DNA of 64,000 nucleotides. It comes from Bacteroidia bacterium. GTDB taxonomy: Bacteria; Bacteroidota; Bacteroidia; UKL13-3. Numbering within the stretch: position 1 is the stretch's first letter; every line of letters starts with the position of its first letter. Under the pieces are notes generated by a model. That model had not been told where the DNA came from. It searched no databases and saw only the letters and a list, made by a program, of their open reading frames with translations. This document shows positions 1 to 64,000 of the stretch, in pieces. The translations under genes were made by a program, and so were the position numbers. The stretch is from the NCBI GenBank assembly GCA_019695215.1, contig JAIBAK010000005.1:1-64000 (forward strand), in the 5' to 3' direction.

Positions 1-23
1 TCCATTACAGCTCATCAAAATTT

Positions 24-152
24 TTAACTAAAATACCGGGTTAATAAATTAAAAGGGCTCATAAGCCCCATATTCTCTTCAATAAATCCCCCAAAATAGA
101 GTTGTGCAACAGCTACCGCTGTTAGCAGTAGTGGTTCTTTTTCGTCCGTCAT
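24..152 (-). CDS. Small hypothetical ORF, 42 aa
   Basis: A 42-codon reading frame begins at the ATG overlapping the stop of the cation transporter gene (ATGA overlap at 149-152) and ends with TAA at 24-26. The overlap suggests translational coupling. The product is short, with a hydrophobic middle and no recognisable motif. It may be a real small protein or the remnant of a longer gene. Only the start overlap supports it. Confidence 0.3.
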   Translation of the reverse strand: MTDEKEPLLLTAVAVAQLYFGGFIEENMGLMSPFNLLTRYFS

Positions 153-946
153 TTTGATAGTTTTAGAATTTTAAATGCTCCTTGTCCAACGATGAAAAAT
201 ACAATTGTCCCAACGATAAGGTCGGGATATTTCGAGTTCGTCAAGTAAACAAGTCCGCCAGCAACAATTACTCCGAGATTTACGATTACATCATTAGATG
301 TGAAAATCATGCTTGCTTGCATATGTGCTTCCTTGCTTTTGCTTTTTTGTAATAGATATAAGCAAAGTCCATTGCCGATAAGTGCAAGAATTGAAATAAT
401 AATCATTGTCTGAAATGCTGGAACTGCTTCCATTCCTAAAAATCGTCTTATAACTTCAATGAAACCGAAAACGGCAAGTGTCAATTGTAAATAACCTGCT
501 GATTTTGCGATGTTCTTTTTTCGTGTCATTGTCCCACCAACTGCAAAGAGTGCAAGTCCGTAAACAATGCTATCGGCAAGCATATCCAAACTATCCGCCA
601 CAAGTCCCATTGAATTTGAAATAAAACCTGTCGTTAGTTCAAGTGCAAAAAAGAAAAAGTTAATCGCTAAAACCTGCCAAAGTAATTTTCTTTCTCTGTC
701 TGTGTTCTCTGTTGTAGCTGTGTAATTGTCTGCCGAAACGCTGTCAATAATAGAAGTGTCAAACTTTAAGTTGTCAAGTCGCTGAAAAATTTGGTCGTGG
801 TTGTCTGTATGAAAAACGGTCAGTTTTCTGTTTGCAATATCAAAGTCTAACGAGTTGATATTTGTCAAGTCGGCAAGTTTCATCCGTATCATTTGTTCTT
901 CGGATGGGCAGTCCATTTTTGATATTTTAAATGTCGTTTTCTGCAT
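149..946 (-). CDS. Cation diffusion facilitator-type transporter
   Basis: The 265-aa protein has an N-terminal soluble domain (about residues 1-75) resembling a heavy-metal-associated fold but with a single cysteine (MDCPSEE, C13) in place of a CxxC pair. About six membrane segments follow (roughly 90-262). The second has the acidic VADSLDMLADS motif of CDF proteins (D118, D121, D125) and the fifth has an SND motif. This fits a proton-coupled efflux pump for a divalent metal such as zinc, cadmium or cobalt. It ends right after the last helix and lacks the usual C-terminal cytoplasmic domain. The gene sits in an A+T-rich accessory block, bounded by a 14-bp inverted repeat (121-134 and 976-989, one mismatch). 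Substrate metal cannot be read from sequence. Confidence 0.8.
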   Translation of the reverse strand: MQKTTFKISKMDCPSEEQMIRMKLADLTNINSLDFDIANRKLTVFHTDNHDQIFQRLDNLKFDTSIIDSVSADNYTATTENTDRERKLLWQVLAINFFFFALELTTGFISNSMGLVADSLDMLADSIVYGLALFAVGGTMTRKKNIAKSAGYLQLTLAVFGFIEVIRRFLGMEAVPAFQTMIIISILALIGNGLCLYLLQKSKSKEAHMQASMIFTSNDVIVNLGVIVAGGLVYLTNSKYPDLIVGTIVFFIVGQGAFKILKLSK

Positions 947-983
947 TGTCTATTGATGTCGGTTGGGTCGTCCTACCATTACT

Positions 984-1118
984 GCTAACGGTTTGGCGCT
1001 TGGCGCAGTGGCGGATTTCGGAGCACAAAACTGTCAATACACCACAAAAGTTGATGCGAGGTAGAATGTTCAATTAACCACGTCACCCGCCATTGAGCCA
1101 AACGCCTGTTATAGGGCG
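984..1118. repeat. Long imperfect palindrome, attC-like spacer
   Basis: The arm at 984-1014 (GCTAACGGTTTGGC then GCAGTGGCGG) pairs with the arm at 1087-1118 (CCGCCATTGAGCCAAACG then CTGTTATAGGGCG). They are separated by about 70 bases. The architecture (two short stem blocks per arm, ending in TAAC/GTTA) resembles an integron attC site. The outer 7-mers do not match the RYYYAAC/GTTRRRY consensus, so this is a resemblance only. It lies between the 110-aa unknown gene and the cation transporter gene. Confidence 0.5.
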
Positions 1119-1148
1119 TTTTTCTTTTCAGTCCGCAGTAACTTTGCA

Positions 1149-1481
1149 TTACAAATAAGTTATTAAATTTCTGTTTGCTGTCAGCTTACTTGTTATTTCA
1201 ACTTCCTTACATTTCATAAGTTGATTGTAAATATATTTCATTGCTTTATTTGGTAAAGTCCTAACGTGTATTTTGTCGGGCAATGAATAAACAAAACCAT
1301 TGTATAAATTTAATTTTTCCGGCTCGTCAACTCTGTCACCGTGCGGGTCGCTTGGGAAAATATTGTCTGGGTCACTTTTATGTATTCTCCAAATTCCGTT
1401 ATGCTTAACAGTTTTTTCTAAAAGTAACCGTTGTCCTGTCTCGGTTATTTCTGAAAAGTCGGGAAGTTCAAATTCAATCAT
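1149..1481 (-). CDS. Hypothetical protein, 110 aa
   Basis: I do not recognise this protein. It is soluble and mixed-charge, with no signal peptide or membrane segment. The middle carries an HKSDPDNIFPSDPHGDRVD stretch and the C-terminal third looks helical. It starts at the ATG at 1479-1481, 8 bp after the stop of the 70-aa gene, so the two are probably cotranscribed. The pair sits in the accessory block between a palindromic spacer and an IS-interrupted frame. A paired small-gene system such as toxin-antitoxin is possible, but nothing in the sequence shows it. Confidence 0.55.
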   Translation of the reverse strand: MIEFELPDFSEITETGQRLLLEKTVKHNGIWRIHKSDPDNIFPSDPHGDRVDEPEKLNLYNGFVYSLPDKIHVRTLPNKAMKYIYNQLMKCKEVEITSKLTANRNLITYL

Positions 1482-1489
1482 AGTTTTAA

Positions 1490-1702
1490 TTAAAAGAGTT
1501 GTTCAACATCATTGTATAGCATAATTCCCTTGTTACAAACTAAATCGAAAAATTCCGTATTGTCTGTGAAGTTGTAATGATTGGAAATAATAATACCCAC
1601 TTGTTCAGGTGTTAGATTTTTTCCTTTCGTTTCATTAATTCTCTCGGTTATTAAAGCTAAAGTGCTTCGATACCACGTCAATAAATTTTCTGCGTATGCC
1701 AT
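1490..1702 (-). CDS. Hypothetical protein, 70 aa
   Basis: This small acidic protein is predicted mostly helical (MAYAENLLTWYRS through NETKGKNLTPEQVGI). No family is recognised. It lies 6 bp downstream of the stop of the IS-interrupted frame (TAA at 1709-1711) and 8 bp upstream of the 110-aa gene. The three probably formed one operon before the IS insertion, which would have separated them from their promoter. Confidence 0.5.
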   Translation of the reverse strand: MAYAENLLTWYRSTLALITERINETKGKNLTPEQVGIIISNHYNFTDNTEFFDLVCNKGIMLYNDVEQLF

Positions 1703-1708
1703 TTGTTT

Positions 1709-1888
1709 TTAAATTAAGTTGTCAATATTGTTATTGATTTCAAGTTGAATGTTTGAATATTTTATCAATGCTTCAACCTTGTTTGGGTCGGTTATTTCTA
1801 TTGTTTCAAAAGGCATATTAATTGCTCCTGGTCCGAACGTTACAATTTCTTCTTTGCTGTCGCTCGGTCTTAATGTCTTGGCTATGAC
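1709..1888 (-). pseudogene. 3' part of an unknown gene cut by the IS3 element
   Basis: Read on the minus strand, this segment is open for 60 codons and ends in TAA at 1709-1711. If the IS (1889-3262) and one copy of the GAC target duplication are removed, the frame joins in phase with 3266-3304 on the other side. The fused frame reads ...LTPVIAKTLRPSDSKEE... No ATG is left in the 5' part; a TTG at 3272-3274 is the only in-frame start candidate before an in-frame stop at 3305-3307. The function is unknown. Confidence 0.5.
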
Positions 1889-1980
1889 TCGTCCTGAAAA
1901 AAGTTTACACTATTTGATTAATAATCCTAATACAAGTTTACACAAAAAAGTTAATCCTAAATAAGGTTAACAAATAAAAG

Positions 1981-2895
1981 TTATACCATAATATTCTCCT
2001 TTCTTTTGTAATAGTTTTTCCAAGTACGTTTAAGCGGTCTGTTGAGTTGATGAGCAGCAACAGGAGTAAGCATTTCAATACTGCTATGTGGTCTTAAATG
2101 ATTGTAAGTACTTATAGCAACAGCTACATTATATTGAGCAGTTTCAAAATCTGTATGAACTTCTTCGAGCAATTCATCTTTTAATATACCATTTACCCTT
2201 TCGGCAATGGCATTCTCTAATGGATCTCCAGTCTGGGTCATTGAAATACTGATATGATTATCGTTAAGCAATTCCACATAATCATTACACCCATATTGCA
2301 AACCACGGTCTGAATGATGAACCAATCGACTATCGAGTTTGGTTCTTTTAGGGATTGATTTTAAAGCCATTTGCAGGGCTTTGATTGTACCTTTAGCTGA
2401 GAGATCGTGATGCAAACAAAAGCCTACTATTTTACGGCTGTATGCATCAGTAATAAGTGATAAATAAGCAAAGTCATTTTGTAAATGGATATACGTAATA
2501 TCACTTACCCAAAGTTGATTTGGTGCAGTAGGCTCAAATCCTTTTATGAGATTTTGATATTTTTTAAATGGATGATTAGAAAAAGTTGTTATCGGTTTTC
2601 TCCGTTTTCGTTTACGAACCAGCAAACCATTATCTTTTAATAAATCAAAGAAGGCATCCCTGCCTAAATGAATATTATGCTCCTCCATAAATGGTTGAAG
2701 AATCCCTAACATTTTTCGCGCGCCAATTTTTTTTTGATTGATACGTAATCGTGCTACCTGATTCAATAATAAATCATTACTCAGGTATCTTTTTTCTTTG
2801 GTGCGATGAAATTTATAATACGCCTGAGTGCTATAACCAAGCAATGAACAAAGCTCCCGAATACTTCGGTTAGGCTTGCGTTGTTCTACTTTCAA
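1981..2895 (-). CDS. IS3-family transposase OrfB (DDE integrase core)
   Basis: This is the catalytic part of the transposase. The DDE triad is visible: D132 in VSDITYIH, D196 in VHHSDRGLQY and E232 in NAIAERVNG, with 35 residues between the last two as in rve integrases. An HTH_21-like region precedes the catalytic core. The first codon of the frame is TTG and no ATG is nearby. The region is open in the -1 frame from the slippery A6G in orfA, so the product is most likely made as an OrfAB fusion by -1 frameshifting. The length of 304 aa for the B part is normal. Confidence 0.93.
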   Translation of the reverse strand: MKVEQRKPNRSIRELCSLLGYSTQAYYKFHRTKEKRYLSNDLLLNQVARLRINQKKIGARKMLGILQPFMEEHNIHLGRDAFFDLLKDNGLLVRKRKRRKPITTFSNHPFKKYQNLIKGFEPTAPNQLWVSDITYIHLQNDFAYLSLITDAYSRKIVGFCLHHDLSAKGTIKALQMALKSIPKRTKLDSRLVHHSDRGLQYGCNDYVELLNDNHISISMTQTGDPLENAIAERVNGILKDELLEEVHTDFETAQYNVAVAISTYNHLRPHSSIEMLTPVAAHQLNRPLKRTWKNYYKRKENIMV

Positions 2896-3224
2896 GACCG
2901 CTTGGTGCCAGACTTTTTTCGAATAGGTCGTCCTAGTTCTTCTTCGGTAATATTAATTACCTCAGTAAGCACTTCATTAAGCAGCCTGGCTTTTCGTAAC
3001 TCAGCTTGTAACTGTTTTATATCAGTTGGTAATTCTTCTGAATTAATTGCAGGCTTTACCTTTTTAGGTTTATTGGGTTTGCTTTTCATCTTGCCTTTGT
3101 AGCGTTGTACCCATTGGTGAATCGTTCTAAAGTCAAGGTCATGCTTTTGACCTAATCCTCTGAATGAAATCTCCGAGGTTAAATACTCGGTAATAATACT
3201 TTCTTTTTTTTGTTCTGAAATCAT
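2892..3224 (-). CDS. IS3-family transposase OrfA (helix-turn-helix)
   Basis: The 110-aa protein binds the IS ends. It has an N-terminal helix-turn-helix (ISFRGLGQKHDLDFRTIHQWVQRY, about residues 19-42). A basic linker with KPNKPKKVKP follows, then a leucine-zipper-like helix (LQAELRKARLLNEVLTEVINITEEEL, about 74-99). The end of the gene contains the frameshift site and overlaps orfB by 4 bases. Confidence 0.9.
   Translation of the reverse strand: MISEQKKESIITEYLTSEISFRGLGQKHDLDFRTIHQWVQRYKGKMKSKPNKPKKVKPAINSEELPTDIKQLQAELRKARLLNEVLTEVINITEEELGRPIRKKSGTKRS
2913..2919 (-). promoter_or_regulatory. Programmed -1 frameshift site A AAA AAG
   Basis: On the minus strand the orfA codons CGA AAA AAG contain the heptamer A AAA AAG in the X XXY YYZ phase required for tandem slippage. 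After a -1 shift the frame stays open (VWHQAVLKVEQRK) into OrfB. OrfB has only a TTG at its own beginning, which supports production by frameshifting. Confidence 0.75.
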
Positions 3225-3919
3225 TTTGTTGACGTTTTTAGTGTCAACCTATTTCAGGACGAGACAGGTGTCAATCGTGAATGACTGTCAAAGGAAGAAA
3301 AGTCCTAACGGTGGTGGTCGCCCCATTACGCTGTGGTGTCTGTTAAACTTGCCCATAACTAGTATATACACTCAACTTTTGCCCCTTTAGTTGAGTATAA
3401 TGTTCCAATAGGGTACATTAGGCTCATGTTTTCGGTTTTGGAGTTGAGGTTTATTTTTTTCATTTTTTTAAAGTTAATCGGTCTGGCGTACGAACTTTCC
3501 GTTCTTTCTGTATTAGGGAAATGTAGTAAGAAAAGTTGAGTGAGGTCATGGTTTAGTACTTTGAACAGGCAAGGTATTAAAAGTTTCGAAGTTTGGCAAA
3601 AAAGTTTTAAATTAAAAGTTTGAGGTTTCAAGTTAGAGATTTCAAGTTAGAGATTTCAAGTTTACGGTTTGAAGTTTGAGGACATCACCCCTGCCCTGTT
3701 AGCTGTGCTGAACACTTCGGGTTTCTCTTAAACCGTCATCAACCGCTCAAGGGGGCTTTGGTTTGTGCTTCTCTGAAATATTCTTTTAAAAGGAACGCTC
3801 CTGTCCCCCTTGCAGCGTGGGGATGCAGCGGATGCGAAGGGGGTTGGGGGATGAATGCGGATGCCGGGTTTGACCTCTACGCTTCAACGAAAACAGGTGG
3901 TGAATTGGGACTCCGGAGC

Positions 3920-4042
3920 ACGAATGGGCAATGTTTCGACTTCGCTCAACAGGACAGGGCACGAATGGGCAATGTTTCGACTTCGCTCAACAGGACAGGG
4001 CACGAATGGGCAATGTTTCGACTTCGCTCAACATGACAGGGC
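3920..4042. repeat. 41-bp tandem repeat, three copies
   Basis: The unit starts ACGAATGGGCAATGTTTCGA and continues with CTTCGCTCAACAGGACAGGGC. Copies lie at 3920-3960, 3961-4001 and 4002-4042. The first two are identical; the third differs by one base (CATGACAGG). A decayed fourth start (ACGAACGGG) follows. The CGACTTCGCTCAAC core also occurs as a fragment near 4200 (CGCTCAACAGGACA). This resembles the short dispersed repeats common between genes in Bacteroidota. Confidence 0.9.
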
Positions 4043-4310
4043 ACGAACGGGTAGACTCTTCGCGATGCTTAGAGTGACGGTAAGGGGTGAAATTTAAATT
4101 GTGTCGTCTTTCTGAGCACAGCGAAGAAACTGTTGCCCGCTGGCAAAATGCAGGTTCTAACTGGCATATGTTTCCCCGTATAGACGGGATGTACCACGAC
4201 CGCTCAACAGGACAAGGCTCCAACGGGCAGACTCTTCGCGATGCTCAGAGTGACGGATTATTGAGGAAAATGTGTGCTGCGCATAGCGTGATGATAATAT
4301 TAAAACGAAA

Positions 4311-4339
4311 CGGGTGACTGATATAAAACCAGCCACCCG
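4311..4339 (-). terminator. Rho-independent terminator of the multicopper oxidase gene
   Basis: CGGGTGACTG (4311-4320) pairs with CAGCCACCCG (4330-4339), one mismatch, 9-base loop. On the minus strand the hairpin is followed by TTTCGTTTTAAT. It lies 26 bases beyond the stop of the multicopper oxidase gene. Confidence 0.65.
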
Positions 4340-4364
4340 TTTGTGGTGAAAAACTACATTTAAA

Positions 4365-6251
4365 TTACTTCAGCAATATTTTTTGAATAAAATGTGTATT
4401 TCCGGAATTCCATTCAACAAACACCATTCCCCGAGGTAAGTCGGCTATGTTTACCGGAAGGATACCGTTAAACGGCATTACTTTTTCTTCTCTTAAAGTT
4501 CTCCCCAAAATATCTGTAATTCTAAGTGTACCGGCCGAGGTGCTGCTTCCTTTCAGGTTCAGTACATCACCGGCAGGGTTGGGATATAAAATAAAATTTC
4601 CTTTTTGCGATAGTTTGCGAATACCTGCTTTTATCTGCACGGTATCTACCACCACAAATTGCTGCATCATGCTGTTGTCTTCGTGGGTAAGAATATGGCA
4701 ATGGTACATAAAGGCATACATCGGATTAATTTCGGGCGAAGGGAAACTGTCGAAACTTGCCACAAAACGCACGGTGCGGTATGGAGGTACCAATACATCG
4801 TCCTTGTACCCGAGCCAGTTTTTAGGTAATGTTCCGTTATAAAAAGAATTATATACAATGGCACCTGTGGTATCCCGCATATCAATTACCTGAAACTGCA
4901 CTTTGTGTATATGAAAAGGATGATACACATTGGTAGTATTTTTTATGCTCCATATTTCTTTTGAGTTTACCTGTATAATATCGTTTATGGAATCCATATT
5001 CATGGTATCTCCGTTAATAGTCCAGGTGCCTATTTTTCCGCCTATGGTTGAGTCGTTGCCCAGCACCTTTAACCGGTACGATACATTGGTGGTATCAATG
5101 GCATACGGTTTTAAAGTAACGGGTTTGATGCCCGGTGTTGCCGGATGAATGGAGGTATCAACCACAAAAGCCATGAATGCATTTTTATTTATAAAGCCGC
5201 CTGTAACATAACCGGGAGTAGTGGTTCCGGGAGGGCCTGCTGCCGGCAATGAGGAAGACCTGTTGTTGAGGTAAACCGTGTCGCTGTTATTTTTCAGAGA
5301 GAAATCAATAAGAATTTCGTAGCGCTCGCCCGGACCTATGATAATTGAATCTATTGCATGCGGAATGGCTGTAAAACCACCGTCAGTGGCAATAAGGTAT
5401 AAGGGTTCGTAAGCAGTGGGAGTGTTGTATTTATTGCCTACGACCACCTGAAATGTTTTGCGGTACGACCCGTTAAGCAAACGTAAACGAACCAATCCTT
5501 TGGGCACTTTCAGGTATCCGTTCAGCACTCCGTTCACCAGAGTGTAAGGGCCGTTTCCGGGAGTGTGAATGCTTCCGCCACCTGCAGTATCCAGTCCGTT
5601 CACCACGCACACATTTCCTGTTTTAGGGCCAAAAGTAAAACCCTTGTCCTGTATTACAATCGGAAAATCGTTGGTATCGTAATGATGCGGCAACATAGAA
5701 ATAAGCGGATCGGTTGGCTGCTCCACCAATATCATTCCTGCCAGACCTTTTATAACCTGATACGTGGTGCTATCCATTAAATGCGAATGGTACCAGCAGG
5801 TTTGCGTAGGATCAATTACATTAAAACTTGTATTAAAAGTACCCCCATTTTTTTCAATGGGTTCCTGCGGGCCTCCGTCTAAATGCGCAGGCAGATTTAA
5901 TCCGTGCCAGTGAATGGTGGTGCTTTGTCCGTTAATGCGGTTTACGGAGGATAAATTAAGCATTTGACCACCTTGCCAAACCATTGTAGGGCCCAGATAA
6001 GTGGCCTGATTGTAGGCCATTGTAGGGATAGGTTTGTTAAATAGAAGCGTGTCGCCTCCGATGGCAGATGGAGTAGTTTGCGATGGATAAAAGTTGTGAC
6101 TTGAATCATGAGCAGTAATGGTAAAATTACCACTGGCACTTTTTAGTAAAGGCGGATTGGTAATTAACTGATTGTAGCGCTGTGCCCATGCATCCTGTAC
6201 CGCAAGCAATAGCATAGCGGCTGCTAAGTTTTTAAGTAGCTTTGTTGTCAT
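4365..6251 (-). CDS. Secreted multicopper oxidase with T9SS sorting domain
   Basis: The 628-aa protein oxidises a substrate (metal ion or phenolic; not predictable) with reduction of O2 to water. All four copper-binding segments are present: HWHG (114-117), WYHSH (153-157), HPFHIH (about 440) and YHCHILTHED with a following Met (about 517). The last segment resembles the CueO/bilirubin oxidase group. It has an N-terminal signal peptide (about residues 1-24, ending AWAQ). The C-terminal 80 residues are a T9SS type A sorting domain (LYPNPAGDVLNLKG ... IADLPRGMVFVEW ... KILLK). The protein should therefore cross the outer membrane by type IX secretion. It is divergent from the next gene. Confidence 0.92.
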   Translation of the reverse strand: MTTKLLKNLAAAMLLLAVQDAWAQRYNQLITNPPLLKSASGNFTITAHDSSHNFYPSQTTPSAIGGDTLLFNKPIPTMAYNQATYLGPTMVWQGGQMLNLSSVNRINGQSTTIHWHGLNLPAHLDGGPQEPIEKNGGTFNTSFNVIDPTQTCWYHSHLMDSTTYQVIKGLAGMILVEQPTDPLISMLPHHYDTNDFPIVIQDKGFTFGPKTGNVCVVNGLDTAGGGSIHTPGNGPYTLVNGVLNGYLKVPKGLVRLRLLNGSYRKTFQVVVGNKYNTPTAYEPLYLIATDGGFTAIPHAIDSIIIGPGERYEILIDFSLKNNSDTVYLNNRSSSLPAAGPPGTTTPGYVTGGFINKNAFMAFVVDTSIHPATPGIKPVTLKPYAIDTTNVSYRLKVLGNDSTIGGKIGTWTINGDTMNMDSINDIIQVNSKEIWSIKNTTNVYHPFHIHKVQFQVIDMRDTTGAIVYNSFYNGTLPKNWLGYKDDVLVPPYRTVRFVASFDSFPSPEINPMYAFMYHCHILTHEDNSMMQQFVVVDTVQIKAGIRKLSQKGNFILYPNPAGDVLNLKGSSTSAGTLRITDILGRTLREEKVMPFNGILPVNIADLPRGMVFVEWNSGNTHFIQKILLK

Positions 6252-6389
6252 AAAGTGATTATTAATTATTAAAAATAGGTTGGTAACTGTTAGGTAATTG
6301 CAATCGGTTTCACTTTTCGTTTCTCACAATGCAATATTAAACGTTTAGCCGGAAAATCAAAAATATCTTTCAGACTGTGTTTGATAGGC

Positions 6390-6420
6390 TTGAATAGGTA
6401 TCTGATAAAAAGTAATTTTG
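6390..6420 (+). promoter_or_regulatory. Bacteroidota-type promoter of the T9SS cargo gene
   Basis: A -33 TTG (6390-6392) and a -7 TAATTTTG (6413-6420, matches TAnnTTTG) are 20 bp apart. The start codon is at 6440, leaving a leader of about 15 bases. Confidence 0.6.
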
Positions 6421-6439
6421 CTTAACGAATTCATGAGGT

Positions 6440-7351
6440 ATGAAAACAAGTTATATCCTGCTTGCCGCACTCAGTTGCTTTATGCATATCAACCCTTCGG
6501 GTGCACAAACAAATCCGATTACGAACGGAAGTTTTGAAAACTGGAACACCATTCCTAATACCGGTGGAGCCATGGATCCTGCCAATTGGCGCTCGTTTAA
6601 TCAATACACCACCAACGGAAATATTGCAGGCATTTCGCAGTCGCCCGATGTGTACCGCGGTTTTTATTCATTACAGATTACTCCCTTAAAAAGCCCCAGC
6701 CTTAATGACACGCTTACCAGCGGTATCATGAGCGGCAATCCGGGCATTGACCCTTTTGATCTCGCGTTTTCGTGGGCGGGTTCCGGTTTTTCTAATCCCG
6801 AACAAACAATTTACGGCTACTACAAATACTCGCCCGATACTGCTTTTGCCGATTCGGCCTACCTGATTTTATATGCTACGGGCTCCGGCAATTTGTGGGG
6901 ATATTATACATTTACCCCTTCGGCTACGTATAAACTTTTTGAAGTTACGGCTACGGGTAATACGGCTGCTACCACCAACCTGTCGATGGTGTTTTACTAC
7001 CGCAGCAATAATACGCTTGCAGTACCCAAAGGGAAACTGCTCATTGACGAATTAAGCACCGATAACCCAAACAGTATAAACAAAAAGATACTGCAAAATG
7101 ATGCACGTGTATACCCGAATCCTGCCGGCACTACCCTGTATATTTCTATTCCCGAAAATTTAAAAAACAAACGGCCTGTGCTACGTTTAACCACCATGCA
7201 GGGAAAACTCATTGCCGATGGGTTTGACACTACTTTTACCGGTGATGACAGGATGGAATTTACCCGCAAAAGTTTACCTGCCGGAATGTATGTGGCCACG
7301 CTTTTTGCAGATAACGGAGAGCAATGTAATTTCACGATTGTGCTGCAATAG
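6440..7351 (+). CDS. Secreted protein with T9SS type A sorting domain
   Basis: The 303-aa protein has a signal peptide (about residues 1-23, ending PSGAQ) and a beta-rich region beginning ITNGSFENWN. That opening is typical of carbohydrate-binding-like or PCMD-like domains of Bacteroidota. The T9SS C-terminal domain follows (VYPNPAGTTLYISIP ... RKSLPAGMYVATLF). No enzyme motif is visible, so it is probably a surface or secreted binding protein. It is divergently transcribed from the multicopper oxidase, has its own promoter and ends before a bidirectional terminator. Confidence 0.8.
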   Translation: MKTSYILLAALSCFMHINPSGAQTNPITNGSFENWNTIPNTGGAMDPANWRSFNQYTTNGNIAGISQSPDVYRGFYSLQITPLKSPSLNDTLTSGIMSGNPGIDPFDLAFSWAGSGFSNPEQTIYGYYKYSPDTAFADSAYLILYATGSGNLWGYYTFTPSATYKLFEVTATGNTAATTNLSMVFYYRSNNTLAVPKGKLLIDELSTDNPNSINKKILQNDARVYPNPAGTTLYISIPENLKNKRPVLRLTTMQGKLIADGFDTTFTGDDRMEFTRKSLPAGMYVATLFADNGEQCNFTIVLQ

Positions 7352-7372
7352 CAACTTACGGCAACCAAAAAT

Positions 7373-7408
7373 AAAAAAGGCCAAAGCATCACAGCTCCGG
7401 CCTTTTTT
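7373..7408. terminator. Bidirectional terminator between the T9SS cargo gene and rny
   Basis: AAAAAAGGCC (7373-7382) pairs with GGCCTTTTTT (7399-7408). There is an A-run on one side and a T-run on the other, so it can serve both convergent genes. Confidence 0.85.
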
Positions 7409-7427
7409 ATGCAACTACCAAACTTAG

Positions 7428-8966
7428 TTACTTGGCAAAATTAACGGCACGTTTTTCACGAATCACCGTAATTTTTATTTGTCCGGGGTAAGTCATTTCT
7501 TTCTGGATGCGGGTAGCCAGATCAAACGAAAGCACATCGGCCTGCTCATCGGTTATCTTTTCGCTTTCTACAATTACACGCAATTCACGTCCGGCCTGAA
7601 TGGCAAATGATTTTTCGACACCGGGGTACGAAAGAGCCATTGCCTCGAGGTCTTTTAAACGTTTAATATAATTTTCTACATCCTCTCTGCGTGCACCGGG
7701 GCGCGAACCTGAAATGGCATCGCACGCCTGAATAACAGGGGCAATAAGGCAGTTCATTTCAATTTCATCGTGGTGCGCACCAATAGCATTTACCACATCC
7801 GGATGTTCTTTATATTTTTCGGCCAATTGCATACCGAGTAACGCGTGTGGTGTTTCGGGATTATCATCAGGAACTTTTCCAATATCGTGAAGTAATCCGG
7901 CACGTTTAGCCAGCTTTACATTTAAACCCATTTCGGCAGCCATGGTGGCGCAAAGATTGGCTACCTCGCGCGAGTGCTGCAACAAATTTTGTCCGTAAGA
8001 CGAACGATACCTCATGCGGCCCACCATGCGCACCAGTTCGGGGTGCAGGCCATGAATGCCCATGTCAATACAAACGCGCTCTCCTATTTCTACAATTTCC
8101 TCTTCAATTTGTTTTTTCACTTTAGTAACCACCTCTTCAATACGAGCAGGGTGAATACGTCCATCAGTCACCAGGCGGTGTAGTGAAAGGCGGGCAATCT
8201 CTCTGCGAATGGGGTCGAAACCCGAAAGAATAATTGCTTCGGGAGTGTCGTCCACAATAATTTCGATTCCGGTAGCGGCTTCCAGCGCACGAATATTTCT
8301 TCCTTCACGACCAATGATACGTCCTTTCATTTCGTCACTTTCAATATGGAAAACCGAAACGGAATTCTCAATAGCCTGCTCGGCTGCTGTACGCTGAATG
8401 GTTTGGATCACAATTTTCTTGGCATCTTTTACCGCGGTAAGTTTAGCTTCGTCCACAATATCTTTTGCCATCACCATTGCCTGTGTGCGGGCTTCATCCT
8501 TCAATGCTTCTATCATCTGGGCTTTGGCTTCATCAGCACTCATACCCGCCACTTTTTCGAGTGTTTTAATTTGCGATTGAAGCGCTTTGTCCAGCTCTTC
8601 CTTTTTGTGATTTACAGCTTCTACCTGACGGGTGTACTGCTCTTTCAGTTTGTCCAGCTCGTTTTCTTTGCGCTGGGTGTTTTCCATTTTCTGATTGAGG
8701 CTTTGCTCTTTTTGTTTTATCCGGGTTTCGGCCTGAGCAATGTGATTGTTTTTGGAATTCACTTCTTTTTCGTGCTCTGCCTTAAGCTGCATGAAACGTT
8801 CTTTTGCCTGCAGTTCTTTGTCTTTGCGAATTACCTCGGCCTTGGCTTCGGCTTCTGCAATAATGCCTGATGCTTTTCCTTTTTGCTGACTACCGGCAAT
8901 AAACCAGGTAATCAATGCGCCTATGATTGCAGCAGCAATAATCAATACAATTTCTAAAATTCCCAT
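7428..8966 (-). CDS. rny: Ribonuclease Y
   Basis: This membrane-anchored endoribonuclease initiates mRNA decay. The domains occur in the expected order. A single N-terminal membrane helix (residues 3-24) is followed by a long charged coiled coil (about 30-150). A KH domain with [15 protein letters not shown] comes next (about 215-228). An HD phosphohydrolase domain with HSREVANL and [10 protein letters not shown] (about 330-370) holds the metal ligands. The length of 512 aa is usual. It follows zapA and pheT in the same direction, a common Bacteroidota arrangement. The start is the ATG opening directly into the membrane helix. Confidence 0.96.
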
Positions 8967-9051
8967 CTTCTCCTTTTTCTATTTAATAATTTAACATAAG
9001 GTATATACCATACACCGGAATAAAGGGAGAAAAACGTAAATGAGGCTGAAT

Positions 9052-9339
9052 TCAGATTTCAATATCGCGCAACGACTCGCTCAGTCTTGTTATGGCTTCG
9101 GCCACGCGATGGTCTTCAACAGGCTGAACGTCTTTGATGCTTAAATTTTCAGTGGCCAGCTCAAGCGCGCACATGGCTAGTACGTCTTGTTTATCTTTTA
9201 CGGAAAAATGTTCAAAGTATGCTTTCACCCGTTGGTTAATCATGTTAGCAGCTTCCCTCACCCTCGCTTCGTCTGCTTCCGCAATTTTCAGCGGGTAATG
9301 TCGGTCGGCTATATTAACTTTTATCTGTAATTCACTCAT
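9052..9339 (-). CDS. zapA: Cell division protein ZapA
   Basis: The 95-aa protein promotes FtsZ protofilament bundling at the division site. It has the typical N-terminal beta region (MSELQIKVNIADRHYPLKI, then DEARVREAANMINQRV) and a C-terminal coiled coil (about residues 55-95). The length matches the family. It lies between the coiled-coil gene upstream (16 bp) and rny downstream (85 bp). Confidence 0.88.
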   Translation of the reverse strand: MSELQIKVNIADRHYPLKIAEADEARVREAANMINQRVKAYFEHFSVKDKQDVLAMCALELATENLSIKDVQPVEDHRVAEAITRLSESLRDIEI

Positions 9340-9355
9340 TTTGTTGTACGCCTTC

Positions 9356-9649
9356 TCAGTCGCTTAACAATCTGATGCATGTATCGATTTCCCTGATATA
9401 CTGATTGATTAGCTTCTTGTGCTCCTTCACATCAGCATGCGACAGGGTTATCGCATTTGCAAGTTTACTGATTTTATTCGTTTCTTCCAGTTCCTTGTTG
9501 GCATTTTTTTGCGCGTCTAATTCCGACTGCATTTGGGCCAATTTAACCTCAAGATTCTGAATTTTAGTCTGTTCTGTCTCAAGCAGCTGTTTAAGCCGTT
9601 TAACTTTTTTTTGAATTTCAGTTAATTGGTCAAGCAGGGCCTTGCTCAT
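9356..9649 (-). CDS. Coiled-coil protein between pheT and zapA
   Basis: The 97-aa protein is almost wholly coiled coil (heptads from residue 5 to about 60, then a helical tail ending CIRLLSD). It has no signal or membrane segment. Its start overlaps the end of pheT by 4 bases and its stop is 16 bp from zapA, so it is translated with both. A division-accessory role like that of ZapB is an inference from its neighbour and shape only. Confidence 0.8.
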   Translation of the reverse strand: MSKALLDQLTEIQKKVKRLKQLLETEQTKIQNLEVKLAQMQSELDAQKNANKELEETNKISKLANAITLSHADVKEHKKLINQYIREIDTCIRLLSD

Positions 9650-12051
9650 TGCCTTATTTCCGCGTTCAATTGTTTGCGATAATTCTCCACTAATTTTTGC
9701 ATCACTTTATCTACCTGTTCGCTGGTGAGGGTTTTTTCGGTATCCTGCAAAATAAAACTGAGGGCATATGATTTTTTACCTTCCGGAAGTTTATTTCCTT
9801 CATACACATCAAACATATCAACGGCACGCAGCAGTTTACGCTCCGATTCATGCGCAATACGTTCGAGGTCGGCAAATTTCACCTGCTTATCAATTAACAG
9901 CGACAAGTCTCTGCGCACCTCCGGAAATTTGGCAACAGGTGTTACCACCGTGGCACTTGCCGATTCGGTTTGGCACATAATATCCCAGTTAAGGTCGGCA
10001 TAAAAAACGGGTGCTTCAATATCGTATTTTTTTGACAGCGCTGTTGAAACCATTCCGTATTCTCCTATCAGCACACCCTCTCTCATCAATTGGGTGCGTG
10101 TAGCTAAATAAGCCGAATGACCGTGCACCGATTCGCAGTTTGTAATTCCGGCTTTGGCCAGCAATTCTCCCACAAATGTTTTAAGATAATAATAACTCAC
10201 ATCGGTTGCGGGTGTGGTCCAGTTAGGCTGATTTTGTTTCCCTGTTACCCATAGCGCCAAGTGATTTTGCTCTTTATACGAATTGGCTTCTTTGCGGTAA
10301 GTTTTTCCAAACTCGTAAATTTTTAAATCGGCCTGTTTGCGGTTGGTGTTGTATTGAATGGTTTGCAGCCCATAGAACAACATGGTTTGCCGGAGTACAT
10401 CCAGTTCGTTACTGAGCGGATTAAGTATGGCAACTAATGATTTTTTTTCTTCATCGCTGTAATTGGCCGATGAGGTGAGGCTGAATCCGTAAATTTCATT
10501 GAATCCGCTATGAGAAAGAAAATCTCCGGTACGCGAACGGAAACGGAAAAATTTCTCTTCGGGCGTAACCGAAATACAGGAACGAATGGAAGCCGGAATA
10601 TCAATTTGGTTGTACCCGTAAATGCGCATTATTTCCTCGGCAATATCTACCTCGCGGGTCACATCCACACGATAAGCAGGTACAGTTAATACCCAATCAG
10701 CATTGCCCGTATCGTTACTTATTTTTATTTCGAGGCGTTGTAAAATAGATTTTATTTCAGTTGCCGGTATTTCTTTCCCGGCCAGTTTGCAAAAACGTGT
10801 AAGATTAAAAGGGACCTGATGCGGTGCTGTTTTAGCCGGATACATATCAACCGTACAGCTGGTAATCTCTCCTCCTGCCACTTCCATTATCAGCTGTGCG
10901 GTAAGTTCCATGGCAGCGATGGTTATATCGGGGTCGGTGCCGCGTTCAAACCTGAACGATGCATCGGTACTTAGTGCATGCGTTTTAGCAGCCTTGCGTA
11001 TAGTGGCCGGATTAAAATAAGCGCTTTCAATAAACACCTCGGTAGTTGCCTCATTTATTCCCGAGTCAAGACCGCCAAAAACACCTGCCATTGCCATAGG
11101 TTCAACGGCATTGCATATCATCAATTCAAAACCATGTAATTTGCGTTCGGTTTTATCAAGGGTGGTAAACAGCGTGCCCGCCTCCGCTTTTTTTACTATA
11201 ATTTTATTTCCTTTTATTTTGCTTACATCAAATGCGTGAATGGGCTGCCCAATGCTGTGAAGTACATAATTAGTGGCATCTACAATATTGTTGATGGGGC
11301 TAAGTCCGATTGCCTTTAAGCGATTTTGTAACCATGCAGGCGAAGGCTGCACTTTTACCCCGCTCACCACACACCCCGAATACCTTGGACAGGCGCTGCT
11401 ATCTTCAATACTCACTTCAATTTTAGAGTCTCCTTTTACCGCGGGCAATGACTTGCGCCAGATTTTAAGAGGTAAATTTTTTACAGCAAAAATATCACGT
11501 GCCACTCCCAGATGTGAAGCCGCATCACCTCTGTTGGGTGTTAATCCTATTTCAAAAACAGTATCGGTGTACACAGGTAAAACCTGCGACAGTGGCAAAC
11601 CAACTTTTGTTTCAGCAGGCAATACCATAATCCCGGCATGGCTTTGTCCTAACCCAATTTCATCCTCGGCACAAAGCATTCCCTCTGACACCTCTCCTCT
11701 GATTTTGCTTTTAGAAATTTTAAAAGATTCTCCAGCGGTTGGATACAGCGTAGTACCCACCAGTGCTACGGCTACTTTTTGCCCGGCAGCCACATTGGGT
11801 GCACCACATACTATTTGTAAGGGAGTACCTGTTCCGGCATCAACTGTTGTTACACGCAAACGGTCGGCATTGGGATGCTGCACACAGGTAAGCACCTCAC
11901 CGGTAACTAACCCCTGCAAGCCTCCTTTTACCGAAATGTATTCTTCAAAATGTTCTACTTCAAGTCCGCAGTTGGTTAATACCTGTTCTAATTCCGGGGC
12001 CGAGAGTGTGTTTTCTATAAAATCGTTAAGCCAATTGAGTGAAATCTTCAT
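9646..12051 (-). CDS. pheT: Phenylalanine--tRNA ligase beta subunit
   Basis: The 801-aa beta chain of the alpha2-beta2 enzyme contains the editing site. Visible segments include the N-terminal EMAP/tRNA-binding domain (about residues 40-150, LVTGEVLTCVQHPNADRLRV), the B3/B4 editing domain (about 210-390, NNIVDATNYVLHSIGQPIHAFD), B5 (about 405-480) and the C-terminal ferredoxin-fold anticodon-binding domain (FPEVRRDLSLLID to the end). The length is normal. pheS is not in the window. Confidence 0.97.
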   Translation of the reverse strand: MKISLNWLNDFIENTLSAPELEQVLTNCGLEVEHFEEYISVKGGLQGLVTGEVLTCVQHPNADRLRVTTVDAGTGTPLQIVCGAPNVAAGQKVAVALVGTTLYPTAGESFKISKSKIRGEVSEGMLCAEDEIGLGQSHAGIMVLPAETKVGLPLSQVLPVYTDTVFEIGLTPNRGDAASHLGVARDIFAVKNLPLKIWRKSLPAVKGDSKIEVSIEDSSACPRYSGCVVSGVKVQPSPAWLQNRLKAIGLSPINNIVDATNYVLHSIGQPIHAFDVSKIKGNKIIVKKAEAGTLFTTLDKTERKLHGFELMICNAVEPMAMAGVFGGLDSGINEATTEVFIESAYFNPATIRKAAKTHALSTDASFRFERGTDPDITIAAMELTAQLIMEVAGGEITSCTVDMYPAKTAPHQVPFNLTRFCKLAGKEIPATEIKSILQRLEIKISNDTGNADWVLTVPAYRVDVTREVDIAEEIMRIYGYNQIDIPASIRSCISVTPEEKFFRFRSRTGDFLSHSGFNEIYGFSLTSSANYSDEEKKSLVAILNPLSNELDVLRQTMLFYGLQTIQYNTNRKQADLKIYEFGKTYRKEANSYKEQNHLALWVTGKQNQPNWTTPATDVSYYYLKTFVGELLAKAGITNCESVHGHSAYLATRTQLMREGVLIGEYGMVSTALSKKYDIEAPVFYADLNWDIMCQTESASATVVTPVAKFPEVRRDLSLLIDKQVKFADLERIAHESERKLLRAVDMFDVYEGNKLPEGKKSYALSFILQDTEKTLTSEQVDKVMQKLVENYRKQLNAEIRQ

Positions 12052-12185
12052 AAGGCAACGAAATTAAAGAATTTAGTTTGGTGGTTAAAGAAAGAAACGC
12101 AAGAAGATGAAAACTATAACCTATTGATTAAACGGGAAGTGCTAAAGTTTTTCGATTTGCTGAATATTAATTGTATTATTGTAAT

Positions 12186-12220
12186 GTCCTGAACAGGATA
12201 GTGCACGCTGTTGTGCACCG
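12186..12220. other. Two short perfect inverted repeats ahead of the cold-shock gene
   Basis: TCCTGAACAGGA and, right after it, GTGCAC-gctgtt-GTGCAC form adjacent small hairpins about 90 bases before the cold-shock start. They could be part of a structured 5' leader, which is known for csp mRNAs, or an operator. No -7 element could be placed confidently. Confidence 0.3.
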
Positions 12221-12307
12221 GGTTTTCACCCAAAGAATAACTACAACTTCATTAAACCATTTGCACAGGGTAATTTATTGAACAAACAAGAACATTTAGA
12301 TTTATAC

Positions 12308-12499
12308 ATGAAAAAGGGCACAGTTAAATTTTACAACATCGAAAAGGGGTATGGTTTTATAACCGATTCGGAAACCAATACTGATATTTTCGTTCACCGC
12401 ACGGGCTTAAAATCTCCGATTCGACAGGGAGATCAGGTTACGTTTGACGTTGAAAACGGGAAAAAAGGACTTACCGCAGTAAATGTTGAACGCGGGTAA
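12308..12499 (+). CDS. Cold-shock domain protein (CspA family)
   Basis: The 63-aa single-stranded nucleic-acid-binding protein carries RNP1-like KGYGFIT and RNP2-like DIFVHRTGL motifs on an OB fold. The ATG at 12308 is chosen because it gives the standard start MKKGTVKFYN. An upstream in-frame TTG at 12278 would add ten unusual residues. The VTFDVENGKKGLTAVNV ending is typical. The desaturase gene follows after 45 bases, so cold-linked membrane adaptation is a plausible shared theme. Confidence 0.93.
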   Translation: MKKGTVKFYNIEKGYGFITDSETNTDIFVHRTGLKSPIRQGDQVTFDVENGKKGLTAVNVERG

Positions 12500-12544
12500 G
12501 TTTATTCCGGTTAATTTCATTTTACCTAACCCCAATCAATCCAC

Positions 12545-13621
12545 ATGGAAGTAGTTTTCAGGCCAGGCCAAAAAACGTTTTTTAATACGCTTCGCAATAG
12601 AATAAACCAGTATTTCATTGAAAACCAAATTACCCAGGAGGGCAATGAAGTGCTGTACTCAAAAACAATCATCATTAGCACCTTATTAATTGCCAATTAT
12701 ACGCTGCTGGTTTTTTTCACTCCGCCTCAGGTATGGATACAAATTGCTTTATGCATTTTGCTTGGAATTTTGTTTGCGATGGTTGGGTTTAATATGATGC
12801 ACGATGGCTCGCACGGAAGTTATTCAAAAAATAAAGTGCTAAATACCATTATGGCCTACACCCTGAATGTGCTTGGTGGCAATGCACTAATCTGGCATCA
12901 AAAGCATAATTTAAATCACCACACTTATACCAACATAGAGCATCTGGATGATGATATCGATCTGAAACCTTTTTTACGCCAGCATATGGGACAGAAAAAG
13001 AAATGGTTCCACAGGTATCAGCATGTGTATGCTTACCTGCTGTATGCAGCTACTTTTTTCTTCTGGGTTTACGTGCGTGATTTTGTTAAATACTTTTCGG
13101 GTAAAATAGCTCAGGATACGCCCATCAGAAAATGGACTCCGGGAGAGCATTTTATTTTCTGGTTTTCAAAGGTGGTGCATATAACCATTTTTGTACTTAT
13201 TCCTTCTTCACAGGTTGGTCTTGGTCACACTCTTATAGGTTATGTAATTATGGCCACCTTTCTTGGTTTTATTTTGTCGAGCGTATTTCAGTTAGCTCAT
13301 ATTTTTGAATCAAGTTTTTTCCCGGTGGTGCCTGAACCCAACCAGCCCATGGATATTGAAACCGAATGGGCCGTGCATCAAATACGCACCACAGCCGATT
13401 TTGCCGCAGGAAGCAAAGTGCTTACCTGGATGCTTGGCGGATTAAACTTTCAAATGGAACATCACTTGTTTCCTAAAATAAGTCATGTGCATTATCCGGC
13501 CATCCATCCCATTGTATTGGAAACCTGTAAAGAATTCGGGGTTGATGTTTTAGCTCATCCCACTTTAATGAGTGCATTGCGTTCGCACACGCTCTACTTA
13601 AAACAAATAGGCACAGCCTGA
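12545..13621 (+). CDS. Membrane fatty-acid desaturase (acyl-lipid type)
   Basis: This di-iron membrane enzyme of 358 aa introduces a double bond into fatty acyl chains. The three histidine boxes are clear: HDGSHGS (about 87-93), HQKHNLNHH (about 119-127) and QMEHH (about 301-305). The third box with Gln instead of His places it in the front-end/linoleoyl-CoA desaturase-like group. No fused cytochrome b5 is seen. Membrane helices lie at about 45-85 and 190-250. The stop abuts the end of the convergent DUF1684 gene, with zero bases between. Confidence 0.92.
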   Translation: MEVVFRPGQKTFFNTLRNRINQYFIENQITQEGNEVLYSKTIIISTLLIANYTLLVFFTPPQVWIQIALCILLGILFAMVGFNMMHDGSHGSYSKNKVLNTIMAYTLNVLGGNALIWHQKHNLNHHTYTNIEHLDDDIDLKPFLRQHMGQKKKWFHRYQHVYAYLLYAATFFFWVYVRDFVKYFSGKIAQDTPIRKWTPGEHFIFWFSKVVHITIFVLIPSSQVGLGHTLIGYVIMATFLGFILSSVFQLAHIFESSFFPVVPEPNQPMDIETEWAVHQIRTTADFAAGSKVLTWMLGGLNFQMEHHLFPKISHVHYPAIHPIVLETCKEFGVDVLAHPTLMSALRSHTLYLKQIGTA

Positions 13622-14260
13622 TTAGTGATTCCAGAAATTTTTCTCCCCTGCCTCTATACGCACCGGTAATTGATTTTCCTTAGGCGGAATGGGGCAATAA
13701 AATCCGGTTGGGTTATACACGCAATACGGATTATAAGCGTAATTAAAATCAAGATTCACCTTCGCTTCTTTTGGAATCCGAAAATCAAGATACCTGCCTC
13801 CGCCATACGTTTCTTTGCCATTGGTTAAATCGGTAAAAGGAATAAACAGGTAATCTTCCTGGCCTTTACCCGATGCAATTTCGGGACTCTGATATACTGA
13901 AAGGCTGCAGGGGGTTTGGTGAATGGTAAAATACAATTCGCCATACTTCACATACACATACGATGTATCATTTGTGGCAGGCAATGCAAACGGCTTTTCG
14001 CCCGATACCTTTTTAAAATCGGCTTCTACATTAAAAGCTTCGTTTGCGGGGAAATAATTAAGTCCGGTAAATGAACCAATCTCTTTTTTAGGAAGCGGTG
14101 ATGTGTTCCAGTCACGAAACCGTTCATCTTTTTGACTGCGGTGTTCATCAAGGCTTAATGCTTTTGCCTCGGATACCGGAGGTGCCGAAGTGCACGATGC
14201 AAAAAACGAGAGCACTGCACTCAGTGCAAATCCTGCTAATAAAGTTCTGTTTCGGCACAT
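13622..14260 (-). CDS. DUF1684 lipoprotein
   Basis: The 212-aa protein has a lipoprotein signal peptide (lipobox FFASC, Cys at 22). It belongs to the DUF1684 family, recognised by YGGGRYLDFRIP, LDFNYAYNPYCVYNP and FYCPIPPKENQLPVRIEAGEK. The biochemical role is unknown. Its start overlaps the end of the Omp28-like gene by 25 bases, so the two are probably translated in tandem. Confidence 0.85.
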   Translation of the reverse strand: MCRNRTLLAGFALSAVLSFFASCTSAPPVSEAKALSLDEHRSQKDERFRDWNTSPLPKKEIGSFTGLNYFPANEAFNVEADFKKVSGEKPFALPATNDTSYVYVKYGELYFTIHQTPCSLSVYQSPEIASGKGQEDYLFIPFTDLTNGKETYGGGRYLDFRIPKEAKVNLDFNYAYNPYCVYNPTGFYCPIPPKENQLPVRIEAGEKNFWNH

Positions 14261-15123
14261 TGCAGTACATCTTTACTCACCGCATCCTTATGAACCAGTG
14301 CGTACACGTGCATATTGGTGGTTTTCCAGGAAGGATCTAATGCTACGGTATATTCTTTTTCAAAAACGCGTCCGGTTACAATAGGCGCATCAAGCAGATT
14401 TCCGCTGAAACTGGTGATTAGTTTTCGCAGCACATGGTTATGCTCGTAGTCGTGCACCACAATTCCGCCATCTTCCTGCAAATCGATCATATGGCTTTCC
14501 GTTAAACCAATCGTAAGGTAATTGGAATCGGTAGATGCACCGTAGTAAGTCACTTTAACCCGTACCACCATTACATGCAAAATGGAGTCGGTTACTTTTT
14601 TGGTAAATTCTATTTTACAATTGGTTCCCGCAGCCAGTTCCTGACTTACTACCGTAGGCCAGGTATTATATTGTAAAATGGTACGTTCGCCATTTACTAA
14701 TTTACGATTGATAGCACCTGCGGGCAAACCACCGGGCGTGCCAATTAACTGCATAATATTCCGGGCATCGTCAGTTCTGAAATCGTATTTGCTAACTTCA
14801 GGAGGGGTATTATAAGGAGCGCATAACGATTCAAATCCCGATGGGGCTGCAGGATGTAAACCTACCACTACCACACGTCCGGGATTATTATTCTGTAACA
14901 ATTTTGCCTGTGTTTGCGCTTTGGGACAATTGATACATTTTACGCCTGTAAAATCTTCAATCAGCACATTTTTTAACTGCACTCCGGCCTGCACACTTCC
15001 GTCAACATAAGTGGTGTCAACCGGTGGAACGCTGAAATCAACCGCAGGCGGTTCTTCCTTACAGGAACTCAACCCCAAAAGAACAGTTGCAACAATGCTC
15101 AATTTACAAACTATCTGTTTCAT
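14236..15123 (-). CDS. Omp28-related lipoprotein with thioredoxin-like fold
   Basis: The 295-aa protein has a lipoprotein signal (lipobox LSSC, Cys about 21). It has the Omp28 hallmark VLIEDFTGVKCINCPKAQTQ, a CxxC in a thioredoxin-like fold. In the mature protein this could be a redox-active pair or structural. A C-terminal beta region follows. It is cotranscribed with the outer-membrane protein gene upstream (12 bp) and the DUF1684 gene. A periplasmic-face outer-membrane location is inferred. Confidence 0.82.
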   Translation of the reverse strand: MKQIVCKLSIVATVLLGLSSCKEEPPAVDFSVPPVDTTYVDGSVQAGVQLKNVLIEDFTGVKCINCPKAQTQAKLLQNNNPGRVVVVGLHPAAPSGFESLCAPYNTPPEVSKYDFRTDDARNIMQLIGTPGGLPAGAINRKLVNGERTILQYNTWPTVVSQELAAGTNCKIEFTKKVTDSILHVMVVRVKVTYYGASTDSNYLTIGLTESHMIDLQEDGGIVVHDYEHNHVLRKLITSFSGNLLDAPIVTGRVFEKEYTVALDPSWKTTNMHVYALVHKDAVSKDVLQCAETELY

Positions 15124-15135
15124 GCTTTAAGGTTA

Positions 15136-16761
15136 TTAAAAACTTGTTGTTAACGTAAAACGCACCCCGCTAAAGGCCGGTTCCACCCTGCATACACCAC
15201 CGGTACAATTTACGCCCTGCGGTTGCTTTACATAAGCCAGCGTAAAACGGGAAGTTTTAAGGGTGTAGGCGGCAAAAAGGGTTGGGTAGTGCACTACTTT
15301 ATTCGGAATGGTGTGAGAGGCCAGCCGGTGAGGTTTGTTATTTACCATATCTCCCAATGAAAACGAATAATGCGGGGCCACATTAAATTCAACGAGTGCA
15401 TTGGCAAAACTTCCTAAATCCTCTTTGGTGTCGAGGTATTGCCATTCAAACCGCATGGAGTGGCGGGTGGTAAATTTATAGGTAAACTCGCCAAAGGGAG
15501 TGAGCGTATGTACCATAGTAGCCGATGCATTATTCTCTAACCTGAACTGATTATAATTAACCATTTGAAAACCGAGCATGGCTTTGAATTTTTTTGTGAA
15601 TTTATGCTGCACATCAATGTACAACTCTTCATAAAGTTTTTCTTTGTTCAGCCGCTCCACGTGTGAAGCATTCAGGTTAATGGTGGTTTTTTTATCTGGC
15701 GACCAAACAATATCTCCCTGAATAGCCGATTCGCCCAGCTCCTGCACCACGGCATTGTAGCGGGCCAGTAAACGATAGGTGTTTTGACGGGTGAGCGATG
15801 GCAGGTAATTCAAAACTCCGTTCAACAAAACCTGAGTAGGAGCCACACGAAACGAATAACCGTCAATGCGCTTATACTGAAAATTTGCACCAAAACCTTT
15901 GCGCGAATAGGAAAGAGTTCCGTAATAAATGCGTCCGTCACGCAATACAAAACGGGTAGTGCTGTCGCTTATATTGTCTTTTGTTTTTCCGCAATACTCC
16001 ACATTCATGCTTAAATTTTTATACCTGAGTGTTGCATAGCCGTTGTAGGTAAATACATTGTACTTTGGATAAAAACGTTCGGCCAGCGGATAAGTGTTTA
16101 TTGCACTCACAATGGTGTTCATGGTGTTTTGATCAATGGTTCGGTTTACTACCGAAGCACCCACTTCGAGTGAGGCATTTTCCGAAAGCTGAAAAGTATT
16201 TTCCGCATTTATCCCTTTCACCACTTCGGGGTACACATCAAAACGCAGCGTACCCGACCCTTTTAACTGACCCGTGAAGGCTTTCACTTTTAAGTTGTCG
16301 GTGAAACTATAGGCCACCTTCACCCCGCGTATGGCGTAATCAATTCCGATGTTACGGTCTTCATAAGCTCTGAAAACCATTCCGCTTCCGTACTGATCGT
16401 AAAAATATCCGGCTGTGATATTGAGTTTGTCTATATCCTTGCTTATTTGCCAAAAGCCTATTCCCTGTGCGGTGTAAGCGGCCTGCGGATTGATAAGCGG
16501 TGAATTATTAAACAAATCATAACGCAGCGCAAACGAAAATCCTGAGTATTTATAGTTTAAAAACAACCAGGAATCGGCCGATGATTTTTCGCGCAAATAC
16601 TGTGTGGTATTGGCTCCGATATTATCGTCACGCTGATAAAACTGGGAACTTAACTGGTAATTACCAGAAAACTGGCCTTTATCTTTTTTATCCTCGGTTT
16701 CCTGAGCCAAAGCCGCTGAAAACCAAGGCAAAGTTAGAAATACAAGAAGTCTCTTTTTCAT
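15136..16761 (-). CDS. DUF6029 outer-membrane beta-barrel protein
   Basis: The 541-aa protein has a signal peptide (ending ALAQE) and then alternating amphipathic beta strands with many aromatic residues, ending in a C-terminal Phe. This fits an outer-membrane barrel. The N-terminal GQFSGNYQLSSQFYQRDDNIGAN and GYFYDQYGSGMVFRAYEDRNIGID segments match DUF6029. It is followed by an Omp28-like gene, a pairing I know from Bacteroidota. Substrate and function are unknown. Confidence 0.85.
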   Translation of the reverse strand: MKKRLLVFLTLPWFSAALAQETEDKKDKGQFSGNYQLSSQFYQRDDNIGANTTQYLREKSSADSWLFLNYKYSGFSFALRYDLFNNSPLINPQAAYTAQGIGFWQISKDIDKLNITAGYFYDQYGSGMVFRAYEDRNIGIDYAIRGVKVAYSFTDNLKVKAFTGQLKGSGTLRFDVYPEVVKGINAENTFQLSENASLEVGASVVNRTIDQNTMNTIVSAINTYPLAERFYPKYNVFTYNGYATLRYKNLSMNVEYCGKTKDNISDSTTRFVLRDGRIYYGTLSYSRKGFGANFQYKRIDGYSFRVAPTQVLLNGVLNYLPSLTRQNTYRLLARYNAVVQELGESAIQGDIVWSPDKKTTINLNASHVERLNKEKLYEELYIDVQHKFTKKFKAMLGFQMVNYNQFRLENNASATMVHTLTPFGEFTYKFTTRHSMRFEWQYLDTKEDLGSFANALVEFNVAPHYSFSLGDMVNNKPHRLASHTIPNKVVHYPTLFAAYTLKTSRFTLAYVKQPQGVNCTGGVCRVEPAFSGVRFTLTTSF

Positions 16762-16884
16762 TTAAATAGCAAGTAACAAGGCGCTAAGATAACAAGGCTC
16801 CCTTGAATTTAAAAACCGGTGTTCTTTTTAATCTTTTAAAGACCGTAAGTGGATAAGGTGATGCGAATATTTGCGCAACTATTC

Positions 16885-16892
16885 TATCTTTG
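16885..16892 (+). promoter_or_regulatory. -7 element of fabG, near-leaderless
   Basis: TATCTTTG matches TAnnTTTG and ends only six bases before the chosen ATG at 16899. Transcription would start at or beside the start codon. No good -33 TTG is at the proper distance. Confidence 0.45.
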
Positions 16893-16898
16893 CCGTAT

Positions 16899-17648
16899 AT
16901 GAAACTTTTACAAGGTAAAACAGCACTTATCACCGGTGCTTCGCGAGGAATTGGAAAAGGAATAGCAGAAAAACTGGCCGAAGCCGGTGCCAATATTGCC
17001 TTTACCTTCCTTAGTTCGATAGAAAAAGCCAAAATTTTCGAAGAACAGTTATCGTCCAAGTATGGTGTAAAAGTAAAAGGATACCAAAGCGATGCTGCCG
17101 GATTTACCGAAGCAGAAAAATTAGTGGCCGATGTAGAAAAAGACTTTGGCACCCTCGATATTTTAGTGAACAATGCCGGCATCACGCGCGACAACCTGCT
17201 GATGCGAATGACCGAAGCCCAATGGGACGAAGTGATTCATACCAACCTGAAATCAGTGTTTAACCTTACCAAGTTTGCTTCCAAACCCATGATGAAACAA
17301 CGCTCGGGTTCCATTATTAATATCACTTCAGTTGTGGGTGTTTCCGGAAATGCGGGTCAGGCTAATTACGCTTCGTCAAAAGCCGGAATGATTGGATTTA
17401 CCAAGTCCATTGCTAAAGAATTAGGTTCAAGAGGCATCAGAAGCAATGCTATTGCCCCGGGTTTTATTGAAACCGAAATGACCGAACAAATGAAAGAAGA
17501 AGTAAAAAACGAATGGATAAAAGATATTCCGATGAAGCGCGGAGGCACTCCCGGTGATGTGGCCAATGCCGTTTTGTTTTTAGCTTCTGATATGTCATCG
17601 TACGTTACCGGACAGGTAATTCATGTATGCGGTGGACTCGAAATGTAA
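16899..17648 (+). CDS. fabG: 3-oxoacyl-[acyl-carrier-protein] reductase
   Basis: The NADPH-dependent SDR of fatty-acid synthesis has 249 aa. It shows TGASRGIGKG at the N-terminus, NNAGITRDN, Ser in NITSVVGVSGN, catalytic Tyr/Lys in YASSKAG, and PGFIETEMT. The ATG at 16899 (MKLLQGKTALITG) is preferred over an upstream in-frame TTG because it gives the standard N-terminus. It is preceded by a -7 element that leaves almost no leader. The VWA gene follows after 29 bases in the same direction. Confidence 0.95.
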   Translation: MKLLQGKTALITGASRGIGKGIAEKLAEAGANIAFTFLSSIEKAKIFEEQLSSKYGVKVKGYQSDAAGFTEAEKLVADVEKDFGTLDILVNNAGITRDNLLMRMTEAQWDEVIHTNLKSVFNLTKFASKPMMKQRSGSIINITSVVGVSGNAGQANYASSKAGMIGFTKSIAKELGSRGIRSNAIAPGFIETEMTEQMKEEVKNEWIKDIPMKRGGTPGDVANAVLFLASDMSSYVTGQVIHVCGGLEM

Positions 17649-17677
17649 TTTCACTTCTTTAAAACACATGCGCACCG

Positions 17678-19777
17678 GTGCAGTTTAGCACACAATTTCC
17701 GTGGTATTATATTCCTATTTGCTTACTGCTGGCAGCAGGGGGAGCATGGTTGCTTTACAAAACTCATCCGTTTACCGATGAACAGCAAACCAAACGCCCG
17801 TGGTGGGTGTGGGTACTCACTTTTTTTCGTTTTACCACCCTTTTTATCCTGTGTTATTTATTGCTTGAACCGCTTTTAAAATCGTATCAGCGGCATATTG
17901 AAAAACCGGTAATCATTATTGCTGCCGATGCTTCCGAATCGGTAGTGGCAAATAAAGATTCTGCCTATTACCGCTCGCGTTTAATTGCCTCTGTTCAAAA
18001 ATTAGGGAATGAACTCGGGGGAGATTATCAGGTAGATTATTTTCAGTTTGGTCAGAAAGTAACTGCCGGTTTACCCGCCTCATTCAGCGAAAAACAAACC
18101 AACCTTTCGCATTTATTCAACGATCTTTTTAACCGGTACGACAAGCAGAATGTGGGAGCTGTGGTGCTGGCTACTGACGGCATTTACAATGAAGGAGAAT
18201 ATCCGCTCCATGAAGCCCTGCGGCTGAAAGCGCCTGTTTTGTGCATTGCTATGGGCGATACCAACCGGCAGCGTGATATAAAAGTGAGTAATGTACGGCA
18301 CAATCAGCTGGCATATTTTGGCAATACGTTTCCATTGCTCATTGAAACGGAAAGTAATAACTCGGCAGGAGAACAATCGGTTTTGCAGGTAACAAAAAAC
18401 GGGAAAAAGTTATTTGAGAAAACACTGCAGTTTACTGAGTCGCGCGCATTTGGCAGTGAACAGATTTTTTTGCAGGCCGATGAAAAAGGCATGCAACATT
18501 ACAAAGTAAGCCTGAGCCGGATTAAAAATGAAATAAGTTACAGCAACAATGAATACGATGTGTTTATTGATGTGCTTGACGGAAAACAAAAGATTTTACT
18601 CTTAGCCCAGTGCCCCCATCCCGATTTGGGCGCCATCCTTTACAGCATTGAAAGCAATGCCAATTATGAAGTAAAATTACAATACATAAGCGAAAATCCG
18701 AACCCAAACACCGAGCCATACAGTCTGGTCATTCTGCATCAACTGCCGGGTGGAAACCAAAGCATACAGCCTCTGCTCGACCAAATGCAGAACAAAAGAA
18801 TTCCTGCACTTTTTATTGCAGGCACGCAGTCAAATATTCAGGCGCTTAATTTATGCGGCACCGGGTACACCATAAACGGATTCAGAGGTATGCACAACGA
18901 TGCCGAGCCTCAGGTACAAACCCTGTTTGGTTTATTTACACTTGACGAATCGCTTCAAAAGGCCATTGGTAAATTTCCTCCGCTCAAAACTCCGTTTGGC
19001 ACCTATGTTACCAAAGGAAGCAATGAAATACTGATTAAACAACAGCTCGGGAACATTGCCACCGATATGCCGCTGATAAGTTTTAACAAAAGCGGAGAAA
19101 CCAAAACCGGGATTATTTTTGGAGAAGGTTTGTGGCGGTGGCGGTTAGCCGACTATCAGCAAAACAATAATCAGGAGGCGGTAAACGAACTTTGGAGCAA
19201 AATTATACAATACCTGGCCGCTAAAGAGGATAAACGCAACTTCAGGGTACATCACAGTAAAAAATATTTTAACGAGAATGAACACGTAACTTTTGAAGCC
19301 GAACTGTACAACAAAAGTTATGAGTTAATCAATGAAGCAGATGTGATGCTTGAGCTAAAAAACAGAGAAGGAAAAACCTATTCCTTCACTTTTTCAAAAA
19401 ACGGGAAAAGCTATTTTCTTGATGCCGGACTACTGCCAGCGGGTTCCTACAGCTATAAGGCCACCGTATCTGCCAACGGGAAAAACGAAAGCGTGAGCGG
19501 TACTTTTTTAGTAAAACTATTAGTAGCCGAATTGCTTAATACCCGGGCCGACCACCAGCTGCTTGCTGAACTGGCCGATGAAACCAAAGGAAAGCTGTTT
19601 TACCCGAATGAACTGAACCTTTTGAAGGAATTTATAAAAACCAGTAACACCATTAAACCTGTTGTTTACCGCCAGGAGGAGATAATGGATTTGGTAAATC
19701 TGAAGAGCATTTTTGCCCTTATCGTTACCCTCCTTTCCGTTGAATGGTTTATCCGGAAACGCAACGGAGCCTACTAA
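17678..19777 (+). CDS. Membrane protein with von Willebrand A-like domain
   Basis: The 699-aa protein has two N-terminal membrane helices (about residues 10-27 and 45-63). A VWA-like domain with a MIDAS-type DASES motif (about 86-90) and ATDG follows (about 165). A further large extracytoplasmic part includes a glutamine-amidotransferase-like fold, and a C-terminal helix ends RKRNGAY. This arrangement matches conserved Bacteroidota VWA membrane proteins of unknown role. The only plausible start is GTG at 17678, since an in-frame stop lies just upstream. It is cotranscribed with fabG or read from it. Confidence 0.82.
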   Translation: MQFSTQFPWYYIPICLLLAAGGAWLLYKTHPFTDEQQTKRPWWVWVLTFFRFTTLFILCYLLLEPLLKSYQRHIEKPVIIIAADASESVVANKDSAYYRSRLIASVQKLGNELGGDYQVDYFQFGQKVTAGLPASFSEKQTNLSHLFNDLFNRYDKQNVGAVVLATDGIYNEGEYPLHEALRLKAPVLCIAMGDTNRQRDIKVSNVRHNQLAYFGNTFPLLIETESNNSAGEQSVLQVTKNGKKLFEKTLQFTESRAFGSEQIFLQADEKGMQHYKVSLSRIKNEISYSNNEYDVFIDVLDGKQKILLLAQCPHPDLGAILYSIESNANYEVKLQYISENPNPNTEPYSLVILHQLPGGNQSIQPLLDQMQNKRIPALFIAGTQSNIQALNLCGTGYTINGFRGMHNDAEPQVQTLFGLFTLDESLQKAIGKFPPLKTPFGTYVTKGSNEILIKQQLGNIATDMPLISFNKSGETKTGIIFGEGLWRWRLADYQQNNNQEAVNELWSKIIQYLAAKEDKRNFRVHHSKKYFNENEHVTFEAELYNKSYELINEADVMLELKNREGKTYSFTFSKNGKSYFLDAGLLPAGSYSYKATVSANGKNESVSGTFLVKLLVAELLNTRADHQLLAELADETKGKLFYPNELNLLKEFIKTSNTIKPVVYRQEEIMDLVNLKSIFALIVTLLSVEWFIRKRNGAY

Positions 19778-19832
19778 AAAATTCCGTTTACTGTGTGCAT
19801 AGTTTTTTAAGCGAAAAAGAAGAATATTCGTT

Positions 19833-19840
19833 TAATTTTG
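19833..19840 (+). promoter_or_regulatory. -7 element, near-leaderless
   Basis: TAATTTTG matches TAnnTTTG and ends four bases before the ATG at 19845. No -33 TTG is at the right distance, so the start of transcription is inferred only from the -7 element. Confidence 0.45.
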
Positions 19841-19844
19841 CCTC

Positions 19845-20696
19845 ATGAAACAGCTCATAACATTTACAGGCCTTTATTTTCTTTCACTGGCCGCTTTCTC
19901 CTTCTCCAAGATTGTAAAAGAAGAAAGTTTTCATATATCCACGATTAAAAACATTACTGCCAGCAGTTCGGGTGGTAATTACACTATCAGTAAATACAGC
20001 GGAGATTCTATTGTAGTACGGGTAAGTCTGGAATGCAAGGATCTGGAAGCTTACAACAGTTTTACCATGAAATACATGGTAAATTTAACCAATACTTCAG
20101 GAAGCCTTAACCTGCGTACCGACAAAGTACCTTCAACTGCCGGAACCCTTACCTACGAAATTTTTCTTCCATCTGATATTGCCTGCGATATAAGCAGCGA
20201 AAAAAGCAATATTTCGATAAAAGATTTAAAGGTAAACCTTAAACTTAATGTGATAGACGGGGTGCTGTTTGCCGATAACCTTTCGGGGTCGCTTGCCGTA
20301 ACCACTGAAAAAATGGATATGGATATTAAATGCACCAATCTGGATGTGAATATCAATACCAAAAGCTCGGATGTAAGTTTTGCGGGCAAAGGCGGGAAAC
20401 TGACACTGATAAATGCATCGGGGAAAAGCAAAATTACACTCACCGGAACAATGGAAATGGATGTACAGACAACTACCGGAGATATCAATATTTTGCTGCC
20501 GAAACAAATCGATTGCAACCTGCAGGCTACTTCAGTGAAAAAAACCATTTTGATGAGTTTTGAAGATATTCTGCTAAAAGGAACCATCACGCCAAATAAC
20601 CTCAAAGTAGCGGTTGGTAAGGGTGGTAACGAAATTAAGTTTAACACTCAGGGAGGCGACCTTACCATCAGCAATGTAAATATGCTGAGTAAATAA
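19845..20696 (+). CDS. Secreted protein with DUF4097-like beta-repeat
   Basis: The 283-aa protein has a signal peptide (about 1-20, ending AAFSFSK) and regular beta strands from about residue 35 to the end. The pattern (IKDLKVNLKLNVIDG, LNVNINTKSSDVSF, MDVQTTTGDINILLP) is that of DUF4097 right-handed beta proteins. No catalytic residues are seen. It is probably an envelope protein of unknown role. The stop is 33 bases from the end of the convergent def gene. Confidence 0.65.
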   Translation: MKQLITFTGLYFLSLAAFSFSKIVKEESFHISTIKNITASSSGGNYTISKYSGDSIVVRVSLECKDLEAYNSFTMKYMVNLTNTSGSLNLRTDKVPSTAGTLTYEIFLPSDIACDISSEKSNISIKDLKVNLKLNVIDGVLFADNLSGSLAVTTEKMDMDIKCTNLDVNINTKSSDVSFAGKGGKLTLINASGKSKITLTGTMEMDVQTTTGDINILLPKQIDCNLQATSVKKTILMSFEDILLKGTITPNNLKVAVGKGGNEIKFNTQGGDLTISNVNMLSK

Positions 20697-20729
20697 AAAT
20701 TTTCAGAGTTGGTTTAAGTAATTTGCGGC

Positions 20730-21281
20730 TTACTTTCTGGAAGGGGCAAAACGCATTTTGTACTCTACGTCCACTTTCCCTTTAGTAATATCGTTGAGTT
20801 TTCCTTTTATGAGTGTTTTTTTGAGCGGAGTTAAATGGTCAATAAACAGCACTCCGTTGTTGTGATCGAATTCGTGCTGAATGATGCGGGCTTTCATCCC
20901 TTCATATTCTTCCTCATGGTATTCAAAATGCTCGTCATAATACTTTATTTTGAGCTTTGACGGGCGTTTTACATGTTCATACACTTTAGGAATACTCAGG
21001 CAACCTTCCTCTTTATCCCACTCGTCACCCGATTCTTCTATCTGTGCATTGATAAACACTTTTCTGAAATCTTCAAACCCTTCTCCAATCACCGATGCAT
21101 CGGTAATAAACAGCATAATGGGATGGCCAACCTGATGCGCAGCCAAACCAATTCCATCGGCATCGGCAAGGGTTTCAAACATGTTTTCGATTAAATGTTT
21201 GAGTTTAGGGTAGTCCTTAGTGATTTGCTGTCCTTTTTTTCTCAGCAGCGGGTCGCCATAAGCTACAATTGGAAGAATCAT
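20730..21281 (-). CDS. def: Peptide deformylase
   Basis: The 183-aa metalloenzyme removes the formyl group from nascent proteins. The motifs are GIGLAAHQV (motif 1, about 47-55), EGCLSIP (motif 2 with the Cys ligand, about 108-114) and QHEFDHNNG (motif 3 with two His ligands and catalytic Glu, about 152-160). Motif 1 usually reads GLAAPQ; here His replaces Pro. The other catalytic residues are intact, so the enzyme is probably active. It is the last gene of a histidine kinase-ruvX-def run, 17 bp after ruvX. Confidence 0.94.
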   Translation of the reverse strand: MILPIVAYGDPLLRKKGQQITKDYPKLKHLIENMFETLADADGIGLAAHQVGHPIMLFITDASVIGEGFEDFRKVFINAQIEESGDEWDKEEGCLSIPKVYEHVKRPSKLKIKYYDEHFEYHEEEYEGMKARIIQHEFDHNNGVLFIDHLTPLKKTLIKGKLNDITKGKVDVEYKMRFAPSRK

Positions 21282-21298
21282 GCGTTGTTCCTGTTTTT

Positions 21299-21718
21299 TT
21301 ATCGGTACATCCTGCTGTCGAGGTAGCTTTGCAGTATGAGTGTTGCACTTACTTTATCCAGCAGGCTTTTATCCTGACGGTCTTTTTTCTTTTTACCGGC
21401 ATCAACCAGGGTACGTTGTGCCATTTTTGAAGTGAAACGCTCATCCACACGTTCTACCGGAACAGCGGGAAAATTTTTGCGCAGCAAAGATAAGAAATTT
21501 TCAACCAGCCTTGCCGATTCAGAATCGGAACCATCCATTTGAAGCGGTTTTCCCAATACAAACAGGCTTACCTCCTCACGTTCCATATATGTTTTCAGGT
21601 AGGCTATCACATCTTTTGAATGAATGGTATCGAGCGGGCCGGCAATCATTTGCAACGGGTCGGTAACCGCCAACCCTACCCGCTTGCTTCCGTAATCTAT
21701 AGCTATAATACGTGCCAT
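21299..21718 (-). CDS. ruvX: Putative pre-16S rRNA nuclease / Holliday junction resolvase
   Basis: The YqgF-family protein of 139 aa has an RNase H-like fold. It shows IAIDYGSKRVGLA at the N-terminus, VLGKPLQMDGSDSESA, and VDERFTSKMAQ with the conserved DERF acidic motif, then D in LLDKVSATLILQSYL. YqgF proteins process 16S rRNA precursors in E. coli. Its ATG overlaps the stop of the histidine kinase gene by one base (TAATG). Confidence 0.92.
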   Translation of the reverse strand: MARIIAIDYGSKRVGLAVTDPLQMIAGPLDTIHSKDVIAYLKTYMEREEVSLFVLGKPLQMDGSDSESARLVENFLSLLRKNFPAVPVERVDERFTSKMAQRTLVDAGKKKKDRQDKSLLDKVSATLILQSYLDSRMYR

Positions 21719-22935
21719 TATTTTTTCAGCATTATTCTGAAAGTGGTTCGCTTGTTAGGCTCAGAATGGAGCACAAAAATATGCCCCTTGTGGTAATCTT
21801 CAATTATCCGTTTCACCAGCGATAAACCCAGCCCCCATCCTCTTTTTTTAGTGGTGTATCCCGGTACAAATACTGTTTTAAACTTCGATTTCGGAATGCC
21901 TTTTCCTGTGTCGGTAATATCGGTAATGAGGTAATTTTTATCCTCAAAAATATGGAACGAAAGGGATCCTTCCCCGTTCATGGCATCAATGGCATTTTTG
22001 CATAAGTTTTCAATCACCCAGTCGAACAGGGGAATATTGAGATGAACCCGCATTTCGGGGGAAGTGGATTTGAGTTCAAAAAGTACTTTTGACGAACTCC
22101 GTTTTTGCAGGTAATTCATGGCATGTTCAATCACAGTAACCAGATTATGGTCGTCAAGTGCCGGGGCTGAGCCTATTTTGGAAAAACGCTCGGTAATTAC
22201 CTGCAACCTTTTCAGGTCTTTATTCATTTCGTAATAAATGGCGTGATCCTCTTCCCGCGCATTTTCTTTAAGCATGTCCATCCACGCCATCATCGAAGAA
22301 ATAGGAGTGCCTAACTGATGAGCTGTTTCGCGTGACATTCCCACCCAAACCCGGTCCTGCTCCGATCTGCGGGAAGCGCTGAAAGCAATATAAGATACAA
22401 AAATAAACAGGGCTATAATGCTCAGCTGGAAATACGGATAGTATTTTAACTGGGAAAGCAGCAGCGAATTTTTATACCAGATATAATTTTTCTGGTTCCC
22501 GAAAAATTCAATGACAATAGGCTCATGTTCGGCCTTCATTGTTTCTAATTGCTTGTTCAGGTAAGTACTGTCTCTTTCGCGCTTGGGATCAAGGTTGCGG
22601 AACGAGTTGATATTTCCCTTTTCATCGGTAAGAATAACCGGAATAGTTACATTTTGCTGCTGAATATTGGAGAGAAAATTATTTACCTCACCCATCAGTT
22701 TATCCAGATTAACGTATTGATTTGAATCGAGTGTTCGGAGTGACGAAAAATCTTCCATAAAACCGGTGCTCACAATTAATTTGGTGGCCTCAGCCCATTG
22801 TTCTACCTTTTTTTCCTCTTCGGCAGCCAGTTTTTTAACCAGCGAATTGGTGTACCAAAGAGAAAAAAAACCTATGGCTACGGCAAAAATAAAAAGGAAA
22901 ATTTTCCAGTTGCGTTTACGCTCGTATTCGTTCAT
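21718..22935 (-). CDS. Membrane sensor histidine kinase
   Basis: The 405-aa protein has two membrane helices (about 11-33 and 170-190) flanking an extracytoplasmic sensor domain. The kinase core contains the H box SRETAHQLGTPISS (phosphoacceptor His about 212), N box LCKNAIDAMNG, G1 box DTGKGIPKSKF and G2 box GWGLGLSLVKRI. The H box lies in the HxLxTP subgroup. No response-regulator gene is next to it, so its partner lies elsewhere. The ATG at 22935 is chosen because it opens into the membrane helix; the longer frame would need a TTG start. Confidence 0.9.
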   Translation of the reverse strand: MNEYERKRNWKIFLFIFAVAIGFFSLWYTNSLVKKLAAEEEKKVEQWAEATKLIVSTGFMEDFSSLRTLDSNQYVNLDKLMGEVNNFLSNIQQQNVTIPVILTDEKGNINSFRNLDPKRERDSTYLNKQLETMKAEHEPIVIEFFGNQKNYIWYKNSLLLSQLKYYPYFQLSIIALFIFVSYIAFSASRRSEQDRVWVGMSRETAHQLGTPISSMMAWMDMLKENAREEDHAIYYEMNKDLKRLQVITERFSKIGSAPALDDHNLVTVIEHAMNYLQKRSSSKVLFELKSTSPEMRVHLNIPLFDWVIENLCKNAIDAMNGEGSLSFHIFEDKNYLITDITDTGKGIPKSKFKTVFVPGYTTKKRGWGLGLSLVKRIIEDYHKGHIFVLHSEPNKRTTFRIMLKK

Positions 22936-22977
22936 ATCCTCTGAGCGGTAAAGATAACGGATTCCCCGATAAAATAA

Positions 22978-23008
22978 TTGTGCTTTACCGTTGCGAAACT
23001 TACATTTG
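22978..23008 (+). promoter_or_regulatory. Promoter of the KynB-like gene, near-leaderless
   Basis: TTG (22978-22980) and TACATTTG (23001-23008) are separated by 20 bp, a full match to the Bacteroidota promoter. The ATG at 23012 follows after three bases, so the transcript should start at about the start codon. Confidence 0.65.
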
Positions 23009-23011
23009 CAT

Positions 23012-23764
23012 ATGCTCATTCAACTTCAACTTCCAAACGGCCAGCATGCCAGAGCCAATCTCACCAAGCCACATGACCTTTCAATAACCACCATACCGGG
23101 AGAAAAGTGCGTGAATGCGTTTCACATTGCACCTCCGCGTTTTGAACCGCTTGCTGTTGGAAGTTTTATAGGGTCGGTTGCACAGGGTGGTGCCTGCAAT
23201 TGTGAAAACCTGCATATAAACGCACATGGAAACGGAACCCATACCGAATGCGTGGGTCATATCTCTGAAAAACGGGTAACCATCAACAGTGTTTTAAAAG
23301 TTTTTCATTGCATAGCCGAGGTAGTGAGCGTAACCCCGCAACCCGCCCCAGATAACGACCACGTGATTTATAAAGAACAATTGATACAGGCGGTGAAACA
23401 CAAAACCGATGCCCTGATTATACGCACCCTGCCCAATACACCTGCAAAATTACATGCTCATTATTCGGGCACCAATCCGGTTTATATGCATCATGAAGCG
23501 GCTTTATGGATAAGGCAGCAGGGTTACACGCATTTGTTGCTTGATTTACCCAGCGTTGACCGGGAAGAGGACGGTGGAGCATTACTTGCCCACCACGCTT
23601 TCTGGAATTTTCCTGCCGAAGCTGACGGAGGAAAACGTACTATTACCGAACTTATTTATGTTCCGGAAAACGTGGCCGATGGCATGTACCTGCTGAATAT
23701 GCAAATTGCATCACTCGAAACAGATGCCAGTCCGGCCAAACCTGTAATATATGAACTCACTTAA
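23012..23764 (+). CDS. Cyclase-family hydrolase, KynB-like
   Basis: The 250-aa metal-dependent hydrolase belongs to the cyclase/kynurenine formamidase superfamily. The metal motif is HGNGTHTECVGH (about 66-77). The family members cleave N-formylkynurenine or related amides and lactones. With kmo, kynU, haao and an ACMSD-like gene in the window, an arylformamidase role is attractive, but no tryptophan dioxygenase gene is nearby. The divergence from canonical KynB (HxGTHxD) makes other substrates possible. The ATG at 23012 is chosen over a TTG at 22991 because of the promoter position. The end overlaps bioY by 14 bases. Confidence 0.75.
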   Translation: MLIQLQLPNGQHARANLTKPHDLSITTIPGEKCVNAFHIAPPRFEPLAVGSFIGSVAQGGACNCENLHINAHGNGTHTECVGHISEKRVTINSVLKVFHCIAEVVSVTPQPAPDNDHVIYKEQLIQAVKHKTDALIIRTLPNTPAKLHAHYSGTNPVYMHHEAALWIRQQGYTHLLLDLPSVDREEDGGALLAHHAFWNFPAEADGGKRTITELIYVPENVADGMYLLNMQIASLETDASPAKPVIYELT

Positions 23765-24284
23765 AAAAAGTATAGCTATCTTGTTTTTTACCGCGCTTAC
23801 CATTGCCGGAGCACAGGTTTCATTTTCCATACCGGGCATTATTGTACCGGTAACTTTACAAACGCTGGCTATTTTAGGAGCCGGATTATTTTTAGCACCC
23901 ATGGCTGCGTTTGTCAGCATGCTTATTTACCTGATAGCAGGTTTATTTTTCCCGGTATTTGCGGGAAATACTTACGGACCTGAAATTTTCAGAGGAGCTA
24001 CTGCCGGATATTTATTATTTTTCCCTATTGCTGCATTCTTCACTTCGTCATTCAGTAAAAAATTTACCGATGCAAGAGGAGTTTTTTTGCTTGGGGTAAT
24101 GGCCCATTTTATTATTATTATCCCCGGAAATTTGTGGAGCGTTTTATTCAATTTCACTTCTCCCGGTCAGTTGCCTATTAACGTTATGTGGTTATTGCCT
24201 GCTACGGTTATTAAATCGGGTATACTTGCCCTCATGGTACCGTTTATCAGGAAAAAAATGGAAGCTTACGGTTTGGCCTTATGA
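23751..24284 (+). CDS. bioY: Biotin transporter BioY (S component)
   Basis: The 177-aa membrane protein binds and imports biotin. It shows the BioY pattern: VTLQTLAILGAGLFLAP, YLIAGLFFPVFAGNTYGPEIFRGATAGYLLFFPIAA, and about six membrane helices. BioY can work alone or with the ECF energizing module, which is not in this window. The start lies inside the end of the KynB-like gene, so translation is probably coupled. The 3' end overlaps the convergent SnoaL-like gene by 6 bases. Confidence 0.9.
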   Translation: MNSLKKSIAILFFTALTIAGAQVSFSIPGIIVPVTLQTLAILGAGLFLAPMAAFVSMLIYLIAGLFFPVFAGNTYGPEIFRGATAGYLLFFPIAAFFTSSFSKKFTDARGVFLLGVMAHFIIIIPGNLWSVLFNFTSPGQLPINVMWLLPATVIKSGILALMVPFIRKKMEAYGLAL

Positions 24285-24707
24285 AGTGTGGTCGCTTACA
24301 ATAACCCAGGTACCGTTTATTTTCCGAAACATCAGGGTAAAATAACCACCCACATCACCTTTACTACGCTGCAAATGCCATTTACCCAAAACCCAGGCAT
24401 CGGTTCCGCCCCACGTTTTCACCTCGAGTAATGTAAAAGTGAGTTTGCCCATAGTGACTGTATCGGGATACGATTTTTTATAATTATCCAGAGTTTGTTT
24501 CCAACCGTAGGTAATTCCCGATTTCCCGATAAACTTAAGCGAATCCGATTTCCAGTAACCCTCCATGAAACATGGAATATCTCCGTTGTTCCAGCAAATT
24601 TGTTGTTTGGAAAGAACCGCTTTTACCGCCTCATCATCGGCCTGCGCCAAAGCAATACCTGCTTGCAGTAAAAGCAGAATAAACCCAAACTTATTTAAGT
24701 GCTTCAA
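24279..24707 (-). CDS. Secreted SnoaL-like / DUF4440 domain protein
   Basis: The 142-aa protein has a signal peptide (ending IALAQA) followed by an NTF2-like fold: helices with AVLSKQQICWNNGDIPCFMEGYW, then strands ending RKINGTWVIVSDHTS. Such proteins are often ligand-binding or isomerase-like with poorly known substrates. Its start overlaps the end of the upstream unknown gene by 17 bases, so the two form an operon. Confidence 0.75.
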   Translation of the reverse strand: MKHLNKFGFILLLLQAGIALAQADDEAVKAVLSKQQICWNNGDIPCFMEGYWKSDSLKFIGKSGITYGWKQTLDNYKKSYPDTVTMGKLTFTLLEVKTWGGTDAWVLGKWHLQRSKGDVGGYFTLMFRKINGTWVIVSDHTS

Positions 24708-25542
24708 TGGCTGTATTCAGTTCTTCAAGAATATCGAGATGTATAAGTTGTAATTGAGTATTGATTGCGGCAGTATGTTCCCAAAGTACTACACCGCCTT
24801 TGGCCGAAATAAAAAAGCAACTGGCATTGCGGTTATTAGTAAGGTGCATATAAATCACATTTTCGTCTTGTGCAGTCACTGCCTTGTGCAGTTCATCCGC
24901 ATCCACAATCTTCACTTTAAATTTATATACGCTTTGAATTTTGGCAATATCAATCAGCTTTTCACTCAAGTCTCTTTTCTCAATGTAAAGCACTTTTTCT
25001 TTAAACGGTTTTACATTTGTATAGAGTGAATAAATATCTTTTTTTTCGTTCTCGGGATTAGCTTTCCATATCAGGGTATTTTGCAATGCCTGAACCATGT
25101 TATCAAATCTGGGGGCATACTCCCATAAATCTTTACGTACATACACCCAGGCCATTTCCTCTACGTGTTTATAGGTTGCATATGGTTTGCCCCCGCGCAG
25201 CACTCCGATAGAACTTACATTGATATACCCGTTGGTTGAGAGTATCTGCTCATCAAATGTTCGGATAAAATACAGCCCGTTGTTATTAATCAAAATTTTA
25301 TCAACCGTATCAATCCCTACAAAGTTATAGTTACAAAAGGTCCAGTATTTTTTCATTGCATCTTTTACAAGTGAATTGTAAATTTTTGATACATCATCCG
25401 ACTCCTGCTTAAGAATCACGAATACCATACTGTTTTTAACGGCCAGCGCTTCTTTTTGTGAACAACCGGCCAATTGTGCCTTAGCCTTAAAAGTGAAGGC
25501 CGAGGTAACTAATACGAGTAAAAGAAAACTAATCTGTTTCAT
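24691..25542 (-). CDS. Secreted protein of unknown function, 283 aa
   Basis: I do not recognise a family. There is a signal peptide (ending AKAQ, about residue 22). The central part has YNFVGIDTVDKILINNNGLYFIRTFDE and VSSIGVLRGGKPYATYKHVEEMAWVYVRKD, which look like a mixed alpha/beta domain. The last 80 residues are amphipathic. It is followed, with overlap, by a SnoaL-like gene. A possible -7 element CAAATTTA (25565-25572, complement TAAATTTG) lies 23 bases upstream of the start. Confidence 0.65.
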   Translation of the reverse strand: MKQISFLLLVLVTSAFTFKAKAQLAGCSQKEALAVKNSMVFVILKQESDDVSKIYNSLVKDAMKKYWTFCNYNFVGIDTVDKILINNNGLYFIRTFDEQILSTNGYINVSSIGVLRGGKPYATYKHVEEMAWVYVRKDLWEYAPRFDNMVQALQNTLIWKANPENEKKDIYSLYTNVKPFKEKVLYIEKRDLSEKLIDIAKIQSVYKFKVKIVDADELHKAVTAQDENVIYMHLTNNRNASCFFISAKGGVVLWEHTAAINTQLQLIHLDILEELNTAIEALK

Positions 25543-25587
25543 GGTTAAGTGATTTTGTTGTATACAAATTTATCATTTTCCGGCACT

Positions 25588-26928
25588 TTACATCATGCCA
25601 TTATTTTTAATAACTGGCAGAATGAGTTCGCGGTTACTCAGCTGGTGCTCCAGATTATGATCAATGATATAAGCTAAAATAAGGTCGTTCAACACCCCTC
25701 TTTCCTGAGCCTGCTTATAGGGAACCGTGCTGAAGGTTACCAGCTCATACTGCGATTTAAACTCATCGGGATAAAGCTCGCACAGTTCATGTTCTATCTG
25801 CTTTTTGTGCAGAAAAACTTTATCTCCTACCTTTTCCGCCATCTCGGTGTAATTGGCAATGGCTAAATCGGCAATGGCATCAGCATTGGGCTTGCGTTGT
25901 TTCTGATACTCGTCAAACGCCTTGTTCCAGTCGGGGTAGTATTTATCAATACACGCATCAAGCACCATCACATCTTCAAAAGAGCAATTCATTCCCTGAC
26001 CAAAAAACGGAACCACCGCATGAGCAGCGTCCCCTGCTAAGGTGAGTTTTCCTCCGCTTGACCACGGATAACAACGCACAGTGACCAGGGATGAAGTAGG
26101 ATTAGCGAAAAAATCTTTCAGAAGCGAAGGCATCATCGGAACCGCATCGGGAAATTCTTCATCAAAAAATTGCTTTACATCGGCCTCTGTTTGCAGTTTA
26201 CTGAAACTTTTTTCGCCTTCAAAAGGCATGAACAACGTACATGTGTAATCGCCCGGAGGATTGGGAAGCGCAATCATCATAAATGTTCCCCGTGGCCAAA
26301 TATGCAATGCGTTTTTCTCCATCATAAATTTTGCCCCCTCGCCCGGAGGAATAATTAATTCTTTATAGCCAACAGGCAAATAGGATTGAGAATAATTAAA
26401 CCTGTCGGTTGACTGCAAACGGGCTCTGGTGGCGGCAAAAGCACCATCTGTTCCCACAATGCGGTCCGACTGAAAAGTTTTTTTTGTTCCCCCTTCCATT
26501 TCAAAAGTAGCTGAACCCTGTTCAATATCTACCCCTACACATTTTGCATTAAAGTGAAGCGTAATATTTTCATAGGCATCGGCCAGTTCGAGCAGCTGAA
26601 TATTAAGCAGCCCGCGCGAAACCGAATTGATGGCCTGCCCTTCTTTTCCATATGGCTGGTAATTAATTTCACCGGAACGGCTGTGAATGGTGCGGCCATA
26701 CATGGGTATAGCCTCCTTCATAATTTCCTTATCAAGACCCACCTGCTCCAATGCTTTGAGCCCTCTGGTAGAAAGTGCCAGGTTAATGGATTTACCTGCT
26801 GAAATACGATTTTTACGCATATCTGGTCTGCGCTCAAACAGATTTACTTCAAAGCCGCGTTTAGCCATGCAAATGGAAAGTAACGACCCGGCTAATCCTC
26901 CGCCAATAATATTTATTTTCTCTGCCAT
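25588..26928 (-). CDS. kmo: Kynurenine 3-monooxygenase
   Basis: The 446-aa FAD enzyme hydroxylates L-kynurenine to 3-hydroxykynurenine using NADPH and O2. It has the Rossmann motif GGGLAGSLLSICMAKRG at the N-terminus, DG at about 160, and the FAD motif GDAAHAVVPFFGQGMNCSFED (about 300). The C-terminal membrane-helix region of eukaryotic KMO is absent or short. It lies 11 bp after kynU on the same strand and forms an operon with it. Confidence 0.93.
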   Translation of the reverse strand: MAEKINIIGGGLAGSLLSICMAKRGFEVNLFERRPDMRKNRISAGKSINLALSTRGLKALEQVGLDKEIMKEAIPMYGRTIHSRSGEINYQPYGKEGQAINSVSRGLLNIQLLELADAYENITLHFNAKCVGVDIEQGSATFEMEGGTKKTFQSDRIVGTDGAFAATRARLQSTDRFNYSQSYLPVGYKELIIPPGEGAKFMMEKNALHIWPRGTFMMIALPNPPGDYTCTLFMPFEGEKSFSKLQTEADVKQFFDEEFPDAVPMMPSLLKDFFANPTSSLVTVRCYPWSSGGKLTLAGDAAHAVVPFFGQGMNCSFEDVMVLDACIDKYYPDWNKAFDEYQKQRKPNADAIADLAIANYTEMAEKVGDKVFLHKKQIEHELCELYPDEFKSQYELVTFSTVPYKQAQERGVLNDLILAYIIDHNLEHQLSNRELILPVIKNNGMM

Positions 26929-26939
26929 GTTTGGTTTAA

Positions 26940-28223
26940 TTAAGTGGTAAGGTAATTTTTAATAACCTGCATCAGTTGCCATATATCTTCGAATGAATTG
27001 TAAAGAGGTGCCGGTGCCATGCGTATCACATCGGGTTCGCGCCAGTCGGCAATCACTCCGTTTTGTGTGAGGTGGTCAAATAATTTTCTTCCGTCTTTTC
27101 CGGCCAGAATGGAAAGCTGTGCCCCGCGCTGTTCCGGGTCTTTAGGCGTAATCACATTTAACTTTTTTTCTTCAGGTAGTATTTGGTTCAGCTCGTTTAT
27201 CAGAAACTCGAGGTATCCTGTAAGTTTAACGCTTTTGGCGCGCAGGTTTTGCATTCCTGCTTCGTCAAAAATATCGAGCGAAGCTTTATGAAGTGCCATT
27301 GGAAAAATTTGCGCATTGCTAAGTTGCCATCCTTCGGCACCCCGCATGGGAATAAATCCTTTCTGCATTTGAAAACGGGTGTGTTCGTCATGTCCCCACC
27401 AGCCTGCAAACCGAGGCAATTCATTATTGGCGGCATGACGCTCATGAACAAACACACCGGAGGTACCACCGGGTCCGGAGTTAAGGTATTTATACGTACA
27501 CCACACCGCAAAATCCACGTCCCAATCGTGCAGCTGTAAATGTAAATTTCCGGCTGCGTGAGCGAGATCAAAACCTGCATTGGCTCCTGCCGCATGTGCT
27601 GCTTTGGTAATTGCCTGCATATCGTAAGCCTGACCGGTATAATAATTTACTCCGCCCATCATTACCAAAGCCAGTTCGTTTTTATGGTGTTCAATAGTGG
27701 CCAATATGTCCTCTGTGCGCAGGGTAAATTCACCTTTACGGGGTGTGAGTTCCACAATAGCTTCATCGGGATTTAAGCCGTGAAAGCGTACCTGTGTTTC
27801 CATGGCATACTGATCTGACGGAAATGCTCCGCCTTCCATAATAATTTTAAACCTATTTTTGACCGGTCGGTAAAAACTCACCATCATCAGGTGCAAGTTT
27901 ACGGTAAGATTATTCATCACTACTACTTCAATTGGTTTGGCTCCCACTACCCGTGCGGCCTTTTCCGTTAAAAATTTGTGGTAATGAAACCAGGGATTTT
28001 TCCCTTCAAAGTGTCCCTCTACACCATAGGTAGCCCAGTCATTAAGCTCCTGTTCTACGGCTGCCCTTGCAGTAACGGGTTGTAAACCCAATGAATTTCC
28101 CGTTAGGTAAATTGCATTTTTTCCGTTGTGCTGAGGAAATAAAAATTGGCTGCGAAAAACATGAAGGGCGTCATCCCTGTCGGCCTGCTGCGCGTATGGC
28201 AATGAATTCTGAAAATTGGTCAT
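26940..28223 (-). CDS. kynU: Kynureninase
   Basis: The 427-aa PLP enzyme cleaves 3-hydroxykynurenine to 3-hydroxyanthranilate and alanine. Visible features are LTGNSLGLQP, VDFAVWCTYKYLNSGPG with the PLP lysine in TYKYLN, and NAQIFPMALHKASLDIFDEAG. The start is set at 28223 (MTNFQNSLPYAQQ); a longer frame to 28310 lacks a plausible start and would run over the promoter. kmo follows 11 bp later. Its promoter carries an FNR-type dyad with the same geometry as the nor and nos promoters. Confidence 0.93.
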   Translation of the reverse strand: MTNFQNSLPYAQQADRDDALHVFRSQFLFPQHNGKNAIYLTGNSLGLQPVTARAAVEQELNDWATYGVEGHFEGKNPWFHYHKFLTEKAARVVGAKPIEVVVMNNLTVNLHLMMVSFYRPVKNRFKIIMEGGAFPSDQYAMETQVRFHGLNPDEAIVELTPRKGEFTLRTEDILATIEHHKNELALVMMGGVNYYTGQAYDMQAITKAAHAAGANAGFDLAHAAGNLHLQLHDWDVDFAVWCTYKYLNSGPGGTSGVFVHERHAANNELPRFAGWWGHDEHTRFQMQKGFIPMRGAEGWQLSNAQIFPMALHKASLDIFDEAGMQNLRAKSVKLTGYLEFLINELNQILPEEKKLNVITPKDPEQRGAQLSILAGKDGRKLFDHLTQNGVIADWREPDVIRMAPAPLYNSFEDIWQLMQVIKNYLTT

Positions 28224-28229
28224 GTCGGG

Positions 28230-28273
28230 CAAATTTAAGAGATTCCGGCAATGTACCTGATGATATTTATCAA
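28230..28273 (-). promoter_or_regulatory. kynU promoter with one FNR-type dyad
   Basis: On the minus strand, TAAATTTG (28237-28230) matches the -7 element and its last base lies six bases before the kynU ATG. The dyad ATGAT-ATTT-ATCAA (28260-28273) is centred 36.5 bp from that last base, the same distance as at norC, nos, mbnP and nadA. No second dyad is seen 22 bp further away. Confidence 0.6.
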
Positions 28274-28384
28274 ATAAACACCTGCCCCGATAAGCTACAA
28301 AGCAAGACAACCCCGAAAAGGATAATTTTTAACCATTTAAATAAAATTTGCAGGGCTTATTTTATCTTGCTCAAAAACACAATT

Positions 28385-29167
28385 ATGCTTCGTTATGTAA
28401 CAATCCTTGGCTTGCTGCTTTTGGGTAGAGAGGTAAATGCACAGATAAAGTATCTTTCCTACAGGTCATACTTTTATCAAATAATTCCTGCGTTTGAATC
28501 AGGCCAATTACCTATTGCTTTGGTTGAAGTAAAGGATGGCAACGCCTTAGAAGTATCTATGGAGGAAAGGGTAGATACCGTAAAATTGACCTCTGGCACT
28601 GCCTCTATTAAGAACCTGATTTCGTACAATAATACGGTTAGCAACTGGTTTAATAAAAACATATCCGAACAAGGTGATTATTTCTATACAAGCCTGAGGG
28701 AAAAAGTTACTCACCCAAGCATACATCATTACCGCTTATACACCAGTGATAATTCGGGATTCAATCTTAAAGTGTACTATTTTTCCATTGACTTAAGTGC
28801 TGAACTAGCCGCCCTGGTGCCGCATAATGAAAGCGATGAGGTAATTCGTGCCTTTGCTAATGGACGAAATTTAGATCCCGGAGAAGTAGTGCAAAAACAT
28901 TTACTAAAACTCAAAGGAGACTCCGCAGCAATAGAATGTCCGAAAAATGCCGTGTACGGTTTTATAGAAACTTACTATTATAGTCCGGCACTGTTTCCTG
29001 CTGACGAAGATCCGATGATGTTTCCTTCTCAGCCCATTTTTAGCGAGGAATGGGAAAAATTCAAAGCCGCGTACAAAACCAACTTTAGTTTTATTAAAAC
29101 AAAACTAAACGATGCCTCAAGAAATTCCTACCTGAGGTATTCGGTACATTTTATTTATATGAAATAG
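28385..29167 (+). CDS. Secreted protein of unknown function, 260 aa
   Basis: I do not recognise a family. The ATG at 28385 is chosen because it opens a good signal peptide (MLRYVTILGLLLLGREVNAQ). The longer frame covers kynU's promoter and lacks such a signal. The mature part is mixed alpha/beta with no cysteine motif apart from one Cys in AAIECPKNAVYG. It is divergent from kynU. The possible -7 element TATCTTG is weak. Confidence 0.6.
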   Translation: MLRYVTILGLLLLGREVNAQIKYLSYRSYFYQIIPAFESGQLPIALVEVKDGNALEVSMEERVDTVKLTSGTASIKNLISYNNTVSNWFNKNISEQGDYFYTSLREKVTHPSIHHYRLYTSDNSGFNLKVYYFSIDLSAELAALVPHNESDEVIRAFANGRNLDPGEVVQKHLLKLKGDSAAIECPKNAVYGFIETYYYSPALFPADEDPMMFPSQPIFSEEWEKFKAAYKTNFSFIKTKLNDASRNSYLRYSVHFIYMK

Positions 29168-29204
29168 GTTATAAGTAAACTCTCCCGGCCGGAGCACACA
29201 TTTT

Positions 29205-30179
29205 TTACCAGCCCAAAATCCAGGCAAACATCAGCGGGGCCACAATGGTAGCATCGCTTTCTACAATAAATTTTGGTGTATTTACATCCAGCTTACCCCA
29301 TGTAATTTTTTCGTTCGGCACGGCCCCTGAATATGAACCATAAGAAGTGGTAGAATCGCTGATCTGGCAGAAGTAACTCCAGAAAGGTACGTCATGCCAT
29401 TCCAGATCCTGATACATCATAGGTACTACGCATATAGGAAAATCGCCTGCAATACCGCCACCAATCTGGAAAAAGCCTACGCCTTTACCCGATGAGTTGG
29501 CCCGGTACCACTCGCTAAGCCATACCATGTATTCGATTCCGCTTTTCATGGTGGTAGCTTTTACATCCCCTTTAATTACATATGAAGCAAAAATATTTCC
29601 CATAGTGCTGTCTTCCCATCCGGGTACTACTATGGGCAGATTTTTTTGTGCTGCGGCCAGCATCCATGAGTTTTTCGGATCAATTTCGTAATACTGCTCC
29701 AGTTCTCCGCTTAATAATATTTTGTACATATACTCATGCGGGAAAAAACGCTGACCGGAGGTATCGGCATCTTTCCAGATTTTGTAAATATGTTTTTGCA
29801 GTCTGCGAAAAGCTTCTTCTTCCGGGATACAGGTATCGGTTACGCGGTTGTAATGATTCTCCAGTAAATCCCACTCATCCTGCGGACTTAAATCGCGGTA
29901 ATTAGGCACGCGTTTGTAATGCGAGTGGGCCACCAGATTCATAATATCTTCCTCCAGATTGGCTCCGGTGCAACTGATAATATCCACTTTACCCTGACGA
30001 ATCATTTCAGCAAGTGATTTGCCCAGCTCGGCCGTACTCATGGCTCCGGCAAGGGTTACCATCATTTTACCTCCCTCAGTCAAATGGGTTTCATATCCTT
30101 TAGCGGCATCTACCAATGCAGCCGCATTAAAATGTTTATAATGGGTTTCAATAAATTGCGAAATGGGTCCTTTGTTCAT
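29205..30179 (-). CDS. Deoxyhypusine-synthase-like protein
   Basis: The 324-aa protein belongs to the deoxyhypusine synthase family. It shows NAD-site segments VTLAGAMSTAELGKSL and IISCTGANLEEDIMNL, FQIGGGIAGDFPI, and WGKLDV, whose lysine corresponds to the enzyme-linked Lys of deoxyhypusine synthase. Bacteria have no eIF5A, so a homospermidine- or other polyamine-forming reaction is more likely than hypusine formation. The ATG at 30179 (MNKGPISQ) is preferred over an upstream TTG. A -7 element lies at 30198-30205. Confidence 0.87.
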   Translation of the reverse strand: MNKGPISQFIETHYKHFNAAALVDAAKGYETHLTEGGKMMVTLAGAMSTAELGKSLAEMIRQGKVDIISCTGANLEEDIMNLVAHSHYKRVPNYRDLSPQDEWDLLENHYNRVTDTCIPEEEAFRRLQKHIYKIWKDADTSGQRFFPHEYMYKILLSGELEQYYEIDPKNSWMLAAAQKNLPIVVPGWEDSTMGNIFASYVIKGDVKATTMKSGIEYMVWLSEWYRANSSGKGVGFFQIGGGIAGDFPICVVPMMYQDLEWHDVPFWSYFCQISDSTTSYGSYSGAVPNEKITWGKLDVNTPKFIVESDATIVAPLMFAWILGW

Positions 30180-30197
30180 ATGGGTATTAATTTGGGG

Positions 30198-30205
30198 CAA
30201 AAGTA
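30198..30205 (-). promoter_or_regulatory. -7 element of the deoxyhypusine-synthase-like gene
   Basis: On the minus strand TACTTTTG matches TAnnTTTG and ends 19 bases before the ATG at 30179. No matching -33 TTG or FNR-type dyad was found at the fixed distance. Confidence 0.45.
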
Positions 30206-30310
30206 GGAAAAAAGGGTAAGGTAATATGCTTTTTTACGTGGAAACAATTGAATAAATGAAAACCAGCATAGCCTTCTAAGAGCCAAATGCGTTTATCCCC
30301 CATTTCTATG

Positions 30311-30318
30311 TACTTTTG
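30311..30318 (+). promoter_or_regulatory. -7 element of the Nramp-like gene
   Basis: TACTTTTG matches TAnnTTTG and ends 15 bases before the ATG at 30334. There is no clear -33 TTG. Confidence 0.45.
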
Positions 30319-30333
30319 ACGTAATAAGTCCAA

Positions 30334-31599
30334 ATGACCACGAAAAAAAGAAACCGGTTTACCCGTTTCTGGAAAATACTAGGCCCCGGCTTGGTAACAG
30401 GTGCCAGTGATGATGACCCTTCGGGAATTGCCACCTACTCACAGGCCGGTGCAGCTTATGGTCTTTCCACATTATGGACCTCCATTGTAGCTTTTCCGCT
30501 TATGGCTTCTATTCAGCAAATGTGTGCTCGTATCGGGTTGGTTACGTCACAGGGATTAACCGGTACACTTAAAAAACATTACCCGAGGCCGGTGCTTTAC
30601 ATTATGCTGTTGTTTAGCTTTCCGGCTATTGTAATGAATATTGGTGCCGATATCGCAGGGATGGGCGCTGTAGGTAACTTATTATTTCCATCGGTTGATG
30701 CCCAGTTTTTCAGTGTATTTTTTACTTTAATGCTTTTAGGCCTTATTATTTACCTCCCTTATCAGCGCATTGCCTCTATTCTTAAATATTTGTGCATTGT
30801 TATGCTGGTTTATTTTGTTGTTCCATTTTTGTATCATCAGGATATGGGAGAAATTCTTCAAGCCACTTTTATCCCTCGGATAAAACCTGACAAAAACTTT
30901 ATCGCTATTCTGGTGGGGATTTTAGGTACTACCATTTCGCCTTACCTTTTTTTCTGGCAGGCCTCAGTTGAAGTAGAAGAAATGAAACACAAAAAAAGGC
31001 ATCTGGTAGTGGATAAACGCATTATTCATAATATGCAGCAGGATGTTGATTTTGGCATGTCGTTTTCCGGTTTAATTATGTACTTTATTATTCTTACTAC
31101 CGGAACTGTTTTGTTTAAAGGCGGAGTGCACAGCATTGATACGGTGGAGCAGGCGGCTATGGCATTAAAACCTCTGGCGGGAGAGATGGCTTATTTGCTG
31201 TTTGCAGTGGGTGTAATTGGTACCGGTTTAATTGCTATTCCTGTTTTAAGCGGATCGTTGTCCTACATTTTTACCGAAACATTCGGGTGGGAACAGGGGC
31301 TCGATAAAAAATTTCACGAAGCGAAAGGTTTTTATGTGATTATAGCAATTTCACTTTTGCTGGGACTTTCTATGAATTATATCGGCATCTCTCCCATAGA
31401 TGCATTACTTTATACCGCTATCCTGTATGGAATGACAGCTCCTGTTTTAATTGCCATCATTCTTCATATATCTAACAATAAAAAAATAATGGGGGAATTT
31501 GTAAACAACCGCCTTAGTAATATCACCGGCATGGCGGCACTGTTAATTATGTCGGCAGCAGCAGTAATGTTACTTTACCTGCAGTTTACAGGCAGTTAG
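30334..31599 (+). CDS. Nramp-related divalent-metal transporter
   Basis: The 421-aa membrane protein has about 11 helices. It has the Nramp signature region at helix 1 in the form GASDDDPSGIATYSQAGA. Canonical Nramp proteins carry DPGN there; DPSG is typical of an Nramp-related branch whose metal preference can differ (for example magnesium). The helix 6 region reads ILGTTISPYLFFWQASVEVEEMK. I therefore do not call it MntH. It is convergent with the cysteine-synthase-like gene (2 bases between stops). Confidence 0.85.
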   Translation: MTTKKRNRFTRFWKILGPGLVTGASDDDPSGIATYSQAGAAYGLSTLWTSIVAFPLMASIQQMCARIGLVTSQGLTGTLKKHYPRPVLYIMLLFSFPAIVMNIGADIAGMGAVGNLLFPSVDAQFFSVFFTLMLLGLIIYLPYQRIASILKYLCIVMLVYFVVPFLYHQDMGEILQATFIPRIKPDKNFIAILVGILGTTISPYLFFWQASVEVEEMKHKKRHLVVDKRIIHNMQQDVDFGMSFSGLIMYFIILTTGTVLFKGGVHSIDTVEQAAMALKPLAGEMAYLLFAVGVIGTGLIAIPVLSGSLSYIFTETFGWEQGLDKKFHEAKGFYVIIAISLLLGLSMNYIGISPIDALLYTAILYGMTAPVLIAIILHISNNKKIMGEFVNNRLSNITGMAALLIMSAAAVMLLYLQFTGS

Positions 31600-31601
31600 T
31601 T

Positions 31602-32624
31602 TTACAACCTGTGAATCGGGTTGTATTCCACCAATTCAATTTGAGGACTCAGATAACCGGGTTTAACAGGTTCTTCTTTCATCAAATCGGTGCTCAGGTA
31701 TTTTTTATTGCTGTCAGAAAAAACCGTTGCCACTACGGCATCTCCTCCCATTTTCTCCTGCACCTTCATAGCACCAATTACATTAGCTCCGGACGAAATT
31801 CCAACGGCAAGCCCCAGCTGACGAGCCAGCTTTTGCGCCATCAGAATCGAATCTCCGTCAGAAGCCTGTACTATTTCGTCTAACCGCTCAAGTTTAACTA
31901 TGTCCGGAATAAATTCATCTGAAATTCCCTGGATACGGTGCGAACCTACTTTATGCCCTACTGAAAGTGTAGGTGATTCTTCGGGTTCAAGCGGGTGCAC
32001 TTTAATTTTGGCATCTTTTTGTTTAAGGTAAGCGCCCACTCCCATAATCGTTCCGCCTGTACCCACTCCGGCCACAAAAGCATCAGGTATTAAATCGATG
32101 CTTTGCAATTGTACCCACAATTCTTTGGCAGTGGTTTTTTCATGGGCTTCGGCATTGTACTTATTCTCAAACTGACGGGGCAAAAAAATACCGCCCCCCT
32201 CCGCTGCCATTTTCTGACTGAGTGCAATGCTTCCTAAAAAACCGCCTTCTTCTTTGGAAATAAGAATTACCTGAGCTCCCAAACTTCGGATAATATCCAT
32301 TCGTTCTTTACTAAGCCAGTTGGGCATAATAATTTTTACGCCATGACCTAATGCCCTGCCAATGGCCGAAAACGAAATGCCCGTATTGCCACTGGTGGCC
32401 TCAACAATTGTATCGGACGGGTTTATATTTTTATCCCGGTAGCTTTGCTGCAGTATATACAAAGCCATTCGGTCTTTAATACTCCCCGTGAGGTTATAGT
32501 GTTCGCATTTCACAAAAATCCTCCGTTCTTTTCCGCTGTAGCGGTACACCAGTTCAATCATGGGTGTATTCCCAATGAGGTGCCACAGGTGATGAAATTT
32601 TTGTTCGGTTTTGGAAGGTATCAT
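31602..32624 (-). CDS. Cysteine synthase / cystathionine beta-synthase-type PLP enzyme
   Basis: The 340-aa beta-family PLP enzyme shows NLTGSIKDRMA with the PLP lysine, EATSGNTGISFSAIGRA, GVGTGGTIMGVG phosphate-binding loop, and GISSGANVIGA. It probably forms cysteine or cystathionine from an activated serine. Compared with CysK it has a C-terminal extension (SDSNKKYLSTDLM...). No CBS domains follow, so it is not a full CBS. The ATG at 32624 is chosen over a TTG further upstream. The exact acceptor is not predictable. Confidence 0.85.
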   Translation of the reverse strand: MIPSKTEQKFHHLWHLIGNTPMIELVYRYSGKERRIFVKCEHYNLTGSIKDRMALYILQQSYRDKNINPSDTIVEATSGNTGISFSAIGRALGHGVKIIMPNWLSKERMDIIRSLGAQVILISKEEGGFLGSIALSQKMAAEGGGIFLPRQFENKYNAEAHEKTTAKELWVQLQSIDLIPDAFVAGVGTGGTIMGVGAYLKQKDAKIKVHPLEPEESPTLSVGHKVGSHRIQGISDEFIPDIVKLERLDEIVQASDGDSILMAQKLARQLGLAVGISSGANVIGAMKVQEKMGGDAVVATVFSDSNKKYLSTDLMKEEPVKPGYLSPQIELVEYNPIHRL

Positions 32625-32725
32625 AAACTCACGTTTTAATCCTACCAAAGTACGTAATTAGATTTTTACCGAAATATGATTTTTATCTTTAAATCGGGTA
32701 ACTTTACCCCGTTTACAAATTTTAT

Positions 32726-33205
32726 ATGAGCAGCAACTCTGAAATTTTTATTCACCCCGCAGCCGATGTACAAACAACCCGCATCGGGGCTCAATCACGT
32801 ATCTGGCAGTTTGCCGTAGTGCTTCAGGGAGCATCTATTGGCGAAAACTGCAATATTAACAGCCATACGTTTATTGAAAATGATGTGGTAATCGGAAACA
32901 ATGTAACCATAAAATGCGGAGTGTACCTTTGGGACGGAATAAGAATACACAACAACGTATTCATAGGGCCAAATGCAACCTTTACCAATGATAAATTTCC
33001 CCGGTCAAAACAATATCCTTCCGCGTTTCAGCCAATTATTATTGAAGAAGGAGCCTCCATTGGGGCCAATGCGACTATACTGGGTGGAATTACCATTGGC
33101 AAACACGCCATGATAGGTGCCGGAAGTGTGGTAACCAGAAATGTTCCGGCTAACGAATTGTGGGTAGGAAATCCGGCCCGTTTTGTAAAAAAACTCGGAA
33201 ATTAA
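32726..33205 (+). CDS. Left-handed beta-helix acyltransferase (WbbJ/WlbB type)
   Basis: The 159-aa protein has hexapeptide repeats ([LIV]GxxxN pattern: [34 protein letters not shown] and [13 protein letters not shown]). It belongs to the trimeric sugar N- or O-acetyltransferases of LPS and capsule pathways. The [28 protein letters not shown] ending is typical. No neighbouring sugar genes are seen. The 3' end overlaps the DinB-like gene by 4 bases. Confidence 0.85.
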
Positions 33206-33744
33206 TTCAGGTTTCGTTTGGCCTGCTCCAGATGCCGCTGGTTGTGCGCTACCAGAAACGAAAATACATCCCCCAGTTTTAATTTAATGAACCTACTTAT
33301 TGAGACGGGAATTTTAATACTGTTCAGGTTGTGACCTTTTGCCTGGCGCAGCAATAAAAGTAATTGTTCCAGTTGCTGAATAAATGTGGCTATTACTTCA
33401 CGTGCATCGGGGTTTACAGGAGGCACATGATCTTTAAATGCTTTATATTTTCCGTTGCCCGGCTGCATCATTCGGGTAAACCTTGAACCCAGCCAGCTGC
33501 TTTTAAAAATAACAGTTTCCTGCACCGGAGTTTTTAATCCGTTTTCTATTTTAGGGAGGTAATAATCGCCATAGCTGTTTAAATGCCATAAACATTGCGC
33601 TATGCTCCATCCCCCGTTTGAAGAAGGTTGCTGCAATACATTTTCGTTAAGATTCTGAAGAACTGAAATAGCAAACTGAAGTTGTTTTTCCGTTTTCTCT
33701 TCCAGTTCGCTCAGTAAAGTTTGTGTAATTACTTCGATGCTCAT
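33202..33744 (-). CDS. DinB-like four-helix-bundle protein
   Basis: The 180-aa protein fits the DinB/YfiT superfamily: [18 protein letters not shown] in the second helix region and [16 protein letters not shown] near the C-terminus supply three candidate metal-ligand histidines. Such proteins are often thiol-transferases or metal hydrolases with unknown substrates. The ATG at 33744 is chosen because the longer frame opens without a good start. It follows the Crp-family gene by 68 bp on the same strand. Confidence 0.75.
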
Positions 33745-33812
33745 TGATATATTAATTTTATGCCTGCAAAGTTGCACCCAGCGATCAAAGTAATTCTTGG
33801 CAAATACCAAGA

Positions 33813-34397
33813 TTATATACGAATTTTATTAAGCAATTTACTAAAGTTGGTGGCATCCATTCCTAAATAATTGGCCAGATATTTATGCGGAACCAATTGT
33901 AAAATATGCGGGCTGCGTTTTAACAGGATCCTGAAACGTTCTTCGGCTGAAAAACACTGCAACTCCGTAATGCGTTCCATTAAACCGGATGCGGCAGCGG
34001 TTATCCCCTTTCGCATAAAGGTTTCCACTGCATGATGTGCGTGCATGAGGTTACGTACATCGGCAAATGATGCCCGTAAAAAAACGGAAGCTGTAAGCGT
34101 CTCATAGTAATACCTTGAAGGAGTTTGCTGTAAAAATGCATCAAATACTCCACCAAACGAAGGCGGATAAGTAAATACTAATGTTGCTTCCTTCCCCTCA
34201 TCATTTAGGTAATAAACCCGCTGAACACCTTCACATACGAAATAGAGGTACTTTTCCAATTCTCCGGCTGAGGTGACTATTTCCTTTCGTTTAAATTTTA
34301 CTTCATGCCATACTGATAAAAACGCTTCCAGTTCGGGCTCTTCCATTGGATGAATACCCTGAACCAATTGCCTGAGAGATGAAATATGCGGTATCAT
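33813..34397 (-). CDS. Crp/Fnr-family transcriptional regulator
   Basis: The 194-aa protein has an N-terminal cyclic-nucleotide-binding-like domain (about 20-120, KYLYFVCEGVQRVYYLNDEGKEATLVFTYPPSFGG). A short C-terminal HTH follows (LVPHKYLANYLGMDATNFSKLLNKIR). Unlike the regulator at 57840 it has no cysteine set resembling FNR. The recognition helix NFSKLLNK is the type common in Bacteroidota Crp-like proteins. Target genes are not apparent. The start is the ATG at 34397. Confidence 0.85.
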   Translation of the reverse strand: MIPHISSLRQLVQGIHPMEEPELEAFLSVWHEVKFKRKEIVTSAGELEKYLYFVCEGVQRVYYLNDEGKEATLVFTYPPSFGGVFDAFLQQTPSRYYYETLTASVFLRASFADVRNLMHAHHAVETFMRKGITAAASGLMERITELQCFSAEERFRILLKRSPHILQLVPHKYLANYLGMDATNFSKLLNKIRI

Positions 34398-34532
34398 GTA
34401 AGCACGTAGTCAAAAAAAATTATTGCGACTTAATTTGACCAGCGCATTTTGTGAAGAAAAAAGCAGGAATGGATTGATAAAACAAGACAGCTATGCAAAC
34501 GTACCACCATTTTGCCTTCCTTCTCACCTTCA

Positions 34533-35555
34533 TCATCTCAATGAACTGTTGTGCGGAAGTTCGATTCCAAGAAAACCGGCAGCGGTTTTACTCAGCAGCT
34601 GCTCTTTCACTTCGGCACTTAAACCTTCCATTTGCTCAATAAATTTACCATGCTCCAAATCGCCAAGCGGAAAAGGATAATCGGTTCCGTAAGCAATTTT
34701 TTCGGCACCAAACATTTCTATGAGGTATTTGAGTGCTTCCTCATCATGTGTAATGCCGTCAATCCAGAATTTGCCTATATACTCTTTCGGATCTTTAATA
34801 TCATTCATATTACATAAATCGGGACGGCAATGCCAACCATGTGATACCCGGCCAACTGTAAATGGAAAAGCACCTCCACCGTGTGCAAACATCACTTTCA
34901 GTTTAGGGAAGCGGTCAAATACACCACCAAAAATCATGGAGCAGATAGCGAGTGAGGTTTCAGCAGGCATACCCACTAACCAAGGTAAAAAATAGCGCGG
35001 CATTTTCTCCTGCCCCATCATATCCCACGGATGAACAAAAATGGCCATGTTAAGATCTTGTGCCGCTTCGTAAAACGGGAAGAAAGAAGGATCATCTAAG
35101 TTTTTATCCTGAATATGTGAACCGATTTCAACCCCGGGCAAGTTCAATTGCGTTTTGCAACGTTCCAGTTCTTGAATAGCGTAATCTATATGCTGCATGG
35201 GCAAAGTACCCAAACCAATAAACCTACTGTTGTAACCTTGCTGCACACCGGCCAAATGATCATTTAAAAAACGGCTCCAATCAAGCGTGTGTTCAGGCTT
35301 TGCCCAATAATTGAACAGCACAGGAACGGTGCAGAGCACCATTTTATCTACACGGTGTGCGTCCATATCCACCAAAATGGCTTCGGGATCCCAGCAATTT
35401 TGCTGTACCTCTCTAAAAAACTGACCCGTATCTTTCATCATACGGGCACTCCCTTTTTTATGGTGGTCCATGTACACAAAGCCACCGTAGCCATACTTCT
35501 GTTTTAAATCAGGCCATCGCTCGGGCAAAATGTGAGCATGTATATCAATTTTCAT
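34533..35555 (-). CDS. ACMSD-like amidohydrolase (aminocarboxymuconate semialdehyde decarboxylase)
   Basis: The 340-aa TIM-barrel metal enzyme has the N-terminal IDIHAHILPERW metal motif, a central HPWDMMG and MFAHGGGAFPFTVGR segment, and a C-terminal IAYGTDYPFPLGD with the conserved Asp. This is the pattern of 2-amino-3-carboxymuconate-6-semialdehyde decarboxylase, which diverts the product of 3-hydroxyanthranilate oxidation away from quinolinate. It lies 10 bp after haao on the same strand, which supports the call. The ATG at 35555 (MKIDIHAH) is chosen over 35573. Confidence 0.9.
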   Translation of the reverse strand: MKIDIHAHILPERWPDLKQKYGYGGFVYMDHHKKGSARMMKDTGQFFREVQQNCWDPEAILVDMDAHRVDKMVLCTVPVLFNYWAKPEHTLDWSRFLNDHLAGVQQGYNSRFIGLGTLPMQHIDYAIQELERCKTQLNLPGVEIGSHIQDKNLDDPSFFPFYEAAQDLNMAIFVHPWDMMGQEKMPRYFLPWLVGMPAETSLAICSMIFGGVFDRFPKLKVMFAHGGGAFPFTVGRVSHGWHCRPDLCNMNDIKDPKEYIGKFWIDGITHDEEALKYLIEMFGAEKIAYGTDYPFPLGDLEHGKFIEQMEGLSAEVKEQLLSKTAAGFLGIELPHNSSLR

Positions 35556-35565
35556 GTGAGTGGTG

Positions 35566-36090
35566 TTAAACAAAACGGGGATCTACTTCCATTACATGAC
35601 CACAGTTTTTGCACGTACGTAATTCTTCCGAACCATAATAATGCCTGAAATGGGGCATAAAATCCTTTTCTATATCGTGTAACTCAAAATAAGCCTCATG
35701 CAATTTGGTATTACACTTTTCGCAAAACCACAATAATCCATCTGTAAAACCTTTGCCGGCTCTTACCCGTTCAATCACTAAACCTACTGAACCTTCTGTT
35801 CTGCCGGGTGAATGCGGAATGCGAGGTGGCAATAAAAACATATCTCCGGGTTTCAGATGAATATCTACTGCCTTACCTTCTTGCTGGGTTTTAACTGTAA
35901 TCTCACCCTCCAACTGATAAAAAAGCTCTTCCGTTTCATTGTAATGATAGTCTTTACGGGCATTGGGACCACCTACAATCATCACTATATAATCAGTGCC
36001 TTCAGGGTATAGGTTTTTGTTTGCTACTGGAGGTTTTAACAAATGTTTGTTTTCAGCTATCCACTGCTGTAAATTAAAGGGTGCTTTCAT
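35566..36090 (-). CDS. haao: 3-hydroxyanthranilate 3,4-dioxygenase
   Basis: The 174-aa cupin dioxygenase opens the ring of 3-hydroxyanthranilate using Fe2+ and O2. Iron ligands lie in RKDYHYNETEELFYQLEG (His/Glu) and PPRIPHSPGR. A second, rubredoxin-like metal site is seen at the C-terminus (CEKCN and CKNCG), typical of the bacterial type. It is followed directly by the ACMSD-like gene. The ATG at 36090 (MKAPFNLQQW) is preferred; an ATG two codons earlier is also possible. It lies 36 bp after the exosortase-associated gene. Confidence 0.93.
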   Translation of the reverse strand: MKAPFNLQQWIAENKHLLKPPVANKNLYPEGTDYIVMIVGGPNARKDYHYNETEELFYQLEGEITVKTQQEGKAVDIHLKPGDMFLLPPRIPHSPGRTEGSVGLVIERVRAGKGFTDGLLWFCEKCNTKLHEAYFELHDIEKDFMPHFRHYYGSEELRTCKNCGHVMEVDPRFV

Positions 36091-36126
36091 AAGCATAATT
36101 TTTTCGTAAAAGTAGTAAAAAAGCGG

Positions 36127-36516
36127 CTAAAGGGAAGAATACCCAACCTTTGTCTGCTTCCAAAGTTGGAACACCGTGTATATAATAAACAGTGGCAAAG
36201 GCGATTTGATAAAATTAACCAAATGATGGAGTCCGGCTCTGGCCGTGTGTGCTGTAAGCAAAAAATCCCACCAATGCCAATACACGGTATGCATAAACAA
36301 CAACAAGAAGAACATCAATACAGCATGTACCAATGTCCATGTATTATCCAAGCCTGAAAGTCGCAACAGAAACTGATGAATCAGCAACATTCCCACTCCG
36401 TACAAACTGAAAACGAAATGTGTGCTAACTAGTTCAGGCGCATCATACATGATGCTGATGAAGGCAAAGAGACATACCAAACAAAAGAATAGTATGTGTT
36501 TAATCCACCTTTTCAT
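36127..36516 (-). CDS. Exosortase-associated membrane protein, 129 aa
   Basis: The small protein has four predicted membrane helices (about 7-25, 35-52, 62-82 and 105-122). It resembles the membrane protein found beside Bacteroidota exosortases (exosortase-F-associated type). The function is unknown; it may help the exosortase. Its start overlaps the exosortase gene by 17 bases, so it belongs to the same unit. Confidence 0.65.
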   Translation of the reverse strand: MKRWIKHILFFCLVCLFAFISIMYDAPELVSTHFVFSLYGVGMLLIHQFLLRLSGLDNTWTLVHAVLMFFLLLFMHTVYWHWWDFLLTAHTARAGLHHLVNFIKSPLPLFIIYTVFQLWKQTKVGYSSL

Positions 36517-37048
36517 TGCCGGTGTTAGAGTATCGTTTTACCCAAATAATCCAAAGTATGAAGATAACACCATAAACTAAAAAGGTGAAAGTATACCTGT
36601 GATTAAAGTCGAGGTATTGTGGCGCTTTAAATTGAATTACGGCCAATGCAGCTACACGACATACATTTAAAATATGAATGAGCACAATTCCTGCCATGAT
36701 GTACCATACTTTATTTTTTACGGCTCCTGGAAATGCCATAATAAAACCGGCAAAGAGAACAAACAACTCAAGGGCATTACATCCCCTGCCTACGCCAACG
36801 AGACATTTAGTGTCGTAACAAACTGTATGTAAAATATATTTACCTCTTTGTTCAATAGACAGGTGGTAATTGACATCAATAAAAGAAAGCAACCATGTAG
36901 TTTGCTCAACCACCAGTTGAGACAATGGTTTGCTAATGGTACGTTTATCAATTTCAAGTACATAATAGAGAATAAACCAAAGAATAAAAACAACGGATGC
37001 CCGAAATACAAAACGATTAACCGGGCTTCGATTAATCGTTGGAATCAT
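36500..37048 (-). CDS. Exosortase family protein (XrtF-like)
   Basis: The 182-aa membrane transpeptidase-like protein shows the exosortase active-site set: Cys in VGRGCNALELFVLFAGFIMAFPG, Arg in NVCRVAALAVIQ, and His in NHRYTFTFLVYG. It has about five helices. Exosortases cut C-terminal CTERM signals in the inner membrane and may transfer the protein to another carrier. The start lies 17 bases inside the 3' end of the PID-CTERM gene, pointing to a dedicated pair. The exact Xrt subtype is inferred. Confidence 0.88.
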   Translation of the reverse strand: MIPTINRSPVNRFVFRASVVFILWFILYYVLEIDKRTISKPLSQLVVEQTTWLLSFIDVNYHLSIEQRGKYILHTVCYDTKCLVGVGRGCNALELFVLFAGFIMAFPGAVKNKVWYIMAGIVLIHILNVCRVAALAVIQFKAPQYLDFNHRYTFTFLVYGVIFILWIIWVKRYSNTGNEKVD

Positions 37049-37229
37049 GTTTATCCTTAAGTTTTTTCAACGCATAGCCAGCACCTGCAGCCAACAACAA
37101 TCCAACACCACCATCAACGGGCACATCGGGATCGTCACCTCCACCATCGCCTTGAGCAAAAATTTGAAATGGTAAACTCAGAAACCAACATAAAGAAATT
37201 ACTAATCTTAATCCCCTCATCACTTTCAA
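37032..37229 (-). CDS. Tiny secreted protein with PID-CTERM sorting motif
   Basis: The 65-aa protein has a signal peptide (ending IFAQ, about residue 26). A short acidic, Gly-rich segment (GDGGGDDPD) is followed by the CTERM tripartite motif: VPVDGG, a hydrophobic helix VGLLLAAGAGYAL and a basic tail KKLKDK. Only about ten residues lie between the signal peptide and the motif. It is most likely the substrate of the overlapping exosortase gene. The 1232-aa gene ends 1 bp upstream of its start. Confidence 0.85.
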   Translation of the reverse strand: MKVMRGLRLVISLCWFLSLPFQIFAQGDGGGDDPDVPVDGGVGLLLAAGAGYALKKLKDKHDSND

Positions 37230-37230
37230 T

Positions 37231-40200
37231 TTAGTTTTTTTGAAACATCAAAGTAGCTTTTTTACCATCAACAGAGATAATATTCATGATATAATTTCCC
37301 AACTTTAAATCACCCACATTCCATTGTAGTAAATTTGAATCATAAACAGGTGTTGAAAGGGGTATTTCTTGTCCTAATGAGTTATAAATTCTGACAGAGA
37401 CAATATCGGCTGCGCAAAAATTATCTCTCATCAAATACAATGTATTGTGTACAGGGACTGGGTATAAAATCCAGTTGCTATTTTTCGATTTAATTATTGA
37501 CAAGGTTAAATCATCAAAAAGAACCTCTTTGATATCTGTATATACAACTTGGCCTTTATTATTAAACTTATTAATCCGATAAAAATTTCTTCCGGCTAAT
37601 GGATTGTTGTGAGTAAAGGAATAAACACTGTTATCCATCTTTAATGTTGCATCCAGATTAACCGAGTGAATATGACTGAAGTGAAGGCTATCGGTACTGT
37701 GATACAATTCATATTTAGAGGTATATACCTCTTTTGAACTTGTCCAGCTCAGTTCTGTTTTAAGCTGGTTGCTGATGGTGGTTGCTGTAAATAAATTCTC
37801 AATTTGACCTATATTCATGAACACCAACTTGAGCCTTCCCAAGGCATATGACAGGGAATCTGTATTGATAAGCACCTTCCACTCTTTCTCTTTTCGTACA
37901 TCTATTACCCTGTTTCGGTATTCATCAATCAGAAAGATTAAAACATCATCCGGTACGGAATCGGCACTGAACTTTATTGTGAAAATACCACCGTTAGATG
38001 ATGTCATTCCCAACACTACAGTATCAGTTTCTTGTGGCATAGGGTAATTATTAATAACCAATGCTTCATTGTCTGACGAAACTGACCATAGGTTAATGCT
38101 GCTGTTTACTAATTTTAATGCATCGCCTGTTTCTTTTTGATACGAACGATCAAAAGTGTTATCAAAATTAAATACAGCATCGTCCCAAACAACACTATCC
38201 TGTATCATAGTAAGACGAAAAGTATGAGGTATTTTGGTATCTGTTTTAAAAAAACCAGAAGTGGCAGTTCCTACTTTTACTGCTTCAGTCATCGTTAAAG
38301 TGGGAGATGTAGTGGTAGCTTTCACCCAAAAACCTTGTCCCATAGATATGCGGCCATTAGTCATTCCGTTGGTGCCACTCGCGCCATTCCATGTAGCATA
38401 AGTTCCGGATTGGGCATTCCATACATAAATGGTACCACTCACATTGGTTTTGGTCCATCCGCTTGCAGCATTCCAATCAATCGCTGACGGATAAGGGTTT
38501 GGAACAAAGTTCCATCCGTCCCAGCTGGAATTGCCGTTATTGGTATAGGTTATCCCCATGGCTTGGGTACCTTGATTTAATGTACCAGTAAAGTCAAGCG
38601 TTACAGCTACCATACCCAATACATTGTTCCAAACTAATCGGCCAGGATTTCGATCGCCTCTGAAAAAGAATTTAATTCCACGATTGTTTGGAACTGAATT
38701 AGAGACATTGGCAGGAAAATTCCACCCGTTGGGTCCGCAATCTCCGGCTACTGATTCAGTATAATAGTACGCTGATGGAAAGCCTGATCCGTTCACATCA
38801 AATCCTCCGGCACCCGGGCCTGAAATCAAAATATCATCAATTAATTGATTCCAGGTAAACCCGTCAACGGGACTACCCATATGTAACCAACGTCTGCTGC
38901 TTCCTGCTGGTAAATATTTTTGTACAGTAACATTACCCGTAATACTTCCAGCAGACTGGGCTACACGCGCATCGCCACTTGCATTGGAGATGAGTGTTAG
39001 GTTACCGGCCGAAGCCAGCGTACCTGAGGTAACCGTAACCGTACCTGTTACTTCCATCACGGCTCCGAGCGTAATGGTTTGACTGGCCCTGTTCACTGTG
39101 AAGTTTTGTAAGGTTCGTGTACTTGAGCTGGTAGCAGTCATGTTTAAATTAGACCCGATTGAGCCGGTGCCACCAATAACAATGGAAGATGTTGATGAGC
39201 CGGTGAAACTGCTGGTACCGGAAATACTTCCGTTGAGTGTGAGTGTGGTACCATTTAACAACAATGCCCCTGAGGTGAAAGTTAGCACACCAGATATGGT
39301 GAACGCCTGGCTGAGTGTTACACCTGCACTCCGGTTTACTGTAAAATTATTTACTGTATTGGCCGTTGGGGTGGTGGTAAATGCTCCAGTAATAGCACCA
39401 CGAAACTCGTAGTTGGCCGAACTGCTAAGTGAAGAAATGGTGTTGGCACTTGATAAATTACCAGGCAAACCAGATGTATGCGATGTAATAACCGAACCTC
39501 CCGAATTCACCACCACGGTGTTATTGCCGGTGGTGCTGAAAGATGTTTCGTCAACAAAAGAAAAATCCTGCATGTTGAGGGTACCTCCGCTGTTTACAGT
39601 CATGGTGCCGTAATAGGAGGAAGCCGTCCATAAGGAGAGGCCAACATTGGAGTTCATTTGCACCACGGTACCTGATGCCACTGCAAAATTGACGTAAATA
39701 TTATTAGTAGGTGTTGTGTAGGAAATGGTTTGCGGACTTCCAACGGTTCCTGTGCCGTTGAAGTTGATGGTGCCATTGGGTGCACCCGTTCCTTCTGTGG
39801 TGGTGATGCCGGTTCCGCTCACAGTGAAATTACCCTTTACGTTTAAGGTACTGGTACCGGAAGCTCCGATATTCAAATCCAGTTTGCCTGAAGAAACAAC
39901 CACATTACCATTCACCGTAAGTGCATTGCTGGTGGCGTTATTCATATTGAAAGTGCCTCCGTTTACCGTGAAATTGTTAGCCACGGTAAGGGCGGAAGGC
40001 ATGGCCCAGGTTCCGCTTGATATTTCAAGGTTGTAATAATTTCCACCACTGGCCACTGCGGGAACCGCTATGTTTGCTGATGCCGTAGTATACCTTACTG
40101 TGCTTGTTCCGATGGTATAGTTGGACGCACCGGGGGTAAAAGTACCACTAATGATGATGGTGCCGGTGCTTGAAAAAGTGCGGGTACCGCCACTTGCCGT

Positions 40201-40929
40201 AAGTGTTGGATAGGTGCCCGACACAATGGTTTGGCCAGATGCACTCGCATAAGTAACTGTACCGGTCCAAACTTCATTGGCAGGAATAGGAGTCGATGTG
40301 GTATTTGACGTTTGCAAGGTTCCCGTACCGGCCGGAGTTAATGTCCCATCCAAAGCAAAGGTACTCATGTTAAATACACGTGAAGGATTGATTGTGAGAG
40401 TACCGTTTACAGAAATTGCACCACTTGCCGTTTTGGTGCCTGATGAGCCACCGATGGTTAGGTTACCATAGGTTTTTGACTGCACGCTTTGTGTACCACC
40501 ACGCGAATAGATAACTGTTGACCCACCGTTTAAAGTACCCAGGGTTGGGGTGTTTGCATCTGTTTGGGCTAAATCAAGGGTATTGGTGCCACTACTGGCC
40601 GCAGCAATATCTACGGTAGCATTCCAGTCACCACCACTGTGGGTTACTGTAAGTGCGGCTACACTGGCATCACCTATCACAATTTTTGATCCCGTGCCAC
40701 TCACTGTCCAGTTGTTACCCATGGATACAGAGGTAGTGTTGCGTATCTGAAAAATCTGGTTATTGGCGGTAAAGTTAGCAGGGGCTGTTCCTGTACCATT
40801 GGTATTGGTGCCCCAATTTGCGGTGCTGTTCAGGTTTCCACTCCCATCATAATAATATGTGGTTTGACTAAATCCACTTACTGAAAATAAGATGAACGTC
40901 AATACTGATAAAATAGGTTTTTTTCCCAT
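37231..40929 (-). CDS. Very large secreted beta-rich protein with T9SS sorting domain
   Basis: The 1232-aa protein has a signal peptide (ending GFSQ). A Ser/Thr/Gly-rich beta-solenoid-like region covers about residues 25-690, with recurring NFTVN and TLTLNGS-like strands. A second part contains SSRRWLHMGSPVDGFTW and GWNFVPNPYPSAIDW (about 705-860). A C-terminal T9SS type A domain follows (WILYPVPVHNTLYL ... GDLKLGNYIMNI). It is probably a surface or matrix adhesin. The long antisense frames opposite it arise from its low-complexity composition. A related but truncated gene sits 16 bp upstream. Confidence 0.85.
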   Translation of the reverse strand: MGKKPILSVLTFILFSVSGFSQTTYYYDGSGNLNSTANWGTNTNGTGTAPANFTANNQIFQIRNTTSVSMGNNWTVSGTGSKIVIGDASVAALTVTHSGGDWNATVDIAAASSGTNTLDLAQTDANTPTLGTLNGGSTVIYSRGGTQSVQSKTYGNLTIGGSSGTKTASGAISVNGTLTINPSRVFNMSTFALDGTLTPAGTGTLQTSNTTSTPIPANEVWTGTVTYASASGQTIVSGTYPTLTASGGTRTFSSTGTIIISGTFTPGASNYTIGTSTVRYTTASANIAVPAVASGGNYYNLEISSGTWAMPSALTVANNFTVNGGTFNMNNATSNALTVNGNVVVSSGKLDLNIGASGTSTLNVKGNFTVSGTGITTTEGTGAPNGTINFNGTGTVGSPQTISYTTPTNNIYVNFAVASGTVVQMNSNVGLSLWTASSYYGTMTVNSGGTLNMQDFSFVDETSFSTTGNNTVVVNSGGSVITSHTSGLPGNLSSANTISSLSSSANYEFRGAITGAFTTTPTANTVNNFTVNRSAGVTLSQAFTISGVLTFTSGALLLNGTTLTLNGSISGTSSFTGSSTSSIVIGGTGSIGSNLNMTATSSSTRTLQNFTVNRASQTITLGAVMEVTGTVTVTSGTLASAGNLTLISNASGDARVAQSAGSITGNVTVQKYLPAGSSRRWLHMGSPVDGFTWNQLIDDILISGPGAGGFDVNGSGFPSAYYYTESVAGDCGPNGWNFPANVSNSVPNNRGIKFFFRGDRNPGRLVWNNVLGMVAVTLDFTGTLNQGTQAMGITYTNNGNSSWDGWNFVPNPYPSAIDWNAASGWTKTNVSGTIYVWNAQSGTYATWNGASGTNGMTNGRISMGQGFWVKATTTSPTLTMTEAVKVGTATSGFFKTDTKIPHTFRLTMIQDSVVWDDAVFNFDNTFDRSYQKETGDALKLVNSSINLWSVSSDNEALVINNYPMPQETDTVVLGMTSSNGGIFTIKFSADSVPDDVLIFLIDEYRNRVIDVRKEKEWKVLINTDSLSYALGRLKLVFMNIGQIENLFTATTISNQLKTELSWTSSKEVYTSKYELYHSTDSLHFSHIHSVNLDATLKMDNSVYSFTHNNPLAGRNFYRINKFNNKGQVVYTDIKEVLFDDLTLSIIKSKNSNWILYPVPVHNTLYLMRDNFCAADIVSVRIYNSLGQEIPLSTPVYDSNLLQWNVGDLKLGNYIMNIISVDGKKATLMFQKN

Positions 40930-40945
40930 ATATTAAATAGTTCTA

Positions 40946-41542
40946 TTATGTGGCCGGAATGGTTTGTGCGCCACCACTGGTAAACTCCATGGTGCCGGAA
41001 GATGCGGTAATGGTGCCACCAGACAAGGTTCCGCCAACTTTTACGGTACCTGTGGTATTAAACTGGATTTCATTGCGGCTGGCTGAGCCATTCATGGTGA
41101 TGTTGCCGGTAATGGTTACCACGCCACCACTCACTATCAGACGCACATCACGGTTGTCATTTGAACTGTTGGCCAGGGTAAGACTGGCTGCGCTTAACTC
41201 CCCTTCTACCATAATGGAATTAAGTTTATTACCAGATGTGGGCGCAGCTACCGAAATGGCACCACCAACGGAAAGGCTCCTGCCTGAGGATACGGTGAGT
41301 TGCGTTTCACCATTGCTGCCATTTAAGGTAAGCGAGGCGCATTCAGCCCCGTTGGTATTGATGGTGCATATATTACCAGCCCCAATAATGGCATTAACGG
41401 TAGATGTAGGGACACCATTACTCCAGTTGGCCGGTGCATTCCAGTTGCCCGATGAAGCAGTAAATGTGGTAGTTTGAGCAAACACGGTCAACGAAAATAA
41501 ACCGGAAAACAAAAAAGAAAGTATAATTTTGGACGTGTTCAT
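40946..41542 (-). CDS. Secreted beta-rich protein, N-terminal part only
   Basis: The 198-aa protein has a signal peptide (ending VFAQ) and an N-terminal domain (GNWNAPANWSNGVPTSTVNAIIG) like the start of the next protein. A run of beta strands follows (ITGNITMNGSASRNEIQF). The frame stops after GGAQTIPAT, a phrase that in such proteins usually leads into more repeats. No T9SS domain is present. It may be a truncated copy of the next gene or a short independent protein. No obvious frameshift continuation was found in the 16 bp to the next start. Confidence 0.7.
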   Translation of the reverse strand: MNTSKIILSFLFSGLFSLTVFAQTTTFTASSGNWNAPANWSNGVPTSTVNAIIGAGNICTINTNGAECASLTLNGSNGETQLTVSSGRSLSVGGAISVAAPTSGNKLNSIMVEGELSAASLTLANSSNDNRDVRLIVSGGVVTITGNITMNGSASRNEIQFNTTGTVKVGGTLSGGTITASSGTMEFTSGGAQTIPAT

Positions 41543-41835
41543 TCCTTATTTTAACCCTAATTACTGTACTATTGAGCCAATACTGTGCCAAAAGCTAATA
41601 AAATGACGGCACCCGATACCTATTTCGACCAATTTTTAAAAGTAGTAACATTTTCTTCACATTGCGTGGCCTATAATTCTATTTTTCAGATAATTACAAT
41701 TGCCATTGATGATTTTGTTTCATTTTTTGCACGATTAGTTAATCCATATGCCTGTACAACCGAACTGCTTGAAATGAAAAATGGCTCATTTCGGGATTTT
41801 TTTTCCATTTATGGGAGCATTAAAATTCTCCCTGT

Positions 41836-42702
41836 ATGAGCAATAAAATTAGTATTTCAGATGCTCTTCGTTTGCTTTCTCTCCCATCTGGAACTGATAA
41901 AAGTACCGTTAAAAAACGGTATCGTGAGTTGGTCAAAATCTATCATCCCGATCAGTTTAATAATTATCCAAAACAGGCCGACTCATTAGAACAATTTATT
42001 GCGATCCAATCTGCATATGAATTACTCATGTCATTGCCAGGTGAATTTATTATTGCTGAATATGAAATGGCAAAAAAAAGAGCGCTGAACAAAAATCCGT
42101 TCAGAGGAACATATTCAATTCCCGATTGGATAATCATAGATGAATTGAAAAATACAATCAACCTCTTCAGTCTATTAATCAATAAAAGACCTGCCTTATG
42201 GATGTCATGGAAATGGATGCATATCGTTTTTAGTCAGACAAAAACCGATAACTCCTCATTTTTATTTTACCGTTTCTGGAATAACCTGATGAACGGCATA
42301 CGTTGGTTAGCCTTGAGTGTAATCTACCTTTCCCTTTTTGTATGCGGGTTTTTGATCATGTTCAGCATTGGTGTATGCTTTATTTTATTCTACCCGTTTT
42401 TGTTTATCGGTAAAAAAATAAGTACTGTAACATGTAAAGCGATACAACAAAAATACGGATACTACCCATCTGCCACATGCGGCAACATAAAAGGGGAGAT
42501 TACCTATTTGCTGTTAAAAACCATCCCGGCATTGTTGTGGACCATACTAACTTGTTATATATGGAGCAAGGCTTACCATATCACGTTCCTTCTTTTGTTC
42601 ACTATTCTGCCATTAGGTTTCTTTACATTTATTCTGTTAGGCAGTGTTTTGTACGAATGGGTTTGTTTCGCTAAAGTACGTCAATGGAAAGGCAAACAAT
42701 AG
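41836..42702 (+). CDS. J-domain membrane protein
   Basis: The 288-aa protein has an N-terminal J domain (about residues 5-65) with the HPD motif in KIYHPDQFNNYP, which stimulates DnaK ATPase. The rest holds three or more membrane helices (about 150-180, 185-205, 225-250 and 255-280). No zinc-finger or C-terminal DnaJ domain is present, so it is not DnaJ itself. It probably recruits Hsp70 to the membrane. The 293 bp before it hold no supported gene. Confidence 0.82.
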   Translation: MSNKISISDALRLLSLPSGTDKSTVKKRYRELVKIYHPDQFNNYPKQADSLEQFIAIQSAYELLMSLPGEFIIAEYEMAKKRALNKNPFRGTYSIPDWIIIDELKNTINLFSLLINKRPALWMSWKWMHIVFSQTKTDNSSFLFYRFWNNLMNGIRWLALSVIYLSLFVCGFLIMFSIGVCFILFYPFLFIGKKISTVTCKAIQQKYGYYPSATCGNIKGEITYLLLKTIPALLWTILTCYIWSKAYHITFLLLFTILPLGFFTFILLGSVLYEWVCFAKVRQWKGKQ

Positions 42703-42721
42703 TACACTAATAACGCACCTT

Positions 42722-44785
42722 TTACTTTAACCATTGGTCCAGCCACCTGAAAAATTCCCGCTGCCACAATACCGAGTTCTGTGGTTTAAGCATCCAGTGG
42801 TTTTCATCTGGAAATGAAAGAAACCTGCCGGGCACACCTTTTAATTGTGCAGCTGTAAACGCTTCCATTCCTTGTGTTACCGGTACACGAAAATCTTTCT
42901 CATTATGGATAACCAAAATCGGGGTATCCCAATTTTTTACAAACAGATGTGGAGATGCACTGAAGTTAGCCGGTTTAGGCTCCTGCCAATAGGGACCTTT
43001 ATTATCATGATTGGCAAAAAACATTTCTTCGGTACTGCCATACCAGCTTTCCATGTTAAACATGCCACAATGTGCAATAAAACATTTGAACCGTTTATTG
43101 TGATTACCTGCCAGCCAGTACACCGAGTAACCGCCAAAACTTGCTCCTACAGCTCCAAGCTTTTCTTTATTGACATAGGTCTCCTTTGACACATCATCAA
43201 TGGCACTCAGGTAATCACGCATACATTGACCGCCATAGTCACCTACAATAGCATCATTCCATTCTTCTCCGAAACCGGGTAAGCCTCTGCGATTGGGTGC
43301 TACAACTATGTAGCCTTTTGCAGCCATGAGCTGAAAATTCCAACGGTAACTGAAAAACTGTGAAACAGGGCTTTGCGGTCCGCCTTGGCAGTACAAAAGT
43401 GCAGGGTATTTTTTATTCGCATCAAAATCAGGTGGTAATACTACCCACGTAAGCATGTCTTTACCATCCGTGGTTTTAACCATTCGCTTTTCCACTTTAC
43501 CCATGTTAATCCCATTGAGTAGTTTGCTGTTTTCAAAAGTAAGCTGACGCTGTGCACCGGTTTTCATATTTATAACATACAACTCTGCGGGAGCACTGAT
43601 GCTCATTCTTGAACCCACCATAACCGTTTCTTTTCCTGATGCTACCGTTGCGACAGAAATATAATCGTGATCTCCTTTGGTAAGTTGGGGAAAAAGAAGT
43701 GATTTTACAGTTCTGTTAAATGTAAAAACCTGCTGTGTAGCACTCACCGTAGCAGTGAATGACAGCATAGCATTGTTTACCCATGAGAAATTTTCAACTG
43801 AATGCGGAAAGGTAAGCGTAAGATCGCGTATATGGGGCTGAGTTGGATTACCTTCCGGTGCAGCAAAAAATGATTTCAGGTTGATTTCCATTAATCGGTT
43901 TTTGTCACTTTCGTAACCGGGAGTTTCCATACTCATCCATACCAGAAAATTTCCATCGGGAGAGAACTGCGGATTTTTATCGTATCCGTTATAGCCGGCC
44001 GTGATATTAACGGTTATACCGGTAGTGGTGTTATATAAGTATATTTCAGTATTTGTACTGATTGCCTCAGCCGTACCTTGCAGCTTTTTGCAGGTGTAAG
44101 CAATATATTTTCCATCTGGACTCCACGCTACCTCTTCCATCCCGCCAAATGGCTGCGTAGGTGCATCAAAAGATTCTCCGATTAACAAATCTTTACCTGA
44201 GTTAATTGTGCCTGAAACTGGCACATCTGCAACAAACAAATGCGAACTGTAAGCATCTTCCCAACTGTCCCAATGCCGGTACATTAACCCATCAGCTATT
44301 TTACCTGTGGCTTGAGGTAAATCAGGGTATAAATCAGCAATGGTGTTTCGGGTTTTCACATCAGCCGCATAAATCAATTTACGACCGTCTTTTGAGTATA
44401 AAAATCCGTTTATGCCACCGCTTACATCTGTAATTTGTGCAGGTTCTGTCAACGTGAGGTTCATTTTCCAAAGTTGCATTTCCCCACTTTTGGCACACAA
44501 AAAAGCTAAACCGTTATCTGTAAATTTAATGGAGTTTATGTTCCAGTTCTCATCCAGTAAAAGCTTAGGTTCTCCACCTGCAACGGGTATGCTGTACAGG
44601 TAATTTTTGCCTTTGTTGGCTCTTAAATCAAAGCGCTTCACCACATATACAACCGTTTTACCATCGGGTGAAATGTCAAACTCATTTACGCGGCCAAGCT
44701 TCCAAAGCAATTCCGTTGTTAATGCTGATTGACCAAAAGTGAATGAATAAAAAAAGATCAGAAGGATGCTGAACAGTTTTCGCAT
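42722..44785 (-). CDS. S9-family serine peptidase (prolyl-oligopeptidase type)
   Basis: The 687-aa protein has a signal peptide (ending TFGQ) and a beta-propeller region (about 30-400, WSPDGKYIAYTCKK and FSPDGNFLVWMS repeats). A C-terminal alpha/beta-hydrolase follows. The catalytic residues are Ser in GAVGASFGGYSVYW, Asp in IHNEKDFRVPVTQG and His in FPDENHWM. It resembles acylaminoacyl or dipeptidyl peptidases and is probably periplasmic. The start lies 39 bp from the start of the divergent SDR gene. Confidence 0.92.
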   Translation of the reverse strand: MRKLFSILLIFFYSFTFGQSALTTELLWKLGRVNEFDISPDGKTVVYVVKRFDLRANKGKNYLYSIPVAGGEPKLLLDENWNINSIKFTDNGLAFLCAKSGEMQLWKMNLTLTEPAQITDVSGGINGFLYSKDGRKLIYAADVKTRNTIADLYPDLPQATGKIADGLMYRHWDSWEDAYSSHLFVADVPVSGTINSGKDLLIGESFDAPTQPFGGMEEVAWSPDGKYIAYTCKKLQGTAEAISTNTEIYLYNTTTGITVNITAGYNGYDKNPQFSPDGNFLVWMSMETPGYESDKNRLMEINLKSFFAAPEGNPTQPHIRDLTLTFPHSVENFSWVNNAMLSFTATVSATQQVFTFNRTVKSLLFPQLTKGDHDYISVATVASGKETVMVGSRMSISAPAELYVINMKTGAQRQLTFENSKLLNGINMGKVEKRMVKTTDGKDMLTWVVLPPDFDANKKYPALLYCQGGPQSPVSQFFSYRWNFQLMAAKGYIVVAPNRRGLPGFGEEWNDAIVGDYGGQCMRDYLSAIDDVSKETYVNKEKLGAVGASFGGYSVYWLAGNHNKRFKCFIAHCGMFNMESWYGSTEEMFFANHDNKGPYWQEPKPANFSASPHLFVKNWDTPILVIHNEKDFRVPVTQGMEAFTAAQLKGVPGRFLSFPDENHWMLKPQNSVLWQREFFRWLDQWLK

Positions 44786-44823
44786 ATTTGAAAAATATTT
44801 TTAAGTCTCCAAACATACAAAAA

Positions 44824-45609
44824 ATGATTATCAGTTTACACGGGAAAAGAGCATTGGTGTGCGGCAGCACGCAAGGGATAGGAAAAGCCATCGCAATGGA
44901 ACTGGCCAAAAGCGGAGCCACCATTACATTAATGGCACGCGATGAACAAAAACTGAAAACTGTTTTGACGGAGTTAAACAACATTCATGCAGCTGATCAC
45001 CATTATCTGGTTGCTGACTTCACGGCCTCTGAACAACTACGCGAAATCATTCAAACATACACCGCATCAAACAGTATTCAGATTCTGATTAACAATACCG
45101 GTGGACCACCAGCAGGACCTATTGTACAAGCAAACACAGAAGCCTTTTTAAATGCCTACCAGCAACACCTCATTTGCAACCATATCTTAATGCAGAGTAC
45201 GTTGCAAGGCATGAAAGATTCAGGATACGGGCGCATCATCAATATCATTTCCACATCCGTAAAACAACCACTGGCCAACTTGGGCGTGTCCAACACCACG
45301 CGTGCGGCCGTAGCAAACTGGTCAAAAACATTGGCTACTGAACTTGCACCATTTGGCATTACCGTAAATAATGTACTGCCCGGAGCAACTAAAACGCTCC
45401 GGCTTGAAACCATTGCTAAAAATAAGGCCGCTAAAACCGGAGTTCAAATTACTGATGTAGAAACAGAAATGCTTCACGAGATTCCGGCAGGGCGCTTTGC
45501 CACACCCGATGAAATTGCCTATGCCGCGGTGTTTTTAGCATCACCGTTTGCATCCTATATCAACGGAATTAATGTTCCGGTGGATGGGGGGCGTACGGCC
45601 TGTTTGTAA
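44824..45609 (+). CDS. SDR-family protein with replaced catalytic residues
   Basis: The 261-aa Rossmann protein has the cofactor motif GSTQGIGKA (residues 14-22) and NNTGGPPAGP. At the usual YxxxK site it reads SNTTR (156-160), with Ser in place of Tyr and Arg in place of Lys. The upstream Ser is kept (IISTS). A branch of SDRs with this kind of change exists; activity may differ. The start ATG 44824 is chosen over a TTG at 44788. It is divergent from the S9 peptidase gene. Confidence 0.82.
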   Translation: MIISLHGKRALVCGSTQGIGKAIAMELAKSGATITLMARDEQKLKTVLTELNNIHAADHHYLVADFTASEQLREIIQTYTASNSIQILINNTGGPPAGPIVQANTEAFLNAYQQHLICNHILMQSTLQGMKDSGYGRIINIISTSVKQPLANLGVSNTTRAAVANWSKTLATELAPFGITVNNVLPGATKTLRLETIAKNKAAKTGVQITDVETEMLHEIPAGRFATPDEIAYAAVFLASPFASYINGINVPVDGGRTACL

Positions 45610-45681
45610 ACAACAACTGCTGTAGGGGGGAACACCCAGCAAATGTTTTTGATTTAGAAACTACCTGTAAAATAGACCATA

Positions 45682-45706
45682 AACCGAATAACCATATGAG
45701 AACACC
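45682..45706. repeat. 25-bp direct repeat, left copy
   Basis: AAACC-G-AATAACCATATGAGAACAC matches 47100-47124 in 24 of 25 bases, with the last 19 identical. The two copies bracket the two-gene unknown module. In the right copy this sequence is the ribosome-binding and start region of a lipoprotein gene. Confidence 0.75.
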
Positions 45707-45925
45707 GCTGCAAGAGATGGTGACCCAGCAAATGAAGAAGAAATAAAATTTCAACTTTTTGCTTGTATTTTTTTGGCTTAAATTTTGAGCGTAGGCTTTC
45801 CATTAAAAGTTTGCAGCGCCTAATTAGGACTGAGTTTAAGATTATTTTCATAATGGTTTTGTTTAAGTTACTGCAAAACAGTAAATTATTTTTAGCCCAG
45901 TCGGTCAGATAATTAAAAAAAATAT

Positions 45926-45933
45926 TAATTTTG
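45926..45933 (+). promoter_or_regulatory. -7 element of the unknown two-gene module
   Basis: TAATTTTG matches TAnnTTTG, 68 bases before the ATG at 46002. No -33 TTG lies at the standard distance. Confidence 0.4.
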
Positions 45934-46001
45934 TACGGTAAAAGACGTACACAACTCTTTTGAAAAAAATTAACCCACCAATACACTGATTGAATTTAGC
46001 A

Positions 46002-46235
46002 ATGAAACCGAGATTATTGTTCACAGACAAATCATTGCCGTTTATCCTGGAAGCCTTTGGCAAGTCCATAAATGAGAACGGAATTATAATCGAATCTAAA
46101 ACCGGAGAACCTGTCTTAACACCTGAAGGCGAAGAAATTGAGTCAAAGCAACTTGGTGGATTAAAAAGGGGGTCAGAAATTTTCCTGAAAGACGATTTAT
46201 ATTCAATTATGAATCTATCTGAGGGAAAATATTAA
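46002..46235 (+). CDS. Hypothetical protein, 77 aa (module gene 1)
   Basis: I do not recognise a family. It is soluble and acidic, with short strands (SKTGEPVLTPEGEEIESKQLGG) and no signal peptide. The ATG at 46002 (MKPRLLFTDK) is chosen over an upstream TTG. The stop overlaps the next ATG by one base (TAATG), so the two are translated together. It lies between two copies of a direct repeat, which suggests a transferred unit. Confidence 0.65.
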   Translation: MKPRLLFTDKSLPFILEAFGKSINENGIIIESKTGEPVLTPEGEEIESKQLGGLKRGSEIFLKDDLYSIMNLSEGKY

Positions 46236-47065
46236 TGACATCACCTCTTGACGTTGACATAGACGCAATTCACCGTTATTTAAAAAAATCGGGTGTAACG
46301 GTTATATTCGATGTTGATGGCGAAACCGAAGCAACAGCAGTTGGTTCACTGTATTCTTGGGAACCCAAAGACAAGATTTTAACCATTTCCCTACCAGTTG
46401 CCCATACAAGTCAACGCAAAAAAACAGCTGTTTTTAAAATAATCCGTAAAATTCATAATGATGGGGGCTTGCTATGGAAAAAATCAAAATCAGAGGTACT
46501 ACAAACTTTTGGTGAGTATCAAAAGGAAGATCCCGATCAAGAAACGTTAGAGTTTTTCAAGCCAATTCTGCCAATTGATGATTTTAATGCGCTTAAGTTA
46601 TCAATGTTCCTTCGATACGAAGACAAGAAAGGAAATAAGAACAATGTTCAACGGTTCAAAAATGATATTCGAAATAGATTTGGCGATAGGGGAGGTAACA
46701 TTGCGAATTTATGTACTGCCGGATACTTTGACGAAGAATTAAAATCACTGTATCTGAGAATCCCCAGAGAAGAGTTTAAAGAATATTATGAAATGGTTGT
46801 GGGGGACAAAGCCAGGGCATTATTTATTCATCACGACATGGGAGTTGACGAGATTGATGCAGAGGTTGAGAAGATGTTTCTTAAGGCCACTAAGTATCAT
46901 ATGGGAGATTTCAAGATTCACGGCAAAGGTGCAGATAATGTTAAAACATTAAGGGAATTTATTAAATCCAGAACTGGTAAAGAAAAGTATAAGATTCACA
47001 TTAAATATGAGGACCCCAAATTACCCGCGATTGAATGCATAGTAAATGTTTTACAAACTGATTAA
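46235..47065 (+). CDS. Hypothetical protein, 276 aa (module gene 2)
   Basis: I do not recognise a family. It is soluble and charged. Segments include GVTVIFDVDGETEATAVGSLYSW (N-terminal strands) and ALKLSMFLRYEDKKGNKNNVQRFKNDIRNRFGDRGG. A C-terminal domain (about 170-276) contains LRIPREEFKEYYEMVVGDKARALFIHHDMGVDEIDAEVEKM. No nuclease or ATPase motif is evident. It starts one base inside the end of gene 1 and stops 50 bp before the lipoprotein gene. A role in defence or regulation would be a guess. Confidence 0.7.
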   Translation: MTSPLDVDIDAIHRYLKKSGVTVIFDVDGETEATAVGSLYSWEPKDKILTISLPVAHTSQRKKTAVFKIIRKIHNDGGLLWKKSKSEVLQTFGEYQKEDPDQETLEFFKPILPIDDFNALKLSMFLRYEDKKGNKNNVQRFKNDIRNRFGDRGGNIANLCTAGYFDEELKSLYLRIPREEFKEYYEMVVGDKARALFIHHDMGVDEIDAEVEKMFLKATKYHMGDFKIHGKGADNVKTLREFIKSRTGKEKYKIHIKYEDPKLPAIECIVNVLQTD

Positions 47066-47083
47066 CGATTTAATCAATTTTCC

Positions 47084-47091
47084 TATTTTTG
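47084..47091 (+). promoter_or_regulatory. -7 element of the coiled-coil lipoprotein gene
   Basis: TATTTTTG matches TAnnTTTG, 23 bases before the ATG at 47115. It lies on the right side of the module and therefore belongs to the host gene. Confidence 0.45.
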
Positions 47092-47099
47092 TCTTAAAC

Positions 47100-47124
47100 A
47101 AACCCAATAACCATATGAGAACAC
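47100..47124. repeat. 25-bp direct repeat, right copy
   Basis: This is the partner of 45682-45706 (one mismatch). It spans the leader and first codons of the lipoprotein gene. The module between the copies is about 1.4 kb. Confidence 0.75.
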
Positions 47125-47489
47125 TCCTACTTCTTTTAATTGCCACTGCATTTATTTCCTGCGGCCCCAGTAAGGCCGAAATTGAAGCCCGCGAAAGGCA
47201 AGTTGCCGATTCAACTAAAATGGCTACTGAGGCGGCCATAAAAGCCGATGCCGAAGCAAAGGCCCGGGAGCAAAAACGCAAAAAAGACCATTCGCAGCTA
47301 AAACAACAATTAATTGAAATGAAAGCACGGCTGGCAGCCGAAGAAGCCAAACTGCAAGACATTAATTCGTTTCATTTAATGCGAACTTCTACCGAGAAGC
47401 AACAGCAACTGGCTGCACAAACTTATGAGGTAGAAATGCTAAAAGCGGCCATTGAAGAAACCGAAGCTAAACTAAAACAACTTCAGTAG
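47115..47489 (+). CDS. Coiled-coil lipoprotein, 124 aa
   Basis: The ATG at 47115 opens a lipoprotein signal (LLLLLIATAFISC, lipobox Cys 16). The mature protein is a continuous charged coiled coil (about 25-124, rich in Ala, Glu, Lys and Gln). It is probably an envelope-tethered structural protein. The longer frame beginning at 47046 crosses the module boundary and is less likely. Confidence 0.75.
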   Translation: MRTLLLLLIATAFISCGPSKAEIEARERQVADSTKMATEAAIKADAEAKAREQKRKKDHSQLKQQLIEMKARLAAEEAKLQDINSFHLMRTSTEKQQQLAAQTYEVEMLKAAIEETEAKLKQLQ

Positions 47490-47691
47490 AGAATAATTTC
47501 CCACCTACTGAAAATGGACTACAAAAAAATCAGCGATAATCAGTGAAATCAGTGGCAGTCCTCATATATTTGTTTAAGACACAGATTGCACTGATTACAC
47601 AGAGAATTGATAATGAGCTACAAAAATTAATCAATTTACCCGATTAAACCGAAATTGAACAGTAATTTTACGGCTCAAAATCAAAAACCAC

Positions 47692-48285
47692 ATGAAAAAA
47701 TTACTTCTACTTAGTGCACTGGCTGTAACAGTGCTGGCATTTACTCCTTCCGAAACCGATTATTCACTTTGCAAAGTAAACTCTACTGCCAATAAATTGG
47801 TATTTTATTACAATGCTCCGGCACAGGCTCACATTACGGCCTTCAGCTATTCAGCAGTGATTCCTTTTGGCAAATACATTTACATTCCATCGCTTGCCGA
47901 TGAATCGGTAAAGGCAGCCAATATTGAAAGCGGATATCAAAACAAACTTTACGATGCTGTAATAATGGTAACCGGATCGGCTCGCGATGTGGCCATTACT
48001 TTTAACGATAAAAATAAAGATAACTCGCTGGCAAATGCTGAAAAGGTAGAAGGGAAATATGTGTTTATAGCAGCCGAGCCGGTGCATCCTTACACCATTG
48101 TGGGCAAATACCAGATTAACGCTAAAGCAGTAAAAAAACCGGGTACACCAGCCAATGTAAAGGCATTAAAACACCAGTTACTTATTGCCAAAGTAATCAA
48201 AAAAGCTCAGTCAGATAAATTAGATTTTGATGCCGTAATTTATGGTGACGGTAAAAACGATTTAGCTATAAAATTCACCAAATAA
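47692..48285 (+). CDS. Secreted protein of unknown function, 197 aa
   Basis: It has a clear signal peptide (MKKLLLLSALAVTVLA, cleavage near residue 17) and a soluble beta-rich mature part. No family is recognised. A TAATTTTA near 47660 is a weak -7 match. It is followed by a short intergenic stretch holding a 49-aa frame. Confidence 0.6.
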   Translation: MKKLLLLSALAVTVLAFTPSETDYSLCKVNSTANKLVFYYNAPAQAHITAFSYSAVIPFGKYIYIPSLADESVKAANIESGYQNKLYDAVIMVTGSARDVAITFNDKNKDNSLANAEKVEGKYVFIAAEPVHPYTIVGKYQINAKAVKKPGTPANVKALKHQLLIAKVIKKAQSDKLDFDAVIYGDGKNDLAIKFTK

Positions 48286-48671
48286 TTAACAGGGTCGTTG
48301 CATGATGCAACACATTGGTTAAAATTTTTAACTCTAATTTACAATTAATTACATTTTTCCGACCCAATAATAAATTTTTTGGTAAAGTTTCTGCGTTCTA
48401 AGATTGAACGAAAGGAGATTTTAATATGAAAACACGATTGGAAATGAACAAAAGCAAAGCAATGATCTTTCTCTTATTATTGACTGTAGCCGCTATTTCA
48501 CATTTAGCTAAAAATCCATCCCACTCTTTAAAATCCACAACAAAAACGTCACTCCATATTTCTATTAGCAGATAAGTTAATACCTGCCATAAGTCTGTCG
48601 CACGAACTTTTATTCATTTTTTGGTACAGAGTTTACAATCAAAAAAGAGCCTCGCAACTGCGGGGCTTTTT
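48286..48671. other. Intergenic region with one small frame and a terminator
   Basis: The stretch holds the 49-codon frame at 48426-48575 with a strong ribosome-binding site and the bidirectional hairpin at 48641-48673. Nothing else is evident. Confidence 0.6.
48426..48575 (+). CDS. Small protein, 49 aa, with strong Shine-Dalgarno
   Basis: AAAGGAG is placed six to seven bases before the ATG at 48426; such a strong site is uncommon in Bacteroidota. The product has a hydrophobic segment (MIFLLLLTVAAISHLA, about 13-28) and a Ser/Lys/Thr-rich tail. It could be a small membrane or secreted peptide. It lies just upstream of a terminator hairpin. No homologue is recognised. Confidence 0.5.
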   Translation: MKTRLEMNKSKAMIFLLLLTVAAISHLAKNPSHSLKSTTKTSLHISISR

Positions 48672-48673
48672 TT
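48641..48673. terminator. Bidirectional terminator
   Basis: AGCCTCGC (48648-48655) pairs with GCGGGGCT (48660-48667) around the loop AACT. An A-run precedes it and a T-run follows. It can end the 49-aa gene on the plus strand and the di-heme peroxidase gene on the minus strand. Confidence 0.85.
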
Positions 48674-49715
48674 ATTTAGCCGAAATAAAAGAAGTATCAG
48701 TTAAGGTTTTGAGAAAGGCCACCAAACTCGCTTTTTCATAAGCCGTAAGTTGCAGTCCGCTTTCTTTACCCGGTTTAGTCATAATAGGATCGATGGTGCG
48801 GGAAAATTTAACGCCCGAATTATAAAACTCCACCACTTCTTCCAAGGTATTAAACCGGCCATCGTGCATGTAAGGAGCTGTTAACTCAATATTGCGAAGT
48901 GTGGGCGTGCTGAACATCCCCATATCGCTGGCAGCATGGGTAATCAGATTTCGTCCGGCATTTTGCCCCGTAAACTGATCATCGAGCCCGTTGTTGTGAT
49001 AAAGATTATCGGTGAAAAGCGGATAGCCATGACAATGAAAACAATCTCCCCGCTCAGAGAAAAACACATCCATCCCGTCACGCTCTTCCTGAGTAAGTGC
49101 GCCCCCTTTAAGCTGATACCTGTCTAATTTGGAGTCGGCCGAAATCAGAGTGCGTATGTATTGGACTAGGGCTTTGCAAATAGTCATTTTTAACTCTTCG
49201 TAGCTTAGGGTGTAAAAATTTGTTATCCCGAATGCCTTGTAAAAAAGTTGCGGATATAAAGGATGATGAGATAACCTGTAAAAAAGCGTATCGGCATTGG
49301 TATTAAAAAATTGTGGTTCAAAATCACCCATAGGTAGTGTTTCGAGTTTAGTAACCGAACCGTTCCAGTTGTAGTCGGGATTAAAAGCAAGATTTAAGTG
49401 CGGGGGGATGCTTATTTTATCTCCTGTAAGAGTAATGTAATACGGAGAAGAGAATGACTTACCCCGATTGTGACAGGATGAACAACTAAGTCCGTTTGAT
49501 GACAGAATTGCATCGGAATACAACCGTTTACCTAAATCCACGCCTTCATTCGTAAGCGGATTATCGGAAGAAATATATGGCTGCGGAAAACCCTGTGGCA
49601 CCTGAAGTATATACGGAGTAGGTTGATAAATTCCCGAATCAGGATCGGAAGGACTTTCTTTTTGCCTGCATTGAATCATGAGCACGATAAGCAGAAGTAC
49701 CACAATGTATCTCAT
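48672..49715 (-). CDS. MauG/MbnH-like di-haem cytochrome c peroxidase family protein
   Basis: The 347-aa lipoprotein (lipobox LMIQC, Cys 16) has two c-type haem motifs, CSSCH (78-82) and CFHCH (225-229), and the C-terminal FSTPTLRNIELTAPYMHDGR motif of the family. It lies 3 bp after mbnP. In methanobactin operons the MauG-like partner MbnH converts a tryptophan of MbnP to kynurenine, creating a copper site. The same pairing is likely here, though no methanobactin genes are present. General peroxidase activity is the alternative. Confidence 0.85.
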   Translation of the reverse strand: MRYIVVLLLIVLMIQCRQKESPSDPDSGIYQPTPYILQVPQGFPQPYISSDNPLTNEGVDLGKRLYSDAILSSNGLSCSSCHNRGKSFSSPYYITLTGDKISIPPHLNLAFNPDYNWNGSVTKLETLPMGDFEPQFFNTNADTLFYRLSHHPLYPQLFYKAFGITNFYTLSYEELKMTICKALVQYIRTLISADSKLDRYQLKGGALTQEERDGMDVFFSERGDCFHCHGYPLFTDNLYHNNGLDDQFTGQNAGRNLITHAASDMGMFSTPTLRNIELTAPYMHDGRFNTLEEVVEFYNSGVKFSRTIDPIMTKPGKESGLQLTAYEKASLVAFLKTLTDTSFISAK

Positions 49716-49718
49716 ACC

Positions 49719-50456
49719 TTAATTATTTATGCTTAAAACATTATTTCCGTTTTGCGAAAGCAGGTTCATAAGGCTATCAATTCCCATGGTATAATTAGTT
49801 TTGTTTAAATCAAATTTATTGGGAACATCAAACCATTTGGCAACATCCATACTTAATTTTAGTCCGTTTGAAACCTGCGTTTCGGTAAGCGTGGCAGAAA
49901 CAGCATTCTCAACCAGATTTTGATTTTTGCCCAGGTGCATGGCAAAACCGTATACCTGAAGATTTGATGCAAGGTAGTGCCCTTCGAGTTTTAGAAAATG
50001 GTAACCCCCTCCCATATTATCAGGCCAGGCCATATTCAAATTGGCCGGTGTAGGAGTTAATGCATTGCTAATATTTTGCGAAGCCGCTAAGCCAATATTG
50101 CATCTAAACGAAGTGATTCCCGTTAGCGGCAGATCGCTTATTGTAAAATGATGTGTTGACGTATCGCGGGCACTTACATAAAATAGTTTGGCTGATTTAT
50201 AAACCGCACCGGTAACCGAAGTGATTTCGATGTTTGAAATATAACAATCAAGGCGGGTAACACTAAAACTATTTCCTGCCAAATTTTGAAATTGAATGGT
50301 ATCAAACAATAACGGATTTCCATTCACATTAAAACTCATATCAACCTTTATGGGTGTAATCACCACCGGCTTGGGCGTATCCTTATGGTCTCTTTTGCAT
50401 GACGAAAAAGAAACAATCATCAATCCGGCAACCAAATAAATTAATAAACCTCTCAT
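49719..50456 (-). CDS. MbnP-family protein, probable copper binder
   Basis: The 245-aa lipoprotein (lipobox FSSC, Cys 20) has the MbnP pattern: FNVNGNPLLFDTIQFQNLAGNSFSVTRLDCYISNIE at the N-terminus, a Trp in NMAWPDNMGGGYHFLKLEG, and a C-terminal DVAKWFDVPNKFDLN. MbnP proteins carry a tryptophan turned to kynurenine by a MauG-like partner and bind copper. The partner gene follows directly. Its promoter has two FNR-type dyads with the geometry shared by norC and nos. A role in supplying copper to NosZ is an inference. Confidence 0.85.
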   Translation of the reverse strand: MRGLLIYLVAGLMIVSFSSCKRDHKDTPKPVVITPIKVDMSFNVNGNPLLFDTIQFQNLAGNSFSVTRLDCYISNIEITSVTGAVYKSAKLFYVSARDTSTHHFTISDLPLTGITSFRCNIGLAASQNISNALTPTPANLNMAWPDNMGGGYHFLKLEGHYLASNLQVYGFAMHLGKNQNLVENAVSATLTETQVSNGLKLSMDVAKWFDVPNKFDLNKTNYTMGIDSLMNLLSQNGNNVLSINN

Positions 50457-50475
50457 AATATAAAATCCCCTTTAA

Positions 50476-50519
50476 CAAAGTTAGGATATTAATAGCACGC
50501 TATAGTTGACAATCATCAA
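50476..50519 (-). promoter_or_regulatory. mbnP promoter with FNR-type dyad
   Basis: On the minus strand the -7 element is TAACTTTG (50483-50476). The dyad TTGAC-AATC-ATCAA (50506-50519) is centred 36.5 bp from its last base. A second dyad at 50528-50541 lies exactly 22 bp further and also serves the divergent nadA promoter. Confidence 0.7.
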
Positions 50520-50527
50520 CTTCATTA

Positions 50528-50571
50528 CTGATTAAGATCATGGTATTGCATTGCAGGTCGGGGGATCTTTG
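50528..50571 (+). promoter_or_regulatory. nadA promoter with FNR-type dyad, near-leaderless
   Basis: The dyad CTGAT-TAAG-ATCAT (50528-50541) is centred 36.5 bp before the last base of GATCTTTG (50564-50571), a -7 element with one mismatch to TAnnTTTG. The nadA ATG follows five bases later at 50577. The mbnP and nadA promoters thus share a 22-bp-spaced dyad pair, one dyad in the fixed position for each direction. Confidence 0.55.
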
Positions 50572-50576
50572 CACCC

Positions 50577-51560
50577 ATGATACAGGAACCGATGATATCG
50601 GAGAAAGAAATGATTTTCCGAATCAATAAACTAAAGAAAGAAAAGAATGCTGTTATTCTCTCGCATTACTATATGAGCCCCGATTTGCAATTGAAAGAAA
50701 CAGCAGGTGGTATTGCCGACTTTGTAGGAGACTCATTAGGGCTAAGTGTAGAAGCATCGAAAACAACGGCAGATCATATAGTGTTTTGCGGAGTATATTT
50801 TATGGCGGAAACGGCCAAAATTTTAAGTCCTGCCAAACATGTTTACATACCGGACAAAGAGGCCGGATGTTCGCTGGCATCAAGTATTACCGCAGCAGAT
50901 GTTTACGCTTTAAAGGCCAAATATCCGGGTGTACCTGTTGTAGCTTACATTAATACCTATGCCGAAACTAAAGCCGCCTGCGATGTATGCTGCACTTCAC
51001 GAAATGCGTTAGCCATCATTCGTTCGCTGGATGCATCTAAAATAATTTTTATTCCTGATTTATATATGGGACAAAATCTGGCCAGGCAGGTAAAAGAAGA
51101 AACCGGGAAAGAACTTATTCTTTGGGACGGCAAATGTGAGGTTCATGAGCAATTTACTTCAGATATGGCCAAAGGGTTGCGCATGCAATATCCCAAATCA
51201 GAGTTTTTGCTGCACTGGGAAGTACCCGGAACTACGGTTTCCGATTCATTAAACAATGCTGGCGGGGTACTCGGAAGCACCAATGATATCATCCGCTATG
51301 TGGGAGAAAGTTCCTGCAACAGTTTTATTCTCGCTTCGGAATGCGATTTGGGTTCAACCCTTAAAGGCATGTATCAGGAAAAAGAATTCATCACTCCATG
51401 TATCAAATGCCCGCATATGAAAAAAATATCTATGCTTAAAACACTGGAAATTCTGGAACGTATAGGGGAAGATAAATTGGATGATTTTGAAGTGAATTTA
51501 AGCGATGATTTGATTCAGAAAGCTTACCTCCCCATAAAACGAATGATGGAGTTTACCTGA
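50577..51560 (+). CDS. nadA: Quinolinate synthase
   Basis: The 327-aa [4Fe-4S] enzyme condenses iminoaspartate and dihydroxyacetone phosphate to quinolinate. It shows ILSHYYMSPDLQ, DFVGDSLGLSVEA, cysteines in KEAGCSLASS, SECDLGSTLKGM and TPCIKCPHMKK (Fe-S ligands), and CDVCCTSRNA. The length is typical. nadB follows 1 bp after its stop. The [4Fe-4S] cluster makes it oxygen-sensitive, which fits FNR-type control. Confidence 0.96.
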   Translation: MIQEPMISEKEMIFRINKLKKEKNAVILSHYYMSPDLQLKETAGGIADFVGDSLGLSVEASKTTADHIVFCGVYFMAETAKILSPAKHVYIPDKEAGCSLASSITAADVYALKAKYPGVPVVAYINTYAETKAACDVCCTSRNALAIIRSLDASKIIFIPDLYMGQNLARQVKEETGKELILWDGKCEVHEQFTSDMAKGLRMQYPKSEFLLHWEVPGTTVSDSLNNAGGVLGSTNDIIRYVGESSCNSFILASECDLGSTLKGMYQEKEFITPCIKCPHMKKISMLKTLEILERIGEDKLDDFEVNLSDDLIQKAYLPIKRMMEFT

Positions 51561-51561
51561 T

Positions 51562-53169
51562 ATGAACCCGCGTCCACATATTCTTGTCGTAGGTTCCGGC
51601 TTAGCCGGTATGTATTACGCCTTAAAAGTTTCGTCAGAAGCCAACGTGACGCTTGTTTGTAAAAATCAATTATTTGATTCAAATACATTTTGGGCACAGG
51701 GAGGCATTGCATCCGTAATGAAGGAAGATGACTCCATAGAAAAACATATTGCCGACACAATAGAGGCCGGTGACGGATTATGTGATTTAAATGTGGTAAC
51801 CGAACTGCTCTCGAAAGCACCAAAAGTGATTGAACAGTTGCTGCATGATGGTTTTAATTTTACCCGAAATGCTGACGGTACGCTAAATCTTTCGCGCGAG
51901 GGCGGACACTCGGAAGCAAGGGTAGTTCATGCGCAGGACCGAACCGGAGAATACCTTATAAAAAATTTAACTGAAAAGATTAAGGCTCATCCGCAAATCA
52001 CCGTTCTTGAAAATACGCAGGTTGTTGATTTGTATGTAAACGAAAACATTTGCACAGGTGCATGGGCCATTAATAAAACAAGCAACGAACTTATACTGAT
52101 AAGGGCAAATCTTACCGTACTTGCCACCGGAGGAGCCGGAGGAATTTTCAAAAAAAACACCAATCCTGCGGGAGCCACCGGTGATGGATATGCCATGGCC
52201 TGGAGAGCGGGAGCCCTTTTATCAAACATGGAATTTGTACAATTTCATCCAACCATGTTTTACTCTAAAAACGGCAACTCCTTTTTAATTAGTGAAACCT
52301 TGCGCGGATATGGTGCCGAATTGAAATTGCCAAACGGTGACAGCTTTATGCAGCACTATCACAAACTCGGCTCGCTGGCCCCCAGAGATATTATTTCGAA
52401 AGCCATTGCCGAGCAAATGCAACTGAACCATATTCCGTGTGTTTACCTTGACACCACCGTTTTCAGCGAAGCAGAATTACAGGGTAAATTCCCTTATATT
52501 TTTGGTCAATGTATTAAACACGGAATTAATCCCTCCCGGCAAATGATTCCGGTGGTGCCTGCAGCCCATTACTTTTGCGGAGGAATTTTAGCCGATACCA
52601 GTGGAAAAACTTCTATTCCCGGATTAGCGGTTATAGGAGAATCGGCCTGCACCGGATTACACGGAGCCAACCGGCTGGCAAGTAACTCGCTGCTGGAAGC
52701 TCTGGTGATGGCCGACAATTGCAGCAAACAAACGCTGCAATACTTAGTTGATTTGGAATATACGGGTGAAAAATTTTTGAATATTGCTCCGGTTAATTTG
52801 GTATCTGATGAACAAATTCAAAAAATTACCAACCCGGCAGAGCTGCAAAATATGATGTGGCATTTTTGCGGAATTATAAGGACGGAATCTTTACTAAAGT
52901 TGTTTAAAAATATTCTGCCGGAACAAATAAAAGAAGTTAAAAACAATATACGTGAGTACGGGCTTCTTCCCGCACTCATAGAACAAATGAACCGTCTGCA
53001 AACTGCCTTTCTGGTAACAGATGCTGCATGGAAAAGAAAAGAAAGCCGTGGATGCCACCTGTATAAAAATTATCCGCTGAAACTTAGTGCAGGTGCAAAA
53101 TCTATTTCAATACCCTATGACGGAGAACAATTGATTCATATCTTTGAAGAAACAATACCACAAAAATGA
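51562..53169 (+). CDS. nadB: L-aspartate oxidase
   Basis: The 535-aa FAD enzyme oxidises L-aspartate to iminoaspartate, with O2 or fumarate as acceptor. It has VVGSGLAGMYYALK, FWAQGGIASV, ATGGAGGIFKKNTNP, EFVQFHPTMF, and GANRLASNSLLEALV. It is the usual partner of NadA. The ATGA overlap (53166-53169) couples it to the next small lipoprotein gene. Confidence 0.96.
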   Translation: MNPRPHILVVGSGLAGMYYALKVSSEANVTLVCKNQLFDSNTFWAQGGIASVMKEDDSIEKHIADTIEAGDGLCDLNVVTELLSKAPKVIEQLLHDGFNFTRNADGTLNLSREGGHSEARVVHAQDRTGEYLIKNLTEKIKAHPQITVLENTQVVDLYVNENICTGAWAINKTSNELILIRANLTVLATGGAGGIFKKNTNPAGATGDGYAMAWRAGALLSNMEFVQFHPTMFYSKNGNSFLISETLRGYGAELKLPNGDSFMQHYHKLGSLAPRDIISKAIAEQMQLNHIPCVYLDTTVFSEAELQGKFPYIFGQCIKHGINPSRQMIPVVPAAHYFCGGILADTSGKTSIPGLAVIGESACTGLHGANRLASNSLLEALVMADNCSKQTLQYLVDLEYTGEKFLNIAPVNLVSDEQIQKITNPAELQNMMWHFCGIIRTESLLKLFKNILPEQIKEVKNNIREYGLLPALIEQMNRLQTAFLVTDAAWKRKESRGCHLYKNYPLKLSAGAKSISIPYDGEQLIHIFEETIPQK

Positions 53170-53630
53170 TACAAATACGTTTACCCCTTTTGAGTTTAAT
53201 TACACTGTTGTTCATTACGGTTTCCTGCAGTGAGGAATCCGGCCCGACAAATGCATCCGCTTCAAACGAAACCGTTTCGGAAGAACCGGTAAAACAAGGA
53301 AACAAATGGCGATTTAATCCAGAAATTACATTTGAGTTACGTTCGGTAGAAAACAGCATTATTAATTTTAACGACCTTCAGAAAAAAGCAATCAATGAGG
53401 AGCCCTACCACGCCTTTGCCGATATACTGGATCAGCATGCAAGCAAGATAGAATCAATGCTGCAGGGGCAAAATGAAGCCGATAATTCACTTGCATCAGA
53501 ACTGCAAAAGCTTAAATCAATTTCGCAGGAATTGCATAACAGTAAAGACCTGCATGCCAAAGAAACATTTAACCATTTAAATGAATGGATTCATCATTTG
53601 CATTCGCAATTTGAGTTTGACTACAATTAA
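53166..53630 (+). CDS. Small lipoprotein after nadB, 154 aa
   Basis: The lipoprotein signal (lipobox TVSC, Cys 21) is followed by a helical, charged mature region (about 50-150) with LKSISQELHNSKDLHAKETFNHL. It resembles a four-helix or coiled-coil fold with several histidines at the C-terminus (HHLHSQF). No family is recognised. It is translated with nadB by a 4-base overlap. Confidence 0.65.
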   Translation: MIQIRLPLLSLITLLFITVSCSEESGPTNASASNETVSEEPVKQGNKWRFNPEITFELRSVENSIINFNDLQKKAINEEPYHAFADILDQHASKIESMLQGQNEADNSLASELQKLKSISQELHNSKDLHAKETFNHLNEWIHHLHSQFEFDYN

Positions 53631-53693
53631 CCGAAATTATTACATTTGGTAATAGTAAACGTTTTAGCAGCAGATAAGCCCTGCTAACTTTCC

Positions 53694-54116
53694 TCAGGAA
53701 ACAGGAGAACTCCACTCGGCATACGAATCGCGGGTTTCGTACAATTTTAAATTTACCAGATGAATATTTTCGGGAATATTTTGTTCTATCCTGTTTTTTA
53801 TTTCGAGAATAAGAAACTCAACGGTGGGTTCGGTTTCCAAAATAATTAATCGCTGGTCGGTAGCTAAAATTGATGACTTGTATTTCTCGGCTCCGGCTTC
53901 CGACAAAATAAGTGCATGGTCGAATTTCTCAATGACCAGCTCGTTCACTAATTTCTTTAATAATTTTAAATCGATAATCATTCCGTTGGTCAGCTGATGG
54001 GATGCTACCCCTACGTGCAACTCATACCTGTGCCCGTGAATATGCCTGCACACGCCCGGATAATCGGCAATGGCATGAGCCGCTTCAAAATAAAAAATTT
54101 TGTTGATAGTGAGCAT
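53694..54116 (-). CDS. queD: 6-carboxy-5,6,7,8-tetrahydropterin synthase
   Basis: The 140-aa enzyme of queuosine (7-deazapurine) synthesis has the zinc ligands and catalytic Cys in FEAAHAIADYPGVCRHIHGHRYELHV, FDHALILSE and the TVEFLILEI strand. It is the last gene of the nor operon, 10 bp after the 598-aa gene. This is an unusual neighbour for queD. Tetrahydropterin chemistry for the neighbouring enzymes is possible but not shown. Confidence 0.92.
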   Translation of the reverse strand: MLTINKIFYFEAAHAIADYPGVCRHIHGHRYELHVGVASHQLTNGMIIDLKLLKKLVNELVIEKFDHALILSEAGAEKYKSSILATDQRLIILETEPTVEFLILEIKNRIEQNIPENIHLVNLKLYETRDSYAEWSSPVS

Positions 54117-54126
54117 CCCTTTTGAA

Positions 54127-55923
54127 TTAAGCCGTTACCATTCCTGCCAACTGTTGCTCCAGCTCGGCAAACTCCCTTTTCATTTGGTTGATGAAAGACT
54201 CCTTTTCTTCCTGCATTTTATCAAGGAGGTTATTATAGTAGCAAATGCCCGAAAGTAAATTGCTGCGAAACGTATTAATATAATCCTCCTTTTTACTGCT
54301 GATTGCCTGAATATTTTTATTGATTTCCTTTTTCAGGTAATCAATATAAATGCGCAATTCATTTACAAAAACATGAGACCTTGGTACGTTGTTTAGCACA
54401 CTCCCGCGTCCGTAAATATGCCCTGCCATTTGAGCCAGTGTAAACACTCCCGAAAAATAAGTCAGATTAGGTCCCGGGCAAATAGTTACGGCATTAAGTT
54501 TATGTGGATGCGGAATATGTTTTTCGATAAATACGGATGTACTTAAACCTTCACATAAACAATCTTTCTCTGTTACCAGATCAATTTGTTGCTGTTTGGT
54601 TTGCTCATCTGCTTCGCTGGCTTTTATTTCTTTTATTTTTAAATGCTGGTACTCGCGCGATGCCACACAAATTGGCTTCTCGGTAAACTCCGTATTAAAA
54701 GAGAGGAGTTTTAAATAACACGGACTACCGGCTCTGTGTTTTTCAATGCGTGATTTACGCTGCACTTCTGAACTGCTTTTCCTGAAATTATTAAACGGAA
54801 CACCCAACGGAGAAGCATTACTCAAATAATAATCATCAGGTTTGGCCGAAGCTAAAGCAGTGAGGGTTTCGTAATCTACGTTGGTAACTTCCGGTACTAA
54901 TAAAAACGGACTCCCCCAGCCAATGCTGTCCATTTTGTAATAACTGAGAAAAAACTGCTGCTCATTAAACGTGCCCACTCCGCCCTGAACCGTAATGCTG
55001 AGTTTTGGTACGGAAGCAAACACATCGCGTCCTTTTTCTTTAAGCGTTTGATTACATAATTCGAATAATGTTTTTGTCAGCTCCTCCCTCTTAGCTTTAA
55101 ACTCTTCCATCACAGGCCCGAGCAACAATCCATCGGTGGCAAACGCGTGCCCCCCGCAATTCAAGCCCGATTCAATTCTGAATTCAGAAACCCAGAGTCC
55201 CTTTTTTGCGAGAAATTTTCCCTGAATAAGGGCCGAACGATAATCACTTACCTTAATGGTAATTCGTTTTTTGAGATTCCCGTTTTTATCGGGGAAAAAA
55301 TCATCAAACGTTTCGCAATAGCTATACAACCTCGGATTTAACCCTGCAGAAAATACCACTGAAGAGGATACATTACTTAAGGCAAAGCCGCGCAAAGCAG
55401 CAAGGGCATCATTATATTCAACCGGAAGAGGTTCGCCTGATGGATCATAATTTGTTTTATCCACCTTGGTCATAATATTTATATCAATATCTCCTGCTGC
55501 CATAGCAGCCCTTAATTCGTCCTGCAATTTTAACTGCTCGGCTCCCGAAGCATCCTGCATCTTTAAATACTTTTGCTTTAACGGAGAATCTTCGGGAAGC
55601 AATTCAAAATATTTTACAATTTCGGCTCCTTCTTCAAATCGTTCGGTCCTGATTATGTCTAATTGATTTTTTACAATTAAATCAAGCACATTAAGGTACT
55701 CGGTGATGCGTTTTGCCCGGTAGTCATGTTCTGATTTGGTAATATGCCGGAAGGGAAGCTGAAGCGATTCGCAATAGTACTTACGCATTTTTTCTACCAA
55801 TTCGTCCTCTATCACGGAAACTACCGAAGATATGCCGAAACGAGCTACCTTAACCGGTGTATCAACGGTAAACGAAAGACCCATAACCGGAATGTGAAAA
55901 GAGTGAACGGGGGAAATACTCAT
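54127..55923 (-). CDS. Unknown 598-aa protein, TIM-barrel-like, in the nor operon
   Basis: I cannot name the family. Features suggest a flavin TIM-barrel enzyme related to nitronate monooxygenase or PfaD: VMGLSFTVDTPVKVARFGISSVVS near the N-terminus, ITVQGGVGTFNEQQF (about 310-324), and a possible cofactor or Fe-S motif EKDCLCEGLSTS (C455, C457) with TICPGPNLTYFSG (C482). GLNCGGHAFATDG (253-265) is another conserved-looking glycine-cysteine segment. The C-terminus (about 525-590) is coiled coil. It sits between norB (57 bp upstream) and queD (10 bp downstream). The ATG at 55923 (MSISPVHSFHIP) is chosen over 55971. Confidence 0.7.
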   Translation of the reverse strand: MSISPVHSFHIPVMGLSFTVDTPVKVARFGISSVVSVIEDELVEKMRKYYCESLQLPFRHITKSEHDYRAKRITEYLNVLDLIVKNQLDIIRTERFEEGAEIVKYFELLPEDSPLKQKYLKMQDASGAEQLKLQDELRAAMAAGDIDINIMTKVDKTNYDPSGEPLPVEYNDALAALRGFALSNVSSSVVFSAGLNPRLYSYCETFDDFFPDKNGNLKKRITIKVSDYRSALIQGKFLAKKGLWVSEFRIESGLNCGGHAFATDGLLLGPVMEEFKAKREELTKTLFELCNQTLKEKGRDVFASVPKLSITVQGGVGTFNEQQFFLSYYKMDSIGWGSPFLLVPEVTNVDYETLTALASAKPDDYYLSNASPLGVPFNNFRKSSSEVQRKSRIEKHRAGSPCYLKLLSFNTEFTEKPICVASREYQHLKIKEIKASEADEQTKQQQIDLVTEKDCLCEGLSTSVFIEKHIPHPHKLNAVTICPGPNLTYFSGVFTLAQMAGHIYGRGSVLNNVPRSHVFVNELRIYIDYLKKEINKNIQAISSKKEDYINTFRSNLLSGICYYNNLLDKMQEEKESFINQMKREFAELEQQLAGMVTA

Positions 55924-55980
55924 AATGTATTTAATTTTTGTTTTTATTAATATTGGATGAAATATTGACAAATTGATTTC

Positions 55981-57357
55981 TCATCCTTCTTTCATTAAGG
56001 AACTAAAGCCATATCCCGGAACTTTTTTCCTGGTGTAGCACAAAATAAAAGTACGCAAAATAACCACGCAGGTACCGGTTATTGCTATCAGCAATCCAAT
56101 ACCCGCACAAAACATCGCTATAAAATAAGGCCTGAAACTTAGCATCATTTGCTGAAATGAACTTTGAACCGGATTCATTTGCCAAATTCCTTTAAGCACA
56201 CCAACCACCAGCAGAGAAAGCAGCATTGTTCCTAAACAAATATTTAAAATGGTGAGCCACCTTCTTAAAACAGGATACGAATCCGTTTCATTGCATGATC
56301 CTTTAAGAAACTCCGAAGAAACTCCCAATAGAATGAGTGTATTAATCCCGATGGTTGTTCCCATAGCATGAGCAACGGTAACATGTGTACCATGGGTATA
56401 AATATTAATTGCCGGAATTGACATAAGCAATGCCAGAAATAAATTTAACAATACCCAGTGATCTGATGAATTTAAAAAATCAAAAGAAATTCTCCTGGCG
56501 GGTTTGCCTGCCGATGCATTTGTTTTTTTCCAGAGAAAAATAATCCGGAGAAAGATGATCCATTCCGTCATACTTACCGCATACGAGATAATTCTGACAT
56601 AGGGAGCCGTAGGCAGGGTATAGATATGATGTCCCCAGTTAAACATGAGATTAAATAACCCGAGGAAATACATGGCAAAGGAAATTCCGGAACGGGCGGT
56701 TTGTTTATCTCCCGAAATTCTTTCCATCAGGTAAAATGCAAGGCCATACACTAATTGATTCCATGAACCTACCAACGAGCCGTTCGACTTCCACTGAATG
56801 GTGAGGTCCTTCACAGCATCTTTATTGATGAATGGGAAAACCCAGAGGTAATTTTCACAAAAGGTTATAAGAAAGCAAACAATTCCGGTGAGCCACATCC
56901 AGTGGTATACACTCCATTGGGGTTTTGATGCATAAACCAAAAGGTAACTGATTAAAAAAAACAACCAGCCTGCAGCAATAAAACCGGCATACTGCGGAGG
57001 AAACTCCCAATACTCTCTTCCTCCAAAAATACCACGATAATAGGAGGTGAAAATTATGACCATTGCCACAAACCAGATAACGTAATGTGCCAGAGCCATT
57101 GAGTGAATGAGGTTATTTATTTTCACATCGCGGTAAGAACGGTACACTCCTCCGCTTGCTGCCATAAGAATCCAGAATACAACTGATGTAACATGCAGCG
57201 GCCGCAACTGCGGGAACCCCAAATTGTTTTTTAAGAAATCCGGTGCGATGTAGTAAACCGATGCGAGCGAACCATAAATAACAGCCCCAACCAACATCAA
57301 GAGTGCGGTGACCAGAAATAAGCGATCGGCAAAAAAAGGAGTTGATTTACTATTCAT
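55981..57357 (-). CDS. norB: NorB-like nitric-oxide reductase large subunit, non-canonical active site
   Basis: The 458-aa haem-copper-oxidase-family protein has about 12 helices. It shows LRPLHVTSVV (H55, haem b), GREYWEFPP (111-120), NWGHHIYTLP (H243 and H244, FeB) and YTHGTHVTVAHAM (H330, haem b3). In canonical NorB the third FeB ligand His and an FeB Glu lie in helix VI as HLWVE; here the aligned segment reads WNQLVYG (199-205), and no His exists between residues 152 and 243. The HGH pair that gives H347 and H349 (Pseudomonas numbering) reads HAM (330-332), so the second haem b His is Met. NorC is normal. The start at 57357 overlaps norC by 8 bases. It may belong to a variant NOR family. 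Confidence 0.85.
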   Translation of the reverse strand: MNSKSTPFFADRLFLVTALLMLVGAVIYGSLASVYYIAPDFLKNNLGFPQLRPLHVTSVVFWILMAASGGVYRSYRDVKINNLIHSMALAHYVIWFVAMVIIFTSYYRGIFGGREYWEFPPQYAGFIAAGWLFFLISYLLVYASKPQWSVYHWMWLTGIVCFLITFCENYLWVFPFINKDAVKDLTIQWKSNGSLVGSWNQLVYGLAFYLMERISGDKQTARSGISFAMYFLGLFNLMFNWGHHIYTLPTAPYVRIISYAVSMTEWIIFLRIIFLWKKTNASAGKPARRISFDFLNSSDHWVLLNLFLALLMSIPAINIYTHGTHVTVAHAMGTTIGINTLILLGVSSEFLKGSCNETDSYPVLRRWLTILNICLGTMLLSLLVVGVLKGIWQMNPVQSSFQQMMLSFRPYFIAMFCAGIGLLIAITGTCVVILRTFILCYTRKKVPGYGFSSLMKEG

Positions 57358-57769
57358 CTTTACACTTGATATCGCCACTCACGGTAGCCTTAAAATTTCT
57401 CGGATCGGCCTTTCCCGATTGATCCATGCAACGCAAAAACTCGGTCACTTTTTCAATTTCTGTTTCAGTCATTTTGAAGGCAGGCATTGTTTTCGTTCCG
57501 TTTTTTATCATAATCCCGATATATCCGGTTCCGTTATCTTTAGTTGAATATACATTGGTGAGATCGGGTCCCAGGTATCCGCCAAGACCATAAAACTGGT
57601 GACACGACTGGCAATTATTCTGCTGCCAGATTATTTTCCCTTCAAGGGCTGCATCGCCCAGCAGGGCTGTTTTTTTTAGCGAATGATTACTTGTGTACAG
57701 ATGAAAACTGTACATCACAAAAGAACACACTAAAAAAAGCAGGATACCGATTTTAACTGTAAACCTCAT
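57350..57769 (-). CDS. norC: NorC-like cytochrome c subunit of nitric-oxide reductase
   Basis: The 139-aa protein has an N-terminal membrane anchor (about 6-24) and one c-type haem motif NCQSCHQFYGLGGYLGPDLTN (CQSCH about 53-57) with a Met in KTMPAFKMTETE as distal ligand. This is the canonical NorC layout. The gene starts 12 bases after the -7 element of a promoter bearing two FNR-type dyads. norB overlaps its end. Confidence 0.93.
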   Translation of the reverse strand: MRFTVKIGILLFLVCSFVMYSFHLYTSNHSLKKTALLGDAALEGKIIWQQNNCQSCHQFYGLGGYLGPDLTNVYSTKDNGTGYIGIMIKNGTKTMPAFKMTETEIEKVTEFLRCMDQSGKADPRNFKATVSGDIKCKDE

Positions 57770-57777
57770 TCAGAGGT

Positions 57778-57843
57778 CAAAATTATCTGTAGTTGTACGG
57801 ATAAAAATTGATTAACGTCATTAATATATCTGATAGAAATCAG
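57778..57843 (-). promoter_or_regulatory. norC promoter with two FNR-type dyads
   Basis: On the minus strand the -7 element is TAATTTTG (57785-57778). The proximal dyad TTGAT-TAAC-GTCAT (57808-57821) is centred 36.5 bp from its last base. The distal dyad CTGAT-AGAA-ATCAG (57830-57843) lies exactly 22 bp further and overlaps the stop of the regulator gene. Transcription would start about five bases after the -7 element, placing the dyads near -41.5 and -63.5. Confidence 0.75.
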
Positions 57844-58544
57844 TCCTTGAGGTTGGCAATATCCAGCAATTGTTTGGTATTGGTAATTCTGATAAGTTTT
57901 TTGTCAAGATCGATTACCCCTGCTTCGTTCCATTCCCTCAGGCACCTCACCACGGTTTCGGTGGCCATACCCGTAATATTGGCAATATCTTCCCTGTTTA
58001 GCACCACATTGATAAAACCCCTATCGTTTACTCCAAAAGTATCTTTCAGCAACAACAGAGACTCGGCAAGACGCTCTTTGCTTGTTTTATGCAGCAGGTC
58101 AACATTTTTCTTCTCTGCCGTTTTTAATTCGCGGGCAAAGTTTTCCATTATTTTAAGCGACAGGTGAATATTCTTATTCAGTAATTCAAAAATATAGTGT
58201 TTTGGTATCAGGCATATTTGCGAATCTTCAATTGCTTCGGCTGCAGCGCGGTATTGTTCCCCGGCCAATAAAGAGCGATAGCCAATAATGTCTCCGTCTT
58301 TTGCCAGCCTTAATATTTGAATATTTCCTTCATTGGTTGTTTTAAATACCTTTACCTTACCACGATGTACACAATATAAACCGGGTGGCTCACTTTCTTC
58401 ATAAAAAATTAACTGCCCTTTTTTTACGTGAAATGAAGACTTGTAATTATTCAATTGCTCAATTTCTTCGCGGGTCAGGGTGCAAAACACAGAGAGTCCG
58501 AGGGTTTGGCAACTTGTACAATCTAATTTACTATTCAATGCCAT
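57840..58544 (-). CDS. FNR-type transcriptional regulator with four cysteines
   Basis: The 234-aa Crp/Fnr protein has C9, C12 and C21 at the N-terminus and C111 in DSQICLIP. In E. coli FNR the [4Fe-4S] ligands are C20, C23, C29 and C122, the last in MVCEIPF; the match is good except for the spacing of the third. The sensor core (about 35-130) is followed by an HTH (about 184-205). The recognition helix reads ETVVR (196-200) where FNR has ETISR. It lies between norC and the nos operon and is the best candidate to bind the dyads found at five promoters. NO sensing is equally possible. Confidence 0.9.
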   Translation of the reverse strand: MALNSKLDCTSCQTLGLSVFCTLTREEIEQLNNYKSSFHVKKGQLIFYEESEPPGLYCVHRGKVKVFKTTNEGNIQILRLAKDGDIIGYRSLLAGEQYRAAAEAIEDSQICLIPKHYIFELLNKNIHLSLKIMENFARELKTAEKKNVDLLHKTSKERLAESLLLLKDTFGVNDRGFINVVLNREDIANITGMATETVVRCLREWNEAGVIDLDKKLIRITNTKQLLDIANLKD

Positions 58545-58582
58545 TCGGTAAATCTAAGGGTTTTATCCCAAAACAAAAAAAA

Positions 58583-58648
58583 CTGATAAAAATCACGCTC
58601 AACTCTGATTCATATCAAAAAGGGCCCTTTTGGCCGGGGCTACTTTTG
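58583..58648 (+). promoter_or_regulatory. nos operon promoter with two FNR-type dyads
   Basis: The distal dyad is CTGAT-AAAA-ATCAC (58583-58596) and the proximal dyad is CTGAT-TCAT-ATCAA (58605-58618), exactly 22 bp apart. The -7 element TACTTTTG (58641-58648) ends 36.5 bp from the proximal centre. No -33 TTG is present, as expected for an activated promoter. The first gene starts at 58695. Confidence 0.75.
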
Positions 58649-58694
58649 TTCTCAAATAATATAATTAAATTAGCCCAATAAAATTAAGTTCATA

Positions 58695-59162
58695 ATGACA
58701 AAAATTTACAGAAAAGCAGTATCAGTAACTGCAGTATTAGCTTTAGCTTTCGTATTCAGTAATTGTGGCTCATCAGACAAACCTGCTGAGCAATCGTCCG
58801 CCACACCTGCCGCCCCGGCCGATAACGGAGAAGGGGTTGGAAACTTTAACGGAAAAGAAGTTGCTCCTTTTGATGCAGCTTTAGCAGAAAAAGGGAAAAC
58901 CCTGTTTGAAGCCAAATGTTCAGCCTGCCATAAAATTACCGGAGACAAAGTGGTAGGTCCCGGACTTAAGGGCGTAACAGAACGCAGAAAACCACAATGG
59001 ATTCTGAACATGATTACCAATCCTGTGGAGATGACCCAAAAAGACCCGACTGCGCAAGCGTTACTTGCCGAACACCTTACTCAAATGACCAATCAGAATG
59101 TGGCAGAAGATGAAGCATTGTCCATTCTGAATTACCTGCGCCAAAATGATGGAGCCAAATAA
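58695..59162 (+). CDS. Cytochrome c lipoprotein of the nos operon
   Basis: The 155-aa lipoprotein (lipobox FSNC, Cys 24) carries a single haem motif KCSACHKITG (CSACH 75-79) and a distal Met (about 112-120 region, EMTQKDP). It probably delivers electrons to NosZ. Clade II nos clusters often include such a c-type cytochrome. It is 36 bp ahead of nosZ. Confidence 0.88.
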   Translation: MTKIYRKAVSVTAVLALAFVFSNCGSSDKPAEQSSATPAAPADNGEGVGNFNGKEVAPFDAALAEKGKTLFEAKCSACHKITGDKVVGPGLKGVTERRKPQWILNMITNPVEMTQKDPTAQALLAEHLTQMTNQNVAEDEALSILNYLRQNDGAK

Positions 59163-59198
59163 ACAAGACCTCTAAATAACTTACTTAATTATTCAATT

Positions 59199-61172
59199 AT
59201 GAAAATAATAGTTAAAACAGCAATCAGGATAAGCCTTATGGTTTTAGTGATTGCAGGCTTTTATAGTTGCAAGCCAAAAAAAGCAACCAATGTGGTACAA
59301 GGCGATGCAGCCAGCAAAGTATACGTTGCTCCGGGTAAACTGGATGAAGTATATATGTTTGCTTCCGGAGGATTTAGCGGACAGGTTGCCGTGTATGGTA
59401 TTCCTTCCGGAAGACTTCTTCGTCAGATACCGGTATTTTCTGTTAATCCCGAAAATGCATGGGGTTATTCAGAAGAAACAAAACCTATGCTCAACACCAC
59501 CAAAGGGATGATTCCGTGGGATGACAGTCACCACCCGGTTCTTTCAAAAACCGGTGGCAATGACGATGGCAGATGGCTCTTTATTAATGCCAACAACACC
59601 CCACGTATTGCCCGTATTGACCTTACCACCTTTAAAACAGCCGAAATTATTGAGCTGCCAAATACCGGTGGTAACCACGCTTCTCCTTATTGCACCGAAA
59701 ATACCGAGTACGTAGTAGGAGCTTCCCGCTTTAGTGTACCTCCGGATGAAACAGAAGTTGCCATTAACACCTACAAACAAAATTTTAAAGGAGTGGTAAA
59801 CTTTATTAAAGTAGATAAAGAAAGCGGACACATGAATCTGGCATTCCAACTGGATGTTCCGGCTATTGATTATGATTTGGCTCGTGCCGGAAAAGGAGTA
59901 TCACACGGTTGGCTGTTTTTCTCAAGCTATAATTCTGAACAGGCCAATACGCTGCTTGAAGTAAATGCCTCGCAAAAAGACAAGGACTTTATTATGGCCG
60001 TAAACTGGAAAAAAGCCGAAGAATACCTGGCACAGGGAAAAGGGGTAAAAAAACCAGCCAACTACTACCATAATTTATACGATGAGTCAAAACATATGGC
60101 TACATCCGAGCTGATGAAAGAAGTTATGACGCTGGATGCACGAGCACTGAAAGATATTTGTTACTATATGCCATGCCCTAAATCTCCTCACGGATGTGAT
60201 GTGAGCCCTACTGGCGAATACATTGTTGCTTCAGGAAAACTGGCTGCAACCATTCCGGTTTTTTCTTATAAGAAAATGATGGCTGCCATTGAAGGAAAGC
60301 AATTCGAAGGAGAGTTTGACGGCATCAGCGTGTTAAAATACGATGCAGTGCTTGCAGGCGAAGTTCAAAAACCGGGTTTAGGACCGCTGCACACCGAATT
60401 TGATCAGAACGGTTTTGCTTATACTTCATTCTTCGTTTCATCTGAAGTAGTAAAATGGAAAGTTGAAACCCGTGAAATAGTTGACCGTATCCCTACCTAC
60501 TATTCTATTGGCCACCTTTGCGCTGTTCAGGGTGATTCAAAACAACCTTTCGGAAAATACTTAGTTGCTTTGAACAAAATTACCAAAGACCGTTACCTCC
60601 CTACCGGACCTGAACTTTGCCAGTCGGCACAGCTGATTGATATTACAGGTGAAAAAATGAAATTGTTACTTGACTTCCCTACTATTGGCGAACCACACTA
60701 CGCCCAAATGATTCAGGCAGATTTGCTGATTAAAAACCAGCGTAAAGTGTACAAACTGGAAGAAAATAAACACCCGTATTTTGCAGGCAATGAAAAAGAG
60801 GCAAAAGTTGAACGTAAAGGCAACGAGGTTCACGTGTATATTACAGCCATCCGCTCACACTTTACTCCTGATAATATTGAAGGTGTAAAAGTAGGCGATG
60901 ATGTTTATTTCCATGTTACCAACCTTGAACAGGATTGGGACGTTCCGCACGGTTTCGCAGTAAAAGGTGCAGGCAATTCTGAACTATTGATTATGCCTGG
61001 CGAAACACAAACCCTGAAGTGGACTCCGAAAACACCTGGTGTATATCCTATGTATTGTACCGACTTCTGTTCGGCACTCCATCAGGAAATGCAGGGTTAT
61101 GTAAGGGTATCGCCCGCAGGTTCATCTACTCCAATGAGCTTCTCGACCGGTAATACGGCAGCAGCTAAATAG
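59199..61172 (+). CDS. nosZ: Nitrous-oxide reductase, Sec-dependent clade II
   Basis: The 657-aa enzyme reduces N2O to N2. It has a Sec-type lipoprotein-like signal (FYSC, Cys 24) and no twin-arginine, typical of clade II. CuZ histidines are seen in DDSHHP, GGNHASPY, SPHGCDVS, GPLHTEFD, SIGHLCAV and EPHYAQM. The CuA site is at the C-terminus: YCTDFCSALHQEM (about 625). The seven-bladed propeller and cupredoxin domains are complete. Copper supply genes nosL, nosD and nosF follow. Confidence 0.97.
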   Translation: MKIIVKTAIRISLMVLVIAGFYSCKPKKATNVVQGDAASKVYVAPGKLDEVYMFASGGFSGQVAVYGIPSGRLLRQIPVFSVNPENAWGYSEETKPMLNTTKGMIPWDDSHHPVLSKTGGNDDGRWLFINANNTPRIARIDLTTFKTAEIIELPNTGGNHASPYCTENTEYVVGASRFSVPPDETEVAINTYKQNFKGVVNFIKVDKESGHMNLAFQLDVPAIDYDLARAGKGVSHGWLFFSSYNSEQANTLLEVNASQKDKDFIMAVNWKKAEEYLAQGKGVKKPANYYHNLYDESKHMATSELMKEVMTLDARALKDICYYMPCPKSPHGCDVSPTGEYIVASGKLAATIPVFSYKKMMAAIEGKQFEGEFDGISVLKYDAVLAGEVQKPGLGPLHTEFDQNGFAYTSFFVSSEVVKWKVETREIVDRIPTYYSIGHLCAVQGDSKQPFGKYLVALNKITKDRYLPTGPELCQSAQLIDITGEKMKLLLDFPTIGEPHYAQMIQADLLIKNQRKVYKLEENKHPYFAGNEKEAKVERKGNEVHVYITAIRSHFTPDNIEGVKVGDDVYFHVTNLEQDWDVPHGFAVKGAGNSELLIMPGETQTLKWTPKTPGVYPMYCTDFCSALHQEMQGYVRVSPAGSSTPMSFSTGNTAAAK

Positions 61173-61187
61173 CTAATACTGAAAGTC

Positions 61188-61215
61188 AGGGGAGGAACTT
61201 CCTCCCCTTTCTTTT
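61188..61215 (+). terminator. Terminator-like hairpin after nosZ
   Basis: GGGGAGG (61189-61195) pairs with CCTCCCC (61201-61207), followed by a T-rich run. It may reduce transcription into the accessory nos genes; a separate -7 element lies just downstream at 61222. Confidence 0.75.
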
Positions 61216-61221
61216 TTCTTT

Positions 61222-61229
61222 TACCTTTG
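61222..61229 (+). promoter_or_regulatory. -7 element ahead of the nos membrane gene
   Basis: TACCTTTG matches TAnnTTTG, 34 bases before the ATG at 61264. No FNR-type dyad is in the fixed position. It would let the nosL-nosD genes be transcribed apart from nosZ. Confidence 0.4.
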
Positions 61230-61263
61230 CATTAGTTGCCGGTTCACCTTATTTGCTCACATC

Positions 61264-61842
61264 ATGAAATTAAAAACATCTTCCCGTCTTATTGTTTTGC
61301 TCTGCGCCTTAAGCATGAGCGTTGCCTATTTCTCCTCCGTTTGGAAAATTGAACTCGAAGCGCCTCAATATCCCGAAGGATTAAAAATGGAGATTTGGGT
61401 AAATGATATCAAGGGAGACATCAGTTCAATCAACAACCTTAACCACTATATCGGAATGTCAACCATTCACGTGGAAGACTTTCCCGAATTCAAAATACTT
61501 CCCGTTCTTTTGGCCATTATGATTGCCTGGGGAATTTTAGCCGCAGCACTTAATACCCGCAAAGCATTATTCTCATGGGTACTATTTCTTATTCTTGTAG
61601 CCGCAGTTGCCTCGGTTGATTTCTGGTTGTGGGAGTATAAATATGGTCACAATCTCGATCCTCATGCCGCTATCAAAATCCCCGGCATGTCATACCAGCC
61701 TCCGTTAATTGGATATAAAGAACTGCTCAACTTTCTGGCGGGATCTCTTCCTGATACAGGAGGATATTTTATTATTGTTCCCGCTGTAATTTCAGCAGGC
61801 GTCCTGTGGATGGAACATTTTATTTTCAGTAAAAAAACATGA
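61264..61842 (+). CDS. Membrane protein of the nos cluster, 192 aa
   Basis: The protein has about four membrane helices (about 9-27, 78-97, 103-122 and 165-185). A periplasmic loop contains FPEFKILP and NNLNHYIGMSTIHVED. It resembles the unnamed or NosB-like membrane protein found after nosZ in clade II clusters. The role is unknown; a link to electron transfer or maturation is an inference from the neighbours nosZ and nosL. Confidence 0.65.
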   Translation: MKLKTSSRLIVLLCALSMSVAYFSSVWKIELEAPQYPEGLKMEIWVNDIKGDISSINNLNHYIGMSTIHVEDFPEFKILPVLLAIMIAWGILAAALNTRKALFSWVLFLILVAAVASVDFWLWEYKYGHNLDPHAAIKIPGMSYQPPLIGYKELLNFLAGSLPDTGGYFIIVPAVISAGVLWMEHFIFSKKT

Positions 61843-61846
61843 CCTT

Positions 61847-62290
61847 ATGAAACAAATACTTTCAGTAATAGCTGCACTTCTTCCCATAGCATTCTTCTCT
61901 TCCTGTTCAGTAAAACCCCTTCCGATTAATTATGGAAAGGATCAGTGTCATCTCTGTAAAATGACTATCATGGATACAAAATTCGGGGCTGAATTGGTAA
62001 CTGCAAAAGGAAAAGTTTTTTACTTTGACTCGGACGAATGCATGATTGGATACCTCAAAAAAAATACGACTACCGACAGCACTTACAGTTTTATGCTGGT
62101 TACCGATTATGCGAATCCCGGAACTTTAACGGATGCAAAAAGTGCTTTTTACCTTCACGGAGATAATGTTCAAAGCCCAATGGGCGGAAATGTTGCTTCG
62201 TTTGCGAAAGAAGAAGATGCGAAAAAATTGCAGAGCACATTGGGCGGAGATATCATTCACTGGAGTTCCATTTTTGCCGTTATCCATTAA
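61847..62290 (+). CDS. nosL: NosL copper-binding lipoprotein
   Basis: The 147-aa lipoprotein (lipobox FFSSC, Cys 20) has the NosL copper motif DQCHLCKMTIMD and the SDECMIGYL segment. NosL is a copper chaperone for NosZ. It is 4 bp after the membrane protein gene. nosD follows 10 bp later. Confidence 0.93.
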   Translation: MKQILSVIAALLPIAFFSSCSVKPLPINYGKDQCHLCKMTIMDTKFGAELVTAKGKVFYFDSDECMIGYLKKNTTTDSTYSFMLVTDYANPGTLTDAKSAFYLHGDNVQSPMGGNVASFAKEEDAKKLQSTLGGDIIHWSSIFAVIH

Positions 62291-62300
62291 ATCTGCCGGC

Positions 62301-63542
62301 ATGTTCAGGTTGTCACTACTCACTTTTCTCTCTGCATTATTAGTTTGGTCCCCACTGGGAGCAAAAACCATAGATGTGGGCGCAACATACACCCATAAAC
62401 ACCCTGCGCAGGCCATTGCTTCGGCAAATAACGGAGATGTAATTATACTTCACAAAGGAACCTATGTTGTGAAAAATCTGCTCATCAATAAATCAATTAT
62501 ACTAAAAGGAGAGAATCAGCCGGTGCTTGATGCCCAAATGAAAGATTTTGGCATTACCATCACTGCCTCCAAGGTAACCGTTGATGGTATTACTATTAAA
62601 AATTCGGCCAGAGCGAGCATGACCGATTATGCCGGCATACAGGCAATCAAAGCCAGCCACCTCACCTTAAAAAATAATATTCTTATCAATACCTATTTTG
62701 GATTACACCTGGCGGGTATTGATTCATCTCTTATAGAAAACAATACCCTTACCGGCAATGCTCCCGATGATGCACGTTCGGGAAACGGAATTCATCTTTG
62801 GCAGTGCAACGCCATCAGCATACGAAAAAATAAAATAAGCGGACATCGGGACGGTATCTATTTTGAGTTTGCCCGCTTTTGCCATATTTCGCAAAACATC
62901 AGCGAAAAAAATTTCAGATACGGACTTCATTTTATGTTTTCAGACAACGATATCTACACCAATAATATTTTCAGAAACAACGGAACAGGTGTGGCAGTGA
63001 TGTACACTAAAGGTATCCGAATGACAGGAAACATTTTTGCTGACAACTGGGGAAGTTCGGCCTATGGAATATTATTAAAAGATATAGGAGACAGTTATAT
63101 CACCGGAAATACATTTATAAACAATACTGTCGGGATATTTATGGAAGGGTCGTCCCGTATTAATGTTACGGGAAATTCATTTCAAAACAACGGATGGGCT
63201 CTGAAACTGCTGGCCAATTGTGCACAGGATACTTTCATCAGAAATAAATTTAACGGAAACACCTTTGATGTATCAACCAATGGTACCGTTACGCTCAATT
63301 ATTTTAAACACAATTACTGGGATAAATATACCGGATATGACCTGAACAGAGACGGCATTGGCGATATACCCTACAGGCCTGTAAGTTTATATGCCACCAT
63401 TATTGAACAAATGCCTTATGCGGTGATGCTTTTGCGCAGTTTTGCGGTAGACTTACTGGATAAAGCGGAAAAAAATATACCTTCACTTACACCAGACCAG
63501 CTAAAAGACGATTCTCCATTAATGAAATCACCTGTGCAATGA
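62301..63542 (+). CDS. nosD: NosD copper-insertion protein
   Basis: The 413-aa periplasmic protein has a signal peptide (ending SPLGAK) and a right-handed beta-helix of NosD/CASH repeats (DGITIKNS, IENNTLTGN, ISGHRDGIYFEF, NDIYTNNIFRNNGTG). It acts with NosF and NosY in supplying NosZ maturation factors. The ATG at 62301 is chosen because it opens a signal peptide; the longer frame overlaps nosL. Its stop overlaps nosF (ATGA). Confidence 0.93.
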   Translation: MFRLSLLTFLSALLVWSPLGAKTIDVGATYTHKHPAQAIASANNGDVIILHKGTYVVKNLLINKSIILKGENQPVLDAQMKDFGITITASKVTVDGITIKNSARASMTDYAGIQAIKASHLTLKNNILINTYFGLHLAGIDSSLIENNTLTGNAPDDARSGNGIHLWQCNAISIRKNKISGHRDGIYFEFARFCHISQNISEKNFRYGLHFMFSDNDIYTNNIFRNNGTGVAVMYTKGIRMTGNIFADNWGSSAYGILLKDIGDSYITGNTFINNTVGIFMEGSSRINVTGNSFQNNGWALKLLANCAQDTFIRNKFNGNTFDVSTNGTVTLNYFKHNYWDKYTGYDLNRDGIGDIPYRPVSLYATIIEQMPYAVMLLRSFAVDLLDKAEKNIPSLTPDQLKDDSPLMKSPVQ

Positions 63543-64000
63543 TTGAAGTAAAAGCGCTTACAAAAAATTTTGGTAAACTCCGGGTACTAAAGGGAGTGAA
63601 TATTTCCTTTCACAAAGGAGAAGTGGTATCGGTAATCGGTCCAAACGGTTCGGGTAAAACTACCTTAATCAAATCTATTCTTGGAATGGTGATTCCGGAT
63701 TCGGGCGAGATACTGCTTGACGGAAAATCAATTAACGGGCAATGGAAATACAGATCCAAAATTGGATATATGCCGCAAATTGGCCGCTACCCCGATAATA
63801 TGAAAATCGGTCAGGTATTTTCGATGATGCGTGACTTAAGGACAGATGCAACCGCTCCTGATGAATCGGTACTTAATTCATATAAATTACCTTCGCTGTT
63901 TGATAAAACCATGCGCACCCTTTCCGGAGGAACCCGCCAAAAGGTGAGCGCAGCTTTAGCTTTTTTGTTTAACCCCGACATATTAATTCTTGACGAACCC
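63539..64000 (+). CDS. nosF: NosF ABC-transporter ATPase (partial)
   Basis: The first 154 codons are present; the gene runs off the window. The visible part has Walker A GPNGSGKTTL, signature LSGGTRQK and Walker B DILILDEP. It is the ATPase of the NosDFY complex. The ATG overlaps the nosD stop by 4 bases. Confidence 0.92.
   Translation, partial: MIEVKALTKNFGKLRVLKGVNISFHKGEVVSVIGPNGSGKTTLIKSILGMVIPDSGEILLDGKSINGQWKYRSKIGYMPQIGRYPDNMKIGQVFSMMRDLRTDATAPDESVLNSYKLPSLFDKTMRTLSGGTRQKVSAALAFLFNPDILILDEP

What the first reader, a model, noticed from the sequence alone, without database searches (positions are those of the whole stretch)
57778..58648. Identical tandem-dyad promoters for norC and the nos operon
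Both divergently oriented promoters around the regulator gene carry two 14-bp dyads of the form NTGAY-N4-RTCAN. In each promoter the two dyads are exactly 22 bp apart, centre to centre, which is about two helical turns. In each the proximal dyad is centred exactly 36.5 bp from the last base of a TAnnTTTG -7 element. With a start about five bases after the element, the dyads would lie at about -41.5 and -63.5, the class II and extended FNR positions. The -33 TTG is missing from both, as expected for promoters that need an activator. TAnnTTTG and FNR-type dyads are known separately; I do not know a description of this exact combination.
Basis: partly seen in the sequence, partly recalled or inferred. 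Interest (0 to 1): 0.85.

Follow-up and report, generated by a model that had tools for sequence, protein, structure and literature searches.

The report
Paired-site promoters for anaerobic respiration genes
In this bacterium the promoters of the nitric oxide and nitrous oxide reductase genes carry the same pair of 12-base symmetric sites at exactly the same distances from the promoter box, a layout found in 66 of 296 sampled genomes of its class, and the pair likely binds two touching copies of an FNR-type activator that would switch these genes on when oxygen is scarce.

Summary
Two TGAY-N4-RTCA dyads, 22 bp apart, lie 23 nt upstream of a TAnnTTTG box before norC and before the nos operon. 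It is neither chance nor private to this locus: with box distance free over 31 values, 108 of 133 hits in 296 class genomes fall on 23 nt; dyad spacing peaks at 22 bp without a peak one helical turn further. None of 186 sampled genomes of other classes of the phylum has the module. Starts mapped in a Flavobacterium put the box at -12 to -5, hence dyads at -41.5 and -63.5. I read this as a class II FNR-type promoter with two cooperating dimers, often near a Crp/Fnr gene, serving denitrification, cbb3-assembly and stress genes. Tandem dyads are individually weaker than the single dyads that other lineages place at the same position. In the window's family most nos promoters have one dyad, not two, so there only the distance to the box is widely kept. 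No binding or start site was measured here.

The parts
57778..57785 (-). -7 element TAATTTTG of the norC promoter; inferred start about 57773
   Evidence: sequence; box position relative to starts from PMC9723704
57809..57820 (-). proximal dyad of norC (inferred -41.5), TGACGTTAATCA on the minus strand
   Evidence: changed to TGACGATAGTCA, still matching the motif, in same-genus L241
57831..57842 (-). distal dyad of norC (inferred -63.5), overlaps the stop codon of the regulator gene; 12 of 12 identical in L241
58584..58595 (+). distal dyad of the nos promoter (inferred -63.5); also 40 bp upstream of the regulator start
58606..58617 (+). proximal dyad of the nos promoter (inferred -41.5)
58641..58648 (+). 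-7 element TACTTTTG of the nos promoter; inferred start about 58653
   Evidence: sequence; 8 of 8 identical in L241
57840..58544 (-). FNR-type regulator gene, 234 aa, likely but not proven to bind the dyads
   Evidence: Pfam cNMP_binding and HTH_Crp_2; NCBIfam Fnr subfamily below cut-off; nearest solved structures Crp/Fnr family and FNR type regulators
50507..50518 (.). third pair, dyad 1: proximal for the MbnP gene, distal for nadA
50529..50540 (.). third pair, dyad 2: proximal for nadA, distal for the MbnP gene
50476..50483 (-). -7 element TAACTTTG of the MbnP gene, 23 nt from dyad 1
   Evidence: TAACTTCG (one consensus T lost) in L241
50564..50571 (+). -7 element GATCTTTG (5 of 6) of nadA, 23 nt from dyad 2
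   Evidence: identical in L241
57350..57769 (-). norC-like cytochrome c
   Evidence: Pfam Cytochrome_CBB3/Cytochrom_C
55981..57378 (-). norB-like subunit
   Evidence: COX1; nitric-oxide reductase subunit B 4xyd E 4.1e-5, 3o0r E 6.9e-5
58695..59162 (+). cytochrome c, first gene of the nos operon
59199..61172 (+). nosZ, Sec-dependent type (clade II, recalled equivalence)
   Evidence: TIGR04246, 932 bits
49719..50456 (-). MbnP gene, followed by an MbnH/MauG-like di-haem gene at 48672-49715
   Evidence: PF20243; TIGR04039 below cut-off
50577..51560 (+). nadA, quinolinate synthase
   Evidence: TIGR00550 above cut-off
28230..28272 (-). single dyad 28261-28272 with TAAATTTG 28237-28230 at gap 23 in front of kynureninase (26940-28223); may be chance

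Best explanation
The norC and nos promoters share one architecture, two TGAY-N4-RTCA dyads 22 bp apart placed 23 nt upstream of a TAnnTTTG box, and are predicted to be class II FNR-type promoters on which two abutting regulator dimers likely bind cooperatively at -41.5 and -63.5 and activate transcription. Shown by sequence: the geometry, its recurrence over the genome and the class, the lack of a -33 TTTG, the weaker consensus of each dyad in a pair, and the frequent neighbourhood of Crp/Fnr genes. Inferred: that the proximal dimer touches sigma and alpha as in class II FNR/CRP promoters; that the distal dimer, sitting exactly one 22-bp footprint upstream, holds the proximal one by direct contact and displaces or lifts the alpha C-terminal domains; that the window's own regulator (57840-58544), or one of its two Cys-bearing paralogues in the genome, is the factor; and that the signal is loss of oxygen (or NO). 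Where boxes stand on both sides, as between the MbnP gene and nadA, each dimer would be proximal for one promoter and distal for the other.
For: Own genome: 8 exact pairs at 22 bp, 7 of 8 with a box matching at least 5 of 6 positions at gap 23-24 on at least one side, 5 of 8 with a perfect box. Class: 133 hits in 71 of 296 genomes with gap free over 8-38: 108 at 23, 8 at 24, 6 at 22, 11 elsewhere. Pair spacing free over 12-42 in 149 genomes; 106 places in the printed part of the list (43 of 106 positive genomes): 47 at 22, 13 at 23, every other spacing at most 5, and only 5 in all at 32-34, so abutment rather than mere helical phase. 48 class-wide 22-bp pairs: perfect box at exactly gap 23 for 14, at 22 or 24 for none, at least 5 of 6 at 22-24 for 36; 20 control pairs with other spacings (20 of 46 listed): 3 and 4. 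Regulator genes: 24 of 67 promoters (21 of 62 outside this genome) within 10 kb of a listed HTH_Crp_2 match, very roughly 0.7 expected. Same-genus footprint L241: spacers 11-17 of 23 identical, dyads 10-12 of 12, boxes 7-8 of 8, no indel. nos promoters in 98 loci: 25 tandem, 37 single at the same position, 36 neither; 0 of 1960 shuffles give either. Site strength: tandem proximal 15.1 bits (n=96), distal 15.7 (n=95), single 19.6 (n=49); flanking A...T in 18 of 96, 18 of 95 and 35 of 49. -33 TTTG 0 of 45 against 17 of 144 generic boxes. Targets: of 37 first genes 9 cytochrome c, 6 Usp, 4 Rrf2, 4 FixS/CcoS, plus NadA, CBS, OsmC, COX2, an anaerobic/microaerobic set.
Against: No start site, binding or expression data for this organism. 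In the window's family only 2 of 19 scorable nos promoters are tandem; 12 have one dyad and 5 neither, and same-genus G308 has one dyad at gap 24. 36 of 98 nos promoters score as neither form. One of 8 own-genome pairs (C8:32977) has no box on either side. Four HTH_Crp_2 proteins in the genome could compete for the sites. The regulator's N-terminal cysteines are spaced C-X2-C-X8-C, not C-X2-C-X5-C as in E. coli FNR. Tandem and single forms go with different regulator types, so the strength difference may reflect different proteins rather than cooperativity; the 4 single sites of the window's own genome do not show the strong flanks (1 of 4). The 10 bp between the dyads are 9-10 of 10 identical in L241, and the norC distal dyad overlaps coding sequence, so short-range conservation is not confined to the dyads. 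225 of 296 class genomes lack a perfect module.
Confidence: 0.75

Rival explanations
1. Only the proximal dyad activates; the distal dyad is the proximal site of a present or lost divergent promoter, and the 22-bp spacing is the packing limit of two back-to-back class II complexes.
For: Symmetric modules with perfect boxes on both sides exist: 7 of 57 pairs in the loci fetched by then, 4 more with one perfect and one imperfect box, and 4 exact cases in the class search; the midpoint between dyads is -52.5 for both promoters.
Against: Of 48 class-wide pairs none has two perfect boxes and only 4 have two boxes of at least 5 of 6, while the distal dyad is as conserved as the proximal one and often the better match: of 34 rows with gap 23 and 22-bp spacing in which both dyads match at least 6 of 8, 12 have both perfect, 15 only the distal, 7 only the proximal (31 of the 34 are distinct).
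Confidence: 0.15
2. The sites belong to another Crp/Fnr paralogue of the genome (C26:24610 or C32:929) and not to the regulator between the two promoters.
For: Three Cys-bearing FNR-type proteins and one Crp-type protein without such cysteines are encoded; one-mismatch pairs lie 1 and 3 kb from the C32 and C26 genes; recognition helices differ only in part.
Against: The window regulator lies between two such promoters, and regulators close to tandem promoters are common elsewhere; its helix TETVVR resembles those of REC-FNR (TESLIR) and of L089 (TETTIR) beside tandem promoters, whereas C26 and C32 have RETLIR and RETATR.
Confidence: 0.3
3. The dyads are repressor sites: the regulator blocks the promoters and release gives expression.
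For: FNR-type proteins can repress (recalled); the nos distal dyad is 40 bp from the start codon of the regulator gene, which could be repressed.
Against: Fixed -41.5 position, missing -33 TTTG and an often imperfect box are features of activated promoters; the sites do not overlap the box or the inferred start.
Confidence: 0.07
4. Chance or base composition.
For: Single dyads are only mildly enriched in the window.
Against: Zero or few control counts and 0 of 1960 shuffles.
Confidence: 0.01

Closest known systems
Class II FNR-activated promoters of Escherichia coli (PMC3688515, passages seen)
   Same: Dyad of the FNR type centred at -41.5; 19 of 23 activated promoters with known starts lie at -41.5 +/- 4; missing or poor -35 (the last point recalled).
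   Different: 89% of E. coli peaks in the direct regulon hold one site and very few sites are known at -61.5 or further; here the pair at -41.5/-63.5 recurs over a class, the first T of TTGAT is not required, and the core element is TAnnTTTG.
Bacteroidota sigma-A promoters, TAnnTTTG at -7 (PMC9723704 and PMC12632263, passages seen)
   Same: The box, and its place at -12 to -5.
   Different: No -33 TTTG; the box often lacks its first T; a dyad fixed 23 nt upstream.
Tandem CRP/FNR (class III) promoters, recalled
   Same: One class II dimer plus an upstream dimer.
   Different: The upstream dimer abuts at 22 bp instead of lying further upstream, and the spacing is nearly fixed over a class.
Bidirectional promoters of E. 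coli (PMC12825309, passages seen)
   Same: Divergent transcription from one symmetric stretch in the symmetric subset.
   Different: There symmetry lies in the -10 element itself and an activator for one direction tends to repress the other; here the starts would be about 106 bp apart and each direction would have its own dimer.
HcpR2 regulons of Bacteroides (PMC1274295, passages seen)
   Same: Crp/Fnr-family control of nitrogen-oxide genes in the phylum.
   Different: Motif GTAACnnnnGTTAC and, in most Bacteroides, only hcp as target; no tandem geometry for them in the passages seen.

Membership tests
Class II FNR/CRP-type promoter | Activator dyad centred at -41.5 | tested here: met
   36.5 bp from the last base of the box, box at -12 to -5 in a mapped relative; the start in this organism is inferred, not mapped
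Class II FNR/CRP-type promoter | Weak or missing upstream core element | tested here: met
   -33 TTTG 0 of 45 against 17 of 144 (p 0.014), TTG 4 of 45 against 32 of 144 (p 0.05)
Class II FNR/CRP-type promoter | Transcription depends on the activator | not testable with these tools
   needs expression data
FNR operator TTGAT-N4-ATCAA (recalled) | Leading T and trailing A of the dyad | tested here: not met
   commonest base before the core is A (0.32) or C (0.33), after it T (0.61, 0.47) in tandem proximal and distal sites; motif is NTGAY-N4-RTCAN
FNR protein family | cNMP-binding plus Crp-type HTH | tested here: met
FNR protein family | Four cysteine ligands as in E. coli FNR (C20, C23, C29, C122; numbering recalled) | tested here: inconclusive
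   C9, C12, C21 and C111 present; C111 aligns with the C of VCEIP in E. coli FNR, but N-terminal spacing is C-X2-C-X8-C and only two of the three N-terminal ligands align
FNR protein family | NCBIfam Fnr model above its cut-off | tested here: not met
   NF008365 100.4 bits against cut-off 228
FNR protein family | Oxygen-labile 4Fe-4S cluster | not testable with these tools
   needs purified protein

The most novel reading that the evidence does not exclude
The class Bacteroidia has its own activator-promoter code: either one strong dyad at -41.5 or two weak, touching dyads at -41.5 and -63.5, both locked 23 nt upstream of TAnnTTTG. Different sensors, cysteine-bearing FNR proteins or FNR proteins fused to a response-regulator receiver domain, plug into the same paired promoters. 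In its symmetric form one pair of dimers drives two back-to-back promoters, each dimer being proximal for one and distal for the other.
Probability: 0.5. Interest if true: 0.78.

Novelty: new variant of a known kind. Interest (0 to 1): 0.66.

Why it matters
Activator-dependent promoters of Bacteroidota are little described in what I could search. A fixed geometry would let anyone read candidate anaerobic regulons straight from sequence in this class, including the control of Sec-type N2O reductase, a sink for a greenhouse gas. It also gives a natural comparison of one strong against two weak abutting activator sites at one promoter position, on an RNA polymerase with an unusual core promoter, and a test of where the alpha C-terminal domains go when their usual place at about -63 is taken.

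Tried and rejected
Chance, composition and simple helical phasing were rejected. A structured element in the nos spacer (AAAAGGGCCCTTTT, a perfect palindrome) was considered and dropped: it is not kept in L241 although spacer length is. A search for regulator relatives in viral contigs found none. One search used a wrong gap (28-31 instead of 27) and is not used. Papers: searches listed no paper that I could recognise as describing tandem FNR-type sites combined with TAnnTTTG; most subscription journals are not in that library. Passages of PMC6955866 and PMC12040651 (Porphyromonas Crp/Fnr proteins) gave no such geometry. PMC3590769 is not held. For the other papers listed only the listing was seen. 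A Gammaproteobacteria control for the pair spacing could not be run.

Full report
What was claimed and whether it is there. Both are there to the base. A third pair lies at 50507-50540: on the minus strand TAACTTTG stands exactly 23 nt from the near dyad, in front of an MbnP gene (PF20243) followed by an MbnH/MauG-like di-haem gene; on the plus strand GATCTTTG stands exactly 23 nt from the other dyad, in front of nadA. So one pair has boxes on both sides.

The genes. 57840-58544 is a Crp/Fnr protein. 57350-57769 is a cytochrome c and 55981-57378 resembles solved nitric oxide reductase subunit B, so norC and norB are fair names. 59199-61172 is Sec-dependent NosZ (TIGR04246), followed, after one gene without Pfam match, by NosL- and NosD-like genes.

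More than chance, in this genome. Exact pairs at 22 bp: 8 in 3.3 Mb, none for the reversed pattern. With spacing left free from 12 to 42 bp (pattern starting TGAT), 9 places: 7 at 22, one at 21, one at 23, none elsewhere, control 0. With the dyad-box gap free from 8 to 38 nt, 11 of 24 hits lie at 23 and 3 at 24; the control has 6 hits. Of the 8 pairs, 7 have a box of at least 5 of 6 at gap 23-24, 5 a perfect one; the eighth, on contig 8, has none. First genes in this genome include a universal stress protein and a CBS protein, a metallo-beta-lactamase/rhodanese protein, a planctomycete-type cytochrome c (distal dyad 7 of 8), and, with a degenerate distal dyad (6 of 8), a fasciclin protein and a beta-eliminating lyase.

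More than chance, in the class. In 149 genomes of the class 106 have at least one pair in the 12-42 bp range. The printed list is incomplete; its 106 distinct places come from 43 genomes and give 47 at 22 bp (31 genomes), 13 at 23 bp (7 genomes) and at most 5 at any other spacing. There is no second peak one helical turn further (32-34 bp: 5 in all). I fetched all 47 listed places at 22 bp, which hold 48 pairs, all 13 at 23 bp and 20 of the other 46. A perfect box stands at exactly 23 nt for 14 of 48, at 22 or 24 for none; at least 5 of 6 at 22-24 for 36 of 48. For 23-bp pairs 4 and 9 of 13; for the other 20 pairs 3 and 4. In the reverse test, pair fixed at 22 bp and box gap free from 8 to 38, 133 hits in 71 of 296 genomes (47 of 166 genera) fall at 23 (108), 24 (8), 22 (6) and 11 elsewhere; the reversed control hits 4 times, all in one genome. 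Counted by hand from the list, 66 genomes, this one included, have gap 23 and 68 have gap 22-24. In a phylum-wide sample 11 of 61 genomes of the class and 0 of 186 genomes of other classes have the module; 18 of its 20 places are at 23 nt, one at 24, one at 22.

Position relative to the start. In Flavobacterium psychrophilum, with mapped starts, TAnnTTTG occupies -12 to -5 (PMC9723704, passage). Counting from there the proximal dyad is at -41.5 and the distal at -63.5. -41.5 is the class II position of E. coli FNR, where 19 of 23 activated promoters with known starts lie within 4 nt of it, 89% of peaks in the direct regulon have one site, and very few sites are known at -61.5 or beyond (PMC3688515, passages). 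The start sites of this organism are inferred, not mapped. For nadA the inferred start is one base before the first ATG; a second in-frame ATG follows 15 bases later.

Conservation at short range. A same-genus genome (G300, NosZ 96% identical) has the cluster (L241). Its norC, nos, nadA and MbnP promoters keep the exact geometry: spacers are identical at 17, 11, 15 and 13 of 23 positions, dyads at 10 to 12 of 12, boxes at 7 or 8 of 8, without insertion or deletion; the norC proximal dyad changed at two positions and still fits the motif, while the MbnP box lost one consensus T. The 10 bp between the dyads are also 9-10 of 10 identical, and the norC distal dyad overlaps the end of the regulator gene, so this footprint shows a conserved block and a free spacer rather than the dyads alone.

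Conservation at longer range, including results against a simple story. I scored the promoter of the first nos gene in 100 loci, 98 long enough: 25 tandem, 37 with one dyad at the same position, 36 neither; 0 of 1960 shuffles give either. Three of the family loci repeat a locus of the first set in whole or in part (L244/L046, L248/L062, L252/L092; all single). In the window's own family, 19 scorable loci: 2 tandem, 12 single, 5 neither; a second same-genus genome (G308, NosZ 72%) has a single dyad at gap 24. So the 36.5 to 37.5-bp rule is the widely kept part, and the second dyad comes and goes at this gene. Ten of the 36 carry, as their best-scoring site, a lopsided variant, TGAYT-N2-ACGCA, 23 nt from a box-like sequence, 7 of them TAATCTTG; scanning all 100 loci for this variant 20-26 nt upstream of TAnn[TC]TTG gave 13 hits, 11 at 23 nt and 2 at 24.

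One strong or two weak. Tandem proximal dyads carry 15.1 bits over 20 positions (n=96), tandem distal 15.7 (n=95), single dyads 19.6 (n=49); proximal and single cores are perfect by construction. A before and T after the core occur together in 35 of 49 singles, 18 of 96 proximals and 18 of 95 distals (p 1e-9 for single against proximal). The distal site is thus no decayed relic. This fits cooperative binding of two weak sites, but lineage and regulator type also differ, and the 4 single sites of the window's own genome lack the strong flanks (1 of 4).

Which protein. 24 of 67 class promoters (21 of 62 outside this genome) lie within 10 kb of a listed HTH_Crp_2 match, about 0.7 expected with a rough genome size and a truncated list; six outside this genome are within 250 bp, centre to centre. 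Two kinds of regulator sit beside tandem promoters: cysteine-bearing FNR-type proteins like the window's, and proteins with a receiver domain in front of cNMP_binding and HTH_Crp_2 (L057; others by length). Among the NosZ loci with a tblastn-detected Crp/Fnr gene, 9 of 11 with either kind are tandem against 2 of 29 with a short Crp-like protein (p 1e-5, not corrected for descent; L089 counts on both sides; sorting by length and cysteines). The window genome has four HTH_Crp_2 proteins, three with N-terminal cysteines. The window regulator has C9, C12, C21 and C111; alignment with E. coli FNR pairs C111 with its fourth ligand, but the N-terminal spacing differs. I favour an iron-sulphur oxygen sensor, with NO as a possible second signal, but this is inference.

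Core promoter. A TTTG 18-22 nt upstream of the box occurs in 17 of 144 generic boxes before genes and 0 of 45 dyad-associated ones (p 0.014); TTG 32 of 144 and 4 of 45 (p 0.05). Of the 26 imperfect boxes at gap 22-24 beside the 48 class-wide pairs, 13 lack the first T.

Targets. Perfect tandem modules in fetched loci: 53 distinct. For 12 no open frame was found, and 4 doubtful frames were left out; the other 37 first genes include 9 cytochrome c, 6 Usp, 4 Rrf2, 4 FixS/CcoS, and one each of NadA, CBS, OsmC, COX2, MbnP, cytochrome P450, a PAS kinase and others (eight single assignments). The NosZ loci were chosen for nosZ, so cytochrome c and Rrf2 are over-represented; Usp and FixS come mainly from loci chosen by the promoter pattern alone. 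This is the flavour of an FNR/ANR/FixK regulon (recalled).

Symmetric form. Of 57 pairs at 22 bp in the loci fetched up to (at least 15 of 16 positions), 7 have perfect boxes on both sides and 4 more one perfect and one imperfect, including the window's nadA pair; 4 exact cases appear in the class search. Of the 48 class-wide pairs none has two perfect boxes, so this form is a minority. Starts would be 106 bp apart, so each polymerase would have its own proximal dimer. In nos loci the partner is an Rrf2 regulator gene.

Verdict. I file it as a new variant of class II FNR-type promoters. Searches of the open-access library listed no description of it, which does not exclude one in journals not held.

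Noticed in passing
window 54127-55971, minus strand: Third gene of the norC-norB cluster, a 614-aa protein without Pfam or NCBIfam match; 7999 relatives scored (a cap), and among the 120 listed every name given is 'hypothetical' or 'uncharacterized'. Predicted fold (pLDDT 77) resembles PfaD/FabK enoyl reductases and 2-nitropropane dioxygenase (E 2e-6 to 9e-4, TM 0.3-0.5). By eye, relatives stand behind a pair in L158 and a single dyad in L092.
   Followed up: partly
L047, L051, L054, L065, L099, L102, L103, L105 upstream of the first nos gene: A lopsided dyad TGAYT-N2-ACGCA 23 nt upstream of TAATCTTG: same position, one half site changed; 11 of 13 hits of the variant in 100 loci lie at exactly 23 nt.
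   Followed up: partly
L057:16350-17456 and eight other NosZ loci: Response-regulator receiver domain fused to a Crp/Fnr protein (domains checked for L057; others by length and start), beside tandem-dyad nos promoters in 7 of 9 loci.
   Followed up: partly
window 50507-50571 and 28230-28272; L048 4738-4813: NAD-synthesis genes under these promoters: nadA in two lineages (tandem), kynureninase in the window (single dyad), suggesting that NAD supply may be tied to oxygen or NO.
   Followed up: no
L136, pair at 2001: Divergent haem genes: glutamyl-tRNA reductase and, by eye, ferrochelatase flank a 22-bp pair without a recognisable box.
   Followed up: no
L019 4155-4203 (contig 8 of the genome): The 201-aa Crp-type gene without N-terminal cysteines, followed by rhodanese-like genes (by eye), has its own single dyad 24 nt from TATTTTTG.
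   Followed up: no
window 58618-58631, between the nos proximal dyad and its box: AAAAGGGCCCTTTT palindrome, not conserved in same-genus L241.
   Followed up: yes
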